From: Halichondria panicea
Taxonomy: Eukaryota > Porifera > Demospongiae > Suberitida > Halichondriidae
DNA: 64,000 bases
Reading direction: 5' to 3'
Assembly: GCF_963675165.1 (NCBI RefSeq)
Contig: NC_087391.1
Coordinates: 3,336,646-3,400,645 of the forward strand
Part shown: positions 1 to 64,000 of the stretch, piece by piece
How the letters are laid out: each line of letters opens with the position of its first letter
Numbering within the stretch: the first letter of the stretch is position 1
The notes under the pieces: generated by a model
What the model was told of the DNA's origin: nothing
Seen by the model: the letters and a program-made list of their open reading frames with translations, nothing else
Database searches by the model: none
Position numbers and translations under genes: made by a program

Positions 1-175
1 AACGGACACAGATAGTCCAGGAGCAGAAACAAATATTACAACTACAGTAACTCCAGATACTTCGGCGCATCAACTTCAACAGGAGCAGAAACAAATATTA
101 CAACTACAGTAACTCCAGATACTTCGGACACTGACGCATCAACTTCAACAGGAGCGAAGCAAACATCCAAGGGAG
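1..175 (+). repeat. Coding-like tandem repeat, Thr-rich
   Basis: A unit of about 47 bp beginning AGGAGCAGAAACAAATATTA occurs at 19-65 and again at 81-127, with a truncated third start near 150. In one plus-strand frame it reads as a Thr/Ser-rich segment (ETNITTTVTPDTS). The first copy lacks 7 bp that the second has (the region of GACACTGAC), so the frame shifts between copies. This could be the end of a repetitive extracellular-protein gene cut by the window edge, or non-coding minisatellite. No domain is recognisable. Confidence 0.4.
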
Positions 176-397
176 CAGAAAAAATATTCTGATGAGCTAT
201 CCAGGCATTCAATGCACTGCTCTGGAAGTGTTGTATTAAATGGCGAGTTTCGATATGGTTTAGCTCAGTGTTCCATCTGTAAACACACAATCTGAATAGA
301 GACATCCAATAAAGTAATAAAGTAAAAGGTCCAAAAGGTTATCACAGGTAAAAGTAGTTTACAGTGTGTCATCTAAAAAAATTGTGTTTTTTCAATA

Positions 398-1104
398 CTC
401 TGCGCACTTAAGGCCCGGGTCCAGATTTCAACATCAAAATTTACACTATGTTCATACTGCTGTATTATTTGCAATATACAGTGTATGCTGCATCAAAATG
501 ATCCAAAATGAAGCTCAATGTTTTCTTTTTCCAAAAAACTAATTAGCTTAATTCAATTATGCTAATTAGTCCCATAAATGGTGATGACGTCATGCCACTT
601 TCAGAAAGAGAAATGCAAATACGGCGTTGAAGATGCTAAGATCAAGCTTCAAAAACAAGGCAAAAACAAGGCTAGATGAACATCTCATAGCTAGGTACTA
701 GTATCCTTGATGGGAAGAGTAGGAGTTATTGTATTTTTAAGATACACAAAATAGCCTACCTGCTGTCAGAGCTAAAGAAGCTAGCATAGCTAAGAAAGTT
801 TTGGACATTTTTACTTCCCATCAAGGTTTACTTCCCATCAAGGAAACATAATCATAACAACATAATCTATCTTTTGAGGGCCTAAACAGCTACTGTTTAA
901 GTCCGCCGTATTTGTTGCCAAAGATAATCTATAACAGTTCTAGCAGCTAGCTAAGCAAATACATTGACCTTATGACGTCATGTGCAATGAATAACATTAA
1001 TAAACATTATGAATCTCATTAACACTACACGATCTACATCATCTACATGGCCATGAATAAAATTAATCTAATCAGTGCCTGACCCAGGCCTTAACTGCCC
1101 AGAG
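398..1104. mobile_element. MITE family A, copy 1 (707 bp)
   Basis: Non-coding element with imperfect terminal inverted repeats: CTCTGCGCACTTAAGGCCCG at the left and, reverse-complemented, CTCTGGGCAGTTAAGGCCTG at the right. A second copy in the opposite orientation lies at 52894-53596 inside a Gypsy element. The two copies align over nearly their whole length. Copy 1 carries two exact tandem duplications, 11 bp (650-660 and 661-671) and 17 bp (810-826 and 827-843), that copy 2 lacks. It is flanked by TA on both sides here, but the other copy does not clearly show this, so the target-site rule is open. Confidence 0.8.
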
Positions 1105-1360
1105 TAGGTGGGAGTGCAGCTGTGTGGGGTACAGGTGGTGGCCATAGTAAACTACAAGAGACCATGAGTGTGGTAGGAGTTCCAGTCATGTCAAAGACCA
1201 TGAGCGAGCTATTGGAGAAGTATGGAAACAGCAGTTGAGAGAAACCATGCTTGAAGCTGGGCGAGAAGAGAATGTAGAAAAGTCGTCCCATAAACATTCT
1301 GCTAAATCAGGGGTTGCCATCATTATCGGCAGAGACTGGCAAGTTACTTTTCATTGACGT

Positions 1361-1453
1361 TCGAAATAAATTTTGTTATGCCTGCTCAAGACAGATTCCT
1401 AAAGTATCCTAAAGAGAACTGGAACAAATCTTCGGAGACAGATATTATTCTAC
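1361..1453 (+). repeat. Dispersed repeat shared with 10389-10491
   Basis: About 93 bp starting TCGAAATAAATTTTGTTATG recurs at 10389-10491, directly upstream of the MULE transposase remnant. The second copy has roughly 10 extra bases in the middle. It may be an untranslated or terminal part of that MULE family. No coding content is supported here. Confidence 0.6.
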
Positions 1454-1624
1454 AAGGAGTGCTTCCTTCGTCGGTGACGTTCTGTTTTATCAAAACCTGT
1501 CAACCTGTCAACCTTTGGCACAAAATACTTAGCACATGTACTATAGTAATTAGAGCACTAACCCTCGGCGAACAATTGCATTATCATAGTGAATAATAAT
1601 TATTTATTTATTACGACGAATCAT

Positions 1625-2110
1625 GTGGGATGACTGGATGTACATGATGAACAATGATGTAATGGTAGTTTAGATGGTGTGTTATAATAAGGGATCAGTG
1701 ACTGAATAATTATGATGATGTAGTAATGGTAGTTTAGAAGTGGATAACGAGAAATCAGAGGAGGTACGGACATTCGCGTGTCAAAGTAGACACACATTCC
1801 TTAGGTCAAAGTTCAGGAATGTGCGTTTAACACACGGATGACACGCAGATGTCGACCTCCTTTGACGAGAAATAGTAGAACAAAAGTAAGTGTAAAAAAT
1901 GATGATGTAATGGTAGTTTAAAAAATGGATAACAAAAATAATAATTATTAAGAATGGTATTACAAAAGTAAGTGTAAAAATAACGATTATGATGTAGTTT
2001 AATAAATAAGAGAAATAGTATAAACAAAAGTAAGTGTAAAAAAGAGGACGTATAAATAAATAAATTCTGAAAATAGTTGTAATAATAATTAAATAAAAGC
2101 GAAATTGACT
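1625..2110. repeat. AT-rich degenerate repeat block with a hairpin
   Basis: The motif GATGATGTAATGGTAGTTTA recurs in degenerate form near 1655, 1715 and 1905, as does CAAAAGTAAGTGTAAAAA. A diverged inverted repeat spans about 1761-1860 (arms starting GAGGTACGGACATTCG, pairing with a right arm that ends GATGTCGACCTCC). No reliable reading frame is seen. It is probably decayed transposon or satellite sequence. Confidence 0.4.
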
Positions 2111-2350
2111 GCACGTATAACATGGCTTCAGGCCGAAAGTGACTGACCATGTGGCTTTTGGAAGGCTGTCAAAATTTAAAGTGCCAAATTCAAGTAGGGA
2201 GCATTGCTCGAAGAAGGTAGAAACAGGATAGCGACATCTATTTTTGCATAATCATAGTTCATAGTTTATCGATTTTCTTGCGTATGCTGTATGTTTGTTA
2301 TCTGCCACAAACTGTGCGTCGAAGACAGCCATTAGATTGAGGTCTCTATG

Positions 2351-2395
2351 CAAGTATAGTTCGTTCAAGTATAGTTCGTTCAAGTATAGTTCGTT
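2351..2395. repeat. 15-bp unit, three exact tandem copies
   Basis: CAAGTATAGTTCGTT occurs three times in a row (2351-2365, 2366-2380, 2381-2395). Confidence 0.9.
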
Positions 2396-2499
2396 CATTA
2401 ATTTTCTTCAATTTTTGAGTGTCGCAGAGCCATTTCATCATAGTTATAATTCTTGCGTACAATGTACAGTTGTAGTATGTCGAGACAGCCATCAATAAA

Positions 2500-3270
2500 T
2501 TGAAGTCGTTACATTAGCCAGTGTTCATCAATTTTCTTGGGACTACAAGTCAAAGATGGCCCTTAGTGTGTGTATATAAGAAAAAATAAGAAAAAAGATA
2601 TGAAGGATGTTTGTATAGTATAGCATTATACACAAAAAACAAAAACTATACCTGTAGAATTGGTAATGGAGCGTATAGGTAAACAGCTATAATTATGACA
2701 CTGTACACTAGCAAGAGTGGATCTACTCTTGACACTAGTTATGCTAAAGATGATGTATACACTCACCATGGTTGGATTTAACTCACTGCAGCGGTAGACA
2801 TTCTTAGTCTTCAACAGGAACCAGGAACAGTACACTTAGTAAACTTTGAGTCAATTGGAGTCATGGGAGTCATTTGAGTCATAGAGTCATAGATTAACAG
2901 CAAAACAGATTGGAAACTTTGAGTCATAAGAGTCATTTGAGAGTCATAGATTAACAGCAAAACGGATTGAGTCATACATTAACAGCAAAACGGATTGGCC
3001 AAGCCAGAAAAAAGTATACAAGCGTGCAACGAATGCTTAATAAATCTTATGGCAAGTTACGGTTGAAACCAGGCAGAGATAATCTAGCTGAAGAGGCTGT
3101 ATAAAATGCACTGGTTTCACCAATTAGCAAATTTGTCTCAGAGAAGGTATAGCATAGAACATGGTCAGAGTGTGGACATACACAAGTGTGGACATACACA
3201 AGAACAATTATAGGTGTCTGTAATGTAAGTAAGTTGAGCTATAGCCTCAAATACTCACTAAGTGTACAGG
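2500..3270. other. Unassigned stretch with GAGTCAT repeats
   Basis: Irregular GAGTCAT-rich repeats with ATTAACAGCAAAAC(A/G)GATTG occur at about 2840-3000. A 16-bp exact tandem pair (GTGTGGACATACACAA) lies at 3170-3185 and 3186-3201. I see no convincing gene. The 3' part may include the terminus of the neighbouring Helentron, but I could not locate a defined end. Confidence 0.4.
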
Positions 3271-3584
3271 TCACGTAGTTAGACTGACAGATTCGAAGGG
3301 AATGGAGCAGAGAACTTCATCGTGATCCGAGTAGTACACATCAGTAACCTTCAAGATCAAGGCAGCAACAACAAAAAAGTTTAAGAGTTTGAGTTCTGAG
3401 TTTCTTTGCATATCATATGATCTCGCATGGAAAACACAATGTATGTGATCCCTTGGGATCAAGATAATTATAGTGATGTGCAAGCCGATAGACTAACAGA
3501 CATTAAATTCCATTCAGGACACAATACTTAAGGCTTACTGAACGATATTCTACAGACGTAGCTAACTTTAAATTCCTATATGCA

Positions 3585-4082
3585 TTAGAGGGGAATGGAG
3601 CAGAGAATTGCGTCAGTAACCTTTGTATGAACACGCTCTGGTGCTAGGCTATTGCAATATACATGGTCTATAAGAGTACCGTTGTCTGTAGTGGGAGTGT
3701 GCACTAGCTGAGAATAACCATGACGAAGCATTAATACTTCTAATTGTGAATTAGTGTTAGTTAGAATGTCCACATTAAAGTCACCTAGGACAATAGATAC
3801 ATTAAAGCTTTTTAAATGCTGCAACAGGGGATACATGTAGTCTAATAAATCATTCATTGATACACTTGGAGATCGGTACACAAGAATGGCTTGTCCATTA
3901 GGTAGTTGAAGCAGAGCACATAGCATTTCTATTGCAACACCATCTACGTCACAAGCATAAGAGTTCAGTATTTCTATATTTTCGGGCAAACTAATCAAAA
4001 CCCCACCTTTTCTATCACCAGAAACACTATACATTGATGGTTTGTATGTATTAATGGACTGGCTATTCCGGACTGCAAACAT
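3585..4082 (-). pseudogene. Helentron C-terminal endonuclease (EEP) fragment
   Basis: Endonuclease/exonuclease/phosphatase-type domain as found at the C-terminus of Helentron polyproteins and in LINEs. Visible motifs are VLGDFNVD near residue 100 and GTLIDHVYCN near residue 140, the conserved Asp/Asn and Asp-His motifs of the fold. The expected final SDH motif is missing from this frame: the protein jumps from VTD to ILCSIP. A separate stretch at about 3285-3345 on the same strand carries the missing YYSDHDEVLCSIPF, so the tail exists in two versions, one deleted and one with SDH. It lies directly after the helicase, which argues for a Helentron rather than a LINE. Confidence 0.75.
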
Positions 4083-4124
4083 GTTTCAGTAAAACAGTGA
4101 ATTCCAGCTGAAGTAAATAATTTA

Positions 4125-5926
4125 TCACTTAGCTAGCAGCAATCTCACATTGAGTAATGTAATTATGATGTAATCTTCAGGACATGTGTCAACGGACAAG
4201 GGGCTGAGTACCCTATCATTTAATCTAGACATTTCAGTCTTGACGTCATCACTCGCTTTAATAACCTTCTCATTAAAGTTCAATATATGCAAACCTTCAA
4301 GCTTTTTAACACGACTGAATGCTACATAGGCTTGACCAGAGCTAAAGCGGCTACCTTTCATGTCTACCACAATTTCATCGAGTGTTAAACCTTGTACCTT
4401 ATGTATAGTAGTGGCCCAAGCTAGAGTCAATGGTAACCGAGTAATTTCAGAGCCTCGTTTACCTTTAGCCTTAAGCAGTTGGGAACGTTTGCAAAAATTG
4501 ACTACCTTGTCTGGCCTTAGCTCCAACATTAGGGTGATCAAAATTTGCAAGAATGTGTGTAACCTTACCAGCAGCCATCACTATATCGACTATTACACCT
4601 CTAGCACCATTAACTAGCCCATCCGCTACGTCAACATTGGCACCAATTACAATTTTCAAAACGCCGTGTAGGCCACCAGTTTCTGATCTCTTGTCAGACA
4701 GGGTTTACAGGTTAATGTGGCTAGTTTGACCAGCTCTAGAATCGCGAGACTTTATTGAATATTGCTGACTTTCTGGAACCAAGGCATTCAACATGGTCAT
4801 GTTACGCATTGAGTCTATACACATGTAGAGCATGGTTTGGGTAATTGGGCATCTGAGGAGTAATTTCCCTGGACTTTAGCACAGAGACGTCATTGTCATT
4901 GTGTGTAGCCAGTGTGTAGCCGTTCTAATCCTACACAAAAGTTCACAAAATACGGAGTCACCCTTTTGCCTCATAATCTCATCTAGCTCAATCATTTGAA
5001 ATTTATCTAACCACAATGAACCAGAGTTGTATGGTTTAGCATAACTATCGTTGACCACACTAAAAACAGGGTAATTGAAAAAGATCTCCTACTGCTAATA
5101 TACTGACACCACCAAAAGTATTCCTATCCGGCATAACAGCTTGTGCACTTCTAGCAACATGTTGGAATCAATGATCAGTAGTGCTAACTTGGACAATTTG
5201 CTTCGTAGGGAGTTTAAACGATCGTGATTGAGAGGCTGAAAACCACCGTATCTACTGGTACCTAGTACAAGAGCAGAATGTAACGTCTGTCATACCACCT
5301 ATAATAAATGCTGCTGCACCAGTAGGGGCTGTAAGCAAAACCGTAACATCGTCAGGTTCTATTGTGCCAGACAACCTAAGCAATTTAACAGTATCAGAAT
5401 GTATCAGTTTGATAACATGCGTCTTTCCTACACCTCCAGGGCCACTCACAAACACACGGTATGGCTCAATGGGTTTACCATGCTTTAATGCTATCACGCA
5501 CCAATTACGGTGAAACATGACGATTTGTTTTTGCTTGGTGTTAAGACCTCTTAAAAGCTTTCTGTATTCATCAGGTGGAATTTCCCCATGATTAGCTACC
5601 CCTTCATAGCGCACATGTAAGCTACTAGAGGTAGTGGACGTAAACAATGCACTATTGTCCCTAACGTCTTGCTCAGACAAATCTGTTAGAGTTTTGGGAC
5701 CTTCGGCTTCATGTTGGGCTCTGTCAGCTTCAGTACCCGGTGCTACTTGATCCCAAGCATGCTGTGGAGGGCCGTCCTCATCAATTTCCATATTTTCTAT
5801 GTCAGACAGTGTGTACTTTTTCTCATTAGCTATCACAGACGATTGGACATTACGGAAATGCTCTTCAAAGGTTGAATAGCCACCTAACAAATCTGTTTCC
5901 TCACTGTACCATGGGAAATAAAGCAT
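4125..5926 (-). pseudogene. PIF1-family helicase domain of Helentron
   Basis: Superfamily 1 DNA helicase that unwinds the transposon strand during rolling-circle replication. The Walker A motif GPGGVGKTH is encoded near 5425-5452, followed by TAPTGAAA (motif Ia) near 5305-5330. MIELDEIMRQKGD lies near 4965-5005. The C-terminal PIF1 signature ([14 protein letters not shown], then [17 protein letters not shown]) lies at about 4280-4420. The segments are in different frames, and 4660-5250 holds only degraded helicase sequence. An upstream minus-strand ORF at 5999-6283 supplies the Rep-helicase linker. Confidence 0.85.
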
Positions 5927-6279
5927 CAGTTACTGGGGTCTTTCTCTTTATTGTACTTTCTGAACCTTATGACTGCTTCCCGATTACGTTTATTCATTTT
6001 ACCGAATCCACCTGAGTGTGATTTTACGTACTGTATTCTCAGTACAGTTGGCATCAGATGGAAGTACATCAGTGTCACCAGTATCGTCGTCTACAGCTTC
6101 AGCTAGCGATATATTTGCAAGCTCAATTGGTCTGTGTTGATACCTCTCTACTAGGTTCTTACAAAATACGTTAGGGTCATCGTCATCAAGGTTCTCGATT
6201 GCAGAAGAAGGCTTTAATACACCGATTCTGTCTTTTTTGGGATTGGTATCAACAAACAATACAGTCTTGCTCATCCTTT

Positions 6280-7600
6280 TCATCTATAAACTGCTTCTTG
6301 GGCACTGACTTCCCTGACTTCCCTGTGTGTAAGAAACGCTGAACCTACTTTTTTTAATTGGGTCTTAAGGTCTTCGGTTCTAGTCTCGTCTCGTTTGCTA
6401 CACGCTACACGCTTCAAGAGTTCACCCATGGCTCTATCACACACAAGCATAGCCATTGAGGACATACTGTATATCCATCATACTGTATATCCATGTTAGC
6501 TTGCCAAGCTCGTAGTACATGCGGATTGTAATTGTTAACGTTGCATTCATTTGGTTTACGCTTAAGCACAATAACAAAACCATTTGCAGACACTGCTAAT
6601 GCTTCCTTGTATTCAGACTGAGTTACGTTAGCTTTCATCGTCAATTGTGAAGTCGTCACAATCGCCTTCTGTTAGTACTTTACGCACACTTTTCAAAGTT
6701 TCTACATAATCAGTTCGATCTTCGTGCTTCTCCTCTGCTATCAAAGTTTTATCACTAGGAGGGTGTGGGAAATTAAAGCGACAGGTTTGGTTTCTCTTGC
6801 AATAATTTATGAGGAATGCCTATGCTGCTGTAGCTGCAACACCAAGTCTCTTAGTTTACCACTATCAGGTATGGACACAGAAACATACTGATCAATGAAG
6901 TCACACACTTCAGACATAGGGGCTTCTTCAAATTTGGGGGCATCTTTTACCCAAAGCATACAGTGTGCGTGAGGAGAACCTCTAGCTTGAAACTCGATCC
7001 TAACTGCATAGTCTACAATTTCACCGAGAGGCTTAGCTGGGGACTTTAAAAATTCATTAAAGAATGTGTTTAAACGGTATTGAAAGTGCCTAGCTGCTGT
7101 CACTGGGTTACGCCTAATCCATTTTGACTTTTCATCAAATGAAAGGGCAGCTACCTCATCATCCGTGTAATTTTGACCATACTGTCGGGCTATGGTTTGA
7201 ATGATATCGGGCCACTTCATATCTGCTGCTGTTAATGTAAAAAACCACGTAGGTGTACCTAGCTGCCGAATCATAGCCAACATTTCAAAGAAGGTTTTCT
7301 GGTAATATGGGGGAGATCCTCGTATGTTTTTCATGAAACGATACGCTTTATCTCTACGTAGACATTGGCTCACAAACGAGTCATCTCTAGCTGTGAGGCT
7401 ACCAGGCTTTTGTCTAAAAATAAAATGATTACAGTCACCTTGTATTTTTTTGGCTTCTACTATGTACTGGGCAGTAAACAAGTAGTCAGTATCACTAAGC
7501 AAACCTACCGTCTACATTTAACAGTCTTACTATTTTTGATAAGTCAACTTTTTAGGTCTTTCGGCACTAAAACAAAAACACCCAGTCCCATATGGAAACT
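6280..7600 (-). pseudogene. HUH Rep endonuclease domain of Helentron
   Basis: Helitron_like_N domain that nicks single-stranded DNA at the element ends. The best-preserved block is 6807-7502 (231 codons), with PTWFFTLTAADMKWPD (motif 1 region) and the metal-binding HUH-type motif FQARGSPHAHCMLWV at about 6945-6995. Downstream frames show CRFNFPHPPSD, HVLRAWQANMDIQY and ERAMGELL-like sequence. The region expected to carry the catalytic tyrosines (near 6420-6500) is disrupted by an exact 16-bp tandem duplication at 6463-6478 and 6479-6494. A 9-bp duplication near 6306-6323 adds a repeated REV in frame. This is not functional as it stands. Confidence 0.87.
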
Positions 7601-7919
7601 TGTCAAGATTACTCAGGATTACTCATAGCCTCAAAATTAGTGTCAGACATAATGTACAATAGTGTTTGGTTTTCACCCGGTGCTAGGCAGACAATCTCAG
7701 CAAACGCTTCAGGGTTTTCAATGGACATCATACTAGCTGTAGGACCACCTGTGATTTGTCTGGTATGGCCCTCATCAAATGTTTTATCATCAATTTCAAA
7801 TTCAGGAGATACAGTATCATCATCGCTACTAGTAGTATCAACTGTACTGGTAGATATACCCTGTGCAGTACTTGCAGATGACTCTAAGCTGATAGTAGGC
7901 TCATTAAGTTGGGGTTACC

Positions 7920-8645
7920 ACATAAAGGCCTACAAAGTGCCATTGTAATAGTAGTCCAATATTAACCTCAAATAAAGTAGACCCATTTTGAGGCTTAACC
8001 GTAAGAGCGTTACATCTTTGTTCATTCGCAGCATACATATTGATGGTTACCGAAAAGATGCTGCTATACATAGGTTATCTCTCCCCAGGCACCGTGTCTA
8101 AGCCTCTCAAGGTATCTAGTCCACCTGGCTAGTAACTGCACATCAGGATCAGCAATACTATCAATGAAAGAATCTTCAATAGTGGGAGCCTCGGTATCAT
8201 TGGGTTGAGATCCAGCTAAAAAGCTGCTGAAATGGTCACTATGGTTTTCCATGTAAGAGGCTACCATCTGTCTCAGTTCAGGGGCACTAGTACTGCACAT
8301 AGTCTTGGTATTTAGCTGGTAAGCTAGTGACCAAAATAAACAATTGCCATCTCCTGGCACATTGTGAATAGTCAAGCCAGAGGCAAACTGCTCTAAACAT
8401 TTAGAAGCAACTGTTAGGCAGGGAGTAGCAAACTTCAACCCAGACAAATTACTATCACTGTGGAATGCTGAGGCCACTCTATCTTCAGGTAAGGAGGTGC
8501 TAACACCCTTTAAAGAGGTTTCATCTGGGATAGTAGTACTAACAACACTGGCTTTGCAAACAGGTTTGACCAGTTTTTCAAGTTTATTGTCACCTGCAGC
8601 AACAGAATCACTAACAGAATCACTAACAGTATTTTTCACCATCAA
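7920..8645 (-). pseudogene. OTU-like cysteine protease domain of Helentron
   Basis: The open segment 8064-8645 (193 codons) contains VPGDGNCLFWSLAYQL near residues 100-115, the OTU signature in which the Cys of GNC is the nucleophile. It ends at RHGAWGE. After a frameshift, the frame at about 7925-8055 continues with INMYAANEQ and LLQWHFVGLY, matching the family's C-terminal block with the catalytic His. OTU enzymes cleave ubiquitin or polyprotein links; several Helentrons and Gingers carry one. The role in transposition is not known. Confidence 0.82.
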
Positions 8646-8765
8646 ATAAATCTAGGTCTAACTCTTCAGAGTTTTTGGACCATTCAGCATTAATCTTAAT
8701 GCTAGCATGATTGGGGTGGTTTGCTTTAAGCCAGTCTAGGGCACTGAAAATCTTTTCTGGAGTAA

Positions 8766-9575
8766 TTATTCATACATATAATGGCCTTTGTATTCTAATT
8801 TTCTTTTGAATTTTAATGGGACAAGCTGGCTTTGATCAGGTAACCTAGGCAATGTTTGAACAACACTGTCCAACCTTATTGGAATATTTACAGCGGGACC
8901 ATGGATACACCTTTGTTTACCAGATGGAAGGGCAACCATTTTCATAAATGCTATTCTTAGGCAGAGTAATCTCGTTTCTAGTTTGTTCAAACAGGCAAGC
9001 TCAGGGGGTACAGAAGCTAATGACAAATTGTTTGCTACGGACTTGCTACGGACATGCATCCTTTAGACAGGGCACCATCACAAGTTTTACATATAAAATA
9101 CTTCCCGTTAAAACTAGCATACAAATGATTGTCACCAACTACTGTATTTAACAAGGACGTTTTTGCTTTAAGGATACGACTGTTTGTCGCAAGATACACA
9201 CGTAATTTGGTCCTTCCTTTGTTTTATTAATAAAGGACACAACAGCGTTATCTATGGAGGCTTTGCGCTCACACTCAAGCTTTACACGTCTGCGAGTTGT
9301 CTCGGGTGATTCTAAGGCACGGTTTATGATAACACGGTCATGCTCAAGCTTTCTACGCTTCTGAGTGGTTTCAGGTGATTCTAAGGCACGATTTATGATA
9401 AGGTCTCGGGTGACTCTAAAGAACGATTTTTTAAAGCACGCACGTTGTCAAGCTTTCTACGCCTTTGAGTTCTCTCAGGTGATTCTACGCCTCTATTTTT
9501 GTTAGCACGTTCACACTCTTGCTGTAGTCGTTGTTGAGCTTTGCTTGGTGTTTCTAAAGCTCTATGTGCCATCAT
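8766..9575 (-). pseudogene. Helentron N-terminal region (ESPE repeats, DUF6570-like)
   Basis: From 9575 downward the translation contains four or more Arg/Lys-rich units of the form RxLESPETxxRRxKL(E/D), a low-complexity N-terminus often seen in animal Helitron proteins. It then reads through a PNYVC segment. The ORF 8766-9059 has PPELACLNKLETRLLCLRI and MKMVALPSGKQRCIHG. This matches the DUF6570 pattern (a Leu-rich PxELxxLnxlE motif, then LPxGxQ) that precedes the Rep in many Helitrons. It is broken into at least three frames. Upstream of 9575 I see no further coding sequence. Confidence 0.7.
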
Positions 9576-9769
9576 AAATGCTGCATTGCACTTTCTACGT
9601 ACAGTAAGGGACTTACTATTCCGCAGAACATGGTCACAGTGTGGACACCTCAGTGTCCTGATGTGGACCTCATCCCCACATATAGTGATATCTTCGGTCC
9701 AAGAAGTCTAGTCTGTCCTTTTCAGGCTTTCAATAGTCTTCAGTCATAAACCAATGATTAAAACCACGT

Positions 9770-10385
9770 GGATGGGCTTGGTTATGGCCATAGTGCGCAT
9801 GTGTAAAAAAACCCACAACAAATGAAAATACAATTATCTCGAATAAAGGCCGCGTGTAGTTAGCTACAGCTAGCGTGCAAGTTTAGCTTTTGCTCGATTT
9901 TACTCGACAAAGAAACTTTAACATCAAAATCTGCCACTATTTAAACCAAGATATTGTTATGTGAAGGCTACCTATGCTGCAAACGCAGCGATATGGCATC
10001 CAGGTGAGTAGATATACTCGCCACAAACAGACAAACAAACAAACAAACCAACAGACTACTATACCCGTGGCCGCCTACGCGCGCCTCAGGTAATTAGCTA
10101 TAAAAGAAAGGTCAACAACACCTATAAACAACACCTATAAACAACACCTATAAAAATAGTAATTTCTGGATTTTAAAATTGGAGTTGATCTCAGTTGATT
10201 TTATTTCGATCTTTTTCGGTTGATCTCATTCTGATAGCACACCTGGCCGAATTAACTAATCGTTTCCTCAATTTTAATGTTAAACCCCTGCTTCCTTTGT
10301 ATGAGGGATGCTCCTTAACAAGTTTCTCAAGTGCTCCACGATAGAGGCGTGGTTTGCACACTCAACCTTACCCCATTCTGGTACA
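9770..10385. other. Non-coding stretch with short tandem repeats
   Basis: Contains a (ACAA)n run near 10028-10050 and a 16-bp unit AACAACACCTATAAAC repeated about three times at 10112-10156. No gene is seen. Confidence 0.6.
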
Positions 10386-10388
10386 CAT

Positions 10389-11460
10389 TCGAAATAAATT
10401 TTGTTATGCCTGCTTAAGACAGATTCCTAAAGTATCCTAAAGACAAACATGAAAACTGGAACAAATCTTCGGAGACAGATATTATTCTATAATTTGCAAC
10501 ATGATGGCTCAACCTCAACTCGTCAAGACAAACCGAGGAGACCTTCAATTTAAGGGGTATATTTACAAAAATAAGAGATGGAACCGATTTTCAATTCTGG
10601 AGGTGCAAAAACCACAAGGCCACTTCAGAGGGTTTGAGGAAGAGGGCCAGAGATGAAAGTACCTCGTGACCTACGATGATCAACTGGACGTAATTAGCCA
10701 AGAACAGAACTCTGCTGATGTGCTGGCACAACTGCCTAGCCTTGAGTCTATCAGGTCCTCTCTGTACCGAGCTAGACACGAAGACACTCCCATCCTTCCG
10801 ACCCGATGTCAGTCTCTCTACCAGATTCTCAAACACTTGGAAGTGGGGAAGACTTCCTCCTGGTTGACGATGGAGATGATGACAAGATCAGACTCCTGTC
10901 TGATGCAGAGGCCTTTTACATTGATAGCACATTCTCAACATGCCCTTCACTGTTCTACCAGGTACATAATTATGTACATGAATATTTTCATTAATCTCTT
11001 TTCTGCAGGTGTTTACAATCCATATTCTGCATACATTTCTAATGGTATTGCCTTTTGCCTAACAATCATGCTACTCAAAGATGCTGCTCTAGTTAAATTT
11101 CCCGGTATCAGTTTTGATGTTGAAGTAGTTGTGAGTGCTGGCCATGGTTCGAACTCATATCATCATGGCTGTTATTATCACTTCATGCAAGCGATCAATA
11201 ATAACACTATGCTCTATACAGGTTCAAGCCCTGGGGCTAGCCCGTCGCCCCAATGGGGAGTTGAAGGAATTCGTACAATTGATGGCCACTGACATGGCTT
11301 TCCATCCAACAGGATGCTCCGAACATCCCAAGACTACCACCTGGATCAATGGAAACTTTCCACCAATTCACTGGACTGGTCAATCAACATCAGCCTAGAA
11401 CCAACAACCATGTTGAGGGATGGCATTCTAGAATGAAAAAAGTTATAGGCAACAAACATC
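10389..11460 (+). pseudogene. MULE-type transposase with FLYWCH-like finger, broken
   Basis: Mutator-like element (MULE) transposase remnant. At 10545-10640 an N-terminal FLYWCH-type zinc-finger remnant is visible (GYIYKNKRWN, then WRCKNH in a shifted frame). Next comes VLAQLPSLESIRSSLYRARH, typical of animal MULE proteins between finger and transposase. At 10900-10961 the transposase core reads AFYIDSTFSTCPSLFYQ; the Asp of YIDSTF is the first catalytic residue of the family. A 47-bp intron (10962-11008, GTACAT to TGCAG) joins this to VFTIHILH. Later segments read GLARRPNGELKEFVQLMATD and TNNHVEGWHSRMKKVIG, the conserved end. Several frameshifts make it non-functional. Homology stops abruptly near 11460. 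Confidence 0.85.
10962..11008 (+). other. 47-bp intron in the MULE transposase
   Basis: GTACAT donor and TTTCTGCAG acceptor. Removing it joins FYQ to VFTIH in frame, matching the conserved LFYQVFTIH block. The short length fits the other introns in this window. Confidence 0.75.
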
Positions 11461-11729
11461 CATGAGTGGTGAAAGGGTGAAAGTGTCAATCATCAAAACG
11501 GTAGAAATAGTCAACAATGGAAGTTTCTTGGTATCAAAAAATGTAGCCCATTTATTTGTAAACTGAACTTTGAAAGCTAAGCTATAAATTAAGTCCAAGA
11601 GTGCAGTCCAAGAGTGCGATTTACACCCCATTTTGTTCCGGTGTCTTGGGTACGGGGTACGGTTAGCCTCGATCCCTTCTGGTATCGACTGCTTGTGCAA
11701 TATCCCCCCGGTATCTGGGGGCTTTAGAT

Positions 11730-11960
11730 AATGCTCAGTAAAACTATGACATCACAACGAAAGGAAGTGGATTGAAGGAAGTAGATCACAAAGAAGTAGA
11801 TCACAAAAGACTCACAGCCTGCAACAGTGTGGATGACGATCGTCTGAAAGGAGTGACGGCATGACGGCAGCCTATATGGACAGGCCACGCCCATTTAACA
11901 CTAACTTTGGTGAAAGTCTCTTATACTGATTCTATCAGAAGAAAATAGCAGTACTACAAA
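11730..11960. repeat. Dispersed repeat, inverted copy at about 40370-40610
   Basis: A diverged reverse-complement copy is present near 40370-40610. Shared blocks include CTCACAGCCTGCAACAGTGT, GCCTATATGGACAGGCCACG and GCTCAGTAAAACTATGAC. It ends in CTAGCTAGCTAG in both copies. No reading frame is supported. Probably a non-autonomous mobile element whose exact ends I cannot set. Confidence 0.65.
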
Positions 11961-12029
11961 CTAGCTAGCTAGCTACTTTTTCTCTGATGTATCCACGGGG
12001 AAAAAAATCCAATAATTTGGCACATGCGC

Positions 12030-12170
12030 AAGCAGTCGATAGCAGGCGGTCAGTTCATGTCGTATTGCTTCGCTCTTGTGAATTGATTTGAGGTGTACTC
12101 GCCACCATTATCGGTTCTCAGTGTTTTCACTTTGTTCTTGCTCGATTTCTCAACAAGTGGGCACAATCAA
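12030..12170 (-). pseudogene. Ty1/Copia integrase core fragment
   Basis: Immediately after the Gypsy fragment, the minus strand reads LVEKSSKNKVKTLRTDNGGE, then YTSNQF, then IRHELTA in another frame. This is the DNGGEY/RHELT signature of Copia integrases. The two fragments are on the same strand and abut, so this is a chimeric junction rather than one element. Confidence 0.65.
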
Positions 12171-12622
12171 CTATACGATGGGTTTTCTGGTCGGGAATAG
12201 CGTATGAATAGCGTATGAAATAGTCTTGAAACACTAGCACGTGCTTATTCCCGCTACTCGTCACTGGGAGGTCCATCACCAATAATCTGAAACGGTCGTG
12301 ATACGGTGTAGGGGTGGTCGCTCCTTTCTACCACTACCTCGAACTGTTAGGCAAGACTTCGTGTACCGCACACAGTCAGCACACAGTCAGCATACATCCC
12401 GTCCCACCACCAGCTTCTGGACAGCACATTGTACACGCGTGGTCCCGAGAAGTGCCCAGCCATTTGTTCCCGGTGGGTTCTGTTCATCAGTTGCTTCAGT
12501 TGCTTCTTCAGGTGGTCGGGTACAACGGCTCTTCTCTTGCGAGCCTGCTTCGAATCTACAAAGTAGAGAATTCCATCAAGAATCGTGAACAGAGGAGCCT
12601 GCAGCGCTATCTTCCTGGCTAA
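12170..12622 (-). pseudogene. Ty3/Gypsy integrase fragment
   Basis: The minus strand encodes ILYFVDSKQARKRRAVVP, HREQMAGHFSGPRVYNVLSR and WWWDGMYADC (12380-12560), the zinc-binding HHCC region of a retroelement integrase. After a frameshift it gives VTSSGNKHVLVFQDYF and PDQKTHRIV (about 12175-12275), the start of the catalytic core. Stops and shifts, including an 11-bp tandem duplication at 12371-12392, break it. It belongs to the Gypsy/Pao-like group by these motifs. Confidence 0.72.
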
Positions 12623-12639
12623 GCCTCCTGTATTGCTGC

Positions 12640-13390
12640 ATCAAGCTAGTTATAGGCTTACTTTCCTTCTATTCGCATTTGTATTTTGACAGCAACGCGG
12701 AGTGCCTAAACATTTTTACATGGAGCTCACGTGACGAGTCCCCTTCTTTTAATCTCTGATTTAATATGGTGTAGATTTTGTTATTGTTATTTGTTATTAA
12801 TTTTTTTTTACTCTGCGTATCTTATTTTCTTGGCTTCAGTTGCAGCTAGAAGTTGGTTTAGCATTCTCACAAAACCAGTCAATGTTTTTACTTTGTGTTA
12901 CTACTGCAGCACGCATTGAAATTAAATACTGCGAGTACAAGTCTCAGATTGCACACGTGATCTAAATGTTGCATTTTTGTGTCAATTTGTTGCTATGTGC
13001 GGGCACCCTTAAGGTTACGGTCAACCGTTTGCTCATTAATTATTCATGAGCTAGATCTAGTGAGTTTCCAGCTAGTCCAGCTAGTAGTCATTTCATGGCT
13101 CGAATAGACATTTTTACTGTGGTACAGTCTGAAAGCTGGCTGTTTTCCTTGGCCATTTTAAAGTCTACATATTATTATTTTGTGAGAGTTTGTTGGCCTG
13201 GAAAGAAAAAAAAGGCTTCAACCTGCCCTCCAGAATCTCTAAGCTTCAATTTTCTATCCGGAGATATGTTCGAGGGAAGTCTCTTGAGCAGATGACGCTG
13301 AATTTCAATTATTGATATAGCATAGTAAAAGATTTCTGGTCATTCATTTCAATATCCTGTTTCATGACACATCAGACACATCAGTCATCA
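12640..13390. other. Unassigned AT-rich stretch
   Basis: No recognisable coding sequence, RNA gene or repeat structure; only short AT-rich frames. Confidence 0.4.
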
Positions 13391-13396
13391 TAACAC

Positions 13397-14075
13397 TTAA
13401 CCCTTTAACCGTCACGGGCCACGATTGTGGCCCGCAATAGTGACTTTTTTTGCGAAATTCTAATTCTGCGACTAATTCTGCGATACTTAGGAACTAGTTC
13501 GAACTACGCACATCCCTGTATAGAGGAAGAGCTGTAGAATCACGTGCAATTTAGTCTAGAATTTTCCAAGCCACGTTGCTATGTAAGCCACGTTGCTATG
13601 TTAAAATTTATGGCTAGATTGTTTACTTGTGCCGATGTGCTTGAACAGCGGACAGTGAACAGCGGACAGCAATGGTGATGTCTCCTATGAAGGAGAGGGG
13701 ATAGTAGGATACCTCCCAAAGGCTACCAGCTTTATGCCAGACGCTGATGAACTGTGACATGGACGGTGAAAGACCAGGAGAGGGCCAGTAGTGTAAGTAT
13801 AGTATAGCTAAAGCATTAACAGTCTTTATGTGAGCTTGTAAATTTCATAGATCGTTCACCTAATACATGTACGTATTGTACTTCAAATTGATATTATCTT
13901 AGCACTGTTACATTCATATGATGTGAAGATCAAGGCCTATGATAGGCTGATCCATAAAAAAAAATTTTTGGATTTTCTCTCACCGCTGGCCGCATTTGCC
14001 TTGTTGGGCATTGCTAAACCGTTTACAGACATTTCATTTCACTGTTAATTAAGAATCCGATGGTTAAAGGGTTAA
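13397..14075 (+). mobile_element. piggyBac-type element P1, internally deleted
   Basis: TTAA target duplications at 13397-13400 and 14072-14075 flank a 671-bp element. Its ends are CCCTTTAACCGTC at the left and, reverse-complemented, CCCTTTAACCATC at the right. TTAA plus CCCTTT ends is the piggyBac hallmark. About 13670-13790 keeps remains of the transposase N-terminus on the plus strand (GYLPKATSFMPDAD). Related pieces are at 21108-21835 and 24945-25470. It holds two exact tandem duplications (17 bp at 13568-13601, 14 bp at 13642-13669). Confidence 0.82.
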
Positions 14076-14401
14076 TAAAGCATCATGGCAAAGAGCCAGT
14101 CAAGGATTCTACACATTTCTCAACTCTGTACTTTAGATACTGTTACACCCAGAGGTAACACCCAGAGATAACCAGAGATAAGACTAATTTTACCTCCTGG
14201 GGTTTTCCAAATAGTTTCATCAGCATGGTTTATATAAATGTACAGGTTATGAATATTTGCATACACGCAAGGAACTGACAAGTGGTCAGGCTACCTGTTG
14301 AAGAATCTGCCGTTCAATAAGTGATTGACAGCTTACTATACATTATATTATCTACTCACCTTTATCCGATCTTACCTTTATCCATGATCTTACCTCTTGG
14401 A

Positions 14402-15919
14402 CTACTTCTCGATAAGTACCAGGTTCTTCAGCACTAGCAACAGACACACTCTCAGCGAGATAATCTGGTCTTCTCCGTTCACGTGTTGACCTGCGAAACG
14501 TGTTGACCTGCGAACAGGCTCTGAGTCAGAAGAATCTTCACCATCATCACCATCAACCAACTCGGAAAAATCATCGCAAAAATCTTCGCTTGTCAGTTCC
14601 AACTCAACACACTGCTCGACATTCACCTCGGCCTCCTTCTCAACATTCTTCATTAAATTCACATCACGACTGTAGCGGGTGAGAGGATTGACTTCCGTAC
14701 CGTAGCCAACAAGTGCACACCTCTTTGCCTTAACATCCAGCTTCTTGCGCTCATCCTTGGGGATATGAGTATAGGCAGAACAACCAAGAACAACCAAAAA
14801 CGCGTAAATGTCCAACATCCGGTTTTTTCTCGTTTAGAGCCTCAAATGGAGTCATACCTTCAACAGACCTAGTAGGGCTGCGATTTCTGAGGTAAGCTGC
14901 GGTAGACAGGGTTTCTGCCCACAGACTCTGAGGACTTCCAGATCTAGTCATCTCGACCAGTGTTCGGTTAAACCTCTCTGCGACTCCATTCTGTTGAGGG
15001 CTACAGTGAGGGCTACAGTGAGTTCATGTCGAACACCTTCCGACCTAAGATATTCCACAAACTGATCAGACTTGTACTCTCCACCGTTGTCTGACCTCAG
15101 CACCTTCAACTTCCGACCAGTAGCACGCTCCACCATAGCCTTCCAACCTAAAAAACAAGAGAACACCTCATCCTTCCGCTTCAGAAAATACACAGAGACG
15201 TACCGCGAGAAATCATCAATAAAAGTAAGGAAGTACTCTGCACCACCAACCGACTTCACATTCATCTTTCCACAAACATCCGAGTGAACCAGATCCAGTT
15301 AGCTCTCGTGCCACCTCCGACAGGAAATGCAGTCCTGTGATGTTTCCCAATAGTACAGGGCTCACAAAAACCAATCTGCTTCGAACCCTCGGACGACAAC
15401 TGCCTCCCATCTGTGCCAAACTTCGATTGACACGTTCACCGACACGTTCACCTGTTCAGAAATTTGACAATTCAACAGAAACAAGCTCCCAGACTTAGTT
15501 GCAGTAGTCAATGAACTCACAACCAGTTTCACCAAACCGACCACGTTCGGACACCTTAGAGACACTAACAGACAAGTCCGGCACATGCAATGTCTCCAGC
15601 AACGCAATGTCTCCAGCAACTTCCTCGGCTCTGGCAACTTCATCACTAATGACACCGTTCCACGTCCAATCACACTCAAACTCTTTCCGTCACCTAGTGT
15701 TACATTCTCAGTTTTCTGCAGCTTCTTATAGGTCACAAACAAGTTCTTATCATAGCACATGTGGCTAGTTGCTCCTGAATCTACAATCCAATTTGCGGAC
15801 AAACTACCCGCAATCAAAACCGAATCACCTACAACCAATACAACCAATACACCATCAGTTGCAAACATTAAGTACCCAGCAGTATTTGTAAAGGCTTCTG
15901 TCAATTTTGGTAGACACAT
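14402..15919 (-). pseudogene. Ty1/Copia protease-integrase, truncated
   Basis: In minus-strand order: retropepsin-like protease with IVDSGATSHMCYDKNLFV (DSG active site) and VTLGDGKSL near 15640-15780; then integrase with YFLTFIDDFSRYVSVYFL and LKVLRSDNGGEYKSDQFVEY (15070-15250); then LWAETLSTAAYLRNRSPT and PFEALNEKKPDVGHLRVFG (14820-14920); then KRCALVGYGTE and RRSTR (14500-14740), the segment before reverse transcriptase. No RT or RNase H and no LTR pair are recognisable. Frames are broken by short duplications; for example a 12-bp duplication near 14998-15021 doubles a TVAL stretch in the integrase. Confidence 0.85.
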
Positions 15920-16324
15920 AGGTTTAGATAATGTTTATTTTGCAACACCTGTTGAAGGTTAATGGAGTTCTGTGATCAATAATTATGTAATTTTATATGA
16001 TGTGATAATTATTATCAAGGGCGTATAAAAGAATTGATCGTGAAGAGAGGGCATGCAACTAGCGCAACATCGAAATTCATGGACCTAGTATAGATCTACT
16101 TCTCATATGCAATGTAATTATAAAATTATAAATTATGAATCGGTCTCTGAATTTTGATCGCTATGATGATGGATATAATTATAGTGACCTTTAAGTATTT
16201 TGGACGAATTATGCAAGCTATAATTATTATATATAATCAATTATCAAAGCCAAAGATTACAATTTTAAATTAATACAAAGTTGTGTAAGCATTCGTGAAC
16301 AATTTCCTTAATATAGCATGACAT

Positions 16325-16891
16325 TTAACACACAAAACCCTTTCCTGATTGTTCATTATACAACTGGCTAATTTTTCTCTTGTACATTTCAGTCATGGTG
16401 TCATCGAGAAACTGCCTTGCAGTTTGAGACTTTAGCATTGCTGCACGAGCTATCCTTCCAGTTCGAGTAGGGCAAAGTGCAATGTTCTTGTAGAAATTCC
16501 TAATACTGTGAACTTTTTTTTCACAATTGTATGTTGTTTCTTTTCGCTTCAAACGCTCTTCTGAAAGTTGATGATGGTAACAGTCAACTTTTAGGTAATC
16601 GTGGTTATACTCTTCCGTAGGTGTAGGTAACCCATTGACTTCATCTTCTTCTTGGTAACCGTCTCCAATATGCATTTCTAGGACTTCAGTATCCACACCT
16701 AACACTTTATCTCTGGTAAAATCTGTTGAAATCTGTTGACTGTAATCCAGACTGTTCCTGTTCGCATCTGGACGGCATTTTTGTTGATTGTGATCTAGGA
16801 TCTTCCTGATTGCATTTGCTTTTTTTCCTTGCTTTTTTCTTTTCACCCGTTTCTTTTCTGGGCTACACCTTCCCATTAATGCATACACCTG
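16325..16891 (-). CDS. Unidentified terminal exon, about 188 aa
   Basis: Open for 187 codons and closed by a stop at 16325. It is preceded by a good splice acceptor (polypyrimidine TTCTTTTTGCACAG ending at 16892), so it looks like the last exon of a spliced gene rather than a complete gene. The N-terminal third is Lys/Arg-rich (KKRVKRKKQGKKANA), the middle is acidic, and the C-terminal block has SIRNFYKNIALCPTRTGRIA followed by a Ser/Ala-rich helix. I do not recognise a named domain. The C-terminal block resembles uncharacterised proteins of sponges and cnidarians as I recall them. Upstream exons were not found; a YqaJ fragment lies divergently at 17.6 kb. Confidence 0.5.
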   Translation of the reverse strand, partial: QVYALMGRCSPEKKRVKRKKQGKKANAIRKILDHNQQKCRPDANRNSLDYSQQISTDFTRDKVLGVDTEVLEMHIGDGYQEEDEVNGLPTPTEEYNHDYLKVDCYHHQLSEERLKRKETTYNCEKKVHSIRNFYKNIALCPTRTGRIARAAMLKSQTARQFLDDTMTEMYKRKISQLYNEQSGKGFVC

Positions 16892-16894
16892 TGC

Positions 16895-17560
16895 AAAAAG
16901 AATTTGTATTTACCCTTATAATATTAAAAGCTGGGGCTTATAAAAGGTCCAGCAACCCCGGCGTTAAAACGAGGGAGGGGTCTATCCAAGGCAGACATTA
17001 AATTTTTCCCATTTCTTCCCGAATATGGTATTGGTAGGAACGTTAATGGCTTCTCCCGAGGGCCCAGACGAGTACTTTCCAGCCTACGGGCATGGCAGTA
17101 GACTGAGAACGAAACCGTGCTGTTCTAATTAAAGCCCAAGCAATTATTGGAGGGAAGCGTCTATTTGTAGTAGGTGTTTATTATTAAGATTGGGGCAAAT
17201 CACCAGCTACTAAACGAGCCTTTTATACGGTAATAATAAACAGTATGTACAGTACAACTATGTACAGTACAACATAGCTAAACCCATTGCAATAAAATGG
17301 ACTGACAGACAAGTGTCCACAAAGCCCAACATATCAGGCTAACAGACAAGTGCCCACAAAGCCCAACATATCAGGCTGACAGACAAGTGCCCACAAAGCC
17401 CAACATATCAGACTGACAGACTGACAGACAAGTGCCCAACACAAGTGCATGTTTCCAGACTACTCCATGCACTTGTGTCCATCGCAAGTCGGTACTACTC
17501 CTGACTCAGATACTGAAGAATCACTTCCCTTACCCATGCAAGTGGACTAAACCTCTGGAC
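16895..17560. other. Non-coding stretch with a 37-bp tandem repeat
   Basis: About three and a half copies of a unit CAGACAAGTGCCCACAAAGC plus CCAACATATCAGGCTGA lie at 17306-17440 (period 37, 37, 45). The rest has no recognisable feature. Confidence 0.65.
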
Positions 17561-17599
17561 TAAACCTCGCAAGCGCAAAGACGCCATTGAATTTCAAAA

Positions 17600-18480
17600 G
17601 CACGTATATGGACGTCAGATAAAACATACATTGCAATCACTGAGTGACTTTGATCCAAGGCCATTTGAGCCAAGGCCATTTGAGCACAGTGGTACAGTAC
17701 CACTGTTGCTAAAAGAAGAATTCGTTACAAAAGTTAAAGGGAAAGGACTTGGGATTTCTGACAAGGATGTGCAAGTGTGGACAGATCCCGACCAGTCCGA
17801 TACTGTGGAGGTTCCTTCAAAGAGTGAGCTGATTGAGAAAGTTTTGTCATTCAAGCAAACCCTTCGTCAGGGAACTAGAAAGGCAAACAAAGGACCAGCA
17901 CAACTCTTCAGTGTGGTTTTCTGCCAGACGTTTTCATTTAACAGCTTTGGTAGGATATTTCGAATGTACCAAAAACCCATCCAGATTCGTTAGTAAGATT
18001 TTTCTACGAAAGCAACAGAATGGGGAAACACATATGAGCCAGTAGCACTCGAGAAATACCAAGCGAAGTGTGGACATAATGATATCATCACCGGATTTGT
18101 CGTGTGCGAACAATATCCTTTCCTTGGCCTGATTCGTATGTATTCGATCCCTCATCTGTAGTTCAGTTCGGACTAGTCGAGTACAGTGTGTCACAAGTGT
18201 GTCACAAGAAACTGATTTCTGTTGCAAACTACACCCACAGTCTGATGGGACAAACACTGTGGAACTAAAACGAACCCATGCTTATTATTGTCAAGTTCAA
18301 GGTCAGCTTGCTATTACTGAGAGAAAGTGGTGTGACTTTGTAGTATTTACCAAAAAAGAAATATCTGTGGAAAGAATTCAGTATGGCTCTGACTACCAAA
18401 GTTAACTTCGACAATTGCCTTTGTCCTTCCATAGTTTCACCTATTCAGTTTCACCTATTCATCTCGTAGGTATAGTGCTC
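17600..18480 (+). pseudogene. YqaJ-like exonuclease fragment
   Basis: Successive plus-strand frames give LLKEEFVTKVKGKGLGIS, VEVPSKSELIEKVLSFKQ, ARRFHLTALVGY, EATEWGNTYEPVALEKYQ, FVVCEQYPFL and ELKRTHAYYCQVQGQLAITE. The Glu of the WGxxxEPxAxxxY helix, the ExYPFL strand and the YYxQxQGQLAxT motif are the lambda-exonuclease/YqaJ (PDDEXK) signature. The middle catalytic Asp and ExK region near 18130-18200 is damaged; an 11-bp tandem duplication lies at about 18186-18207. YqaJ proteins are encoded by ISL2EU transposons and also occur as stand-alone genes. No ISL2EU transposase is seen beside this one. Confidence 0.75.
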
Positions 18481-18743
18481 CCAGCCATAAAGCTGGATTT
18501 GTTTACACTACCGTAACTCATGAACAATAAGAATTATTCCTTAGTAACAAGCACAAAACTTTCAATATTACTTACAACCTATAATTAGAACTTTATTTTG
18601 ATTCTGAGCATGTGCTCTGTTGCTAGGGCTAGCTGAGCTAAATCTGCAAACTGATTGGCTAATATGCGCATTACATCATAAATTCACCCACACTTCTTTC
18701 ACCCACACTTCTATCTGCAAAATTGACTTTTCTACTCTCTGCA

Positions 18744-19640
18744 ATGCCTAAACTGAAGAAGCAAGGTGCTCATCTGGCTGCTGCTAGATCTAGGAGATCC
18801 TCACAGCCCACTGATTCTCAAGCTGCAACCAGCTTAACTCTGCGATTGTCTTCTGCATCTCCAGCAATGCCTTCTGCAGCAATGCCTTCTGCATCTGTTC
18901 TCCCTGATCAACCAATGACTTCTGGCTCAGACTCTGGTTCTGGCTCAGACTCTGACTCTGATTTCGACCTGAAAAGGAGCTAAAGAAAAACCCTGCTGCC
19001 CTTATTAAGGAGTTTGTAAATGACTGGATTGCCTCGCTGCCGAGAGAAGATTTATTCTCACTATCCCTTCTACTATTTCATATTTTTACTGAAGATTTTC
19101 AGCTTCTTTTAGGACCCAGCTCTAAACTAATTGCCCGTCATCTGAATAGACACCACAAAACTGTGGAGACTCGATTTTCTCAACAACGAGGGTCAATTAC
19201 CCGAGTATTTACGCGGCCGTTACCACAGAAGCAACGCAATTGCTAAAAACGAAGAATTGTCAGAAGTAGCCACTCAATACATCCGGGAGAATGCTTTCAA
19301 GAAGGGTGCCCCTAATATGACAGCAAAGTCTTTCTGCTCGTGGGTGAACGATGAACTATTGCCTAGTTCCGATGTTGAAGTGAGTCGAAACTGGCTGCAT
19401 TCGATGGGATTCAAGGGCCTATACTATGATGGTCACAAACGAGAAGACGTCATAGAAGACCGCAAAATGTTTTTGAAAGACATGTGTCAGTATGGGGTTT
19501 CTCGTTCGAATTCAATGACCTTAGGTGTTGTATACAGGCTGCATGCTTTGTGTGAAATGCAGGCGTTGGTAGTGGTTCAACCTGTCTCGGTAGGGGTCAG
19601 TGTGTGTGTCCAGACTTGTGTGTTTGCTAGGAGGGTCCTG
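18744..19640 (+). pseudogene. DDE-superfamily transposase N-terminal fragment
   Basis: Starts MPKLKKQGAHLAAARSRRSS with a Ser-rich tract, typical of the linker-rich N-terminus of an animal transposon protein. After frame breaks, 19257-19490 encodes YIRENAFKKGAPNMTAKSFC, WVNDELLPSS and GFKGLYYDGHKREDVIEDRK. A YYDGHERxDVVxxRxxFL block precedes the catalytic DDE core in a class of transposases shared by fungi and invertebrates. The catalytic core itself is absent after 19500. I cannot name the superfamily with certainty. Confidence 0.6.
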
Positions 19641-19649
19641 TAACATGTC

Positions 19650-20395
19650 TAAATCGTGAGGGTATGCTTGCTCGGGGTCAGTTGTGGTCAGTTGTGGAGC
19701 CATGGTCAGTAGTTCGCAATTGAGAGTGTGCGTTTGTTGCGGTCAGTGTACCCAGACTGGTCCTGTAACACAGTTTGATCTTGAGGGTAATCGTCAGTTG
19801 TTCGCAATTGAGAGTGTGCGTCTTGTGTGTAAATCAGGTGCTGGTACTTCCATTTTGTTTCGTACAATGGTTTCCCAGCATGATGACTGTCTTTCAGAGA
19901 GTGTAGCAGATCAGGTTTGTCCGGAACTCATTTTCATCACTGTCACGAAGCTTGTGCTAGGTATGAGGAAAGATGTTCACAAATGCCTTGCTGATTGTGG
20001 TGCAGCAACTGCTATGCTTAGTTGTGCCTTAGGTGTTGTAATTACATTCTGGGGGTGACGTGCTGTTTTTTGAGCTTGACTGAAAATTCGTTCCTGTTTT
20101 TCGGCGTTAACGGATGACAATGAAACGATTTCAAGCTGTTGAGGGGCATGTGCTACAATAGTATGTAGATAGTTGCCATGAAATATCGTAAATAACTCTT
20201 GACAGAGTTCGTGTGTAACATTGTACAGCTCTAAGAGATCGTGTCAACCAGTAGCTAATGACAATTCTGTGGTCAAGCACATGTCATGGTGTCGGAAACT
20301 GTGGCTGCCTTTCCTGATTTCCCCTTTTAAAATGAACGGTAGTTCTTTGCAGGTGTGAATGAGCCTACTGCGGAAACATTTTTTCAAGTACTTCA
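19650..20395 (+). other. Unassigned, weak open frame
   Basis: An open frame of 124 codons at 19684-20058 (Cys/Val-rich, no recognisable motif) is the only coding hint. A 10-bp tandem pair TCAGTTGTGG lies near 19678-19700. I do not call a gene. Confidence 0.3.
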
Positions 20396-20399
20396 GCCC

Positions 20400-20870
20400 T
20401 TAGCAAAGAAAGCTGCGTAGCCGTAGCAGTTTTCTTTGGGCAACTTTGCAGCTAGCTAGTCTACAGTAGTTTCTCTATCAGGATCTCCTGGATTCCAACG
20501 AAATTGTCAACCAGCCAAGCCCACAGCGAAGGATCATTTTAGAGGTATGCGTATAACGATCGTACTTGTAGCTTGTGAAGCCCTTATAAGCGTTCTTAGC
20601 TGATGTACTATGCTTAGATACCTAGTTTACAGACCTTTTTTAGAGAGTGCATGTAGCCTACACGGTTAGATATTCAATTTTAGCCTCTGGCAAAGAAAGA
20701 TGCATAACTTAGAAATAACTATATAACCCTTTTCTTTAGGCAACTTCGTAGCAAACTAGCAGTTACTCAGTCAAGGTCTCGTCAACCAGCCAAGGCCAGA
20801 GGGAAGGATCAATTCCAGAGGTAAGTTTTTGTGCGTATAGCGATCGTACTTGTAGAACTGTTTGAGCTAA
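20400..20870. repeat. Two diverged direct repeats with exon-like ends
   Basis: A segment of about 210 bp at 20400-20620 recurs at about 20690-20870: GGCAAAGAAAG ... TTTCTTT(G/A)GGCAACTT ... GTCAACCAGCCAA ... GAAGGATCA ... AGAGGTA ... CGATCGTACTTGTAG. Each copy has a splice-donor-like AGAGGTA(T/A)G at the same place. A shorter third relative is at 34835-34920. Could be duplicated small exons or a dispersed repeat. Confidence 0.5.
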
Positions 20871-21107
20871 TCTAATATGCTTATCCACCTTGCTTCTGAG
20901 TGTGTAAAGTATACTTGAGCAATATTTTAGAGAGTATAGTGTACACGTACACAGTTGACTTGTGATGTTCAATTTTCCCCATGTATAAAAGTCAGTATTT
21001 GCCACAGACCACCAGCACCATTATTAGTTTGTGTGCACTTGGTATTTCTTCATTTTACCAATCCGAATTTCTCTTTCACGTTCAACTGTACTTTAACCCT
21101 TTAAACT

Positions 21108-21835
21108 TTAACCCTTTAACCGTCGGATTCTTAATTAACAGTGAAGTGAAATGTCTGTAAATTCTCTATTGGGTTTCCAGAGCAATAAAATGCCTAGCAA
21201 CCACATACCAATAGAATGCCCATACAACAAGGAATAAAATGGTGCATTGCCATAACAACTGTGGTTGTTATTAACGCTCACCCGTTTTTATTATTCGGTC
21301 ATTCGGCCAGCGGTGAGATAAAATCCAAAAAAAATTTTTTGTGGTATAAAGGCTTGACTAAGCTTGATTTTCACATGAGGCGATGATCAAGTTTCAAGGC
21401 AGATCAGAACAATACCTCCCAATGAAACCTGTCAAGAGAGGTATAAAGGTGTGGGTATTAGCTGACAGTAGAAACGGCTACTTCCACAAATTTCAAGTAT
21501 ATGCAGGAAAGGAGAACTCAGCTGAAAAAACAGCTAGAGGCGTAAAAGATTTCTGAAGGGCCACCATCATCATGTCTACTTCGACAACTTTTTTACCTCT
21601 CTGAAGCTCCTTGAAGACCTGGAGAAAGATAGTTGTGTGGAACTGTACGCAGCGAGGATCTCAAAGATCCAGATCTGGTTGAAAGGTATCGTAAGAAACA
21701 TAAAATTATTATACATGGTAATGATACTAACTTTTTAGATGACAAGGGTTACTTACATCATGGTACACGTGTACAGTCCCAGCAAGCAATTAAGGGACTC
21801 TCCCATGCAGCTTTGTTTAGATCACACTAGAGAGT
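21108..21835 (+). pseudogene. piggyBac remnant P2 with transposase core
   Basis: TTAA (21108-21111) is followed by CCCTTTAACCGTCGGATTCT, the end seen in P1 and P3. From about 21380 the plus strand encodes IKFQGRSEQYLPMKPVKRG, KVWVLADSRNGYFHKFQVYA and later DLKDPDLVERYRKKHK. These belong to the piggyBac DDE_Tnp_1_7 transposase; the Asp of LADSRNGY is in the conserved catalytic region. Relative to P1, the transposase runs away from the GGATTC end instead of toward it, so two pieces were joined by rearrangement. No right end is found. A 14-bp tandem duplication sits at the left end. Confidence 0.78.
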
Positions 21836-21944
21836 CACTGGCTCAAAGAAAAGAGCTAGTATAGCAAGCACCCTCATCGTACCCCCCTTCATAAGATCTT
21901 GATCGCATGGCAGAAGTATACACGCACCCTCACTGGCAAAAAAT

Positions 21945-22160
21945 ACCGTATATAGCGTGTAATCCGTATATAGCGTGTAAGTTTCGTGGGGCAAAATATT
22001 CGTGGTTTTCGTGGTTGGAGGTCTGACCACGAATATTTTACCCACGAATGAAGCTACCTTTACCTGCAGTGCAAGCAGCAACCACGAAAATATTACCCAC
22101 GAAATGTCTCAATATTGCTGAACCACGAATATTTTGTCCCCCGAAGCTATATGGTACACT
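21945..22160. mobile_element. MITE family B, copy 1
   Basis: Short element made of CGTGG/ACGAAAATATT-type inverted motifs (GTTTCGTGGGGCAAAATATT at the left, CACGAATATTTTGTCCCCCG at the right). A related copy with the same plan is at 63668-63846. Non-coding. A 15-bp tandem pair CCGTATATAGCGTGTAA precedes it. Confidence 0.6.
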
Positions 22161-22164
22161 CTCA

Positions 22165-24935
22165 TTATTATTAGCAAGCAAGATTATGCTCAATGTATGA
22201 AAACACACCCTCATTGATAAATTTAACACAATATCACACCATACGTCTATATATCAAGTAATTTGGACCCTACGCCCTACGCCAGTTGAGGATGTGTTCG
22301 GTGTTGCTGCTTAAAAGAGAGATAGGTCTGCAGTTGCGAGTCTATTGCAGTGTGCATGGACTTGAAATGTGCATGGACTTGAAACAGGATGACCAACATG
22401 CATATGGTCATCATCCATGCTAGTCAATACTTAAGGTAACGTAACTCCCAATGAGGTTTTGTCCGCTACATATGAGGCAAAGAAACAATACAGAAGTCTT
22501 AAATACAACCAACACCAGTTTTGCTATACTGAATGCTAAATATTAATTGGACAAACATATTGAATTATTTAACTGATAATTATTGGATGACATTACATGC
22601 TATATTGAATGATAATTGATAAGGATGGAAGGAAAGCAAAAGTTAGTTAGCAATAATTATAAGATGTGAACCAACTATACACTCACCATTTTGCGAATGA
22701 TAAATTATTGAATGAATATTAAGGATGGATGGCTAATGCAGGATTCCGATGGAACCTACTATACACGTGTCAACTACGGGAGATTGCTCCAAAAATTGGG
22801 GATCAAGTTAAACTGAAGAGAATGCAAGACAGCAAGAAATCTGTAAGTATAGTCAGGGAACCCAGTCAAACCACGGCGCCTGTTCCTGTAAGTGTAGTGT
22901 ATTATGGTCTTATACTGTAGATCCGAATCCAAACTGGCATCTCAATTTTTCATGTTCTTACATTATTTTCATTATGGTCTTATACTGTAGATCCGGATCC
23001 AAACTGGCATCTCAATTTTTCATGTTCTTACATTATTTTCATCATCAACTGAGAATGCGTGAGATGAATAGTCAGACGAGCTATAGCATTGTAGTAGTCT
23101 CTGGTGGCGACGAGCAAGAAGATTGATAAAATTTCGTGAAAGAATGTTATCGCATTGTCCATAGCGAGGTCCATATCTATATGTACAGTGTTAATTGGTA
23201 CATTAAGCTAGCATGCATGCATGCAGAATATAACTTACTGAAGAATTAACCTTGGCATATGTACAAGGTACAAGGTAATGAAACTTGGGTGTGATGAAGA
23301 GCGTGGATACAGATGATTGTGATGATCCGCTATCATTGAAGGTAGGGTGACAGCTTTGTGCAAGTAATAGATCTACGATCTCAAGAAGATCCAACAAATT
23401 TAACCAGTGCTCAGGTACTAAATGGCCAACCATTTGGCGTCCCAAAAGCCACATTTGAACAGCTGCAGAATAATCAATTCATTGTTTCAACTTGTGGTCT
23501 ATACCATCAAGTGTGGTAGAGATTGGGCGATATTTTGCCTTTTTTTTGATTCACCAGTTGAAGAGAGTAATACCCTTCTGATGAATGAGTAACTCCTTTG
23601 TTTCGTATTCAAGAACACCTATATGCACATGTTAAATATTACGTGTTATCGTCCTACAATAAACTATACACATGTACACAATGGGTAACATCTCACCAGA
23701 ACACACATTGAAATACTTCACATTGAAATACTTCAGCATGATTGATACCGTACTCTGTTGATAACTTCACGCTGAGTTGTAGCAACATCACTTGAGTGCA
23801 TAGTGCGTCTAAAATGGCCAATGCGACGACAACCCCTGTTTGCTCGAGACCCCTCCTTAGCCAAGTTGTCAGCTGGTACAACGCACACTGTTCTATACTT
23901 CTTCGCCATTCACATCGAATATATGCCCATTTTCCTAACAATTATAACGGAATGTTGTTAAGTTCACACGCAATAATCAATAAAGACTCAACAGTTTCTT
24001 GGTATCATCAACCAAGGGTTTTAGGATGGCATAGGCTTTTAAATGCTCAGTCTTGGCTATACCAGCAAGTTGGATGTACTTTAAATTTGATCGAAAGATA
24101 GGTGGATAGGTGGTATATTGCCGAGCACAAAGTAGTACAAACCTACATGTAAGAGGAAGAGGAGGACTGTACTAAGTACACGTACGTACACACAAGAGAC
24201 TAAGAAAATCAGAAAATCTGCAAGAGGTTAGAAAAGTGGTTCCCGTCAGGACATCAGTGGACTTGTGGCCAGTTTCAACCACAAAGTCATGTAATCCACA
24301 CACAGGAACCAATTGCACATACCACACGGTCTCGGATATACACCATCTCATCTCATCTCAAACCTCGGCTCTCTTTTTGTTTCTTAGGTTCCTAAAAAAA
24401 TACAAATCAAAATTCATGATTATTATTCTGGCTGCTACAGTACAAATCAAATACTTACCACAACTTCTCTGCAATATTTCATCTGCATGTGCTGGGACTC
24501 CACCCCTACAAAAGGGTTCGCATAGGCAGAACTTGAGTGAAATAATCATCCACCAGGGTCACATCCGAGGAGGTCTTGGATGAAGACAGTAATATCTTTC
24601 GTGATCATATCCATTGTGGATTGGGGAAGGAAGGAGACCTTTCTTGAACCTTCAGTATCCACATCATAGCAGGCTAAACACAGGCTAAACACAGGAATGA
24701 TTCCAACTGCTGAGTCAGCCCTTTTGAGGTTATGACCGCCCTCACATAATAGTGCATGAATATTCATGCACTCCTGATCAGCTGTGATACAGAGTGTATT
24801 CTATACCCCTGGTTTATGGAAAATAATTAGTCATAGTGAGACATTTGAATAGTCTCTAAATGAATGTCAGTAAAACTCTAATATGAAAAATAAGATCAGA
24901 TAAACGTTCTAGACATAACCTCTCACCTAATTTCT
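22165..24935. other. Unassigned stretch with a 70-bp tandem duplication
   Basis: 22901-22970 and 22971-23040 are copies of one 70-bp unit differing at a single base. A 15-bp pair lies near 23705-23735. Weak frames occur at 22729-22920 (plus, followed by a GTAAGT donor-like site), 23203-23454 (minus), 23693-23941 (minus) and 24546-24767 (minus). I recognise no domain in them and do not call genes. Confidence 0.4.
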
Positions 24936-24944
24936 GGGTTAACT

Positions 24945-25470
24945 TTAACCGTCGGATTCTTAATTAACAGTGAAGTGAGTAAATTGGGTTTCCAGAGCAA
25001 TAAAATGCCTATACCAATAGAATGGTGCAACCCATAACAACCACGGTTATTACGCTCACCCGTTTTTATCATTTTAAATGCTCGGCCAGCGGTGAGATAA
25101 AATCCAAAATTTTTTTTTTATGGATCATTATGGTTCACATCATATGAATGTAACAGTGCTAAGATATATCAATTTGAAGTACTATATCGGTGAACGATCT
25201 ACTGTTCATTACTATTTTAGCTATACTATACTTACACTATTGATATTCTAGCTATTCTAGCTATACTATACTACTTGCCAGAGTCACACAGTGAGCCCTC
25301 TCCTGGTCTTTCACCGTCCTGGTCCTTAGCGCTAGCGTCTAGGTCCATGTCATGCATTTCCTCAGTCCCAGACTGTTCATCAGCGTCTGGCATAAAGCTG
25401 GTAGCCTTTGGGAGGTATCCTACTATACCCTCTCGGCGACATCGCCATTGCTGTCCTCAAGCACTATAAG
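24945..25470 (-). mobile_element. piggyBac-type fragment P3
   Basis: Begins TTTAACCGTCGGATTCTTAA and follows P1 in reverse orientation: AT-rich subterminal block, CGCTCACCCG, GCGGTGAGATAAAATCC, then remains of the transposase N-terminus on the minus strand at about 25300-25450. The left TTAA/CCC is partly lost and no right terminus is seen, so it is truncated at both ends. Confidence 0.7.
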
Positions 25471-25479
25471 GCCTGGACA

Positions 25480-25940
25480 TCCAACAAGTTGCTCAAATTA
25501 GCAATATCTGAGCAATGGCTGTACATTTGAGAGGTACACCTAAATTACTTGTGTAACGCAGCCCCATTCAACAACATACAGTTAATTTACTAAGTGAAAG
25601 GGTGAAAGGGAACAGAATCTACACAGTAAGCTGTGTCAGTGAGTAAATTTCTCATACCCAGGCAGAGTTGATAATAAAGGCAAGGTACTCACACAACAAC
25701 AATCTGTACATTGCACATTGGTTGAATCCCTGGGCATTATACCTCGGCACGAATGATTTAGTTACTAATAATATTTCATTCCAATCCAAATTCTTGTCCA
25801 CAAACAGAGACAGAAAACAGGGTGTGTACAGACAAAAAGAGGCAATGCTACAAAGAGAGATGAATAAAGTAGTAGCGTATTACGTAACATGATATAATAA
25901 CGGAAAACTGGTAAAGGTGACTACAGAAATCAATAATGGT
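25480..25940. other. Unassigned stretch
   Basis: No recognisable gene or repeat structure. Confidence 0.4.
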
Positions 25941-25945
25941 AAAGA

Positions 25946-28691
25946 TCATAAAGTAAAGTGTTCAGTGCGAAAGGTATGTCCCAAAGAAAAGAGTAGAGTG
26001 GGTGGTGGGGTTTGAGACGGAGACTGAGTGTTCAAATTAGCGGCGGTTGGTGTGTATGTAGTAGTATTGGTATTGTTTGTTGAGGATCGAAATTCGATGT
26101 GGGCTGCGGTCGATGGAGACTCTGTCGTGGCGACCGTTAAGGTCAAGGGTGAAATGTTTATCAGTTCGTTTGATAATACGGAATCGTCCGTCGTAAGGTG
26201 GTTGGAGTGGTTTCCGAACAGCATCATGGCGAACAAACACGTGTGTGGCTGACGCAGGAATGTGAGAGTTTCTATTGGTAGGTATTGGTGTTTTGAGCTG
26301 GTTGATAAACTGGCAGAGCGTTAGTTGGTGAAGGAGAAAAAAATTCACCACCATAGGCTGTGGTGGCGTACCTAGAAGTATGAGATCCGTTGGTTGAGGT
26401 TGGGCCTGGCTTTGAGTTGCCGATGAAAACGTTCAACCATTCCGTTGGATTGAGGGTGGTATGAGGTGGTTCGAGAGCGTTTGGAACCTGTGAGGTTACT
26501 CCATAATCGAGATTCAAACTATCGTCCGCGGTCTGTCACAATGGTGGATGGTACGCCAAATCGCGAGATCCAACCACTGAGGAATGCCTTTGCCACAGCC
26601 TGCGGTGATAGGATTGACTTCGGGCCATCGAGTAAATCGATCAACGCAGGTTAGGAGTGGTCCAATGGCGTGCCAATGGAAGTATCGCAATAGAGAGGGT
26701 CGGTTGAGTCCGGTAGGGCGACCACGAGAGTTGAGGATGGGCTTGGTCTGAGGGGGTTGGCCAGAGAGGAGGGCGTTCATTTTAATTCGAGACAGGGCTA
26801 CATTGTCTGTACCACTGACGTGCCTGATTGTCGAGGTGAACTGAGCGATGTAATCGAGGTGTCGTCGATCGGTTCAGTGCGTACGTCAGGGGTTTGTGGT
26901 TGGTTAGATGGCGAAACTGTTTGATGGAGAGGCTCTGTCAAAGGTACTGCAGCGGGGTTTCAGCTGGAGTCATCTTCCTGGAGAAAAACGAGATGGGATT
27001 CCATTTGCCGTTAATGTTCTGTTGTAGAACTGCGGCGTCGGTCATGAGACAGGTGGGGGCATCAGGTTGAAGGTGAGAGGAGGGGAGCGTTAGCAAGGGC
27101 ATCGTTGAAGGAGTGTTTGGGTTTTGGGTTTGGCTGACGAAATGAGGGAGTGCAGTGGTTGCATGAGGTCAGCACACGCATAAGGTCAGCACAGAGCACA
27201 GTGAGGTAGAAAACAATGGTAAAAGAGCGCCGGAGTCGGAGTTGGCGTTGAGATTGAGCAGCTTGCACTTTGTCTGGGAGAGGCGTGCTACCGTGTTGGT
27301 CAATGTGGTGTCCAAGGAAATCCAGGAAATCCAGACTGGTCACACCAAGTAGGCACTTGTTGGGGTTGTCAACCACACCGTTGGCAGTTTGCAAGTCCTT
27401 GAGGTGTTGATCGTCTGGCAATGAGAACATTGTCTATGTAGGCGTAGGCGGTACCCCACAGAGAACTTGGTCCATAAATCGTTGGAATGTTTGTCACCTT
27501 GACAAATTCAAACGGTGTGGTAATCGCCGTCTTGGGTACATCCGAGGGGGCCACAGGAATCTGACGTACGATAGTGGAACCCTGTAGAGAGGGAAAAAAA
27601 TCATGGATGTGGGGGACAGGAAACCGATCAGGCACTGGCGGTAGTCACCACAGGGGTGCCAGTCACCAGGAGTCTCCTTAGGAACCATGTGGAGTGGGGA
27701 GGCCCAGGCACGGTCTGATGATGCAGCATGTGCTCGAATTTCCTCTCTGGGGCGGGCTGAGGTTGGTGGTCCTGTAGTGGTGGGAAATGTTGTGTTTCAG
27801 CAACCTGTGTGAGTGAGAGGAAATCCGAAAGGTAGGTGTCCTTCGGGGACAGTGTTGCGCTCAGAGAGGAGTGCGCAGAGTGGATACCCTGTGTGTCTAC
27901 AAGTTTGCTGTGGGACATGTCATCAGCACCGAGGATTGGTTTCTGAACATCAGCGATGATGGGTAGTGAGCGTGAGCGACAGAGTCCGAGGTTGAGTGTG
28001 AGGGAGAGTTTCCCATAAGTGCGGATGGGTGTGGCCATGATAGTGAGGGAATCAGGGGAATGACACTGACTTCCGAACCTGTATCAACTAAAAATCGTGT
28101 GTGCATCACTTACAAAAAATAGGCAACTATAAGGTGGGCCGGTGACACTTGTCGCCACTAGGGTCCGGCCTGAGGCATTTTCTGTGATGGTACCAGCAGA
28201 GGGGTTTGTCTGGGGCTTGTTGAGCGATGATGTAGCGACCACGGCTGTGAGTCGAAGTAAGTGAGGCCACAAGGCGTGTCACTTCCTCCTTGAGTTTTTC
28301 CACCTCATCCGTGTTTGGCGAGTGTCGTATTGCAGTATTGCAGAGACAGTGTTCGGGTGTGTAGCAACTTCAAGTACCATGTCTTTCAACAGTTCCTTGA
28401 GGAATGATCACCCAGTAGCTGTTGCATTCTGCGGATGAGCTGAGTAGGCTTTCGGCTGAGTTCCTCTGGGCAGAAGCAAAGCAGCTGTCCTCTTGATGAC
28501 TTGATTGTGTTGTCTGTGGGAGAGTAGATCACGGACTTAAGTAGCATATTCGGGGCGGTCAAACATGGTCTTGGTGGTAAACTGTGCCTCCACTTTCGCA
28601 AACCAAACTTCAGGATCGGCCGGCCGGAAGTTTGATGGTAAGATAGGGGGTAGCACAATAAAATGCATGCATCACTGTCAGCTTCTGTCAA
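25946..28691 (-). pseudogene. Decayed Ty3/Gypsy retrotransposon (copy 2)
   Basis: In minus-strand order: gag remains (28386-28691); protease with TRFLVDTGSEVSVIPL (about 28040-28105, DTG active site); RT start with [19 protein letters not shown] (27630-27690); RT core with [19 protein letters not shown] and [10 protein letters not shown] (27430-27580), where YIDN replaces the usual YIDD; LGHHIDQHG (27300); integrase traces with CVDRFTRWPEVNPI (26600-26660); and an integrase C-terminal block with HVFVRHDAVRKPLQPPYDG and DLNGRHDRVSIDR (26060-26250). Frames are broken throughout. No LTR pair was found. It is clearly older than the element at 52.6-57.7 kb. Confidence 0.85.
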
Positions 28692-28694
28692 GAC

Positions 28695-29255
28695 GGCACA
28701 GATTCTGATCCAGCGACTGATCCCTACTACAAGTCAAGACACTACAAATAATTATTGTGATGTGACATATAATATAATCCAAGTGCACATGAAGTGCACA
28801 TCAAATATAATATCCACGGGTATTTATATATAGCATCATTATTATTTTTATAAATGTCCATGGGTATTTATAATCCACGGATATTTATATATACCCATCG
28901 ACATCTACAGGTATTTATAAGTACTCATTTATATAATTTTTATGTCCATGGGTATTTATACAATAATCCATAAATGTGTGCTTTTCAGGGTTTGGTTTTG
29001 TTAAAGTGATAGTCACATGACTGTTACATAACCTGCCACATGGGCTAGTGCCCTGGTCCCATGAAAGTTTCAGATATAGAATTTAGCACGGTAGTATACA
29101 TTGAAAACATTCATCTGCACGGAGGCAGAAGAAATCCAAAGAAAGATGGTGAATGCATTATTAGCAACAGAAAATTATTAGCAACAGAGCAACAGAAATT
29201 CATAAGAAAGAGCAGCTAACTAGCTAGCTAGCAGATCCACTCATCCCATCAGGCC
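28695..29255. repeat. AT-rich short-repeat stretch
   Basis: CCA(C/T)GG(G/A)TATTTATA motifs recur irregularly in both orientations between about 28810 and 28980. No gene. Confidence 0.5.
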
Positions 29256-29263
29256 TGCTAATA

Positions 29264-29575
29264 CTAAGCACAATGGCAGTGATAAGATCTCCATGGTAAT
29301 TTGTAATTTGTGTCTGTAAACCCGTTGTCGGAATCACTTTCCTCAGTCATATACCACTGTTTTTTCTCACTTTCTGATTTCAGAAATCTTCTTCTATCAA
29401 ACATCTGTATAATTATAGTTTCATTATAATGAACACTGATACTATAATTATACCTCACCCTTTTCTGTTTTTTTGTGCATTGTTTTTGTTGACTTGAACT
29501 TTTTCTGTACGTGCTGGTTTATTGTCATTGAACAATCTCCTTCGTGATTCATAGTAACAATGAATTGCTTCTGTG
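29264..29575 (-). pseudogene. Transposon accessory-gene fragment (MSSEES family)
   Basis: Two minus-strand segments, AIHCYYESRRRLFNDNKPAR and, after a 54-bp GT-AG intron (about 29402-29455), RRRFLKSESEKKQWYMTEES followed by KLPWRS. They match in order the region around the third intron of the gene at 50045-51525, where Arg-rich sequence is followed by an intron and then by EYMSSEES and a PWRS motif. It is an orphan piece: no Tnp2 gene lies head-to-head with it, although a Tnp2 fragment is 2.5 kb away on the same strand. Confidence 0.5.
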
Positions 29576-29939
29576 ATGTTGTTTGTTAAACTATAAAATA
29601 ATATATAACAACTTTATACTGGTTATCTGAAAACTGGCCTCTTTAGCACTGGAAAATCTGTGAAGATTTGATGTATTGTAAATCACTAGCCAAATCACTA
29701 GCCAACTCAGCAGTAATGAACTTGCAGTCATCACTAAGCCTGATCGTGGAATTATAATTATCAGCACAAGTTGTATAAGGAACTCTTCTTGCAAGTGATA
29801 GACCAGAGACTTCCTGAGTTGCTACTCAGAGGAGTAGGAAGATGTTTTTGTAAGGGGGTGCTTTACAAATCTGGGCGGAAATTTTTGGCATTCTACATTC
29901 CCGGAGATAAATTCTGAGTATAAAATTATGTTAAATAAT

Positions 29940-30135
29940 TAATTCTACGTGAGTTTACCTGGATTAATTGTTCTGCTATATACTTTAAATCTATAGAATC
30001 TGTTAAGTGGGTATGAATATACAATAAAAAAAAGATTGCATTGTATCATTGTACTTCGGAGGAATGTTTCAACCTTCGCAGTGAAGAAAACGAACGTTCG
30101 GCAGTTAGACAGCATGTCTATTTTAGGATCCAATT
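29940..30135 (-). pseudogene. hAT-type transposase C-terminal fragment
   Basis: The minus strand reads VETFLRSTM followed in a shifted frame by SIDLKYIAEQLIQVNSRR. The first resembles the (R)xKTxLRSTM motif of the hAT dimerisation region and the second the IDLxxIAxxF C-terminal end. The segment is short and frameshifted, so the call is tentative. Confidence 0.45.
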
Positions 30136-30139
30136 ACAC

Positions 30140-31385
30140 TTAATCTATATAGTCTAGCTGCCCTCCATGACACAATGCAATCTGTTCATGGAAACTTACC
30201 ATTGATGTCAAAAATGAGAGGAGACTTGCTTGTTGCAGATTCGCAATGTGCTTGCTCTTTATAAGAGATATCTACATCTAGCTGACCTTTGTACTGTGTA
30301 CGTAACTATGCTAGTATAGCTAGCTCAGTAACTAAGCTATCTAGCTGCTATATCAAGCCTAGCTAGCTGTTCTGACTTCATGGAGCAAGTAGGTAAGGTA
30401 GCTGAGATAAGGGGGTGCTCCAGCACCCTGAGCACCCGTGCTTCCTACGCCACTGCTACTGCACTAGAAGACTGGGCAATCTTCTTTTCTAAGTCCGAAT
30501 ACTTTTTTTGTAGATCCAGTTCTAGCTTTGCAGTAAGCCCTTGCTGGATAAAGAGAGCGTGTTGGCTAGATGTCCTATTTGATAGAGCGACTTCCAATGG
30601 GAGTAGACATTGATGAAACACCATGGTTGAAGTTTGGGGTTTGCTGGTGAGAGGCCATGGGAGTTACAAAGCCATTTGGTGTGTTGAATGATGATAATTG
30701 CAACTGATTAGTCACTGAGCTATCACTTCTGTACATTGCCTTTTCTTTTCAACTACAACTAGCGCACAATACTGCAGGCCACATGTGTGCTGAGCTGGAC
30801 CCACTAATTTGAGATCTCAGAACAGACCAATTGGAGCAGATATTGGTATTGAGCAATAGCCAGATACAGTGTATAATCTCATAACTTTTTTTCTTCAGTC
30901 TTTCTACTACCTCTCTGCAAAACCTGATGCTCTGAATCCAACTCTTTCCACCAAAGCGCTGCAGCCGCCATTACCTTACTTTCCCCAATTTAGCAATCTT
31001 TGAGTGGGCGTTTCTCATTACTGCTGTTTTACAACTTCGAGTTTCCAACGCGCATAACTCAGGCATGGAACAAGATATGTGCACACTAAGCATATCAAGG
31101 CGTAGGCAATTCTTTGCTCTGTCATCTGCTATATAGATTGCAAAAATTATAGCTTGCGCCAATTGGTCTGTTTTCCCAGAGCCTGTCACAATTGTTGCAC
31201 AGTATGGACTATTAGCTGAGGCTGAAGGATCATCAACTAGCCATGGACTCCTGAAGAGACAAAATAAAAAGCGAAAACGCAAACAAAGAAAAGCAAGAGC
31301 CACAAAAATTGTTCCGGATCCAAATGAACTTGATTGAAGTCAAAAAGTACAAAGGAATGGAATGGCATGCACATTTTGGGATCGA
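30140..31385. other. Unassigned stretch
   Basis: Short frames only. GCTCCAGCACCCTGAGCACC near 30417-30437 is palindromic-looking GC-rich sequence in an otherwise AT-rich region. From about 31265 a plus-strand Lys-rich frame followed by LIEVKKYKGMEWHAHFGIDG may be an upstream part of the kinase-like pseudogene. Confidence 0.3.
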
Positions 31386-31389
31386 TGGC

Positions 31390-31890
31390 AATAGGAGAAG
31401 TACCATCACCGAAGGTACACATCATAGACGCAGCTTCTCTTCACGATCCAACCATTGATAGCAAGCCTACAGAAGTGTACATAGGAAGGGGCTCTTAGTA
31501 TAAAAGTTGATGTGACCAATGAAGCAGCAATCCTCTCATTACTGAATCTTCCAGGAATGTGTACTTCATCACTTCCTTATCGTATAGTTCTTCGTATTGG
31601 TTTTGAAACCCGATTCAATAGCCCTGAGACCTGGTTTGTAGTCAAATTGTGGATGCAGTGCAGTATCTTCATGATAATGTAAAAGTCATCCACAACAACC
31701 TCAAAGGGAACAATACAACTTTGCCTTCGCAAGAGGCCTCGTCTTCTCCTGTAAGTGTTCTACCATCACCTCATCATATTGTCGTAATTAACTTTGGAAA
31801 AGCAGAAAGTATGTCAAATGCAAAGAGATACGAGGCTCAGTACTTGACAAAGTATCCTCAGCATTCCCATTCCTCTAGTCATGGCTAACT
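31390..31890 (+). pseudogene. Protein-kinase-like pseudogene
   Basis: Plus-strand frames give VYIGRGS (glycine-loop start), AAILSLLNLPGMCTSSLPYR (N-lobe helix C region), IVDAVQYLHDN followed by VIHNNLKGNN (catalytic loop; the usual HxDLKxxN Asp is Asn here) and IVVINFGKAES (the DFG motif is NFG). Loss of both catalytic aspartates, a missing VAxK strand, a stop after IGRGS and frame jumps make it inactive. Similar kinase-like genes are abundant in sponge genomes as far as I know. A 57-bp gap between two segments (about 31753) starts with GTAAGT and may be an intron. Confidence 0.6.
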
Positions 31891-32110
31891 CGTATATCTC
31901 CTCAATCATTCTTTTTACTTGGTCTTCAATATCTGGGTATATTTCCACCTGCAAAGGTACTTGCAAAGTGGGTGAAGTGGGTGTGCATGAGTCAGAACCA
32001 TACAAACCATGGAAGAGGCGGTAGCAACAAAAGATCAGCTGTAATCAGGTCTTGCTTCCTAAGCAGAGAACAAGCTCGAACAAAAAGAAGCCAGCATTGT
32101 AAAATAATGG

Positions 32111-32440
32111 TCATTCGGTAAAATATCTTTGAGTACCACGGGTGAAAATAGAGTTATCCAATTGCTCCACTGTGTACCCACTTGCTATATTTGCTGGAAC
32201 TCTACCAACGTTAATTGGCGTACGGAATTTGCTAATTTTACTTTCAATTTGTGCATTGTCAATCCATACTTTGAACATATGCTTCCCAGTTCCAAGAAAT
32301 AGGTTATGCATAGGATCAACAACTGTGTAAGACATAGGATCGAAGTAGGAATATCATACACCATGCCTTGATTCAGCTCTTTGCTTAGCAGAGGGATTTG
32401 ATAGAGGGATTTGATTCTTTCGATATCAGTGAACAACATT
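32111..32440 (-). pseudogene. Tnp2-type transposase fragment
   Basis: Minus-strand VVDPMHNLFLGTGKHMFKVW, then INVGRVPANIASGYTVEQLD. DPMHNLFLGTxKH is the most conserved block of Tnp2 (CACTA/EnSpm- and Plavaka-type) transposases, and the same order of motifs is seen in the copies at 46.9-49.9 kb and 51.9-58 kb. Only this core fragment survives. Confidence 0.75.
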
Positions 32441-32444
32441 CTCT

Positions 32445-33335
32445 AGGTGCTTGTTTGTACGAACATGCCATGTCTCTCGATCAAACCCGGATTTCTGACC
32501 ACCTCAGTTTTCTGACCACCTGGTGTTGGTACCATCTCAAACTCGGTCTGGATGCAACTTTGTCGAATAAAAGCGAGCAAAACGAAATTTGCCACTACTT
32601 CAGCTGCAAATACGTATCTTGATTACGTATTTTCAGCTTAAGTGATCCCTATTCTGTATAGGGTCAAGAAAGAACTGGTTGTTGACTGACTATACTCCAC
32701 CCTATACTCCACCCTGGCTTCTTTGCTGTGATCCCGCTGTGATCCCAGTCATGGTGATCCCAGTCATGTCTCATGTACGTTGTTGTTTAGTTTTATTGCT
32801 CTTGAGTTGCTGTGCTAGCTACATGCACTGCCATTATCACTCCTTTACTATTATCACTCCTTTACTATCATGTCACCAGCCAAGGGTTTGCACTTTAGTG
32901 CTCTAGTTAAAAATAGACTACGTATTTGCAGTTGAAGGGATCCCGTACCAGGAATAATGGAAAAGGGTCTCTAAAGTAGAAACCTAGAATTGTGACTGCT
33001 TCTTTGCTTGGTCTCTAAGACTCCACAGTGCATGTGCTAAACCCTCAGCTTCGTTGTCGGAGCAAAAGCTGAACTTGCACGTTGACCTGGTATTATTTGC
33101 AGCTGAAGTGCAAGTACAACAAGTACAAGCACTTGTACGTACAATGGAGTAGAAAGCTACTTTTTTGTTGTCTTCTTTGCTGGTCTTCTGTTCTCAAATG
33201 TGCCTCCAGTCAGTCTGGTTTAGTTTTATTGCTCCCGAGTTTTGCTCCCGAGTTGCAGTCATTTATAAGCATGTCACTAGCTGAGGGTTTGCACTTAGTG
33301 CATGTCCTGTGTCACTGTATTATAACGATGTGCAT
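32445..33335. other. Unassigned stretch
   Basis: Contains tandem pairs (12 bp at 32690-32713, others near 32745-32770 and 32845-32870) and two diverged stretches with CACTAGCTGAGGGTTTGCAC / TCACCAGCCAAGGGTTTGCA, suggesting an old duplication. No gene. Confidence 0.35.
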
Positions 33336-33339
33336 AAGG

Positions 33340-33660
33340 TAGAGGCTGGTGACGGGTTCCTGGAATGCAGTAGCAACAACAAAGGAAGGTGACACTGTGT
33401 ACAAGTTGTTCCTTGAAGGTAGTATGGGCTTCCTTCACGAATTCGAGGTGAAAACATGAGGATTGCATCGTGGCTTGTAACGAAGCAGTGGCCACAATCG
33501 AAGGATTGAACGTCTTTGAACGTCTTTGGAATGACATGCATAAAGCGTCACAAAGCTTATTTCTTGGAAAGCCCGTACATGTGCATGCTCTTCACTTTGT
33601 TTATCTTCCACGAATACGGAAAGGTAGTTCACTGAAGCCTGGAAGCATTCGTACATGTCA
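33340..33660 (+). pseudogene. Integrase-like DDE fragment
   Basis: Plus-strand frames read ECSSNNK, YKLFLEGSM, GLPSRIRGENMRIASWLV, then FERLWNDMHKA and ALHFVYLPRIRKG. This follows the order of animal 'integrase core domain' proteins: NNxAxTV...F...YGLPSRVRSDxGGEN...RIERLWRDVF...LHYVYLPRI. The SDKG stretch with the second catalytic Asp is missing (SRIR runs into GENM) and the reading frame is broken. It is related at family level to the intact gene at 61768-63241, but not a close copy. Confidence 0.6.
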
Positions 33661-33664
33661 CCAT

Positions 33665-35030
33665 ATTTGTATTTGGCTGTCCGGTATTCTGGTCTGATGA
33701 TGTAGACAACAGGTATGGAGGTGATGAGGATGACTATATTGGAGTCGTGTTGAAGTACCGAGATCAAGGGTAGAGTTGTCTACTGAACAGATACACAAAA
33801 TTAATATGAAAGACTTATTCAAAGTTGAATGAGAATGTAATATGTACGTGTACATGTGCATTCCTCCTCTGTACATTCCTCCTCTGTACCAAGCATGCGA
33901 CATTAAAAATGCTTTTATTGGAACAACAGTTATTGTCAATGATTTATCAATTTTTAACAATGAATGAGTTTAATTGAAGTCCTTTCAAGATGGACGCAGC
34001 ACAAAACACAGTGTTCATGTTGACGAATCATGTTGGCAAGTTAATTTCCGAAACAAATTCCACGGATAACTCTAGTGAAGGCTCGCAAGTAGGTCTTCGG
34101 GCTAACCCTTCCAAGCAATTCTAGCCCGGTACTGCCTGTACAAAATCTGAGGAACAGTCGAAGGTCTTCACGAGAAAGGCAAATAACCAAGTATACGTTC
34201 TTCACTCGCTGTTTTTCCCTCCTCGTTTTCCAGCATATTCAGAGGAAACACTGAGCGCCCTGCCCTGTAGATGGACAAAATTCCAGCAACACTGACTTGC
34301 TGCCAAAAAGGGACATGAATTGTTGGAATCCATTATGGATAGCAACAGATAGCAACAGCTGGCTTCAAAATTAGCAATTTGAATCAGCATTTATTTGCTT
34401 GAGCTTTGCACTGAATGCATGGATACTCTTTCAGTTGTTCGCTGTCAGCTTCATGAGCTATCCACGAACGATTCAGTTAGGATGGGATCGGCATACATTC
34501 TGGGATCGGCATACATTCCAAGAATGAATGCTATTTGCAATGGTAAAACTCCAGAAGCGAGGTAGGGATTATCGTCCCAATGGTTGAAAATGTTTTAAGA
34601 TCGATTTGAGGAGGTGAAAGCAAGATTCGTTGCCATCAAACATGTTGCGATACATTGCATCGCAACATTGCTTCAAAAAAGCTTGAGAACATAATATATC
34701 TATGCCATTTCTCTTAGCAATGTGCATGTGCGAGTGCACTGACTCGAATATATTGGTGCGGACAACCTGGTGAGTACTTGTTGTTAAGTCACCATGGCCT
34801 GAAAAGAAATAACTGTATAATAAGTTTCTATCTGAACAGTCAATCAGCGAAGGACGATTACTTCAGAGGTAAGTTTTTTGTGTGTATGATTATAGCGATG
34901 ATATTTTTAGCTTGCTGGTACATGGCTGATATACTAGGCTTACTTGGTCTGGTTCCAGTGTGCCTACTCAGGCCAGCAATTATTGCAGCCATGCCCACGA
35001 TTTTTAATGTTTTGTGTGTAGTATTTTGTG
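33665..35030. other. Unassigned, possible decayed coding sequence
   Basis: A plus-strand frame at about 33990-34330 gives VFMLTNHVGKLISETNS, FTRKANNQVYVLHSLFFPPR and ALPCRWTKFQQ with one stop, which looks protein-coding in composition but is not a domain I recognise. An exact 18-bp tandem duplication is at 34483-34518. A relative of the 20.4-20.9 kb repeat is at 34835-34920. Confidence 0.3.
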
Positions 35031-35035
35031 TGTAC

Positions 35036-35823
35036 TAAACCTTTCAGCTCTAAATTATTAGTGTAGAGTAAAGCATGGAAATTCAAGCTACATGAAAATC
35101 CGGACGATTTATACTAACTACCTTGGTATCAGCTTCACAGCTTTCTTCACAATGAGGTAATGAGCATGCTAAAATAAACGTGCGATAATTGCATTTTCGG
35201 AATCAATTAGAGTTTGCCATCAGCTTTTTCATGTACCTTTAGCTGAGCAGAAACAGCTGCACTGCTGCACAAAACTTGCTGAGAAGTTTTCGCACAAAAA
35301 GTGCTAGGTCAGCAGCAAGGTGCGGCTAGCCCTCGATAATTGACTTGTAGCTGACCTAGCAGTTTTGTGTTTCTGCTCAGCTAAAGATGTAAAGTGGACA
35401 TGACATGGACATGACAGAAAAATTTAGCTAATTCAACTCGAAATTGCTCTCCGAAAAAATACAATTATCGCACGTTTATTTTGCATGCTCATTACCTCAT
35501 TATGAAGAAAAGAAAAAGAAAGCTGTGAAGCAGGTATGTTTCTCTTTAGTTTCTGCATAGCTCTTGTTTCATGTAGCTTGAATTTCCATCCTTTACTCTA
35601 GTAGGTAGTTTAAATAGGTAGTTTAAAGCAATCGGGAGGGAGGAGGGAGCTGTTCATTCAGCCAAAGGTGAGATTTTGCAAAAAACCTAGTTTTCTAGCT
35701 GTTAATTTTGTAAAAGCTAATAACTTACTAGTACCATGCTTCCTCCCGATTCCGATTGAATAGTCTGCACAAACCTTTGAACTACCTACTACACTAAAAA
35801 TTTAGAGCTGAAAGGAAGGTTTA
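35036..35823. mobile_element. Long hairpin MITE (about 790 bp)
   Basis: Left end TAAACCTTTCAGCTCTAAAT is mirrored by the right end, reverse-complemented TAAACCTTCCTTTCAGCTCT. Further paired blocks run inward: GCATGGAAATTCAAGCTACA, GCTTCACAGCTTTCTTC and GAGGTAATGAGCATGC, with their complements near 35460-35590. AGCTGAGCAGAAACA lies near the centre at 35240 with its complement near 35370. The whole element can fold on itself. It is non-coding, so it would depend on another element's transposase. Confidence 0.7.
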
Positions 35824-36060
35824 GACCTCCGGAATTAGAGATAAGTAAATAAGTAGCTAAACCAATTTTTTACACATAATTGCTGGTCCCAGTCCTTAAC
35901 CTACCTTGGAGTATGCACGCTCAGCATCGGTGCATGTAAGGGGTCATTGCTTAGTTTATTATCAGCTGTGAAGAATGCTGGAATTTTGTCTTCAATCGGA
36001 GATCGGAAAGTTTGGGCTGGTGAGATGGTGAGAGGCAGGCCAGGAATGTAACTGTGCACA

Positions 36061-36232
36061 CGTGCGTGTGCATGTGCATCTGTATGTGTACACACGCGCT
36101 TGTGTGTGTTGTGCGTGCACATACATTCATGTGTATTGGTGCGCACGTGTGTGCGTGCACATACATTCATGTGTATTGGTGCGCACGTGTGCACATACAT
36201 TCATGTGTATTGGTGCGCACATGTGTGTGTGC
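36061..36232. repeat. GT/AC-rich minisatellite
   Basis: The unit GTGCACATACATTCATGTGT plus ATTGGTGCGCACGTGT occurs three times (ATACATTCAT starts at 36121, 36161 and 36195; spacing 40 and 34). A simple GT/CA-rich tract precedes it. Long frames here on both strands are artefacts of the repeat. Confidence 0.85.
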
Positions 36233-36235
36233 GCT

Positions 36236-36343
36236 GTCCAAGCTGCGACTGTTCATTGAGGAAAGTGATCAGAACCTCAAGTATCTGGGCCTCCTGGCCA
36301 TGGCCAAGATACTCAAGGCACAGCCAAAGATAGTCCAAGTCGG
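36236..36343 (+). CDS. AP3D1: AP-3 delta adaptin exon (orphan)
   Basis: One plus-strand segment reads LSKLRLFIEESDQNLKYLGL followed by LAMAKILKAQPKIVQ. This is the HEAT-like repeat typical of the adaptin N-terminal trunk and is closest, as far as I can recall, to the delta subunit of the AP-3 clathrin-adaptor complex, which sorts cargo to lysosome-related organelles. It begins right after the minisatellite and ends at a possible GT donor (GTCGGC, not a strong site). No neighbouring AP-3 exon was found within the window, so it may be one exon of a gene with long introns or a displaced gene fragment. Confidence 0.6.
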
Positions 36344-36344
36344 C

Positions 36345-37100
36345 ATGTGTAAAATAGTAGTACTTTATACCATGCTGTACTTTATACCATGCTACCAATT
36401 TACATTATCAGTGCTGCTTAAAAATTAATTGTTACGCCTAGGCTTCACAATGTACAGACGATTTCTGGTTGGCACAAGTTAAAAGTTACTCCACACACTG
36501 TGTGTTTCTCCCTACCCTGCTAACCTACTAATGCAAATGCAATGGCGATCCTACACAATGCATATCACACACAAGCCAAGCTGGGAAACGTAACACATTA
36601 TGTTGATATCAAGTAAAACAGTGTAAAACAGTATACTCATAAACCACTCCACTCATAAACCCAACAATCATAATTGCCTTTGCTTTCCTCTAAAAATTGC
36701 TTTCCTCTAAAAAGTTGACTCTGAAGAAATGGACAGAGCAACCACACTAATTATGCCTGTGTTCTTCCGATTTGTAGATACCTTGACTCCGACAGTCTTA
36801 CAAGAGCAACCACACTAATTATGCGTAAGACATTATTCTTCGATACCTTGACTCTGAAGAAATGGACAGTCGCACTCCAGCTTTGTAAAGATACTTTATT
36901 AAGATCTCATGAGGCAGTAACAACAGTATACACCACAAACAATCTTGGAAGACAGAGTAATGAACTTATAACTTGTGATAGTCTTATTTTTATTAGTCTT
37001 TGTCTTGTAGCTTGTGTTTCATTATTTACATCCATTCTTGATCTTCAGTGTTCTTGCACTTTGAACTGCATGATTAAATTAAAAAGTTCATTATAGCAGT
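36345..37100. other. Unassigned stretch with rearranged short duplications
   Basis: Exact 17-bp tandem pairs at 36360-36393 and 36680-36713. The phrase ACTCTGAAGAAATGGACAG and the phrase AGAGCAACCACACTAATTAT each occur twice in altered order between 36715 and 36870. No gene. Confidence 0.45.
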
Positions 37101-37102
37101 AT

Positions 37103-38004
37103 TTAACCCTTTCCCGGCTTTAATTAAAACAAAATAATACAGAATTAATACATGTTTTTCTTTAAAAATCCATATCTTATGAACCATACATTAAAATCAC
37201 TCGTAACTATTTCCTACAGGTAGCCCAGACCCCAGGGGTACCATGACATCATCATCGTTACCTAGCAACTGACCACCCCCAACTAATTAGCGATTGTTTA
37301 CAAACATTCACAATTATGTACACAAACAATATTATACGAAGGCACAAAGTGCTATAGACACTAAGTAAGTGTTCTCAATGTTCTCACGGTGACATAGTTC
37401 GATCAGGATCTGCCGAAACTTCTCTGCGAGGTCGTATCAGCAGACGCCCTTTTCCCGGGAAACGTTCTTCACCCACACACGTTTACAAGTTCAATGGTGG
37501 CTCATGATATCCACTGCTGTACTAACTAGCCTAAGCAAACATATACTGAAGCTATCCTGAAGCTATCAGTATACAGTATGTTTTACAAATGCTACTCTAG
37601 ACTTACCAGATCCAGAAACTTGGTCCAGCTCCTTCAGGCTCCTCAGGCTCTTTATTTTTTAGCTTGAGGTAGCTTCCTACCTAGCTATGATCCCAGTCAC
37701 TGTCCTCTCACTCTACAAGGCCATGAGGATTGATATTCTCACTGTCTAGCAGCTCTAGAACCCCACTGAGGTTGTACTACGAAGATCTTGAAGTCATCAT
37801 CAAACGGTCACTTTTCTTTCGACCGTACTGCACAAAGTGTACCTCGAAGCAAGATGTTGAAAATACCACGTGAAAGAGCAGCTCAATGCGCATGTGCTGG
37901 TACCTACAGCGTGCGCATAGCTCCAACACAGCCAGCACAGCAAATTTTTGAAAAATCTCGGTCAGCTGGACGACATATGTCGTCCAAAGCCGGGAAAGGG
38001 TTAA
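37103..38004. mobile_element. piggyBac-type MITE, second family, copy Q1
   Basis: TTAA duplications at 37103-37106 and 38001-38004 flank 894 bp with 15-bp perfect inverted ends CCCTTTCCCGGCTTT. The right end continues with a palindrome around ACGACATATGTCGT. There is no transposase; copy Q2 is at 58164-59472. TTAA and CCCTTT ends indicate mobilisation by a piggyBac transposase. Confidence 0.85.
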
Positions 38005-38780
38005 TAACTAAATATAGATCTAGCAAAATTCAAGACGACAAACCGTTAGATGCTACAACTTAACGGTGAAGTTCGCTACGGGAGAAGAACGGCCAGGAGG
38101 TGCCCGTTAAAGTGGTCCCATTACGAGGTTCCGTATTATACGTTAACGGACCCGTTTAATTACCTGAATGTGCGTGCACGTTGCCCGTTTATGACTAGCG
38201 CTTTTGCTGTGAGAGCTGTGCCGTTCAATCGAGGTTCTTGATGCTCTAACTCTTCATCTTCAATTCATCGCTATTCATTTCCTGTGTACAAAGGGTAATA
38301 TTATACAAAGGGTAATATTAATAAATTCTCTCATACCCACCCAAGAATTACTTATACGATGCCTCATTACCACTCAGAGCATGAGCATGTTCATCAGCTT
38401 CCTGCATGGATGTATTCAGTCAAAATAATTACATTATTCAGTGTGAAGTACACTTACATTTGGGTCACACTGGGTCAACAGGATCTGGAGAATCAGAGTC
38501 ATCATCGTCCATGTCCATAGAGAAACTATAGCTAGCTATGTATGAACAACAACTGTGTATCAGCTAAAAGCTACTGCTTACTTTCTTCAGCGAAGAACAC
38601 AGCAGCATCTAAAACTCATCAACGTTTAGTATCCTGATCAAAATATTGCTAAGAGTATTGCAGAGGTTCTTGATTGCACTTACGGCTTGTTATAATTGGA
38701 AATAGGGTGGGGCCTGGCATGGATAATTGGTCTTGCAGGGTGCAGCTACAAAGGTCATAAAAGGCGCCAAACTTTTTCAC
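38005..38780. other. Unassigned stretch
   Basis: Exact 17-bp tandem pair at 38287-38303 and 38304-38320. No convincing gene. Confidence 0.4.
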
Positions 38781-38785
38781 ACAAA

Positions 38786-39690
38786 ATGTCTGGAGGTCGA
38801 GGATCAGGAGCTGGTGGTGCTGCAGTAGACGTAGATGCATATGCAGTGGTGTTATGCAGTGGTGTTACACCAAGAAGACGTCAGAGAACAACCAAGGGAG
38901 ATATCAAGCCAATGCTGCACGTTCAGAATCACAACATTACATTACATGCCACGCCAGGGTTTTTTTGACGTCTTCTTCTTCATCTCGACAGTGACATTGA
39001 CAATGAAGATGGTTTTGATAACTGATTCGACTGAGTTAGGCCTCTTATCTGCTTATGGTCCAAATGAAAGAAGACGACCAATTGGACACCCACACCTCCT
39101 GCTAGTGGTTTTCCCCTGCCAGTGGTTTTCCCCTGTTAGTGAAACTACTGGACGCCAAATAGGCAGACCCGGCCACAGACTGATATAATATCACTCCTAC
39201 AACAACAACAAGGAATGCTAGAATGCTAAAGACAGTTCTAGCACAGCAAAAACACATGGAGGAACAAGTCTACCTTTCATCTGGAAGCGATGGTCACAAG
39301 CAGAAAGCCAGGGTCACCAGACAGCAGTTTATGTACATCTGTACATCATCTACAGCCGCTTACGATGCCTTCAAGATGATTTTTTACCACACGAGAGGTG
39401 TGCTATAATTATTAACCATACTTTCGTTTTTTACCTTGTCAGAACATAATCAGCTGGTAAAGAGTCAGCTGGTTAAAAACTTCTGTAAGGATCAAGTTAA
39501 ACGTAAGTATTTATTTAATCACATGCTTGAAAATTTCCCTGGTTGTATATATACTGTACAGATGCAGTTCAGCGGCAGATCAGGCCACAGTGGTCTCTCG
39601 ATCAAAAAGAAAACAGCGCAGAACTTATTGAGGCCAAAGCTAAACAAAGTCGGTGGCTCGGTGTGCATGCGCAAGCGAGGTATACGGTAG
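38786..39690 (+). pseudogene. Unidentified decayed spliced ORF
   Basis: Frames in plus orientation read MSGGRGSGAGGAAVDVDAYA, LSAYGPNERRRPIGHP, ETTGRQIGRP, LLQQQQGMLKTVLAQQKHME, HKQKARVTRQQFMYIC and SEHNQLVKSQLVKNF, followed by a GTAAGT donor (39504) and an AG acceptor near 39560. The Gln-rich coiled coil followed by a basic segment looks like a real protein. A 15-bp unit repeated with a 2-bp spacer at about 39104-39136 and other indels break it. I do not recognise the family; the general plan recalls the accessory genes at 42 and 50 kb, but I see no decisive motif. Confidence 0.4.
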
Positions 39691-39699
39691 TGTGTTTGT

Positions 39700-42245
39700 G
39701 TGTCTGTCTGTGTGTGTAGAGTGCTGCTCAAGGATAAATGAAGTGGTTTTCTAGCCATGTTTTCTTGGATTGTTTTCTTGGATTTGCAAAATAATGCTTC
39801 GTTCTCTAGCTTACTTGGAATGCTCAGTGCGAAGCGAAACTTGTCCATGTAGTGTTACTACTACTTAGCAGTTAGCTCTGCACTAGAACGCTAGCTATTG
39901 GTAGCTGCAAGAGTGATAAAAGAGCTGCTACTCTTAGCAACGATCACGGTCGATCATTTCCCGTACAACGCAAGCTAAGCATGTGGTATAGCTTCACCGA
40001 GGCATCAGCACCCGCGGTGATTTCATTTAAATTTAGTATCATTACACACACACCCTTCACACCCCCTTAGAAATATCAAAACCGGAAATTAATTGTTAAG
40101 CCGGCTGAACTCAAGCAAGGTTACTCATCACAGAGGAATCAGATGACAGTGATGATCCAGCTGTGATCATTGAACAGCTTAGCCTCCTTCATAAGGCCTC
40201 AAAAAGGAGGCCTGCTACTGACTGTTTGCGCATGCGCAAAATTATTGGATAATTTCCCCGTAATGTTTCCCATTAAACTGACATTTTACCCGAAAAATAT
40301 CATATACACACAATATACACACAAAGAACACTACATACACAGAGCTATTAGCTAGCTAGCTAGAGACAGAGCTGTACGTTTGGTTGCAGCATGCTATTTC
40401 TTCCAAGGTTAAAGGTTAGTGTGTCAGATGGGCGTGGCCTGTCCATATAGGCTATTGTCAGCCTTCTCTCCGTTCAGACGATTGCCATCCATCCACACTG
40501 TTGCAGGCTGTGAGTCCTTTGTTAACATAGCAGGCTAAGGGTAGCTATCTTCACAATCGCACTTCTCCACTTCCGTTCGTTGTGACGTTATGGCGTTATG
40601 GTTTTACTGAGCATTATACAATGATATCCGGAGTCTCCAGTTTCTGGGGATTATGTGGCGCATGCGCAAACAGTCCGAGGAAGAGCGGCCTGGGATCGAG
40701 GCGAACAGTTAAAATCCCACTTTTTACCATGTAGTTTTGAACACTCTCATGATAGACCTCGATAAGAGGTACGAGGCCAAAGTAATGAAGGATGGTGGAG
40801 CAGTCATGGCGGGACAACCATCCGCAAGTGCTAATGCTCCAAAATGGGCTCACAGAAATGAGACCTGTATATCCAGATGCGAATGTTTAACAGAGGTGGT
40901 TTAATTTGACAAAACTCATTTCAGAAACTCTTATGTATCATTATCACTAACTGTATTGTTCATGCTGTTATGCAATTATTCCTGCCAAAGTCAATAATTA
41001 CCTAGTTTTCAAGCAGTTCATAAGCTTGTTAATACCATGTTTTCAAGGTTTTGAGTACTAGTTTTCAAGCATTTCACGGTTTGAGTACTGCCTGTGGTTC
41101 ACACAACAGTAGTAATCAAGTTTGGAAGTGTCCAATTAACAAGAATGGAAACCTGTTAGGGGAGTTTTCAAGCTGAAAACTGAAAACTATATGCTTAGTT
41201 GCTGTGTAGTTGCTGTGAGTGCCTTATGAAGTTTACCTTCCCTTTACGATATGCAAATAAAGACAAAATATAATGTGTAGATCGTGAAGATATAGAACAT
41301 AATAATGTTTAGTTTTTAACATGCACATACTACATGCAGTCTTTAAATGTGTCACTGATCTTTACATGACTGTAACTTAGTCAACCGCTCAACAGTGCTG
41401 AAATCCAACCAGTTTTCCTTGGATCTCGGATTTTCGATCCCTCCATCCATCCCTCCATCCATCGAGTTCAATTCGAGTGCAATTACTGGCTGTAGTTTTC
41501 ATAATGAATGGCAACAAGATCTCCAAAGATAGAACTCTTCGTTTCCCTGTGTAGACCTGGAGGGAGCATGTAGGAATGTAAACGTGTACAAATTTACAAA
41601 GCAGTGTACAAATTTGCACAATAAATATATAAATATTGCATGGTTGACTGCATATGTGCCGGAAGCCACGCCTTAGCGAACAATTTCGTGTATAGGACCA
41701 TGAAAACATATAGGACCATGAAAACATATTGCGGTTAATTTACTTATTCTCTTTATACGTAATAATTTCTTATTGCAGATGCACTTACGACTGTTTCATC
41801 ATCAGTTGATACTTTCAATTATTTTGTAACTGAGTAACTGAACAATAATTTATGGACAATTTATTATACAATTTATTATACAATTTATTATACAATTCGT
41901 ATGTTGTTTGTACAATTAATGCTCTTATTGACAACATCACTGAGTTTCCTTTGCCTGATATTCCTTGAAAACATTTCAAATCTCCAACAGGATTCATGAA
42001 GAAGTATATACTCAAAGGAAACTTAAAGGAAACTTGAAAAATAATGCACATCAGAAACATAGGAAAGAGCACGTTTTTAAAGCTCCTATGCAGAAACTTA
42101 AAGCTACAGTATAGGATTCAGGCACAAAATTTACCCTAAATTCCATGTTTATAGCAATTCATTTATTTTGACAGAATAATCCACTTTGATATCAACACAT
42201 GAATCACAATGACAAATCGTTATTCACAATGACACAATGCCAGCA
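39700..42245. other. Largely unassigned stretch
   Basis: Holds the inverted copy (about 40370-40610) of the repeat at 11730-11960, a CATCCATCC run near 41440, an exact 18-bp tandem pair at 41691-41726 and three copies of CAATTTATTATA near 41860-41895. No gene is recognised; open frames at 40614-40853 and 41389-41727 lack any motif. Confidence 0.45.
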
Positions 42246-42249
42246 GCAT

Positions 42250-43493
42250 GTTTTGTTCAATTGTCTATAGACCAAACCCCCAGAAATCATCAAGCAAAAA
42301 GGGGTGGTTCGGTCTAGTTGAATTTTCTCCAATCACTCTGGGTAGCGTCTGCTTCATCAACTGCTTTGACTTTTTCCTCTTGGCCTTATCGTCTAACTTG
42401 AGCATGGTAGAGGCTTTACAACCATCACATAAAGAGTAGCTCCCTCAACACTTTCAGTTCCACTCTCTTCACTCGACATAAACTCCTTCACCAGTACGCC
42501 TCTCTTTTTGCTCCATGGGAATTGAAATTGTATTCAAAAAGGCAGCCATTCGAGTATCACGTTTCTGGATTATGAAAATAATGAGATTAATCACAGGTAA
42601 TAAACCACTCACTCTTTTAATGCGATTTTGCCGACGTTGTTGTATGAGCTTAGTCTCATACTTTTCATACTTTCCATTATCCTTTAAGTTGATAAAAACG
42701 TCTTGCAGCATCTACATGCATGATGTCAGTGGTAAGGTATATGTAGTGTGTGCCCCAAGGATATAGTACACGCACGCACATACACACACAAATGATGTGA
42801 CCAAATCTTCTCAAATCTTCTCAACTCACCTCTTACTGTTATAGCAGCCACATGTGAATTAATTGCCCTCATTTCTGACACCAGTTTTCGCAAAATATTT
42901 TGATTCACAGGGTCAGTGAAGTGTTTTCTATCATAATAATCATGAGTAACTAACTAACAGAAGGAACTTCTTACTTTGTATCAAATCCAGAGAATTCTCT
43001 CGATTCATCATCCAACAGAGCCTTGTATACTTCTCGTAGCTCATGCATGTAAAACATCATTGTACAGCAACTATAATCACCCTAACCCATGTGGGAACCT
43101 TCCTTTTCAATTTCTCACCAGAGCTGCCTGTATCTGTACTGGTCACTGGGGTATCAAGTTCTCTCCGCTCAACGACGGCATCCAATCTACCTGAGAAGCT
43201 TGCTTTCATTATTTCTTCAAGAATCTTCTGTTACGTGGGGTCGCTTCTTATTGGATGGCAGATTTTCATTGGTTTCACTGAATAACTTCTGCGATGCACA
43301 AAGCCACCTGTATCCTTCTGAGATGGTATAGCATCAACAAGTGGGATAACATCTGATTCCTCAAGGAGAGGATCTTCGGAATCGGCAGAGTTTGAGTGCA
43401 GAGATATAGCTGCCTTGCACATAGCTAGCATGGAAAGTATTACGCATGCGCGTGGATCCTCTTTTTTCAAATTAATGCCCTGCACTGCATATG
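42250..43493 (-). pseudogene. Accessory gene of Tnp2 element (copy B)
   Basis: Spliced minus-strand gene remnant starting about 100 bp from, and divergent to, the Tnp2 copy at 43590. In order: acidic N-terminus (SLHSNSADSEDPLLEESD); NQNILRKLVSEMRAINSHVA near 42830-42910; DNGKYEKYETKLIQQRRQNR near 42630-42680; a probable intron; MAAFLNTISIPMEQKERR near 42500-42560; and in a shifted frame MSSEESGTES followed by VVKPLP near 42400-42480. The same order (coiled region, Arg-rich stretch, intron, EYMSSEES, PxPWRS) appears in the gene at 50045-51525. Function unknown; frames are broken. Confidence 0.6.
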
Positions 43494-43589
43494 ATCTGGA
43501 TCTGAGCTAGCTAGCTACAGATATAATTATATATAGACTCTATATATAATTATATAGATATCACTGACCATACACAAGCTTTTGTTACG

Positions 43590-45340
43590 ATGGCTTCACT
43601 CGAAAGAAAGAGAGTTGCATTGCACAGGTATACAGTCTGTCCTCACTGTGGAAAGGAACTAAGTCACAAGAAATTCAAGGAACACGAAAGATTGTACTAT
43701 TGCACTGATGCTAAGAAGTTGGATAATGACCACAGTAGTGATTTCAGTAGTATTGAAGAAGTCTGATGATTTATTTTATTATTTTATGACACCATGACCC
43801 ACTTCCCACGTACCGATGCACAGAAATTGTGGATTCTGATAAAGGTATAATTATACTGACTAGGACTAGAACTATAATAATTGTTATGTTTTTTCCAATA
43901 GAACATTGGATTGAGAATGATGACGACCTGGATGAAGACCTTTGTGTAAACGATACCGTCATCCCACCTCAAGAGGTTGGCGATCTCATTGTTGATGACC
44001 CTCAAGTAAATCGTCTTATGAGCTGGATTGTTGTTCTTGTTCTTGTTGCAGTGTTTCAGACAAAATTCCGTGTCACAGATAGGCTCTGTCAGAATTTACA
44101 GGTTCAAAAGACACATGGTGACATTTATACCCGATTTCGAATCTTTTGACAAAAACGTTGCTTGCAGACAGTGTTTTTCACTCTACACATGTTGGCATGT
44201 GTACTGGCGTGATTGTTTATGATTTATCCTGTTCTATCCTGTTTTTATCCTGATGTACTATTTATCATGTGTCATACCATACATTTACGCTATTGTGTAA
44301 TTCACAGGTGGTTGTTTATTCTCACATTGATCATGCATCCTTGTTTCTGGATCATTCTAGAATTATTCTGTCCATCCATTACCTTTTTAGTTGTTGGTTT
44401 TTGAGTTGCTGTCTTTGTATAGTTTGCTGGTACTATTCCCTTATTGTGAATTTACTAGATCTATATGAAATATAAAAATGTTTATTGGCAGTCAATCTCA
44501 ACAATAGTAATAGTCAAGTCTGTATGGTTGCAAGAAGAATCCAACAACACATGTGTAGATAGACAGTCTGTGAAAAAGTGCTCGTTCAAATCTTTTCCAA
44601 TGTCAGAAAAATGCGATACACCTCTATTGAAAACAATGCAGACACTCTCTTAGTATCTATCGACGCTCATATTGAATTCAAACTTTATGCAAGAGTGTGA
44701 GTCAACAAGGAATCAAAGACGATCTGAAGTACGCACGACGTTTATGATGGTAAATTGTGGAAAGAATTTACTAATTATAAAGAGAAGCCTTTTCTGTCTG
44801 AGCCGAATTGCTATGGACTACTTTTTGGTTCCAGCCATTTGAACATGTGACATACTCTGTTGGGGTTCTTTACATATCTGTTCTCAATCTTCCAGAAATC
44901 GTTTCAAGATAAAGAACACCATTCTTGTTGGGGTCATTCCCGGTCCAAAAGAGCCATCTTTGACAATCAATACACTAGATTTGTGGAAAGGGGTTTCCTT
45001 AAAAGTACATTCCACTGTGCTCATTTAGGAGTTTCATGTGACATACCAGCCGGGCGAAAAGTTTGTGGATTCTTAGGGCATTCAGTAAATCTTGGTTGTA
45101 CTCTGTACTCGTTGTCTGCAAAACTTTTCATCAACTACATCACACCGGAATTTTGATAGGGCGTCTTGGCCAAAAAGAACTAATCAAAAACACCGTGATG
45201 AGGTGATGAACTGTAACACCCGTACAAGAAGATCAGAATTGGAGTTGAAATTAAGTTGTAGGTTTGTAGGTTTACAGTTCTCTTAGATCTCCCATACTTT
45301 GACCCAGTTCGAATGCCAATTCGAACTGGTTAAAAAATGA
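43590..45340 (+). pseudogene. Tnp2-type transposase, copy B, truncated
   Basis: First exon MASLERKRVALHRYTVCPHC with CGKELSHKKFKEHERLYYC, a short zinc-knuckle-like N-terminus also found in copy A. Then ENDDDLDEDLCVND (43910-43955), KCSFKSFPMSEKCDTPLL (44575-44630), TINTLDLW, HLGVSCDIPAGRKVCGFLGH (45025-45085) and WPKRTNQKHRDEVMN (45165-45210). These match copy A block for block up to the segment before DPMHNLF, where homology ends near 45340. There are many frameshifts. It lies divergent to the accessory gene on its left. Confidence 0.75.
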
Positions 45341-45513
45341 AATTTCCCATCCGTTATTGGTGGAGGATTGGTGTGGTATAGAACCAGTGAGATTTCCTCC
45401 ATAGGAAATGCAGATTTCAGTCACAGGATATCTCACATTTCATAACAATATGAAATAACAATATGAAATAACTGCTTGAAAAGTCATGTTTCCATATTAG
45501 GAAATGTAAAATT

Positions 45514-46703
45514 TTAAATGGTTGAAAGTTGAATTTTTTTTGTGGCAGAAAAATCGCTGGAAAATTCAGTTTCTGCTCTCGCCTTTTCCAGATTTCGTTG
45601 TATATTTCTTAAGTTTTTTCTCTTTTCTCTTTTCTGTATTGCTCTTTCTTCTCGTTCTTCCTTCCTCATACAGTCAATTTTCTTTGTTGTATCTTGCCAA
45701 CGTGGTTTCATTTTTTGCACACATATTTCTTCCCATGCTTCAGTACCACGCCTATGGATAATCTTCTTTTTCTCTCGGTATCTTTTTCGTCTCGCCTTTT
45801 TTGCTGTTGAAGACTGAATAGTTTCCTGGAATGGAGAGAGTAAAAACAGTACACTATATGTAACTACAAAGTTATATCGCCAGAAGCACACTGCCTGCCA
45901 GACTGCCCAACAGGCTAATTGCCAGTCAAGAGTACACGTACACCCCTGCCTACCAGACTGCCATAGGCTAATCGCCGGTCAGGAGTACACGTACACCCCT
46001 GCCGCCATAGGAATACACACCCTTGCCTACCAGACTGCCATAGGCTAATCGCCGGTCAAGAGCACATACACACACACTCCTGCCTACTAGACTGCCCAAC
46101 AGGCTAATTGCCAGTCAGGAGTACACGTACACCCCTGCCTACCAGACTGCCATAGGCTAATCGCCGGTCAGGAGTACACGTAAACCCCTGCCTACCAGAC
46201 TGCCATAGGCTAATCGCCGGTCAGGAGTACACGTAAACCCCTGCCTACCAGACTGCCATAGGCTAATCGCCGGTCAGGAGTACACGTACACCCCTGCCTA
46301 CCATAGGCTAATCACCGGTCAGGAGTACACACACACACACACACCTGCCACTCACATTAAGTATAGGTACTATGCAGTTCGAGAACGCAACTAAAACTAT
46401 TACGTTACAAGCTAGCTGAACCTATTATATGTGGTGCCACCTCTTGGTTAGACTTGGGAGTAGAATCACGCAATGACTCGAAGCTAGGATCACACACAAG
46501 TGACTGGTCAGTTTCAGGCGGTGTGAGAGGCCATTTCAGAGATGGTGAGTACAGTTCCTATTAATAATAATTTTATTAGCAACTGTTTTAAATTGTAGTC
46601 CAATTCACAAGTAGTCACATATAAATATTAAAGCTTTGAAAATACTCACCATTAGGGTAGCTTCTTCTTGTGAAAAACCAGAAGCAGGAGTAGTCATGTT
46701 CAT
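45514..46703 (-). CDS. Novel small three-exon gene, 160 aa
   Basis: Exons 46650-46703 (18 codons from ATG), 46441-46557 (39 codons) and 45514-45825 (103 codons plus stop) are each a multiple of three, all in phase 0, joined by GT-AG introns of 92 and 615 bp. The product starts MNMTTPASGFSQEEATLM, has a Ser/Pro-rich middle (SLKWPLTPPETDQS), then a strongly basic helical C-terminal half (KKARRKRYREKKKIIHRR and MRKEEREERAIQKREKRK), probably coiled coil and perhaps nucleic-acid binding. No known domain is recognised. The long intron contains a minisatellite. It lies about 240 bp downstream of Tnp2 copy A on the same strand, so it could be an extra gene of that transposon or a host gene. Confidence 0.6.
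45889..46350. repeat. 54-bp minisatellite, about nine copies
   Basis: Unit CTGCCTACCAGACTGCCATA plus GGCTAATCGCCGGTCAGGAG plus TACACGTACACCCC. A variant with CTGCCCAACAGGCTAATTGC occurs twice, at about 45895 and 46090. It ends in an (AC)n tract. It lies within the second intron of the three-exon gene. There are no unique spacers, so it is not a CRISPR array. Confidence 0.92.
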
Positions 46704-46929
46704 CTATGCGCGCTTGACAGCTAAATCAATACAAAGAGACTGTGCATATGCGCTATGCACACAAGGAGCTAGTTGAGATCACGTGCGCACAGACAAACGT
46801 ATCATTATGCTGAGTAGGCGAAAATGTTTCCTGGCTTTAATTCTCTTAATACCCTAATTACACAATTCTACACTGAAATAGCACTGGTTATACAAATAAT
46901 TAATTATATATACATCACTGTTCGCCATA

Positions 46930-49879
46930 CATAGAATAACAAATTATCATTCAACACAAGGAACAACAAAAAGTACAGACTCTCCATTTAAGTCATCTAT
47001 TAAAGTCACTGATCTGGACACTAGCAAATGAACAGGAATAAAAGAGCAACAGTCATACAAATCATGGTACCAAATGGATACAGGTTTACCAAACGAATCA
47101 GTTTGAGGGTGAGGCTTAAACCATGACAAGTACGCAAGCAAGTGTATCTTCAGTTCACCATCCACAGTCACGCTGTGCTTGTATACAACTTTTCAATCCT
47201 GGCAGCTCTTAACCCAGAAGAAAGTTCAGATGTTGGAAACAAATTTGTTGCAGTGACAATTGACGACGAAGCAGTTCTACTTTTATGGCTACCGAACAAC
47301 TTTCCTTTCAAAACTACAGACGTGTAACTGTAGCCGTGTAACTGTAGCATGTTTGTGGAATATCTATACATTCAACTGGTACAGAATACAACGCAACATA
47401 CAGCTCCTTTGCATAGTCCATTTGTACGGCAGTCCATGTGCAATGTGTGCTGAATTTAGGCAACGTACAATCAATAGAGTCTATAGTCCACCCTCGACGA
47501 GTACTGGTGTGAATAATAGAAGATACCGTATCTGCCAAAGAACCAGTGTGTGTTAATTTGGGGAGGAGAAGACGTAGCTCTTGGCTAATTTCATCATCTT
47601 CAAAACTTGCAAATGAAAGGCTAAGATTATCTCTCAAAAAACGTTGCATTAGTTGAGGTTCAATGTTCCTGTTGTTATTTGGCATCGCTCCTAATATTCC
47701 ATTGTATCTTTCGAAAGCAAAACACCAAAATCCATGCAACGGACCATAGTCAACAATGCACTCATAAAGGTGACAGCTAAGATGCATGTTTGGTGTAATA
47801 CAATTTTTTCCAAATAACCGCTCAGTACGACGACAAAATTGTAGTAGTAATGCATCACCCAGTTTAGCGTTTTCCATTGTTATTTTTCGAGAGAACAGAG
47901 TGACGCCAGCACTCTAAAATATCCCCAGGTAGGCGATAATGGAGAAGTACATTGACCAGTTCTTCCACTGGTCAGCTGTAAACTTAGAAAACCCACTCTC
48001 GATTTTCATTGGGATCCTACCAATATCAGATGGTACAATAAATGCATTCACTCTTTCTTGAATCTTTTCCAGGTCACCTTTACTGATATAGTCCTTTGCA
48101 ATGAGAATGTTCTTCAGGAAGTATTTGGTGATTCCGAGAAAAAGATTATGCATTGGATCTATCACAAGCATCTTAGGAGCATCAAAATAAGGCAGCAGTA
48201 AGAGCTCAGAAAAGCGGCAGCCGTTTCGACTCTCAGCACTTTCAATGGCTGTAACAGTATTTAGAGTCTGTATGCTAAATGCTTTAGCGTTGTGATCTCG
48301 CATGGTCCTTTCCTTCCAGCCGTATCTATCAAACCCTGAATAATCCATACTACCAACGGTACCCGGAAACTCTTTCAAACATCTCGAACAACCTAATCGA
48401 GCAGAATGCCCAAGGAATCCACAGATTTTTCTTCCTGCAGGTATGTCACAGGAAACACACATTAGTGCGCATCGAATTTTCTTTGTACAGTTAAGTGAAG
48501 CAATTCTTATGTCCACGCCACGCCAGAGTTTAATGAGATCAGCTACAAGTGGCTGTAAAAAGGTGTTAATGTCACGTTTAGGCTCATGAGGGCCTGGTAT
48601 TAGTCCAACAAGTATGGTGTTTTCTTGTTTGTGTCAACTATCATGAGGAAGAAGGTTGAGAACTGACATATATATTGCCCCTAAAGAGTAGGTTAAATGA
48701 TCGAACGGTTGAAAGAAATCAAAGTTTAAAATAAGCCCAAGATTGTCCGACTCGGCCAAGAAAGGTTCACCCTCATACACCATAAATTTTTGCCACATCT
48801 TCCCATCGTAAACGTCCTCCATTTCACCGTCAATGTGAGATCTTGATCGCCACAATTCACACTGGTTATAAAAAGTTGGCCTATCAAACAACGTTTGGAG
48901 TGACACGTCTAACCCCAGATAGCAATACGTCAAAATGGGTACAAATACGTCTTTTTACTAGCCAACTCCACACTCTTCAACAGCAGTGTTCCACACGCAG
49001 ATCTCATAATTATTAATGTGAGAGTGTGAGGGAAACTGCTTAAAAGAGCAACTTTTACTCACGTTAGTACCGTGTTCAACACATTGTTAGAATGTATAGA
49101 TGGCAACACACTTTTGGCAAACAACATATTGACAAAAAACTACTTCACCCATAACCTGCCTAGCTTTATACAAAGACGCGGGTAGGCATTCAACAATGTC
49201 TCTTCCAATTTTGTAGCTCCGACCAATGACACGAAATAACACCACAAGGAAACGCAGGAAATGTCCAATTACTACATCCGTCAGTCTGAAGGCAGCCTGC
49301 ATAACCATCAGAAACCTTAGAATCCATGTGGCTAGTATTCGACTGCTAGTAGGAATTGAATTGAAAGAATTCGAATGATCAAACTTCTCTGGTGGTCCCG
49401 TGTCACAGAAGATATTGTTTTCATCTTCTTCCCATATTTCAGTTTCCGGTTGAGACTCATCTGTTACGTTAAGAATAAAATCAAGTGATCATTATAATTA
49501 AGTACGAATAACTTTACCTTGCAACAGGGTAATACTGCTGTTGAAGGGTGATGGAGGAGGTGAGGTCCATCATAGTTACAAGAGGGGGTGGTGATTCGCG
49601 TCATATTCATCGAAAGAAACATCGAAAGAAACATCATTCTCATCTTCTAAGTTAAGATTAGACATCCACTCGCAAGTTTCCTACGTATCAATATATGCAA
49701 TAAAGTGATGGGCTGAGAAACCAACAACTAAGCCTAAGCATAGTGTTCTCTTTTATCTATTAAATTATGGCTTAAGGTACCTTGTTGTAGAAGAGTCTCT
49801 TGTGATATTTGAAGGTAGAAAGAGCCACATGCTCATCACAGTGAGGGCAGTACACCCTATCTGTACTTGCTAGAGCCAT
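46930..49879 (-). pseudogene. Tnp2-type transposase, copy A, near full length
   Basis: DDE transposase of the Tnp2 (PF02992-like, CACTA/Plavaka-type) family. Exon 1 (49781-49879) encodes MALASTDRVYCPHCDEHVAL and ends at a GTACCT donor; introns 49681-49780 and 49461-49517. Then RPTFYNQCELWRSRSHIDGE and LGLILNFDFFQPFDHLTYSL (48640-48920), GVDIRIASLNC and CDIPAGRKICGFLGHSARLG (48400-48520), PYFDAPKMLVIDPMHNLFLG (48120-48200), RIPMKIESGF, GKNCITPNMHLSCHLYECIV and GFWCFAFERYNGILGAMPNN (47670-47830), and C-terminal FGKPVSIWYHDLYDCCSFIP (47030-47100). Frame breaks at about 48640, 47905 and in exon 2 (stops; 12-bp duplication at 49608-49631). It starts 165 bp from the divergent accessory gene. Confidence 0.85.
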
Positions 49880-50044
49880 AACAATACGGTGGAGGTGTGT
49901 CAGCTCAGATCTTGAACTACATGTAGCTAGCTTGCGCAATAATTAGAAGTATTAGACTACACATGTGACATCACCACATGGTTCATAAAGGCCACGTGTG
50001 TAATAAGCTAGTGAGCTAGCTAGCTAGCTGAGTACGAGTCGAGT

Positions 50045-51525
50045 ATGACGCCCGTCTATGAGTCAAGTATGAGCTGTCTACTTAATGCATCTGATGATTT
50101 TGATGATTCTGAAAGTGAACCAGATGTACCTTTCAGGAAACGTTTCAGGCTGAGCTCAAGTCAAATTGACAATATTTTGGAAGATGATACCTCTCGTACT
50201 CCCAGCCAAACTCGTACTCCATCAACTGCCAGCCAAACTCGTACTCCATCACGAAAGAAAGCCTCAGCTTCGAGTCAGAGTGCAAGAAAAGCAAAACTAG
50301 GAAGTTATTCTAGCAAAACACCAACAAGAAAACAGCTAGAATCTGATCTATCTGATACTGGATCTTTATCTGATGATAATGGTGCAGGTGGCGGCCCAAA
50401 TTTAGAGAACGAGGGCACCCTCCAGCTCCCCCTGGCTGTCACTCAAGCTTTAAACAAGTTTACATCTGTGCTCAACACTGTGGTAAATAGTAAATAGGAT
50501 GGATAACATGGAGAAGACATTGCAAAATTGGTCACCGACATCATTAACAAGTTCTTGTGAAATTGCAAGAAAATCGAAGAAGTCGGTTCCGCTTGTAGTA
50601 CGAGTAAGTTAATGTAAATTTAGAGTTTTAATTATGGGGTGGGGCTTGTTACAAAAACCATTCATGCACTTGTATACGTTTCTTTATTCCAGTCTGAAGT
50701 GAGAAAGACCTACAAACTGTTGCTAGATGATGAAGACAACGAATTCAGTGGATTTGACTTCGATCCTAGGTAGGGGTATTATGTGGTATAGAAACACCTG
50801 ATGTTTGTATCCCCCCTTCTCCCTAAAATCATTGTATTATCCTTCTCTCCAGTGTACCGTTTAAAGGTCCAACAAATGAAGCTGTTGTAAGCACGCTTTC
50901 CAAGGAAGTCATGGCTAATAATCCTCAATTTCAAGCACATGACATTCTAATACATGAGTACTCTACTATCCTTGTCTTCTCAGCTGCTGCTTACACTTAC
51001 TATCGTACTAAAAATCAAGAACAGTCTCTTAAACAAAGAGGGATGTTTGTTGAGAGGAATCGCTCTCGTAGACGTCATGAAAGACTCTTACGCGTAAGAA
51101 TTTTTATTGATAGTGTAAAGTATTCTCTGTATAGTACTCCTGACTTTAAGTGCCTCAATTCAATCCCTCAGTAGAATTATGTAACCATAATTATTATTTT
51201 TTCTCCATGCAGAAGTTACAAGAACGCACTTCAGTGTTTGAGAAGGCTGAATTGACACCTAAAGCTAAAGAGAAGTGGAGGAAAGTGCTCAAGCCTGAGT
51301 ATATGTCTAGCGAAGAAAGTACACCGGAGTGTGATTGTAAAGCCCATTCCCTGGCGCTCACAGCTTGTAAATCATTTTTTCGAAGAACTGGATACAAAAA
51401 ACTTGGAAAAGAAAACAGCACAAGCTAATAGGCAACGCAAGATCAGAAAAATCTCCATGAATGATACTGATAAGAGTGTTCCCCAAGTGTCACCTTCGTG
51501 GGCAGTAAACAAGAACTAACATTTC
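50045..51525 (+). pseudogene. Accessory gene of Tnp2 element (copy A), five exons
   Basis: Head-to-head with Tnp2 copy A. Exons: 50045-50603, 50693-50769, 50853-51093 and 51213-51520, with GT-AG introns of 89, 83 and 119 bp that splice in frame. The protein has an acidic/Ser-rich N-terminus with TPS repeats, a helix near LAVTQALNKFTSVLNTV, KTYKLLLDDEDNEFSGFDFD, an Arg-rich RNRSRRRHERLLR, KAKEKWRKVLKPEYMSSEES, then VKPIPWRSQLVNHFFEELD. Two lesions: a 7-bp tandem duplication (50484-50497) puts a stop in exon 1, and a one-base shift near 51328 separates the last two blocks. Unknown function; relatives at 42250-43493 and 29264-29575. It could assist transposase binding, but that is only inference from position. 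Confidence 0.65.
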
Positions 51526-51529
51526 CCAG

Positions 51530-51935
51530 TAAGACTATAATGTCAAACAATGGACGTTTTTGTTGTTATTTTGTGTACCTTCGTTGCCTGCAGTTTGCAG
51601 TGCTTCATGATTCAATTCATTGATTATTGCCTACTGAATTTACCTGTGCATGAAATGCTCCAGGATATATAGCTGGACTATCAGCCACAATTCCAGCCAC
51701 AATTCCAAAGAAATGATAGATGAAATTTACTCTAACGTGGTGCATGAAATGCCTCAGGATAGCTGAACTATCAATCACAATTCCTAAAGAAATGATAGAT
51801 GGAATTTCCTACAAACAATCCTACGTATATTAAATCTGGCTCTATCCTCTAGCTAAAATGTGATAGGAAATTAACAATTTTCTACACTCAGGAAATGCAG
51901 TAACAAATGGAAAATACTCCACCTATCCTACACCA
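51530..51935. repeat. Subterminal-like repeats between Tnp2 elements
   Basis: A block with GTGCATGAAATGC, AGGATA, GCTG(G)ACTATCA, CACAATTCC and AAGAAATGATAGATG occurs twice (about 51650-51730 and 51740-51810), with an extra internal 13-bp duplication in the first. Such subterminal repeats are typical of CACTA-type ends, so an element end may lie here. Confidence 0.45.
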
Positions 51936-51939
51936 ATTC

Positions 51940-52557
51940 TACAGGAACAAATTCAATTTTTTGACAAGTGTGCTGCTCATTGATCCCATGCATATGATCC
52001 CATGCATAACCTCTTTATGGGTACAGCAAAGCATGTTGCAAGGGATATTTGGATAGGACGAAATATCATTGATAGAAAAAATATACAAACTATTCAGCAA
52101 AGACTTGAGAAATTCCCTCAGATTTTGGTCGTTTGCCTGTGACGATCTATTGTCTTCATGATATCTTGCAGTTAGAGTGTTGGAGACATTTTGTCCTTGG
52201 TTGCCGAAAACTATGCTCGTTTGAAGTTCTCTCACAATATCAGATGCACTACTTCTTCGGTTTTGCCAAAGATTCTTTAGCTTGTATGGCACTGATTCTC
52301 TCACTCCAAACATTCATTTGCACTGCCACCTTACCTCGTGCATTGAAGATTTTGGCCCATTGCATTCATTTTGGCTGTTCCCATTTGAACGATATAATGG
52401 AGTCTTGGGGAAGCAGCCAACTAATAACCGTTCTGTGGAGGTTCAACTAATGAGGCGGTTTCTTCGGGACAAAGATCACCTTCAATTATTAACTCAATGT
52501 AGAGACTGGCCGGATGCTCATTTGTTCAAAGATCTTCTCCAAAGGGACGATGAAGAG
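51940..52557 (+). pseudogene. Tnp2-type transposase, copy C, 5' part
   Basis: Plus-strand DPMHNLFMGTAKHVARDIWI near 51985-52050, then IQTIQQRLEKF, ECWRHFVLGCRKL, TPNIHLHCHLTSCIEDFGPL and FERYNGVLGKQPTNNRSVEV with QLMRRFLRDKDH (52300-52480). This matches copy A in the same order. The gene is interrupted at 52557 by the Gypsy element; its C-terminal part resumes after 57669. The N-terminal half is absent, so the copy was already truncated or rearranged. Confidence 0.8.
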
Positions 52558-52854
52558 TGTTATATCCTTGACAGCCTAGCGATACTCTAGATCAGCCTTA
52601 TAGATATATTGTTACTCTGCACTATGTCTAGGGACAGGGGTTCACCTAGCATCTGAATCTGATAATGACAACTGAACACTGTGCACAAACACTGACTTAA
52701 ATACACACAGAAACAAAACCAGTTTAACTAGAACTAAACAGGTCAGACAGGAAACCATACCTAATAATATGCATACAGAGACTACCACTAAAACCCACAA
52801 ATATGTACTACTAATAATAAGGTTAAGTCTAAAGAGTTAGTCAGAGTTACCACA
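52558..52854 (-). repeat. Gypsy 3' LTR (left, 297 bp)
   Basis: Runs TGTTATATCCTTGACAGCCT to GTTACCACA on the plus strand. It is near-identical to 57377-57664 except for two substitutions, one missing A at the end and an extra 10-bp segment AGAGTTAGTC near 52833-52846. Confidence 0.92.
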
Positions 52855-52893
52855 TCTCCTCCCCTCTAAGATTGTTGGCCATATCGGTCGGGA

Positions 52894-53596
52894 CTCTGGG
52901 CAGTTAAGGCCTGGGTCAGGCACTGATAAGATTAATTTTATTCATTGCCTACATTTTATGTAGATCATGTAGATCATGTAGTGTTAATGAGATTCATAAT
53001 GTTTATTAATGTTATTCATTGCACATGACGTCATAAGGTCAATGTATTTGCTTAGCTAGCTGCTAGAACTATTATAGATTATCTTTGGCAACAAATACGG
53101 CGGACTTAAACAAGGTAAGAGTAGCTGTTTAGGCCCTCAAAAGATAGATTATGTTGTTATGATTATGTTTCCTTGATGGGAAGTAAAAATGTCCAAAACT
53201 TTTTTAGCTATGCTAGCTTCTTTAGCTCTGACAGCCACCCTAGAGGTAGGCTATTTTGTGTATCTCAAGAATACAATAACTCCTACTCTTCCCATCAAGG
53301 ATACTAGTACCTAGCTATGAGATGTTCATCTAGCCTTGTTTTTGAAGCTTGATCTTGGCATCTTCAACGCCGTATTTGCACTTCTCTTTCTGAAAGTGGC
53401 ATGACGTCATCATCATTTATGGGACTAATTAGCATAATTGAATTAAGCTAATTAGTTTTTTGGAAAAAGAAAACATTGAGCTTCATTTTGGATCATTTTG
53501 ATGCAGCATACACTGTATATTGCAAATAATACAGCAGTATGAACATAGTGTAAATTTTGGTGTTAAAATCTGGACCCGGGCCTTAAGTGCGCAGAG
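52894..53596. mobile_element. MITE family A, copy 2 (703 bp), nested in Gypsy
   Basis: Reverse-complement relative of 398-1104 with ends CTCTGGGCAGTTAAGGCCTG and CTCTGCGCACTTAAGGCCCG. It lies in the non-coding gap between integrase and polypurine tract. It lacks the 11-bp and 17-bp tandem duplications of copy 1. Confidence 0.85.
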
Positions 53597-53730
53597 GAGG
53601 TCGTGTTGTTCTATTTGAACGTCTCACGGGCAGATCTTCCGGAGTTGGGTCTGCTTGCTCAGGGGAGTCGCTATTCGTTTCCGGTACTATGTAATCGTCA
53701 TCCTCCTCTGATGTAGTTATGATCGCTTGT

Positions 53731-54856
53731 CTATTTCTCCAACTGGTCGATGTGTCTTTTCACCACTTGTCCAGTCTCCAATTCCACCATATATGTTCTG
53801 GTTCCTAGAACCTGTGAAATCTTTCCCGGCAACCATTTGTCACCTGGCCGAAAATTCTTGGCATAGACTGGATCGCCTTCTTGGTATAAGCGTTCCCTCT
53901 GCGTTTTGTCGTGGTTCACTTTCTGAGAGTTCTGTTTTTCTTCTACTCGTTTGGCTAGATCAGGATGTAACAAATCCAAATGTGTTCTCAAGTTTCCTTC
54001 CTAGAAGTAGTTCTGCTGGCGTTCTTCCAGTAGTGGCATGAGGTATCGTTCGATACTTGAACAGTATTCTTGCTAATCGCAAATCAAAATCTCCTTTAGA
54101 GTTCTTTCTCAGCCCGTTCTTTATCACTTGTACTGCTCTTTCCGCCAAGCCATTCGTTGCAGGGTGATACGGGGCAGTGGTACGGTGTCTTATTCCATTG
54201 CTTTTTGCAAATGTTTGGAATTCCTCGCTTGTGAACGATGTACCGTTATCCGAAAATATCAATTCTGGGAGACCATGAGTCGCCATCAGGTTTCTTAAAA
54301 CTCGAATGGTTGCTGCTGATGATGTAGAGGCTACTGTCACTGCTTCTATCCATTTAGAATGTGCATGTACCACAACAAGGACCATCTTTCCTTCCACTGG
54401 TCCCAAATGATCGATGTGTATCCTTGACCACGGTCTTTTAGGCCATTCCCAGGGGTGCAGTGGAGCTTCAGCAGGTGACTTTTGATTCATTTGACACTTC
54501 TCACAGGTTTGCACTTTTCCTGTAATATCTGAATCAATTCCTGGCCACCACACGACTTGTCTCGCTAGGAGCTTCATTTTCGATATTCTGGGGTGTCCTT
54601 CATGTAATAGGGCCAGTACATCTGGTCTTCCAACCACTGGGACGATGACTCGATTTCCCCAAAGCACACAGTCGTCAATCGTGCTGAGCTCGTCTTTTCT
54701 TTGTCGATATGGAGCTAACGCATCCTCGCTTTCTTCCCTCCATCCTTTCATTACGAATGTTCGTACTCTACTGAGTAGGGGATCACGATCTGTCCATTTT
54801 CGAATCTGTTTCGCCGATATGGGGGATGCTTGCAAGGTTTCCAGTAACAGGACCAC
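53731..54856 (-). pseudogene. Gypsy integrase
   Basis: Inserts the cDNA into host DNA. Zinc-binding N-terminus with HEGHPRISKMK and CEKCQMN (about 54500-54600). Catalytic core with IHIDHLGPVEGK (first Asp), PELIFSDNGTSFTSEEF (second Asp) and HPATNGLAERAVQ (Glu), then PHATTGRTPAELLLGR. The C-terminal part continues in another frame from 53991 (HLDLLHPDLAKRVEEKQ, EGDPVYAKNFRPGDKWLPGK, VKRHIDQLEK), so one frameshift near 53975 splits the protein. All three catalytic residues are visible. Confidence 0.88.
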
Positions 54857-54988
54857 TTCTGCAGGAACTTTCGCTTCTCTAGGTGTGTCTGGTAGAGGTA
54901 ATCTACTCAGGCCATCTGCATTTGCAATTTTCTCTCCAGGTCGGTATGAGATCGAGTACTGGTATGCACTGAGGGTTAGGGCCCATCG

Positions 54989-55907
54989 TCACAGTCTAGC
55001 AGATGCCATGGCTGGAATTGCCTTGTTTTCATTTAACAAATACTGTAGGGGTTTGTGATCGGACACGATGGAAAATTTCCTCCCATAGATGTATTGATGA
55101 AATCGTTTGACGCCAAATGTAATCGCTAGGGCCTCTTTGTCTAGCTGTGAGTACCTCTGCTCCACCTCGTTCAGGGTGCGAGAAGCAAAGGCAATTGGTT
55201 TCTCTGTACCATCCTCTTGTATGTGAGATAGCACTGCTCCCACTCCATACGGTGAAGCATCAGCCGCCATTGTGAGGGGTTTAGACGGGTCATAGTGTTC
55301 TAGCACCGGTGACTTTGTTAGTTGTTCTTTGACCGTCTCAAAGGCTTTTCTCTCTTGGATCCCCCATTTCCATTGGGTCTTCTTTTGAAGTAACCGATAC
55401 AGTGGTGCTAGATTGCTCGATACGTCCTTGATGAACTTGCCATAGTAATTCACCATTCCTAGAAATGAGCGCAACTGTGGTACATTCTGAGGCGCTGGGG
55501 CTTCTCTGATGGCTCTGACCTTGGTCTCTGTTGGTTCTAAACCATTTGCTGAGATCGAATGCCCAAGGTATTCTGATGGCTCTGACCTTGGTCTCTGTTG
55601 GTTCTAAACCATTTGCTGAGATCGAATGCCCAAGGTATTCCACCTTGTCCAGTAGAAACTGACACTTTCCTTTCTTCAGTGTGAGATTTTCTTCTCCCAG
55701 TCTGGTTAAGACTTTGTCGATATTTTGGAGATGTTCCTCCTCTGTTTCTCCTGTAACCAAAATGTCATCAATGTACACTACCGTCGAAGGAATGTCTCTA
55801 AGCAACCCTTCCATAGCCCTTTGGAATATGGCTGGAGCGGAGTGTACCCCGAAAGGTAGTCGGTTATACCGAAACAAACCCTTGTGGGTGTTGATCGTCA
55901 AATCCAT
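54989..55907 (-). pseudogene. Gypsy reverse transcriptase and RNase H
   Basis: RT part (55640-55907) keeps TINTHKGLFRYNRLPFGVHS and the active-site VVYIDDILVTGE, but everything between the RT N-terminus in the previous ORF and this point is missing. The LDL motif with the first catalytic Asp is therefore lost. An exact 67-bp tandem duplication (55505-55571 and 55572-55638) shifts the frame after SISANGLEPTETKVRAI. RNase H follows in 54989-55474: LRSFLGMVNYYGKF, TMAADASPYGVGAVL (first Asp), QLDKEALAITFGVKRFHQYI (Glu) and IVSDHKPLQYLL (Asp). Confidence 0.88.
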
Positions 55908-57348
55908 CAGGTTTTAACACTGGGACCACAGGTGCAGCCCAGTTAGAGAACTTCACTGGTTCAATGATTCCGTTTGCTTCTAATCGCTTGAGTTCATTTT
56001 CCACCTTCTCACGTAAGGCGTACGGAACCTTTCTTGCCTTGCAGAATGTAGGAGTTGCATCTTGCTCCACTTGTAACTTTGCTTCAATGTGGGCAGCTTT
56101 TCCTAGCTCTGGACTGAATACACCTTTGTGTTTACTGAGGGTTTCCTCAACAGATGGCGGGTACTGGGGTGTGTAATGGATAGCAGCCAATTCCTTCCAA
56201 TTCAATTGGAGACGCTTAAGCCAATCTCTACCCAATAGGCTAGGTCCAGAACCTTCTACTACTAGCACTGACAGAGCAGCTCGTTGTGCCTCGTACCTCA
56301 CATGTACTTTTAGTGTTCCTAGCACAACCAGCTGTTGTCCGGAGTACGTACGTAGTCGTATCGTCGTAGGTTTCAATGCGACTTTTCGGAGTTGTTGAGA
56401 CGTTTTGTTCTTCTGAAGTTGTCGAAATGTTTCGTTGCTGATCAGCGACATCGCTGCACCAGTATCCACTTCCATTTCCATAGGAACCTTATTCAGTGAC
56501 ACATGTACCACATATGGTGGTTGGTGGTGGTTCCTTTCTTCCACATGATTGATCAGATTTACACTGTCATCAGACTCGTAGCTGTGCTCCATGTGATGAG
56601 TAGGTTTCTTTCCTTTTTCTTGTTTTGCCTTAGCTCGGCATACCCTTGCAATGTGGCCAGGTTTCTTACAGTAGTGACATTCCGCTTCCTTAAACTTGCA
56701 CACTGCTGGCTGATGTTTACCACCACAGCGATAACAGTCTCTTGGCTGATCCTGCGGGGGTGTTTTGCTTGATTTCTGGTGTTTCTGTTTCCTTGACATA
56801 TACAAGACTTCACTTGTGTCGTGTCTTCGAAGGCTCTTCGTGGTCTTCTCTGCAGACTCAGATGCTTGCACTATTTCAAGTGCTCGCTTGTACGTCAGGT
56901 CAGCTTCTGTCAATAGCCTCTTCCTGTCCGTCTCTTTCCGCAATCCCACCACGATCTGATCTCGAAGTTCTTCTGTCAGTCTGTCTCCCGCAAATCCACA
57001 GTGGATTGCTAGTTTCCTCAACGCTGCATCGAACTCAGCCATACTTTCTCCTTCCTTCTGGACTCTGGTACGAAACTGAAAGCGTTCGGCGATCACTATC
57101 CGTGGAGGTTCATAGTGTCTTTGCAGTAGGGCCGTGAGCTCAGCCAATGTCTTGGTACTAGGCTTTGTGGGTGACAACAAGTCGCTCAGTCTAGCATATG
57201 TCGACGCTCCAATGGACGATAGTAGAGTTGCTACTTTCAAGTCGTCCTGTATTCTTTGAGCTGTGAAGTACAGATCCACCCTCTCCAAGTATTGTGTGAT
57301 GGAATCAGTAGCTGCATTGAACTCTTGCAAGCTACCTCGAGTTGCCAT
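55864..57348 (-). CDS. Gypsy gag-protease with RT start, 494 aa
   Basis: Starts ATG about 30 bp after the 5' LTR, beside the primer site. Gag capsid-like region is residues 1-180 (retrotransposon gag pattern with RFQFRTRVQKEGESMAEFDA). Two zinc knuckles follow near residues 205-240: CYRCGGKHQPAVC and CHYCKKPGHIARVC. Protease has MEMEVDTGAAMSLIS near residue 295 (DTG active site) and LLGRDWLKRL. RT begins with KVPYALREKVENELKRLEAN and NWAAPVVPVLKPDG near residue 470. The final residues read into unrelated frame because RT sequence is deleted. The gag and protease are intact as read. Confidence 0.88.
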   Translation of the reverse strand: MATRGSLQEFNAATDSITQYLERVDLYFTAQRIQDDLKVATLLSSIGASTYARLSDLLSPTKPSTKTLAELTALLQRHYEPPRIVIAERFQFRTRVQKEGESMAEFDAALRKLAIHCGFAGDRLTEELRDQIVVGLRKETDRKRLLTEADLTYKRALEIVQASESAEKTTKSLRRHDTSEVLYMSRKQKHQKSSKTPPQDQPRDCYRCGGKHQPAVCKFKEAECHYCKKPGHIARVCRAKAKQEKGKKPTHHMEHSYESDDSVNLINHVEERNHHQPPYVVHVSLNKVPMEMEVDTGAAMSLISNETFRQLQKNKTSQQLRKVALKPTTIRLRTYSGQQLVVLGTLKVHVRYEAQRAALSVLVVEGSGPSLLGRDWLKRLQLNWKELAAIHYTPQYPPSVEETLSKHKGVFSPELGKAAHIEAKLQVEQDATPTFCKARKVPYALREKVENELKRLEANGIIEPVKFSNWAAPVVPVLKPDGFDDQHPQGFVSV

Positions 57349-57376
57349 TGGTACAGTTTTATCCTCGTTGCCAATT

Positions 57377-57664
57377 TGTTATATCTTTGACAGCCTAGCG
57401 ATACTCTAGATCAGCCTTATAGATATATTGTTACTCTGCACTATGTCTAGGGACAGGGGTTCACCTAGCATCTGAGTCTGATAATGACAACTGAACACTG
57501 TGCACAAACACTGACTTAAATACACACAGAAACAAAACCAGTTTAACTAGAACTAAACAGGTCAGACAGGAAACCATACCTAATAATATGCATACAGAGA
57601 CTACCACTAAAACCCACAAATATGTACTACTAATAATAAGGTTAAGTCTAAAGAGTTACCAACA
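57377..57664 (-). repeat. Gypsy 5' LTR (right, 288 bp)
   Basis: Runs TGTTATATCTTTGACAGCCT to GTTACCAACA on the plus strand, followed directly by AAGAG. Transcription of the element would start here on the minus strand. Confidence 0.92.
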
Positions 57665-57669
57665 AAGAG

Positions 57670-58080
57670 AAAGTGGGAAATTTAATTGCAAGTGTTAAGT
57701 AAGCCGTTGTTGTCTTCCTCAAGAGGAAGTGGACTGTCTGTACGAAAAGATGTATCCTGAACTGTCACAACGTTTGAAGGATGGAATAATCTATGTACCT
57801 TCTATTATCAAGAAGTTTTAAGAATTGATAACCACAATGCCAAAAATTCTTTTGTGATTGCAGAACCCCCGTTTAACTTTACAACCGCATTGAAGTCCAG
57901 AATGAAAGTAAACCTCACTTATTCGCTTATGTGCACTGGCCTATGGTGCACCCTGAAAGTAGGAAAACCTGTAGAAGTATGGTGCAACGATTTATACGAA
58001 CCCACTAGTACTTTTACCTGTAGAAAGTATTCGCAACAGAGCAATTTTTGCAGTTGATAGTTTCAATAATCCCTGTTTTA
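57670..58080 (+). pseudogene. Tnp2-type transposase, copy C, 3' part
   Basis: After the second AAGAG duplication, a plus-strand frame (57854-58057) reads FNFTTALKSRMKVNLTYSLM, then GKPVEVWCNDLYEPTSTF and, in a shifted frame, ERIRNRAIFAVDSF. This corresponds to the C-terminal KPVSIWYHDLYDCCSF block of copy A, showing that the Gypsy element landed inside this transposase gene. Confidence 0.7.
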
Positions 58081-58163
58081 GAATAGTAGTATCTGTTTGC
58101 GTACAGGTTATCACGTACAACTGTGTGTGTGTGTGTTTGTGCATGCATGATGAAAATTGGCAA

Positions 58164-59472
58164 TTAACCCTTTCCCCGTTTTAATTAAAACAAGAAAATA
58201 CAGAATAAATAACAATTTTCTTTAAAAATTCATATATCATGAACCATCGTGACAGGGCCTAGGAAAACAACCCTTATGGAGCAAACTAATAATGTTCAGT
58301 ACACTACAAAGTAAAATATTTAGAGCTATTTTAGGATTTTGGTTTTCTTTCATAAGAAGTAACTTCAATATCTCCTCTAACTAAAAAAAAAAATTTTTTA
58401 TCCGAAAATTTTTTTGTATAGCTGTTACAAGGCAGCCATTGAATTTTTTCATGCTGTTCTTGTATACGGATAGAACTTCGAACATTAGTTTCTCAAAACG
58501 GTAGGTCAATACTGTCCCCCTTTCACCCGAAAATATTTTGGGGTAGGAAGGTGCGAAGTGAGTGATATTGTAATCAATTTGAAGCTTAAGCACTGCTTTA
58601 TTTAATTAAGCAATAAAATACAATTAATTAGTTTGTTTTCCTAGGCCCTGTCATTTTTACATTGAAATGACTTGTAACTATTTCCTACAGGTAGCGCAGA
58701 CCCCAGAGGTATCTTGACACCATCTTCGTTACCTAGCAACTGACCACCCCCACTAATTAGCAATTGTTTACAAACATTCACAATTATGTACACAAATAAT
58801 ATTGTATGAGGGCACAGAGTGGCTAAAGACACTAAATAAGTGTTCTCAATGTTCTCACGGTGACATGGTTCAATCAAGATCTGCATAAAGTTCTCTGTGA
58901 GGTCGTACCAGCAGACGCCCTTTTCCCGGGAAATGTTTTCTTCACCTACACACAGGTTTACAAGTTCAATGGTGGCTCATGATGTCCACTGCTGTACTAA
59001 CTAGCCTAAATACAGTTATACTGAAGCCTACAAGACTACATATGCTACTCTAGACTTTCCAGATCCAAGAAGTTTATCAATCCCAAGAGCTTCTTCCTCA
59101 GGCCTTCAGGCTCGATATTCTTTAGCTTGAGGTAGCTTCTTATCTAGCTATGATCCCAGTCACTATCCTCTCACTCTCACTCAATAAGGCCATAAGCATT
59201 GATATTCTCACTGTGTAGCTGCTCTAGAACCTCACTGAGGTTGTACTACAAAGATCTTGAAACATTATCAAACGGTCACTTTTCTTTCGACATTATTGTA
59301 CCAAGCGTACCTCGAGGCAGCATATTAAAGATACCATGTGAAAGAGCAGCTCAATGCACATGTGCTGGTACCTACAGGGTGTGCATAGCTCCAACACAGC
59401 GTACACAGCAAATTTTTGAAAATTACCACTAGAGTGGCCGTCATATGACGGCTTCAACGGGGAAAGGGTTAA
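58164..59472. mobile_element. piggyBac-type MITE, second family, copy Q2
   Basis: TTAA at 58164-58167 and 59469-59472; ends CCCTTTCCCCGTTTTAATTA and, reverse-complemented, CCCTTTCCCCGTTGAAGCCG. It aligns with Q1 (37103-38004) along its length once the insertion at 58250-58653 is left out (897 versus 894 bp). There is no transposase. Confidence 0.83.
58250..58653. mobile_element. 404-bp MITE nested in Q2
   Basis: Perfect inverted ends TGACAGGGCCTAGGAAAACA. Absent from the sister copy Q1, which proves insertion. The target-site duplication is not clear: CG at the left and TTTTT at the right remain beyond the ends. AT-rich and non-coding; the superfamily is not identified. Confidence 0.78.
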
Positions 59473-59703
59473 TAATGAAGGTTATTTTCAAAATTCCTTT
59501 TGACAGAGATATAATCTTAACTAAACTTCAATGATTTAACACGTTTCATGCACATTCCAAAACGTCATTGGAATTATCAGGTTTCTAACTCCGAAACAAA
59601 ACAGGAAACCTGATTTACACGTTTCCTTAGACATTTCAGGTCACAAAATGCAAAGGAAATACATCTTTTTTTCTTGTGCATGCTGCATTTAAATGAGCAT
59701 TCC

Positions 59704-59908
59704 TGATCAGTGTATTAAAGCGGCCATTCTAGAATGTCTGTGTTTTTTGCCAAAAAGTCAGGAAATTAGGGAGTGCTTGCATTTACCAATTTCTGGATTC
59801 TTAAATCTTTAAATTTCCATTAATGCGAGTTTCCAGAACTCAACGTTTCCTGGTATTTTGAAAACACGAGGGGGAGAAATTTTAACATTACAACCCCTGT
59901 GGCAGTTA
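59704..59908 (+). repeat. Left terminal inverted repeat of the two-gene element
   Basis: Starts TGATCAGTGTATTAAAGCGG and contains the palindrome CATTCTAGAATG. Reading inward it matches the reverse complement of 63307-63510 with only a few substitutions and a 2-bp indel. Confidence 0.9.
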
Positions 59909-60237
59909 TAAGTTTGTGCAATAGGTGAATAATTGTATACCAGTCATATCTCCTGTTTGGAACATTTCTAAGATAATGTGCTGATACCATTGTGTATATT
60001 TCCATAGCAACATAGGGTGGTGGGTTTGTGGTAGAACAGCAAAAAAAATTGGTAATCAGTTATAGGGAGAGAAAAGACCATGCAACGGTTTCCAGCCAGG
60101 TCTGGGACTTTGTCACAATGTCTATAAGAGTTTGGCTATCTTATAATTATGCAAGGTTCAATCTTGCTTACATATCTACACATCCCCCGCAGTGCTCAAA
60201 ATTGTTAGCCCGTTTCAGTTGAAAGGCTGTGAAGTTC

Positions 60238-60285
60238 ACATAATAATAATAATAACAAGAATAAGAATAAGAATAAGAATAAATG
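60238..60285. repeat. (ATA)n and (GAATAA)n microsatellite
   Basis: ATAATAATAATAATAA followed by AAGAATAAGAATAAGAAT, just beyond the stop of the RING-like gene. Confidence 0.85.
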
Positions 60286-60356
60286 CATGAAACAAGAGTA
60301 TACATATACTCTTGATGAAAACACAACAGGGATACAAGTTCACCAATAAATGTTCA

Positions 60357-61647
60357 TTAGTCAGAGCTTGACAATGGAGAAGGCGTATGCTTTCGAAGAA
60401 ATTCTTGGAAGCTTCTTACAAGGGGTAACTTTGGGCAGTCCTTGAGAGTCAAAGAGGCACGACAATGTGGGCAGGTTGACTGGGCCTCCAGCCATTGTGC
60501 CACACACACCTCACACCCCAAAATAACAACAGGGAGACACCACAGCTGGGAATGATGTCTGAGACTTGCATACGAGGCATTCGAATACAGTTTTATCCAT
60601 AGTGCCTAGGGAAGATGGTGCCAATGGTAGAGACATTTTTTTTGCTCTGTGCTGTGGGGCAAAATCAAAATCACTATCAGAGCTCGAGTCCAAGGAAATA
60701 ACCCTTCCTTTCTTTACTTCAGATTTTCTAACGGCTCGAATACGTTTGGAGGTTTTCCAAAACCTTGATCCTGGATAGAGAAAGTAAGCACTAGTAATGG
60801 CATAATCAGTAACTGCTGAATTAACAAGTTATTAAAGAGTCAGCACAATGAATACATCGAGCTTCTTACCTCGAGTAGTAGAAGTATTCGGTATCTTCAG
60901 GTAGTCTATGTCCATAAGTACGCATTCTTCACCATTGAATAGCTCGTCACTAACCATCTTCGACACATTTGGAACGCTGGCAATTTCCTCAGAAAGGTCG
61001 ATGGGGACATTGCTCACTTTCTTCCATTGTTTATCAGCTTCATTCCATTTGCACACCTCAATATACTTTCTCCATTCGGGACGGCTGCTAGAACTTGAAG
61101 ACATTGTGGAAGGGCCTGCACCATCAACACTCGGTTCAGCTCGAGCTCGAACTCCAGGTGGCTTCTGTCCTGAGGCAGAGCTTGCACCTAGCAAGGCTGA
61201 CGTGAACTTTGGACTCCATTTTGGCGGTCGTCCTCTTTTTCGTGATGTTGCTTGTGATGTTGCTTGTGAAGGAGGCTGGTAAGAGAAAGAGGCTACTTGC
61301 TGGTCTTGAGGCAAACCATCTGCCTTGAGCGAATCCCCGTTCACAACCCACTTTGATAGGTCATCTACATCAAGAAACTTTCCCTCATGGTCTGGTGTTT
61401 CCACAAACCCATCGTCAGAAATCAAAATAATGGAATCGGGGAACAGTCCAAACACTTTACCAATAACTTGAGTAGTTAGCTGTGATGGTTTGAGCTTCAC
61501 GGTTTTGCCATCTTTCTCTATGGTATACAGGCTGTAGTTGTACAAGTTGCTTACACTCGAACTCATGTTCCTAGGCCCTTCTTTCACGGTATCAGCGCAG
61601 CATAGAGCTAAATAGAGAGGACACTTGCAATTTTGTGCCCAGGCCAT
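60357..61647 (-). CDS. RING-like finger protein of the TIR element
   Basis: Two exons: 60870-61647 and 60357-60770, joined in frame by a 99-bp GTAAGA-CAG intron. The start could also be the Met at 61566 (MSSSVSNLYNYSLY). The N-terminal 100 residues (YSLYTIEKDGKTVKLKPSQL, LFPDSIILISDDGFVETPD) form an unrecognised domain. Next come a basic GRPPK AT-hook-like motif (SRKRGRPPKWSP), a Ser-rich linker and, in exon 2, an acidic Ser patch. The C-terminus has ECLVCKSQTSFPAVVSPCC, then GCEVCVAQWLEAQSTCPHCR, a Cys-rich RING/U-box-like finger. A one-base frameshift near 60517 separates the two halves of the finger, so this copy is damaged or mis-assembled. RING proteins are commonly ubiquitin ligases; that role here is inference. 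Confidence 0.7.
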
Positions 61648-61767
61648 GTGCTTTTGACCGTATGTTGATCTACATGTAGATTTATCTATTTAAAAAGCAA
61701 TCGCAAAATATTTATTAGGCTAGGGTGCGGCTAATTCGAATCCAGGCGTGTATCGAGGCTAAGAAGG

Positions 61768-63241
61768 ATGGATGTGGATGAAGTGTTTGAAATGGTTACA
61801 AGTGGTATGACCCACGAAGATATAAGTAATACACTCAAGACCCGCTTTCCAGGAATAAGAGGCTTCTCTGCAAGAAGTGTTCGGCGATTCTGCTCTGAAA
61901 ATGGCATTCATAAACCAGATTCTGCTCAAGTAGATGCTGTAGTCGAATGTGCTGTTACTGAAGTAAGCTAAACGTAGTATAGGGCTTAATACTAAGAATA
62001 TTACCGTAGCACCGGAGAATACAGTCCATGTGCGTAATTAGCTAAGTACCACAAAAAACATTTCTAAATTAATTATGACTTGCAGGTTGGACATGTGTAT
62101 GGCCGGAGAATGTTAAAGGGTGTGCTTGAGTCTAAAGGTATTAAGGTATCTGAGAAAAGAGTTTCAGAGTCCTTACAGAGAGTGGCCCCTTTGCAATATG
62201 ATCAGCAGCGGAATGACACCTTAGACCGTACTAATCCACTGCAATACTCGGCTCTCCACTTTGGGCATAAACTTCATATTGACCAAAATGAAAAGATCAC
62301 AATGTTTGGTGCTACCCACATAGTTGCAAGGGATGGATATTCAGGCAAGATAATTGCTTACTGTACAATGCCAGTCAAGAACAATTTGGCTATATACGAC
62401 AGTATTTTGAGGTATTGTTCAACTCATTGAATAATAGTTACATCAGTAACACGTATAATTTCCATATCAGGTCATCTACTAAAACGTATGGTCTTTGGAA
62501 GCAAATTCGAGTCGACCATGGAAGAGAATTTTATCTTCTTTTGTATGTACAAGAAGCACTTCGTTGTCGTGTTGGCCCTCGGGATATTCTTCCTTACGTT
62601 CAATCTCCTTCAACAGAAGTAAGGGTACTGATATTGCTTACATGCATTAACTTTTCTCTCTACAGAACCACACTGTTGAACGCATTTGGGTTGAAGTAAA
62701 TTCTCGTATTAACTACCCCCTAAAGCGACACTTGATATCAATGGAAGCTACTAATCTGATTAACATGAGTGATGAAACTACAAAATTTTGTGTTTCGTTT
62801 GTTACGTGCAATGTTGCTTATCATGGATTATCATTGTTTGTTGCAGCTTGGAATCATCATTCTATACCAGGTAAATGTAATGACATTATTATTGATGACA
62901 CATGCGCTATTATAATATGTGATACAGGTCGAGGAGTACCCAATCATTTGCAGGTGCAGCGTTATGAAACTATACCCATTCCAGATGGGGAAGTACCGGG
63001 TACTGATGAAGCTGCAGATGCATACCGTTCTCAAGGTGGTCAGCTAAGAGAGTTTGGACTTTTTGGTTGCGATCCACTCAAGGATCGACAGGATCTAATT
63101 ATGAAAAGGGAGCAATATTTCCTCTCTCGCTGTCGTTTTGGGGACATCTTTAGTAATGTGGTATCAGGAAATGGACAAGCATATTCATATGCAATTGCTG
63201 AGTTCATTAGAATAACGAACTCTCTAGAAGCTTATCTATAG
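61768..63241 (+). CDS. Integrase-like DDE transposase, five exons, 392 aa
   Basis: Exons 61768-61962, 62086-62411, 62471-62618, 62666-62870 and 62937-63241 total 1179 nt and read through without a stop; introns are 123, 59, 47 and 66 bp with GT-AG ends. N-terminal helix-turn-helix-like region: MTHEDISNTLKTRFPGIRGF, SARSVRRFCSENGIHK. Then VGHVYGRRMLKGVLESKGIK (IS3-OrfB-like). Core: HKLHIDQNEK (first Asp), GYSGKIIAYCTMPVKNN, WKQIRVDHGREF (second Asp), STENHTVERIWVEVNSRINY (Glu). C-terminal RGVPNHLQVQRYETIPIPDG. Uncharacterised proteins of this kind occur in corals, fish and other animals. It is bounded by the TIRs and is the best candidate for an intact transposase in the window. Confidence 0.88.
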
Positions 63242-63306
63242 TCTAAGAGCCATTTTACTTGCTCATAATCATTATAGAGTGTTTAACATTAACTGAGTAC
63301 TACAAG

Positions 63307-63510
63307 TTAACTGCCAGGGGTTGTAATATTAAAATATCTCCCCCTCGTGTTTTCAAAATACCAGGAAACGTTGGGTTCTGGAAACTCGCATTAATGGAAA
63401 TTTAAAGATTTAAGAATCCAGAAATTGGTAAATGCAAGCACTCCCTAATTTCCTGACTTTTTGGCAAAAAACACAGACATTCTAGAATGGCCGCTTTAAT
63501 ACACTGATCA
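63307..63510 (-). repeat. Right terminal inverted repeat of the two-gene element
   Basis: Reverse-complement partner of 59704-59908. The transposase stop codon lies only about 66 bp inside it. Confidence 0.9.
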
Positions 63511-63667
63511 TTCCTGGTGGGGTTCATATTTAATACCCTGATATTACAATATTGCTGACCACACCATTATGTAATTTTCGACAATCATTACCTACTTAGC
63601 TCAAAAAAGTCTGCTTGCTTACGGCCTCGAGTAGTGGGGTTTTGGGGTTTAACTATAAACAAATTTA

Positions 63668-63846
63668 GTACCATATATATTATAGCGGGTAATTTTCTTG
63701 GGGTGAAATATTCGTTATTTTCGTGGGCAAGCTGACCTCCACGAAACTTTAACGTAGGCATGGCTTACCAGTGCAAGCAACGAAATTTTTACTCCACCGT
63801 TTTTCGAGGAGTTGAACGAATTTTTACCCCACAAAAATTACGGTAA
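63668..63846. mobile_element. MITE family B, copy 2
   Basis: Left end TATAGCGGGTAATTTTCTTG, internal TTCGTGG/CCACGAA motifs, right end TTTACCCCACAAAAATTACG. Same plan as 21945-22160. Non-coding. Beyond it to 64000 I see nothing recognisable. Confidence 0.6.
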
Positions 63847-64000
63847 TACTGTTCCATAACATAATTATATAGGTGTCATAGCTGTCATCATTTTCACAAG
63901 TAGTATCTGCTTGTGCCTGCTGAAGAGTTGGCCAATTCTTCGATTCCTGTGTATTCCTGTGTCTAAAAACTGTTCCCATTCAAACCACTGACGCCACTTG

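What the first reader, a model, noticed from the sequence alone, without database searches (positions are those of the whole stretch)
59704..63510. Transposon carrying a divergent integrase and RING-like gene pair
About 204-bp inverted repeats with TTCC on both sides enclose two head-to-head spliced genes: an intact DDE integrase-like gene and a gene ending in a RING-like finger with an AT-hook-like motif. Ginger-type elements are known to carry extra domains such as PHD, OTU or Ulp1. A separate RING partner, conserved as a two-gene module, is not something I know to be described. The partner could modify host factors or aid targeting (inference).
Basis: partly seen in the sequence, partly recalled or inferred. 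Interest (0 to 1): 0.92.

Follow-up and report, generated by a model that had tools for sequence, protein, structure and literature searches.

The report
Sponge transposon with ubiquitin-ligase-like partner gene
In a sponge genome a recently active jumping gene carries, back to back with its integrase, a second gene for a probable ubiquitin-tagging enzyme, and a distant relative of it in the same genome carries a different kind of ubiquitin-tagging enzyme, which suggests that these elements use the cell's protein-tagging system.

Summary
The genome matches Halichondria panicea (sponge). The element is 59705-63509, flanked by a 6-bp duplication (ATTCCT), not TTCC. Eight near-identical copies were found; all 8 carry both genes, 7 keep both ends, and all 7 show a 6-bp duplication; paralogous empty sites exist for 4 of the 7, one of them diverged. 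The integrase is open in 7 of 8 copies, the RING gene in 7 of 8; the window copy's RING gene is the broken one. Divergent relatives repeat the head-to-head pair; one (C10) is a complete second element with the same GATCAGTG ends. Of 11 merged partner loci, 11 lie beside an integrase; a later search found one more partner piece without a listed integrase. It is not Ginger1; it resembles IS3EU/GingerRoot but has GA..TC ends. Another integrase class here has a HECT-type ligase gene, tail-to-tail (30 of 74 merged integrase loci; RING 11; both 0). Best reading: the partner is an accessory E3 ubiquitin ligase co-expressed with the integrase. E3 activity and substrate are inferred. My literature searches did not find this combination described.

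The parts
59705..63509 (.). complete transposon, 3805 bp
   Evidence: boundaries from 7 end-complete copies and paralogous empty sites for 4 of them
59699..59704 (.). 6-bp target site duplication ATTCCT, left
63510..63515 (.). 6-bp target site duplication ATTCCT, right
59705..59907 (+). left terminal inverted repeat, begins GATCAGTG
63309..63509 (-). right terminal inverted repeat, 98% identical to the left
61768..61962 (+). integrase exon 1 (HTH-like by eye)
62086..62411 (+). integrase exon 2, holds catalytic D131
62471..62618 (+). integrase exon 3, holds catalytic D189
62666..62870 (+). integrase exon 4, holds catalytic E228
   Evidence: Pfam rva_4 PF24764 matches residues 128-290
62928..63241 (+). 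integrase exon 5 with stop
60870..61566 (-). partner gene exon 1: two conserved domains without a Pfam name, basic stretch with AT-hook-like core
60357..60770 (-). partner gene exon 2: acidic/serine stretch and RING finger; frame broken here by a 5-bp deletion between 60525 and 60526, open in the 7 other copies
61567..61767 (.). 201 bp between the two start codons (shared bidirectional promoter inferred; the public partner model starts further upstream)

Best explanation
This is a recently mobile DNA transposon of the sponge. SHOWN: 3.8 kb, inverted repeats of about 200 bp ending GATCAGTG..CACTGATC, 6-bp target duplications, eight near-identical copies at different sites, an rva_4-type DDE integrase gene and a divergent RING-finger gene that travels with this integrase lineage. 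INFERRED: the integrase moves the element with cuts staggered by 6 bp; both genes are switched on together from the short gap between them; the RING protein is a nuclear accessory E3 ubiquitin ligase that acts with the integrase, most likely ubiquitylating the transposition complex or host chromatin/repair factors at the element ends so that insertion or the repair after it succeeds. The main comparative argument is that another integrase class in the same genome carries a HECT-type ligase gene in the partner position; RING and HECT folds share little except ubiquitin transfer (established knowledge).
For: Copies, ends and duplications. Empty sites for 4 of 7 end-complete copies. Integrase open in 7 of 8 and partner open in 7 of 8 copies. 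Second complete element (C10): 87-bp inverted repeats, same GATCAGTG ends, duplication CTTCAA, integrase 46% identical, head-to-head RING gene, both open. 11 of 11 merged partner loci beside an integrase, all head-to-head; a 12th pair at C6:6897440. RING passes Pfam cut-offs in the C10 relative and in P0151. Exon-1 domains and RING conserved across mostly unnamed homologues. dN 0.30 against dS 1.76 for the second partner domain, C10 versus C16. HECT beside 30 of 74 merged integrase loci, each with a tail-to-tail one, none also with RING. Bao et al. 2010 (PMC2836005, passages) suggested from OTU and Ulp1 domains that the ubiquitin pathway takes part in transposition.
Against: No activity shown. 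The RING has an unusual spacing (PCC, with no histidine in family 1) and stays below the Pfam cut-off in the window family (25.2 against 27.3). The exon-1 domains match nothing known and could make this a DNA-binding subunit. dS was saturated in 4 of 5 comparisons. 33 of 74 merged integrase loci show neither partner by the count (one of them, C6:6897440, has partner pieces). The divergent pairs at C9, C16 and C6 look decayed: in C9 the finger lies in another frame than the sequence before it, and C16 has a stop in exon 1. Partner-like pieces at C12:3465498 lack a listed integrase. Integrase fragments at C15:3297346 and C14:4034770 had no detectable partner, nor had two sponge contigs, L075 and L076. 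No partner homologue appeared under a named animal other than H. panicea (in one search only 8000 candidates were scored).
Confidence: 0.58

Rival explanations
1. The partner is a structural or DNA-binding subunit of the transposase (compare the Myb-like protein of Harbinger, recalled, or RAG2): it binds the repeats or chromatin, and the RING only folds or dimerises. (The odds given here overlap with those of the best explanation; a subunit could also be a ligase.)
For: Two conserved exon-1 domains of unknown fold, basic patches, coiled coil by eye; one-to-one pairing and close divergent starts. The conserved part is larger than the finger.
Against: AT-hook mostly not conserved; a HECT-type gene, not another DNA-binding protein, holds the partner position in another integrase class.
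Confidence: 0.27
2. The partner is a counter-defence ligase: it marks host silencing or restriction proteins for degradation and is not needed for the transposition chemistry itself. (Overlaps with the best explanation in that the protein is a ligase.)
For: Two ligase types beside integrases; fungal IS3EU elements carry TET/JBP genes thought to counter methylation, and alpha-kinase genes (PMC12730594, passages).
Against: No substrate known; co-conservation with one integrase lineage fits a direct partner equally well.
Confidence: 0.25
3. The RING gene is a captured passenger with no role.
For: Broken in the window copy; decayed in the C9 relative; shorter derivatives keep only weak remnants of the RING exon.
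Against: Present in 8 of 8 copies and in divergent lineages with integrases 36-46% identical; open in 7 of 8 copies and in C10; dN well below dS in the one comparison that could be measured.
Confidence: 0.05
4. It is a Ginger1 element.
For: Integrase-like DDE core; repeat length within the 40-270 bp given for Ginger1.
Against: 6-bp duplications that are not CCGG/CCGT, no TGTNR end, no HHCC finger found, no GPY or GPF string by reading.
Confidence: 0.02

Closest known systems
IS3EU / GingerRoot DNA transposons
   Same: Integrase-like DDE transposase without HHCC finger, 6-bp duplication; fungal IS3EU with TET/JBP also carries an alpha-kinase gene in opposite orientation to the transposase (PMC10045372 and PMC12730594, passages)
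   Different: Ends GA..TC instead of TA..TA (occasionally TG..CA in GingerRoot); RING-finger partner; no Repbase sequence available here for a tree
Ginger1
   Same: Integrase-related DNA transposon; ubiquitin-pathway domains (OTU, Ulp1) on its transposase (PMC2836005, passages)
   Different: 4-bp CCGG/CCGT duplications, TGTNR ends, zinc finger and GPY/F motif; protease domains on the transposase, not a separate ligase-type gene
RAG1-RAG2 / Transib / Chapaev
   Same: DDE transposon lineage with a RING finger (RAG1 and two Chapaev subgroups) and, for RAG, a two-gene unit (PMC4411706, passages)
   Different: Other transposase type (recalled); RING fused to the transposase. That 2015 paper says RING and Chapa were not known in any other transposable element; a 2019 table lists a C3HC4 RING finger for one Mutator-like element (PMC6446971, one passage)
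HECT-partnered integrase elements of the same genome (found here)
   Same: rva_4 integrase, 6-bp duplication (CTGGTA in the one element read), ubiquitin-ligase-like partner gene
   Different: TA..TA ends, partner tail-to-tail and HECT, integrase about 25% identical, set apart with 100/100 support in an unrooted 33-row tree that holds one HECT-type row

Membership tests
Ginger1 | 4-bp CCGG/CCGT target duplication | tested here: not met
   6-bp varied duplications in 7 of 7 end-complete copies; definition from passages
Ginger1 | TGTNR 5' end | tested here: not met
   GATCAGTG in 7 of 7
Ginger1 | HHCC zinc finger and GPY/F motif in the transposase | tested here: not met
   Pfam at E up to 10 gives only rva_4 and a weak HTH_21; C/H positions listed; no GPY or GPF string in the 395 aa, by reading
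IS3EU/GingerRoot | 6-bp target duplication | tested here: met
   definition
IS3EU/GingerRoot | TA..TA termini (TG..CA occasionally in GingerRoot) | tested here: not met
   GA..TC in both RING families with complete ends
IS3EU/GingerRoot | no HHCC motif upstream of the core | tested here: met
IS3EU/GingerRoot | transposase groups with reference IS3EU/GingerRoot proteins in a tree | not testable with these tools
   no Repbase sequences at hand; a GingerRoot paper looked up by recalled DOI is not held
RING-type E3 ligase | Pfam RING match above cut-off, partner family | tested here: met
   zf-C3HC4_3 30.8 (cut-off 27) and zf-RING_2 27.7 (27.3) in the C10 relative, zf-RING_2 28.7 in P0151; 4 other members scanned were below
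RING-type E3 ligase | Pfam RING match above cut-off, window family | tested here: inconclusive
   best 25.2 against 27.3 for an intact copy; eight cysteines in RING order by reading
RING-type E3 ligase | E2-dependent ubiquitin transfer | not testable with these tools
   needs a bench assay

The most novel reading that the evidence does not exclude
Integrase-type DNA transposons of this kind generally work with their own ubiquitin ligase: one lineage (GATCAGTG ends, head-to-head) uses a RING protein and another (TA..TA ends, tail-to-tail) a HECT protein, taken up independently, which makes ubiquitylation of the complex or its target a general step of their life cycle and predicts such partners beside the related coral and fish integrases.
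Probability: 0.42. Interest if true: 0.86.

Novelty: new variant of a known kind. Interest (0 to 1): 0.72.

Why it matters
Bao et al. 2010 proposed from OTU, Ulp1 and other domains that the ubiquitin pathway takes part in transposition (passages). Here two different ubiquitin-ligase-like folds sit as partner genes beside integrases in one animal. The RING family is young and nearly uniform (four of seven end-complete copies identical between the ends), so the proposal can be tested with natural proteins. It also adds an integrase-type lineage to the few transposons said to carry a RING finger: RAG1/Chapaev and one Mutator-like element.

Tried and rejected
Ginger1 membership was rejected on duplication, ends and motifs. 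A 4-bp duplication with T..A outermost bases was rejected: those bases are absent at the left end in 5 of the other 6 end-complete copies and the empty sites fit 6 bp. AT-hook targeting was weakened by lack of conservation. The window copy's own empty site was looked for and not found. Partner or integrase contexts elsewhere: viral contigs gave none (partner; integrase); genome contigs gave 2 contigs filed under sponge-symbiont MAGs, with integrase pieces and no partner. The integrase had no PDB match by sequence. The exon limits were off and were replaced. One search was a wrongly recalled DOI that returned an unrelated porcine paper. The catalytic spacing D57D38E was not used for classification.
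Full report
What is there. The window lies on contig C15 of a 131-Mb assembly. Its contigs C1 (18138809 bases) and C15 (5981790) have the lengths listed for Halichondria panicea proteins identical or nearly identical to the two genes. The genes correspond to the public models LOC135351363 (integrase) and LOC135349419 (partner), both called uncharacterized. The species name rests on this match of lengths and proteins.

Boundaries. A search with the 204-bp left arm found 15 arms, all at 8 loci that also hold the integrase and the partner. Seven copies have both ends. The conserved sequence begins GATCAGTG and ends CACTGATC, and the flanks are 6-bp duplications in 7 of 7: ATTCCT (window), AATATT, ATGTTG, CAGCTA, CCCCTG, CTCTGC, TGCACA. 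The eighth (C6) lacks its right end and holds a 940-bp insert. Paralogous empty sites were found for 4 of the 7. For C1 the site holds the hexamer once and differs at one of 106 bases; for C12 it holds the hexamer once and matches except for a 12-base length difference downstream; for C9 it matches at 106 of 106 bases and holds CAGCTA twice in tandem where the filled site holds it three times, a net gain of one; for C17 the site is diverged (90%) and its own six bases differ at two positions. The window copy gave no empty site, and for C5 and C2 no match crossed the junction.

Age. In the alignment of the seven end-complete copies, leaving out the first and last columns, which proved to be target sequence, four (C5, C9, C2, C1) are identical over about 3.8 kb; C17 has one substitution; the window copy has one substitution and a 5-bp deletion; C12 has two substitutions and three indels. 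C6 is identical to C1 over its two main matching blocks (3218 and 359 bp). This points to very recent movement; I give no date.

Integrase. 395 aa, five exons, GT-AG introns; Pfam rva_4 PF24764 at 5e-16 and a sub-threshold HTH_21; D131, D189 and E228, of which the two D are invariant and the E at least 90% conserved in a 21-row alignment that includes it. It is open in 7 of 8 copies; C12 is frame-shifted. Of 226 relatives found, the 120 listed include named sponges, corals, sea anemones, a hydrozoan, a hemichordate and fish.

Partner. 371 aa in six copies and 365 aa in C12, which has an in-frame deletion; the window copy is broken; so it is open in 7 of 8. It has two conserved domains in exon 1 that match no Pfam family above cut-off, a conserved FWK(T/S) motif opening exon 2, an acidic serine stretch, a region that looks like a coiled coil by eye, and a RING-like finger with the pattern C-x2-C .. 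PCC .. C-x2-C .. CPHC. The RING match is 25.2 bits against a cut-off of 27.3 in family 1 and above cut-off in 2 of 6 relatives scanned, C10 and P0151. The start codons of the two genes are 201 bp apart; the public partner model starts 27 residues further upstream.

Conservation of the pair. The partner query gave 23 matches, which I merged into 11 loci after dropping one weak match (C3:801291, E 0.63); 11 of 11 lie beside an integrase, all head-to-head. They are the 8 copies plus C10, C9:4588352 and C16. C6:6897440 adds a twelfth pair, with partner exon pieces found by other queries. The C10 locus is a complete second element, 3937 bp, with 87-bp inverted repeats of the same GATCAGTG type, duplication CTTCAA, and open integrase and partner frames. 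C9, C16 and C6 look decayed. Against strict pairing: a later query with the C10 RING exon (53 matches, most of the weak ones probably ordinary RING proteins) found partner-like pieces at C12:3465498-3465789 (E 4e-12 and 3e-9) and C9:3031541 (E 3e-6) with no integrase match listed nearby; the first lies about 0.6 kb from a C10-type end. Integrase fragments at C15:3297346 and C14:4034770 had no detectable partner. An identical C10-type pair, P0046 and P0138, is listed with the same longest contig length, 800893, in another data set, which suggests but does not prove adjacency there. dN is 0.30 and dS 1.76 for the second partner domain between C10 and C16; the other four comparisons (three of the partner, one of the integrase) had saturated dS with dN 0.33 to 0.68.

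A second ligase type. A class of integrases about 25% identical to this one lies beside a gene with HECT matches (in L068: C-terminal piece 25.5 bits, cut-off 23.9; N-terminal piece 17.9, below cut-off). The one element read in full (L068:292-6309, 6018 bp) has TATGAGG..CCTCATA ends and a 6-bp duplication CTGGTA, that is, the TA..TA and 6-bp features given for IS3EU. I merged by hand the 112 integrase matches into 74 loci and the 103 HECT matches into 55 entries, of which one locus was entered twice (54 loci). Of 74 integrase loci, 30 have a HECT within 4 kb, each with a tail-to-tail one (two also have a same-strand one), 11 have RING, none has both, and 33 have neither, C6:6897440 among the 33; 33 of 55 HECT entries (32 of 54 loci) are near an integrase. 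Counts are lower bounds because the genome search scores only the best candidates. In a 33-row unrooted tree a HECT-type and a partnerless integrase of this genome separate from the other 31 rows with 100/100 support. Family 1 does not group with C10 and C9; the fork that sets these apart has 83/89 support, so an ancestral RING partner is only suggested.

Mechanism. Shown: copies at different sites, ends, 6-bp duplications, paired genes. Inferred: integrase-catalysed movement, joint expression, nuclear E3 activity of the partner. I prefer a ligase to a pure DNA-binding subunit because ubiquitin transfer is what RING and HECT proteins share (established knowledge), and because OTU and Ulp1 domains occur in Ginger1 transposases and a BTB domain in one hemichordate rva_4 protein model. 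Fungal IS3EU elements with alpha-kinase and TET/JBP genes show that such elements can carry modifying enzymes. The order of rivals: DNA-binding subunit, counter-defence ligase, passenger; the odds overlap.

Place among known kinds. IS3EU/GingerRoot is closest in duplication length and lack of an HHCC finger, but the ends are GA..TC in both complete RING families, while complete IS3EU families are said always to have TA..TA (PMC10045372, passages). I therefore call it IS3EU/GingerRoot-like and do not file it as a member. In print: full-text searches for IS3EU with RING finger, IS3EU with HECT, and DNA transposon with HECT, ubiquitin ligase, integrase and transposase returned no paper. Three wider searches returned 2, 4 and 3 papers; I read passages of PMC4411706 and PMC6446971 and saw the others only as listings. 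The library lacks many journals, Repbase is not held, and the GingerRoot paper that I looked up was not held, so novelty is not proven.

Derivatives. The C10-type arm matches 54 places, and at least 8 pairs of arms lie 1.6 to 2 kb apart. Of two pairs checked at their ends, both have 6-bp duplications, AAAAAT and GTAATA. Weak RING-exon matches (E 0.0005 to 0.0054) lie inside 8 of these 8 pairs, so they look like shortened relatives.

Noticed in passing
G000:C7:6696291-6702308 (L068:292-6309) and 30 of 74 merged integrase loci: A second integrase class carries a HECT-type ubiquitin ligase gene tail-to-tail with the integrase; the one element read in full has TA..TA ends and a 6-bp duplication.
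   Followed up: partly
L057 left end (C9 copy) and L079 (G000:C6:4576973-4577017): An extra GATCA stands between the target duplication and the element's end in two insertions, one with family-1 and one with C10-type ends; unexplained.
   Followed up: no
G000:C12:4841162-4842762 and at least 7 similar pairs: 1.6-2 kb stretches with C10-type ends in inverted orientation and weak RING-exon remnants, probably non-autonomous derivatives.
   Followed up: partly
G000:C12:3464815-3465789: A C10-type end and RING-exon pieces without a listed integrase match nearby.
   Followed up: no
P0104, Ptychodera flava protein model: A 482-aa model joins a BTB domain to an rva_4 integrase; BTB proteins are often ubiquitin-ligase adaptors (recalled). 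It may be a gene-model artefact.
   Followed up: no
L075, L076: Contigs filed under bacterial symbiont MAGs of sponges encode pieces of this animal-type integrase, so they are probably sponge DNA contamination.
   Followed up: partly
L060, C1 copy flanks: This copy sits in a stretch that reads as the start of another open frame (by eye) with a paralogue at C1:9685217.
   Followed up: no
P0001 and window 62928 onward: The public integrase model (isoform X2) uses a later acceptor for the last exon than the one given here, which suggests alternative splicing or a model choice.
   Followed up: no
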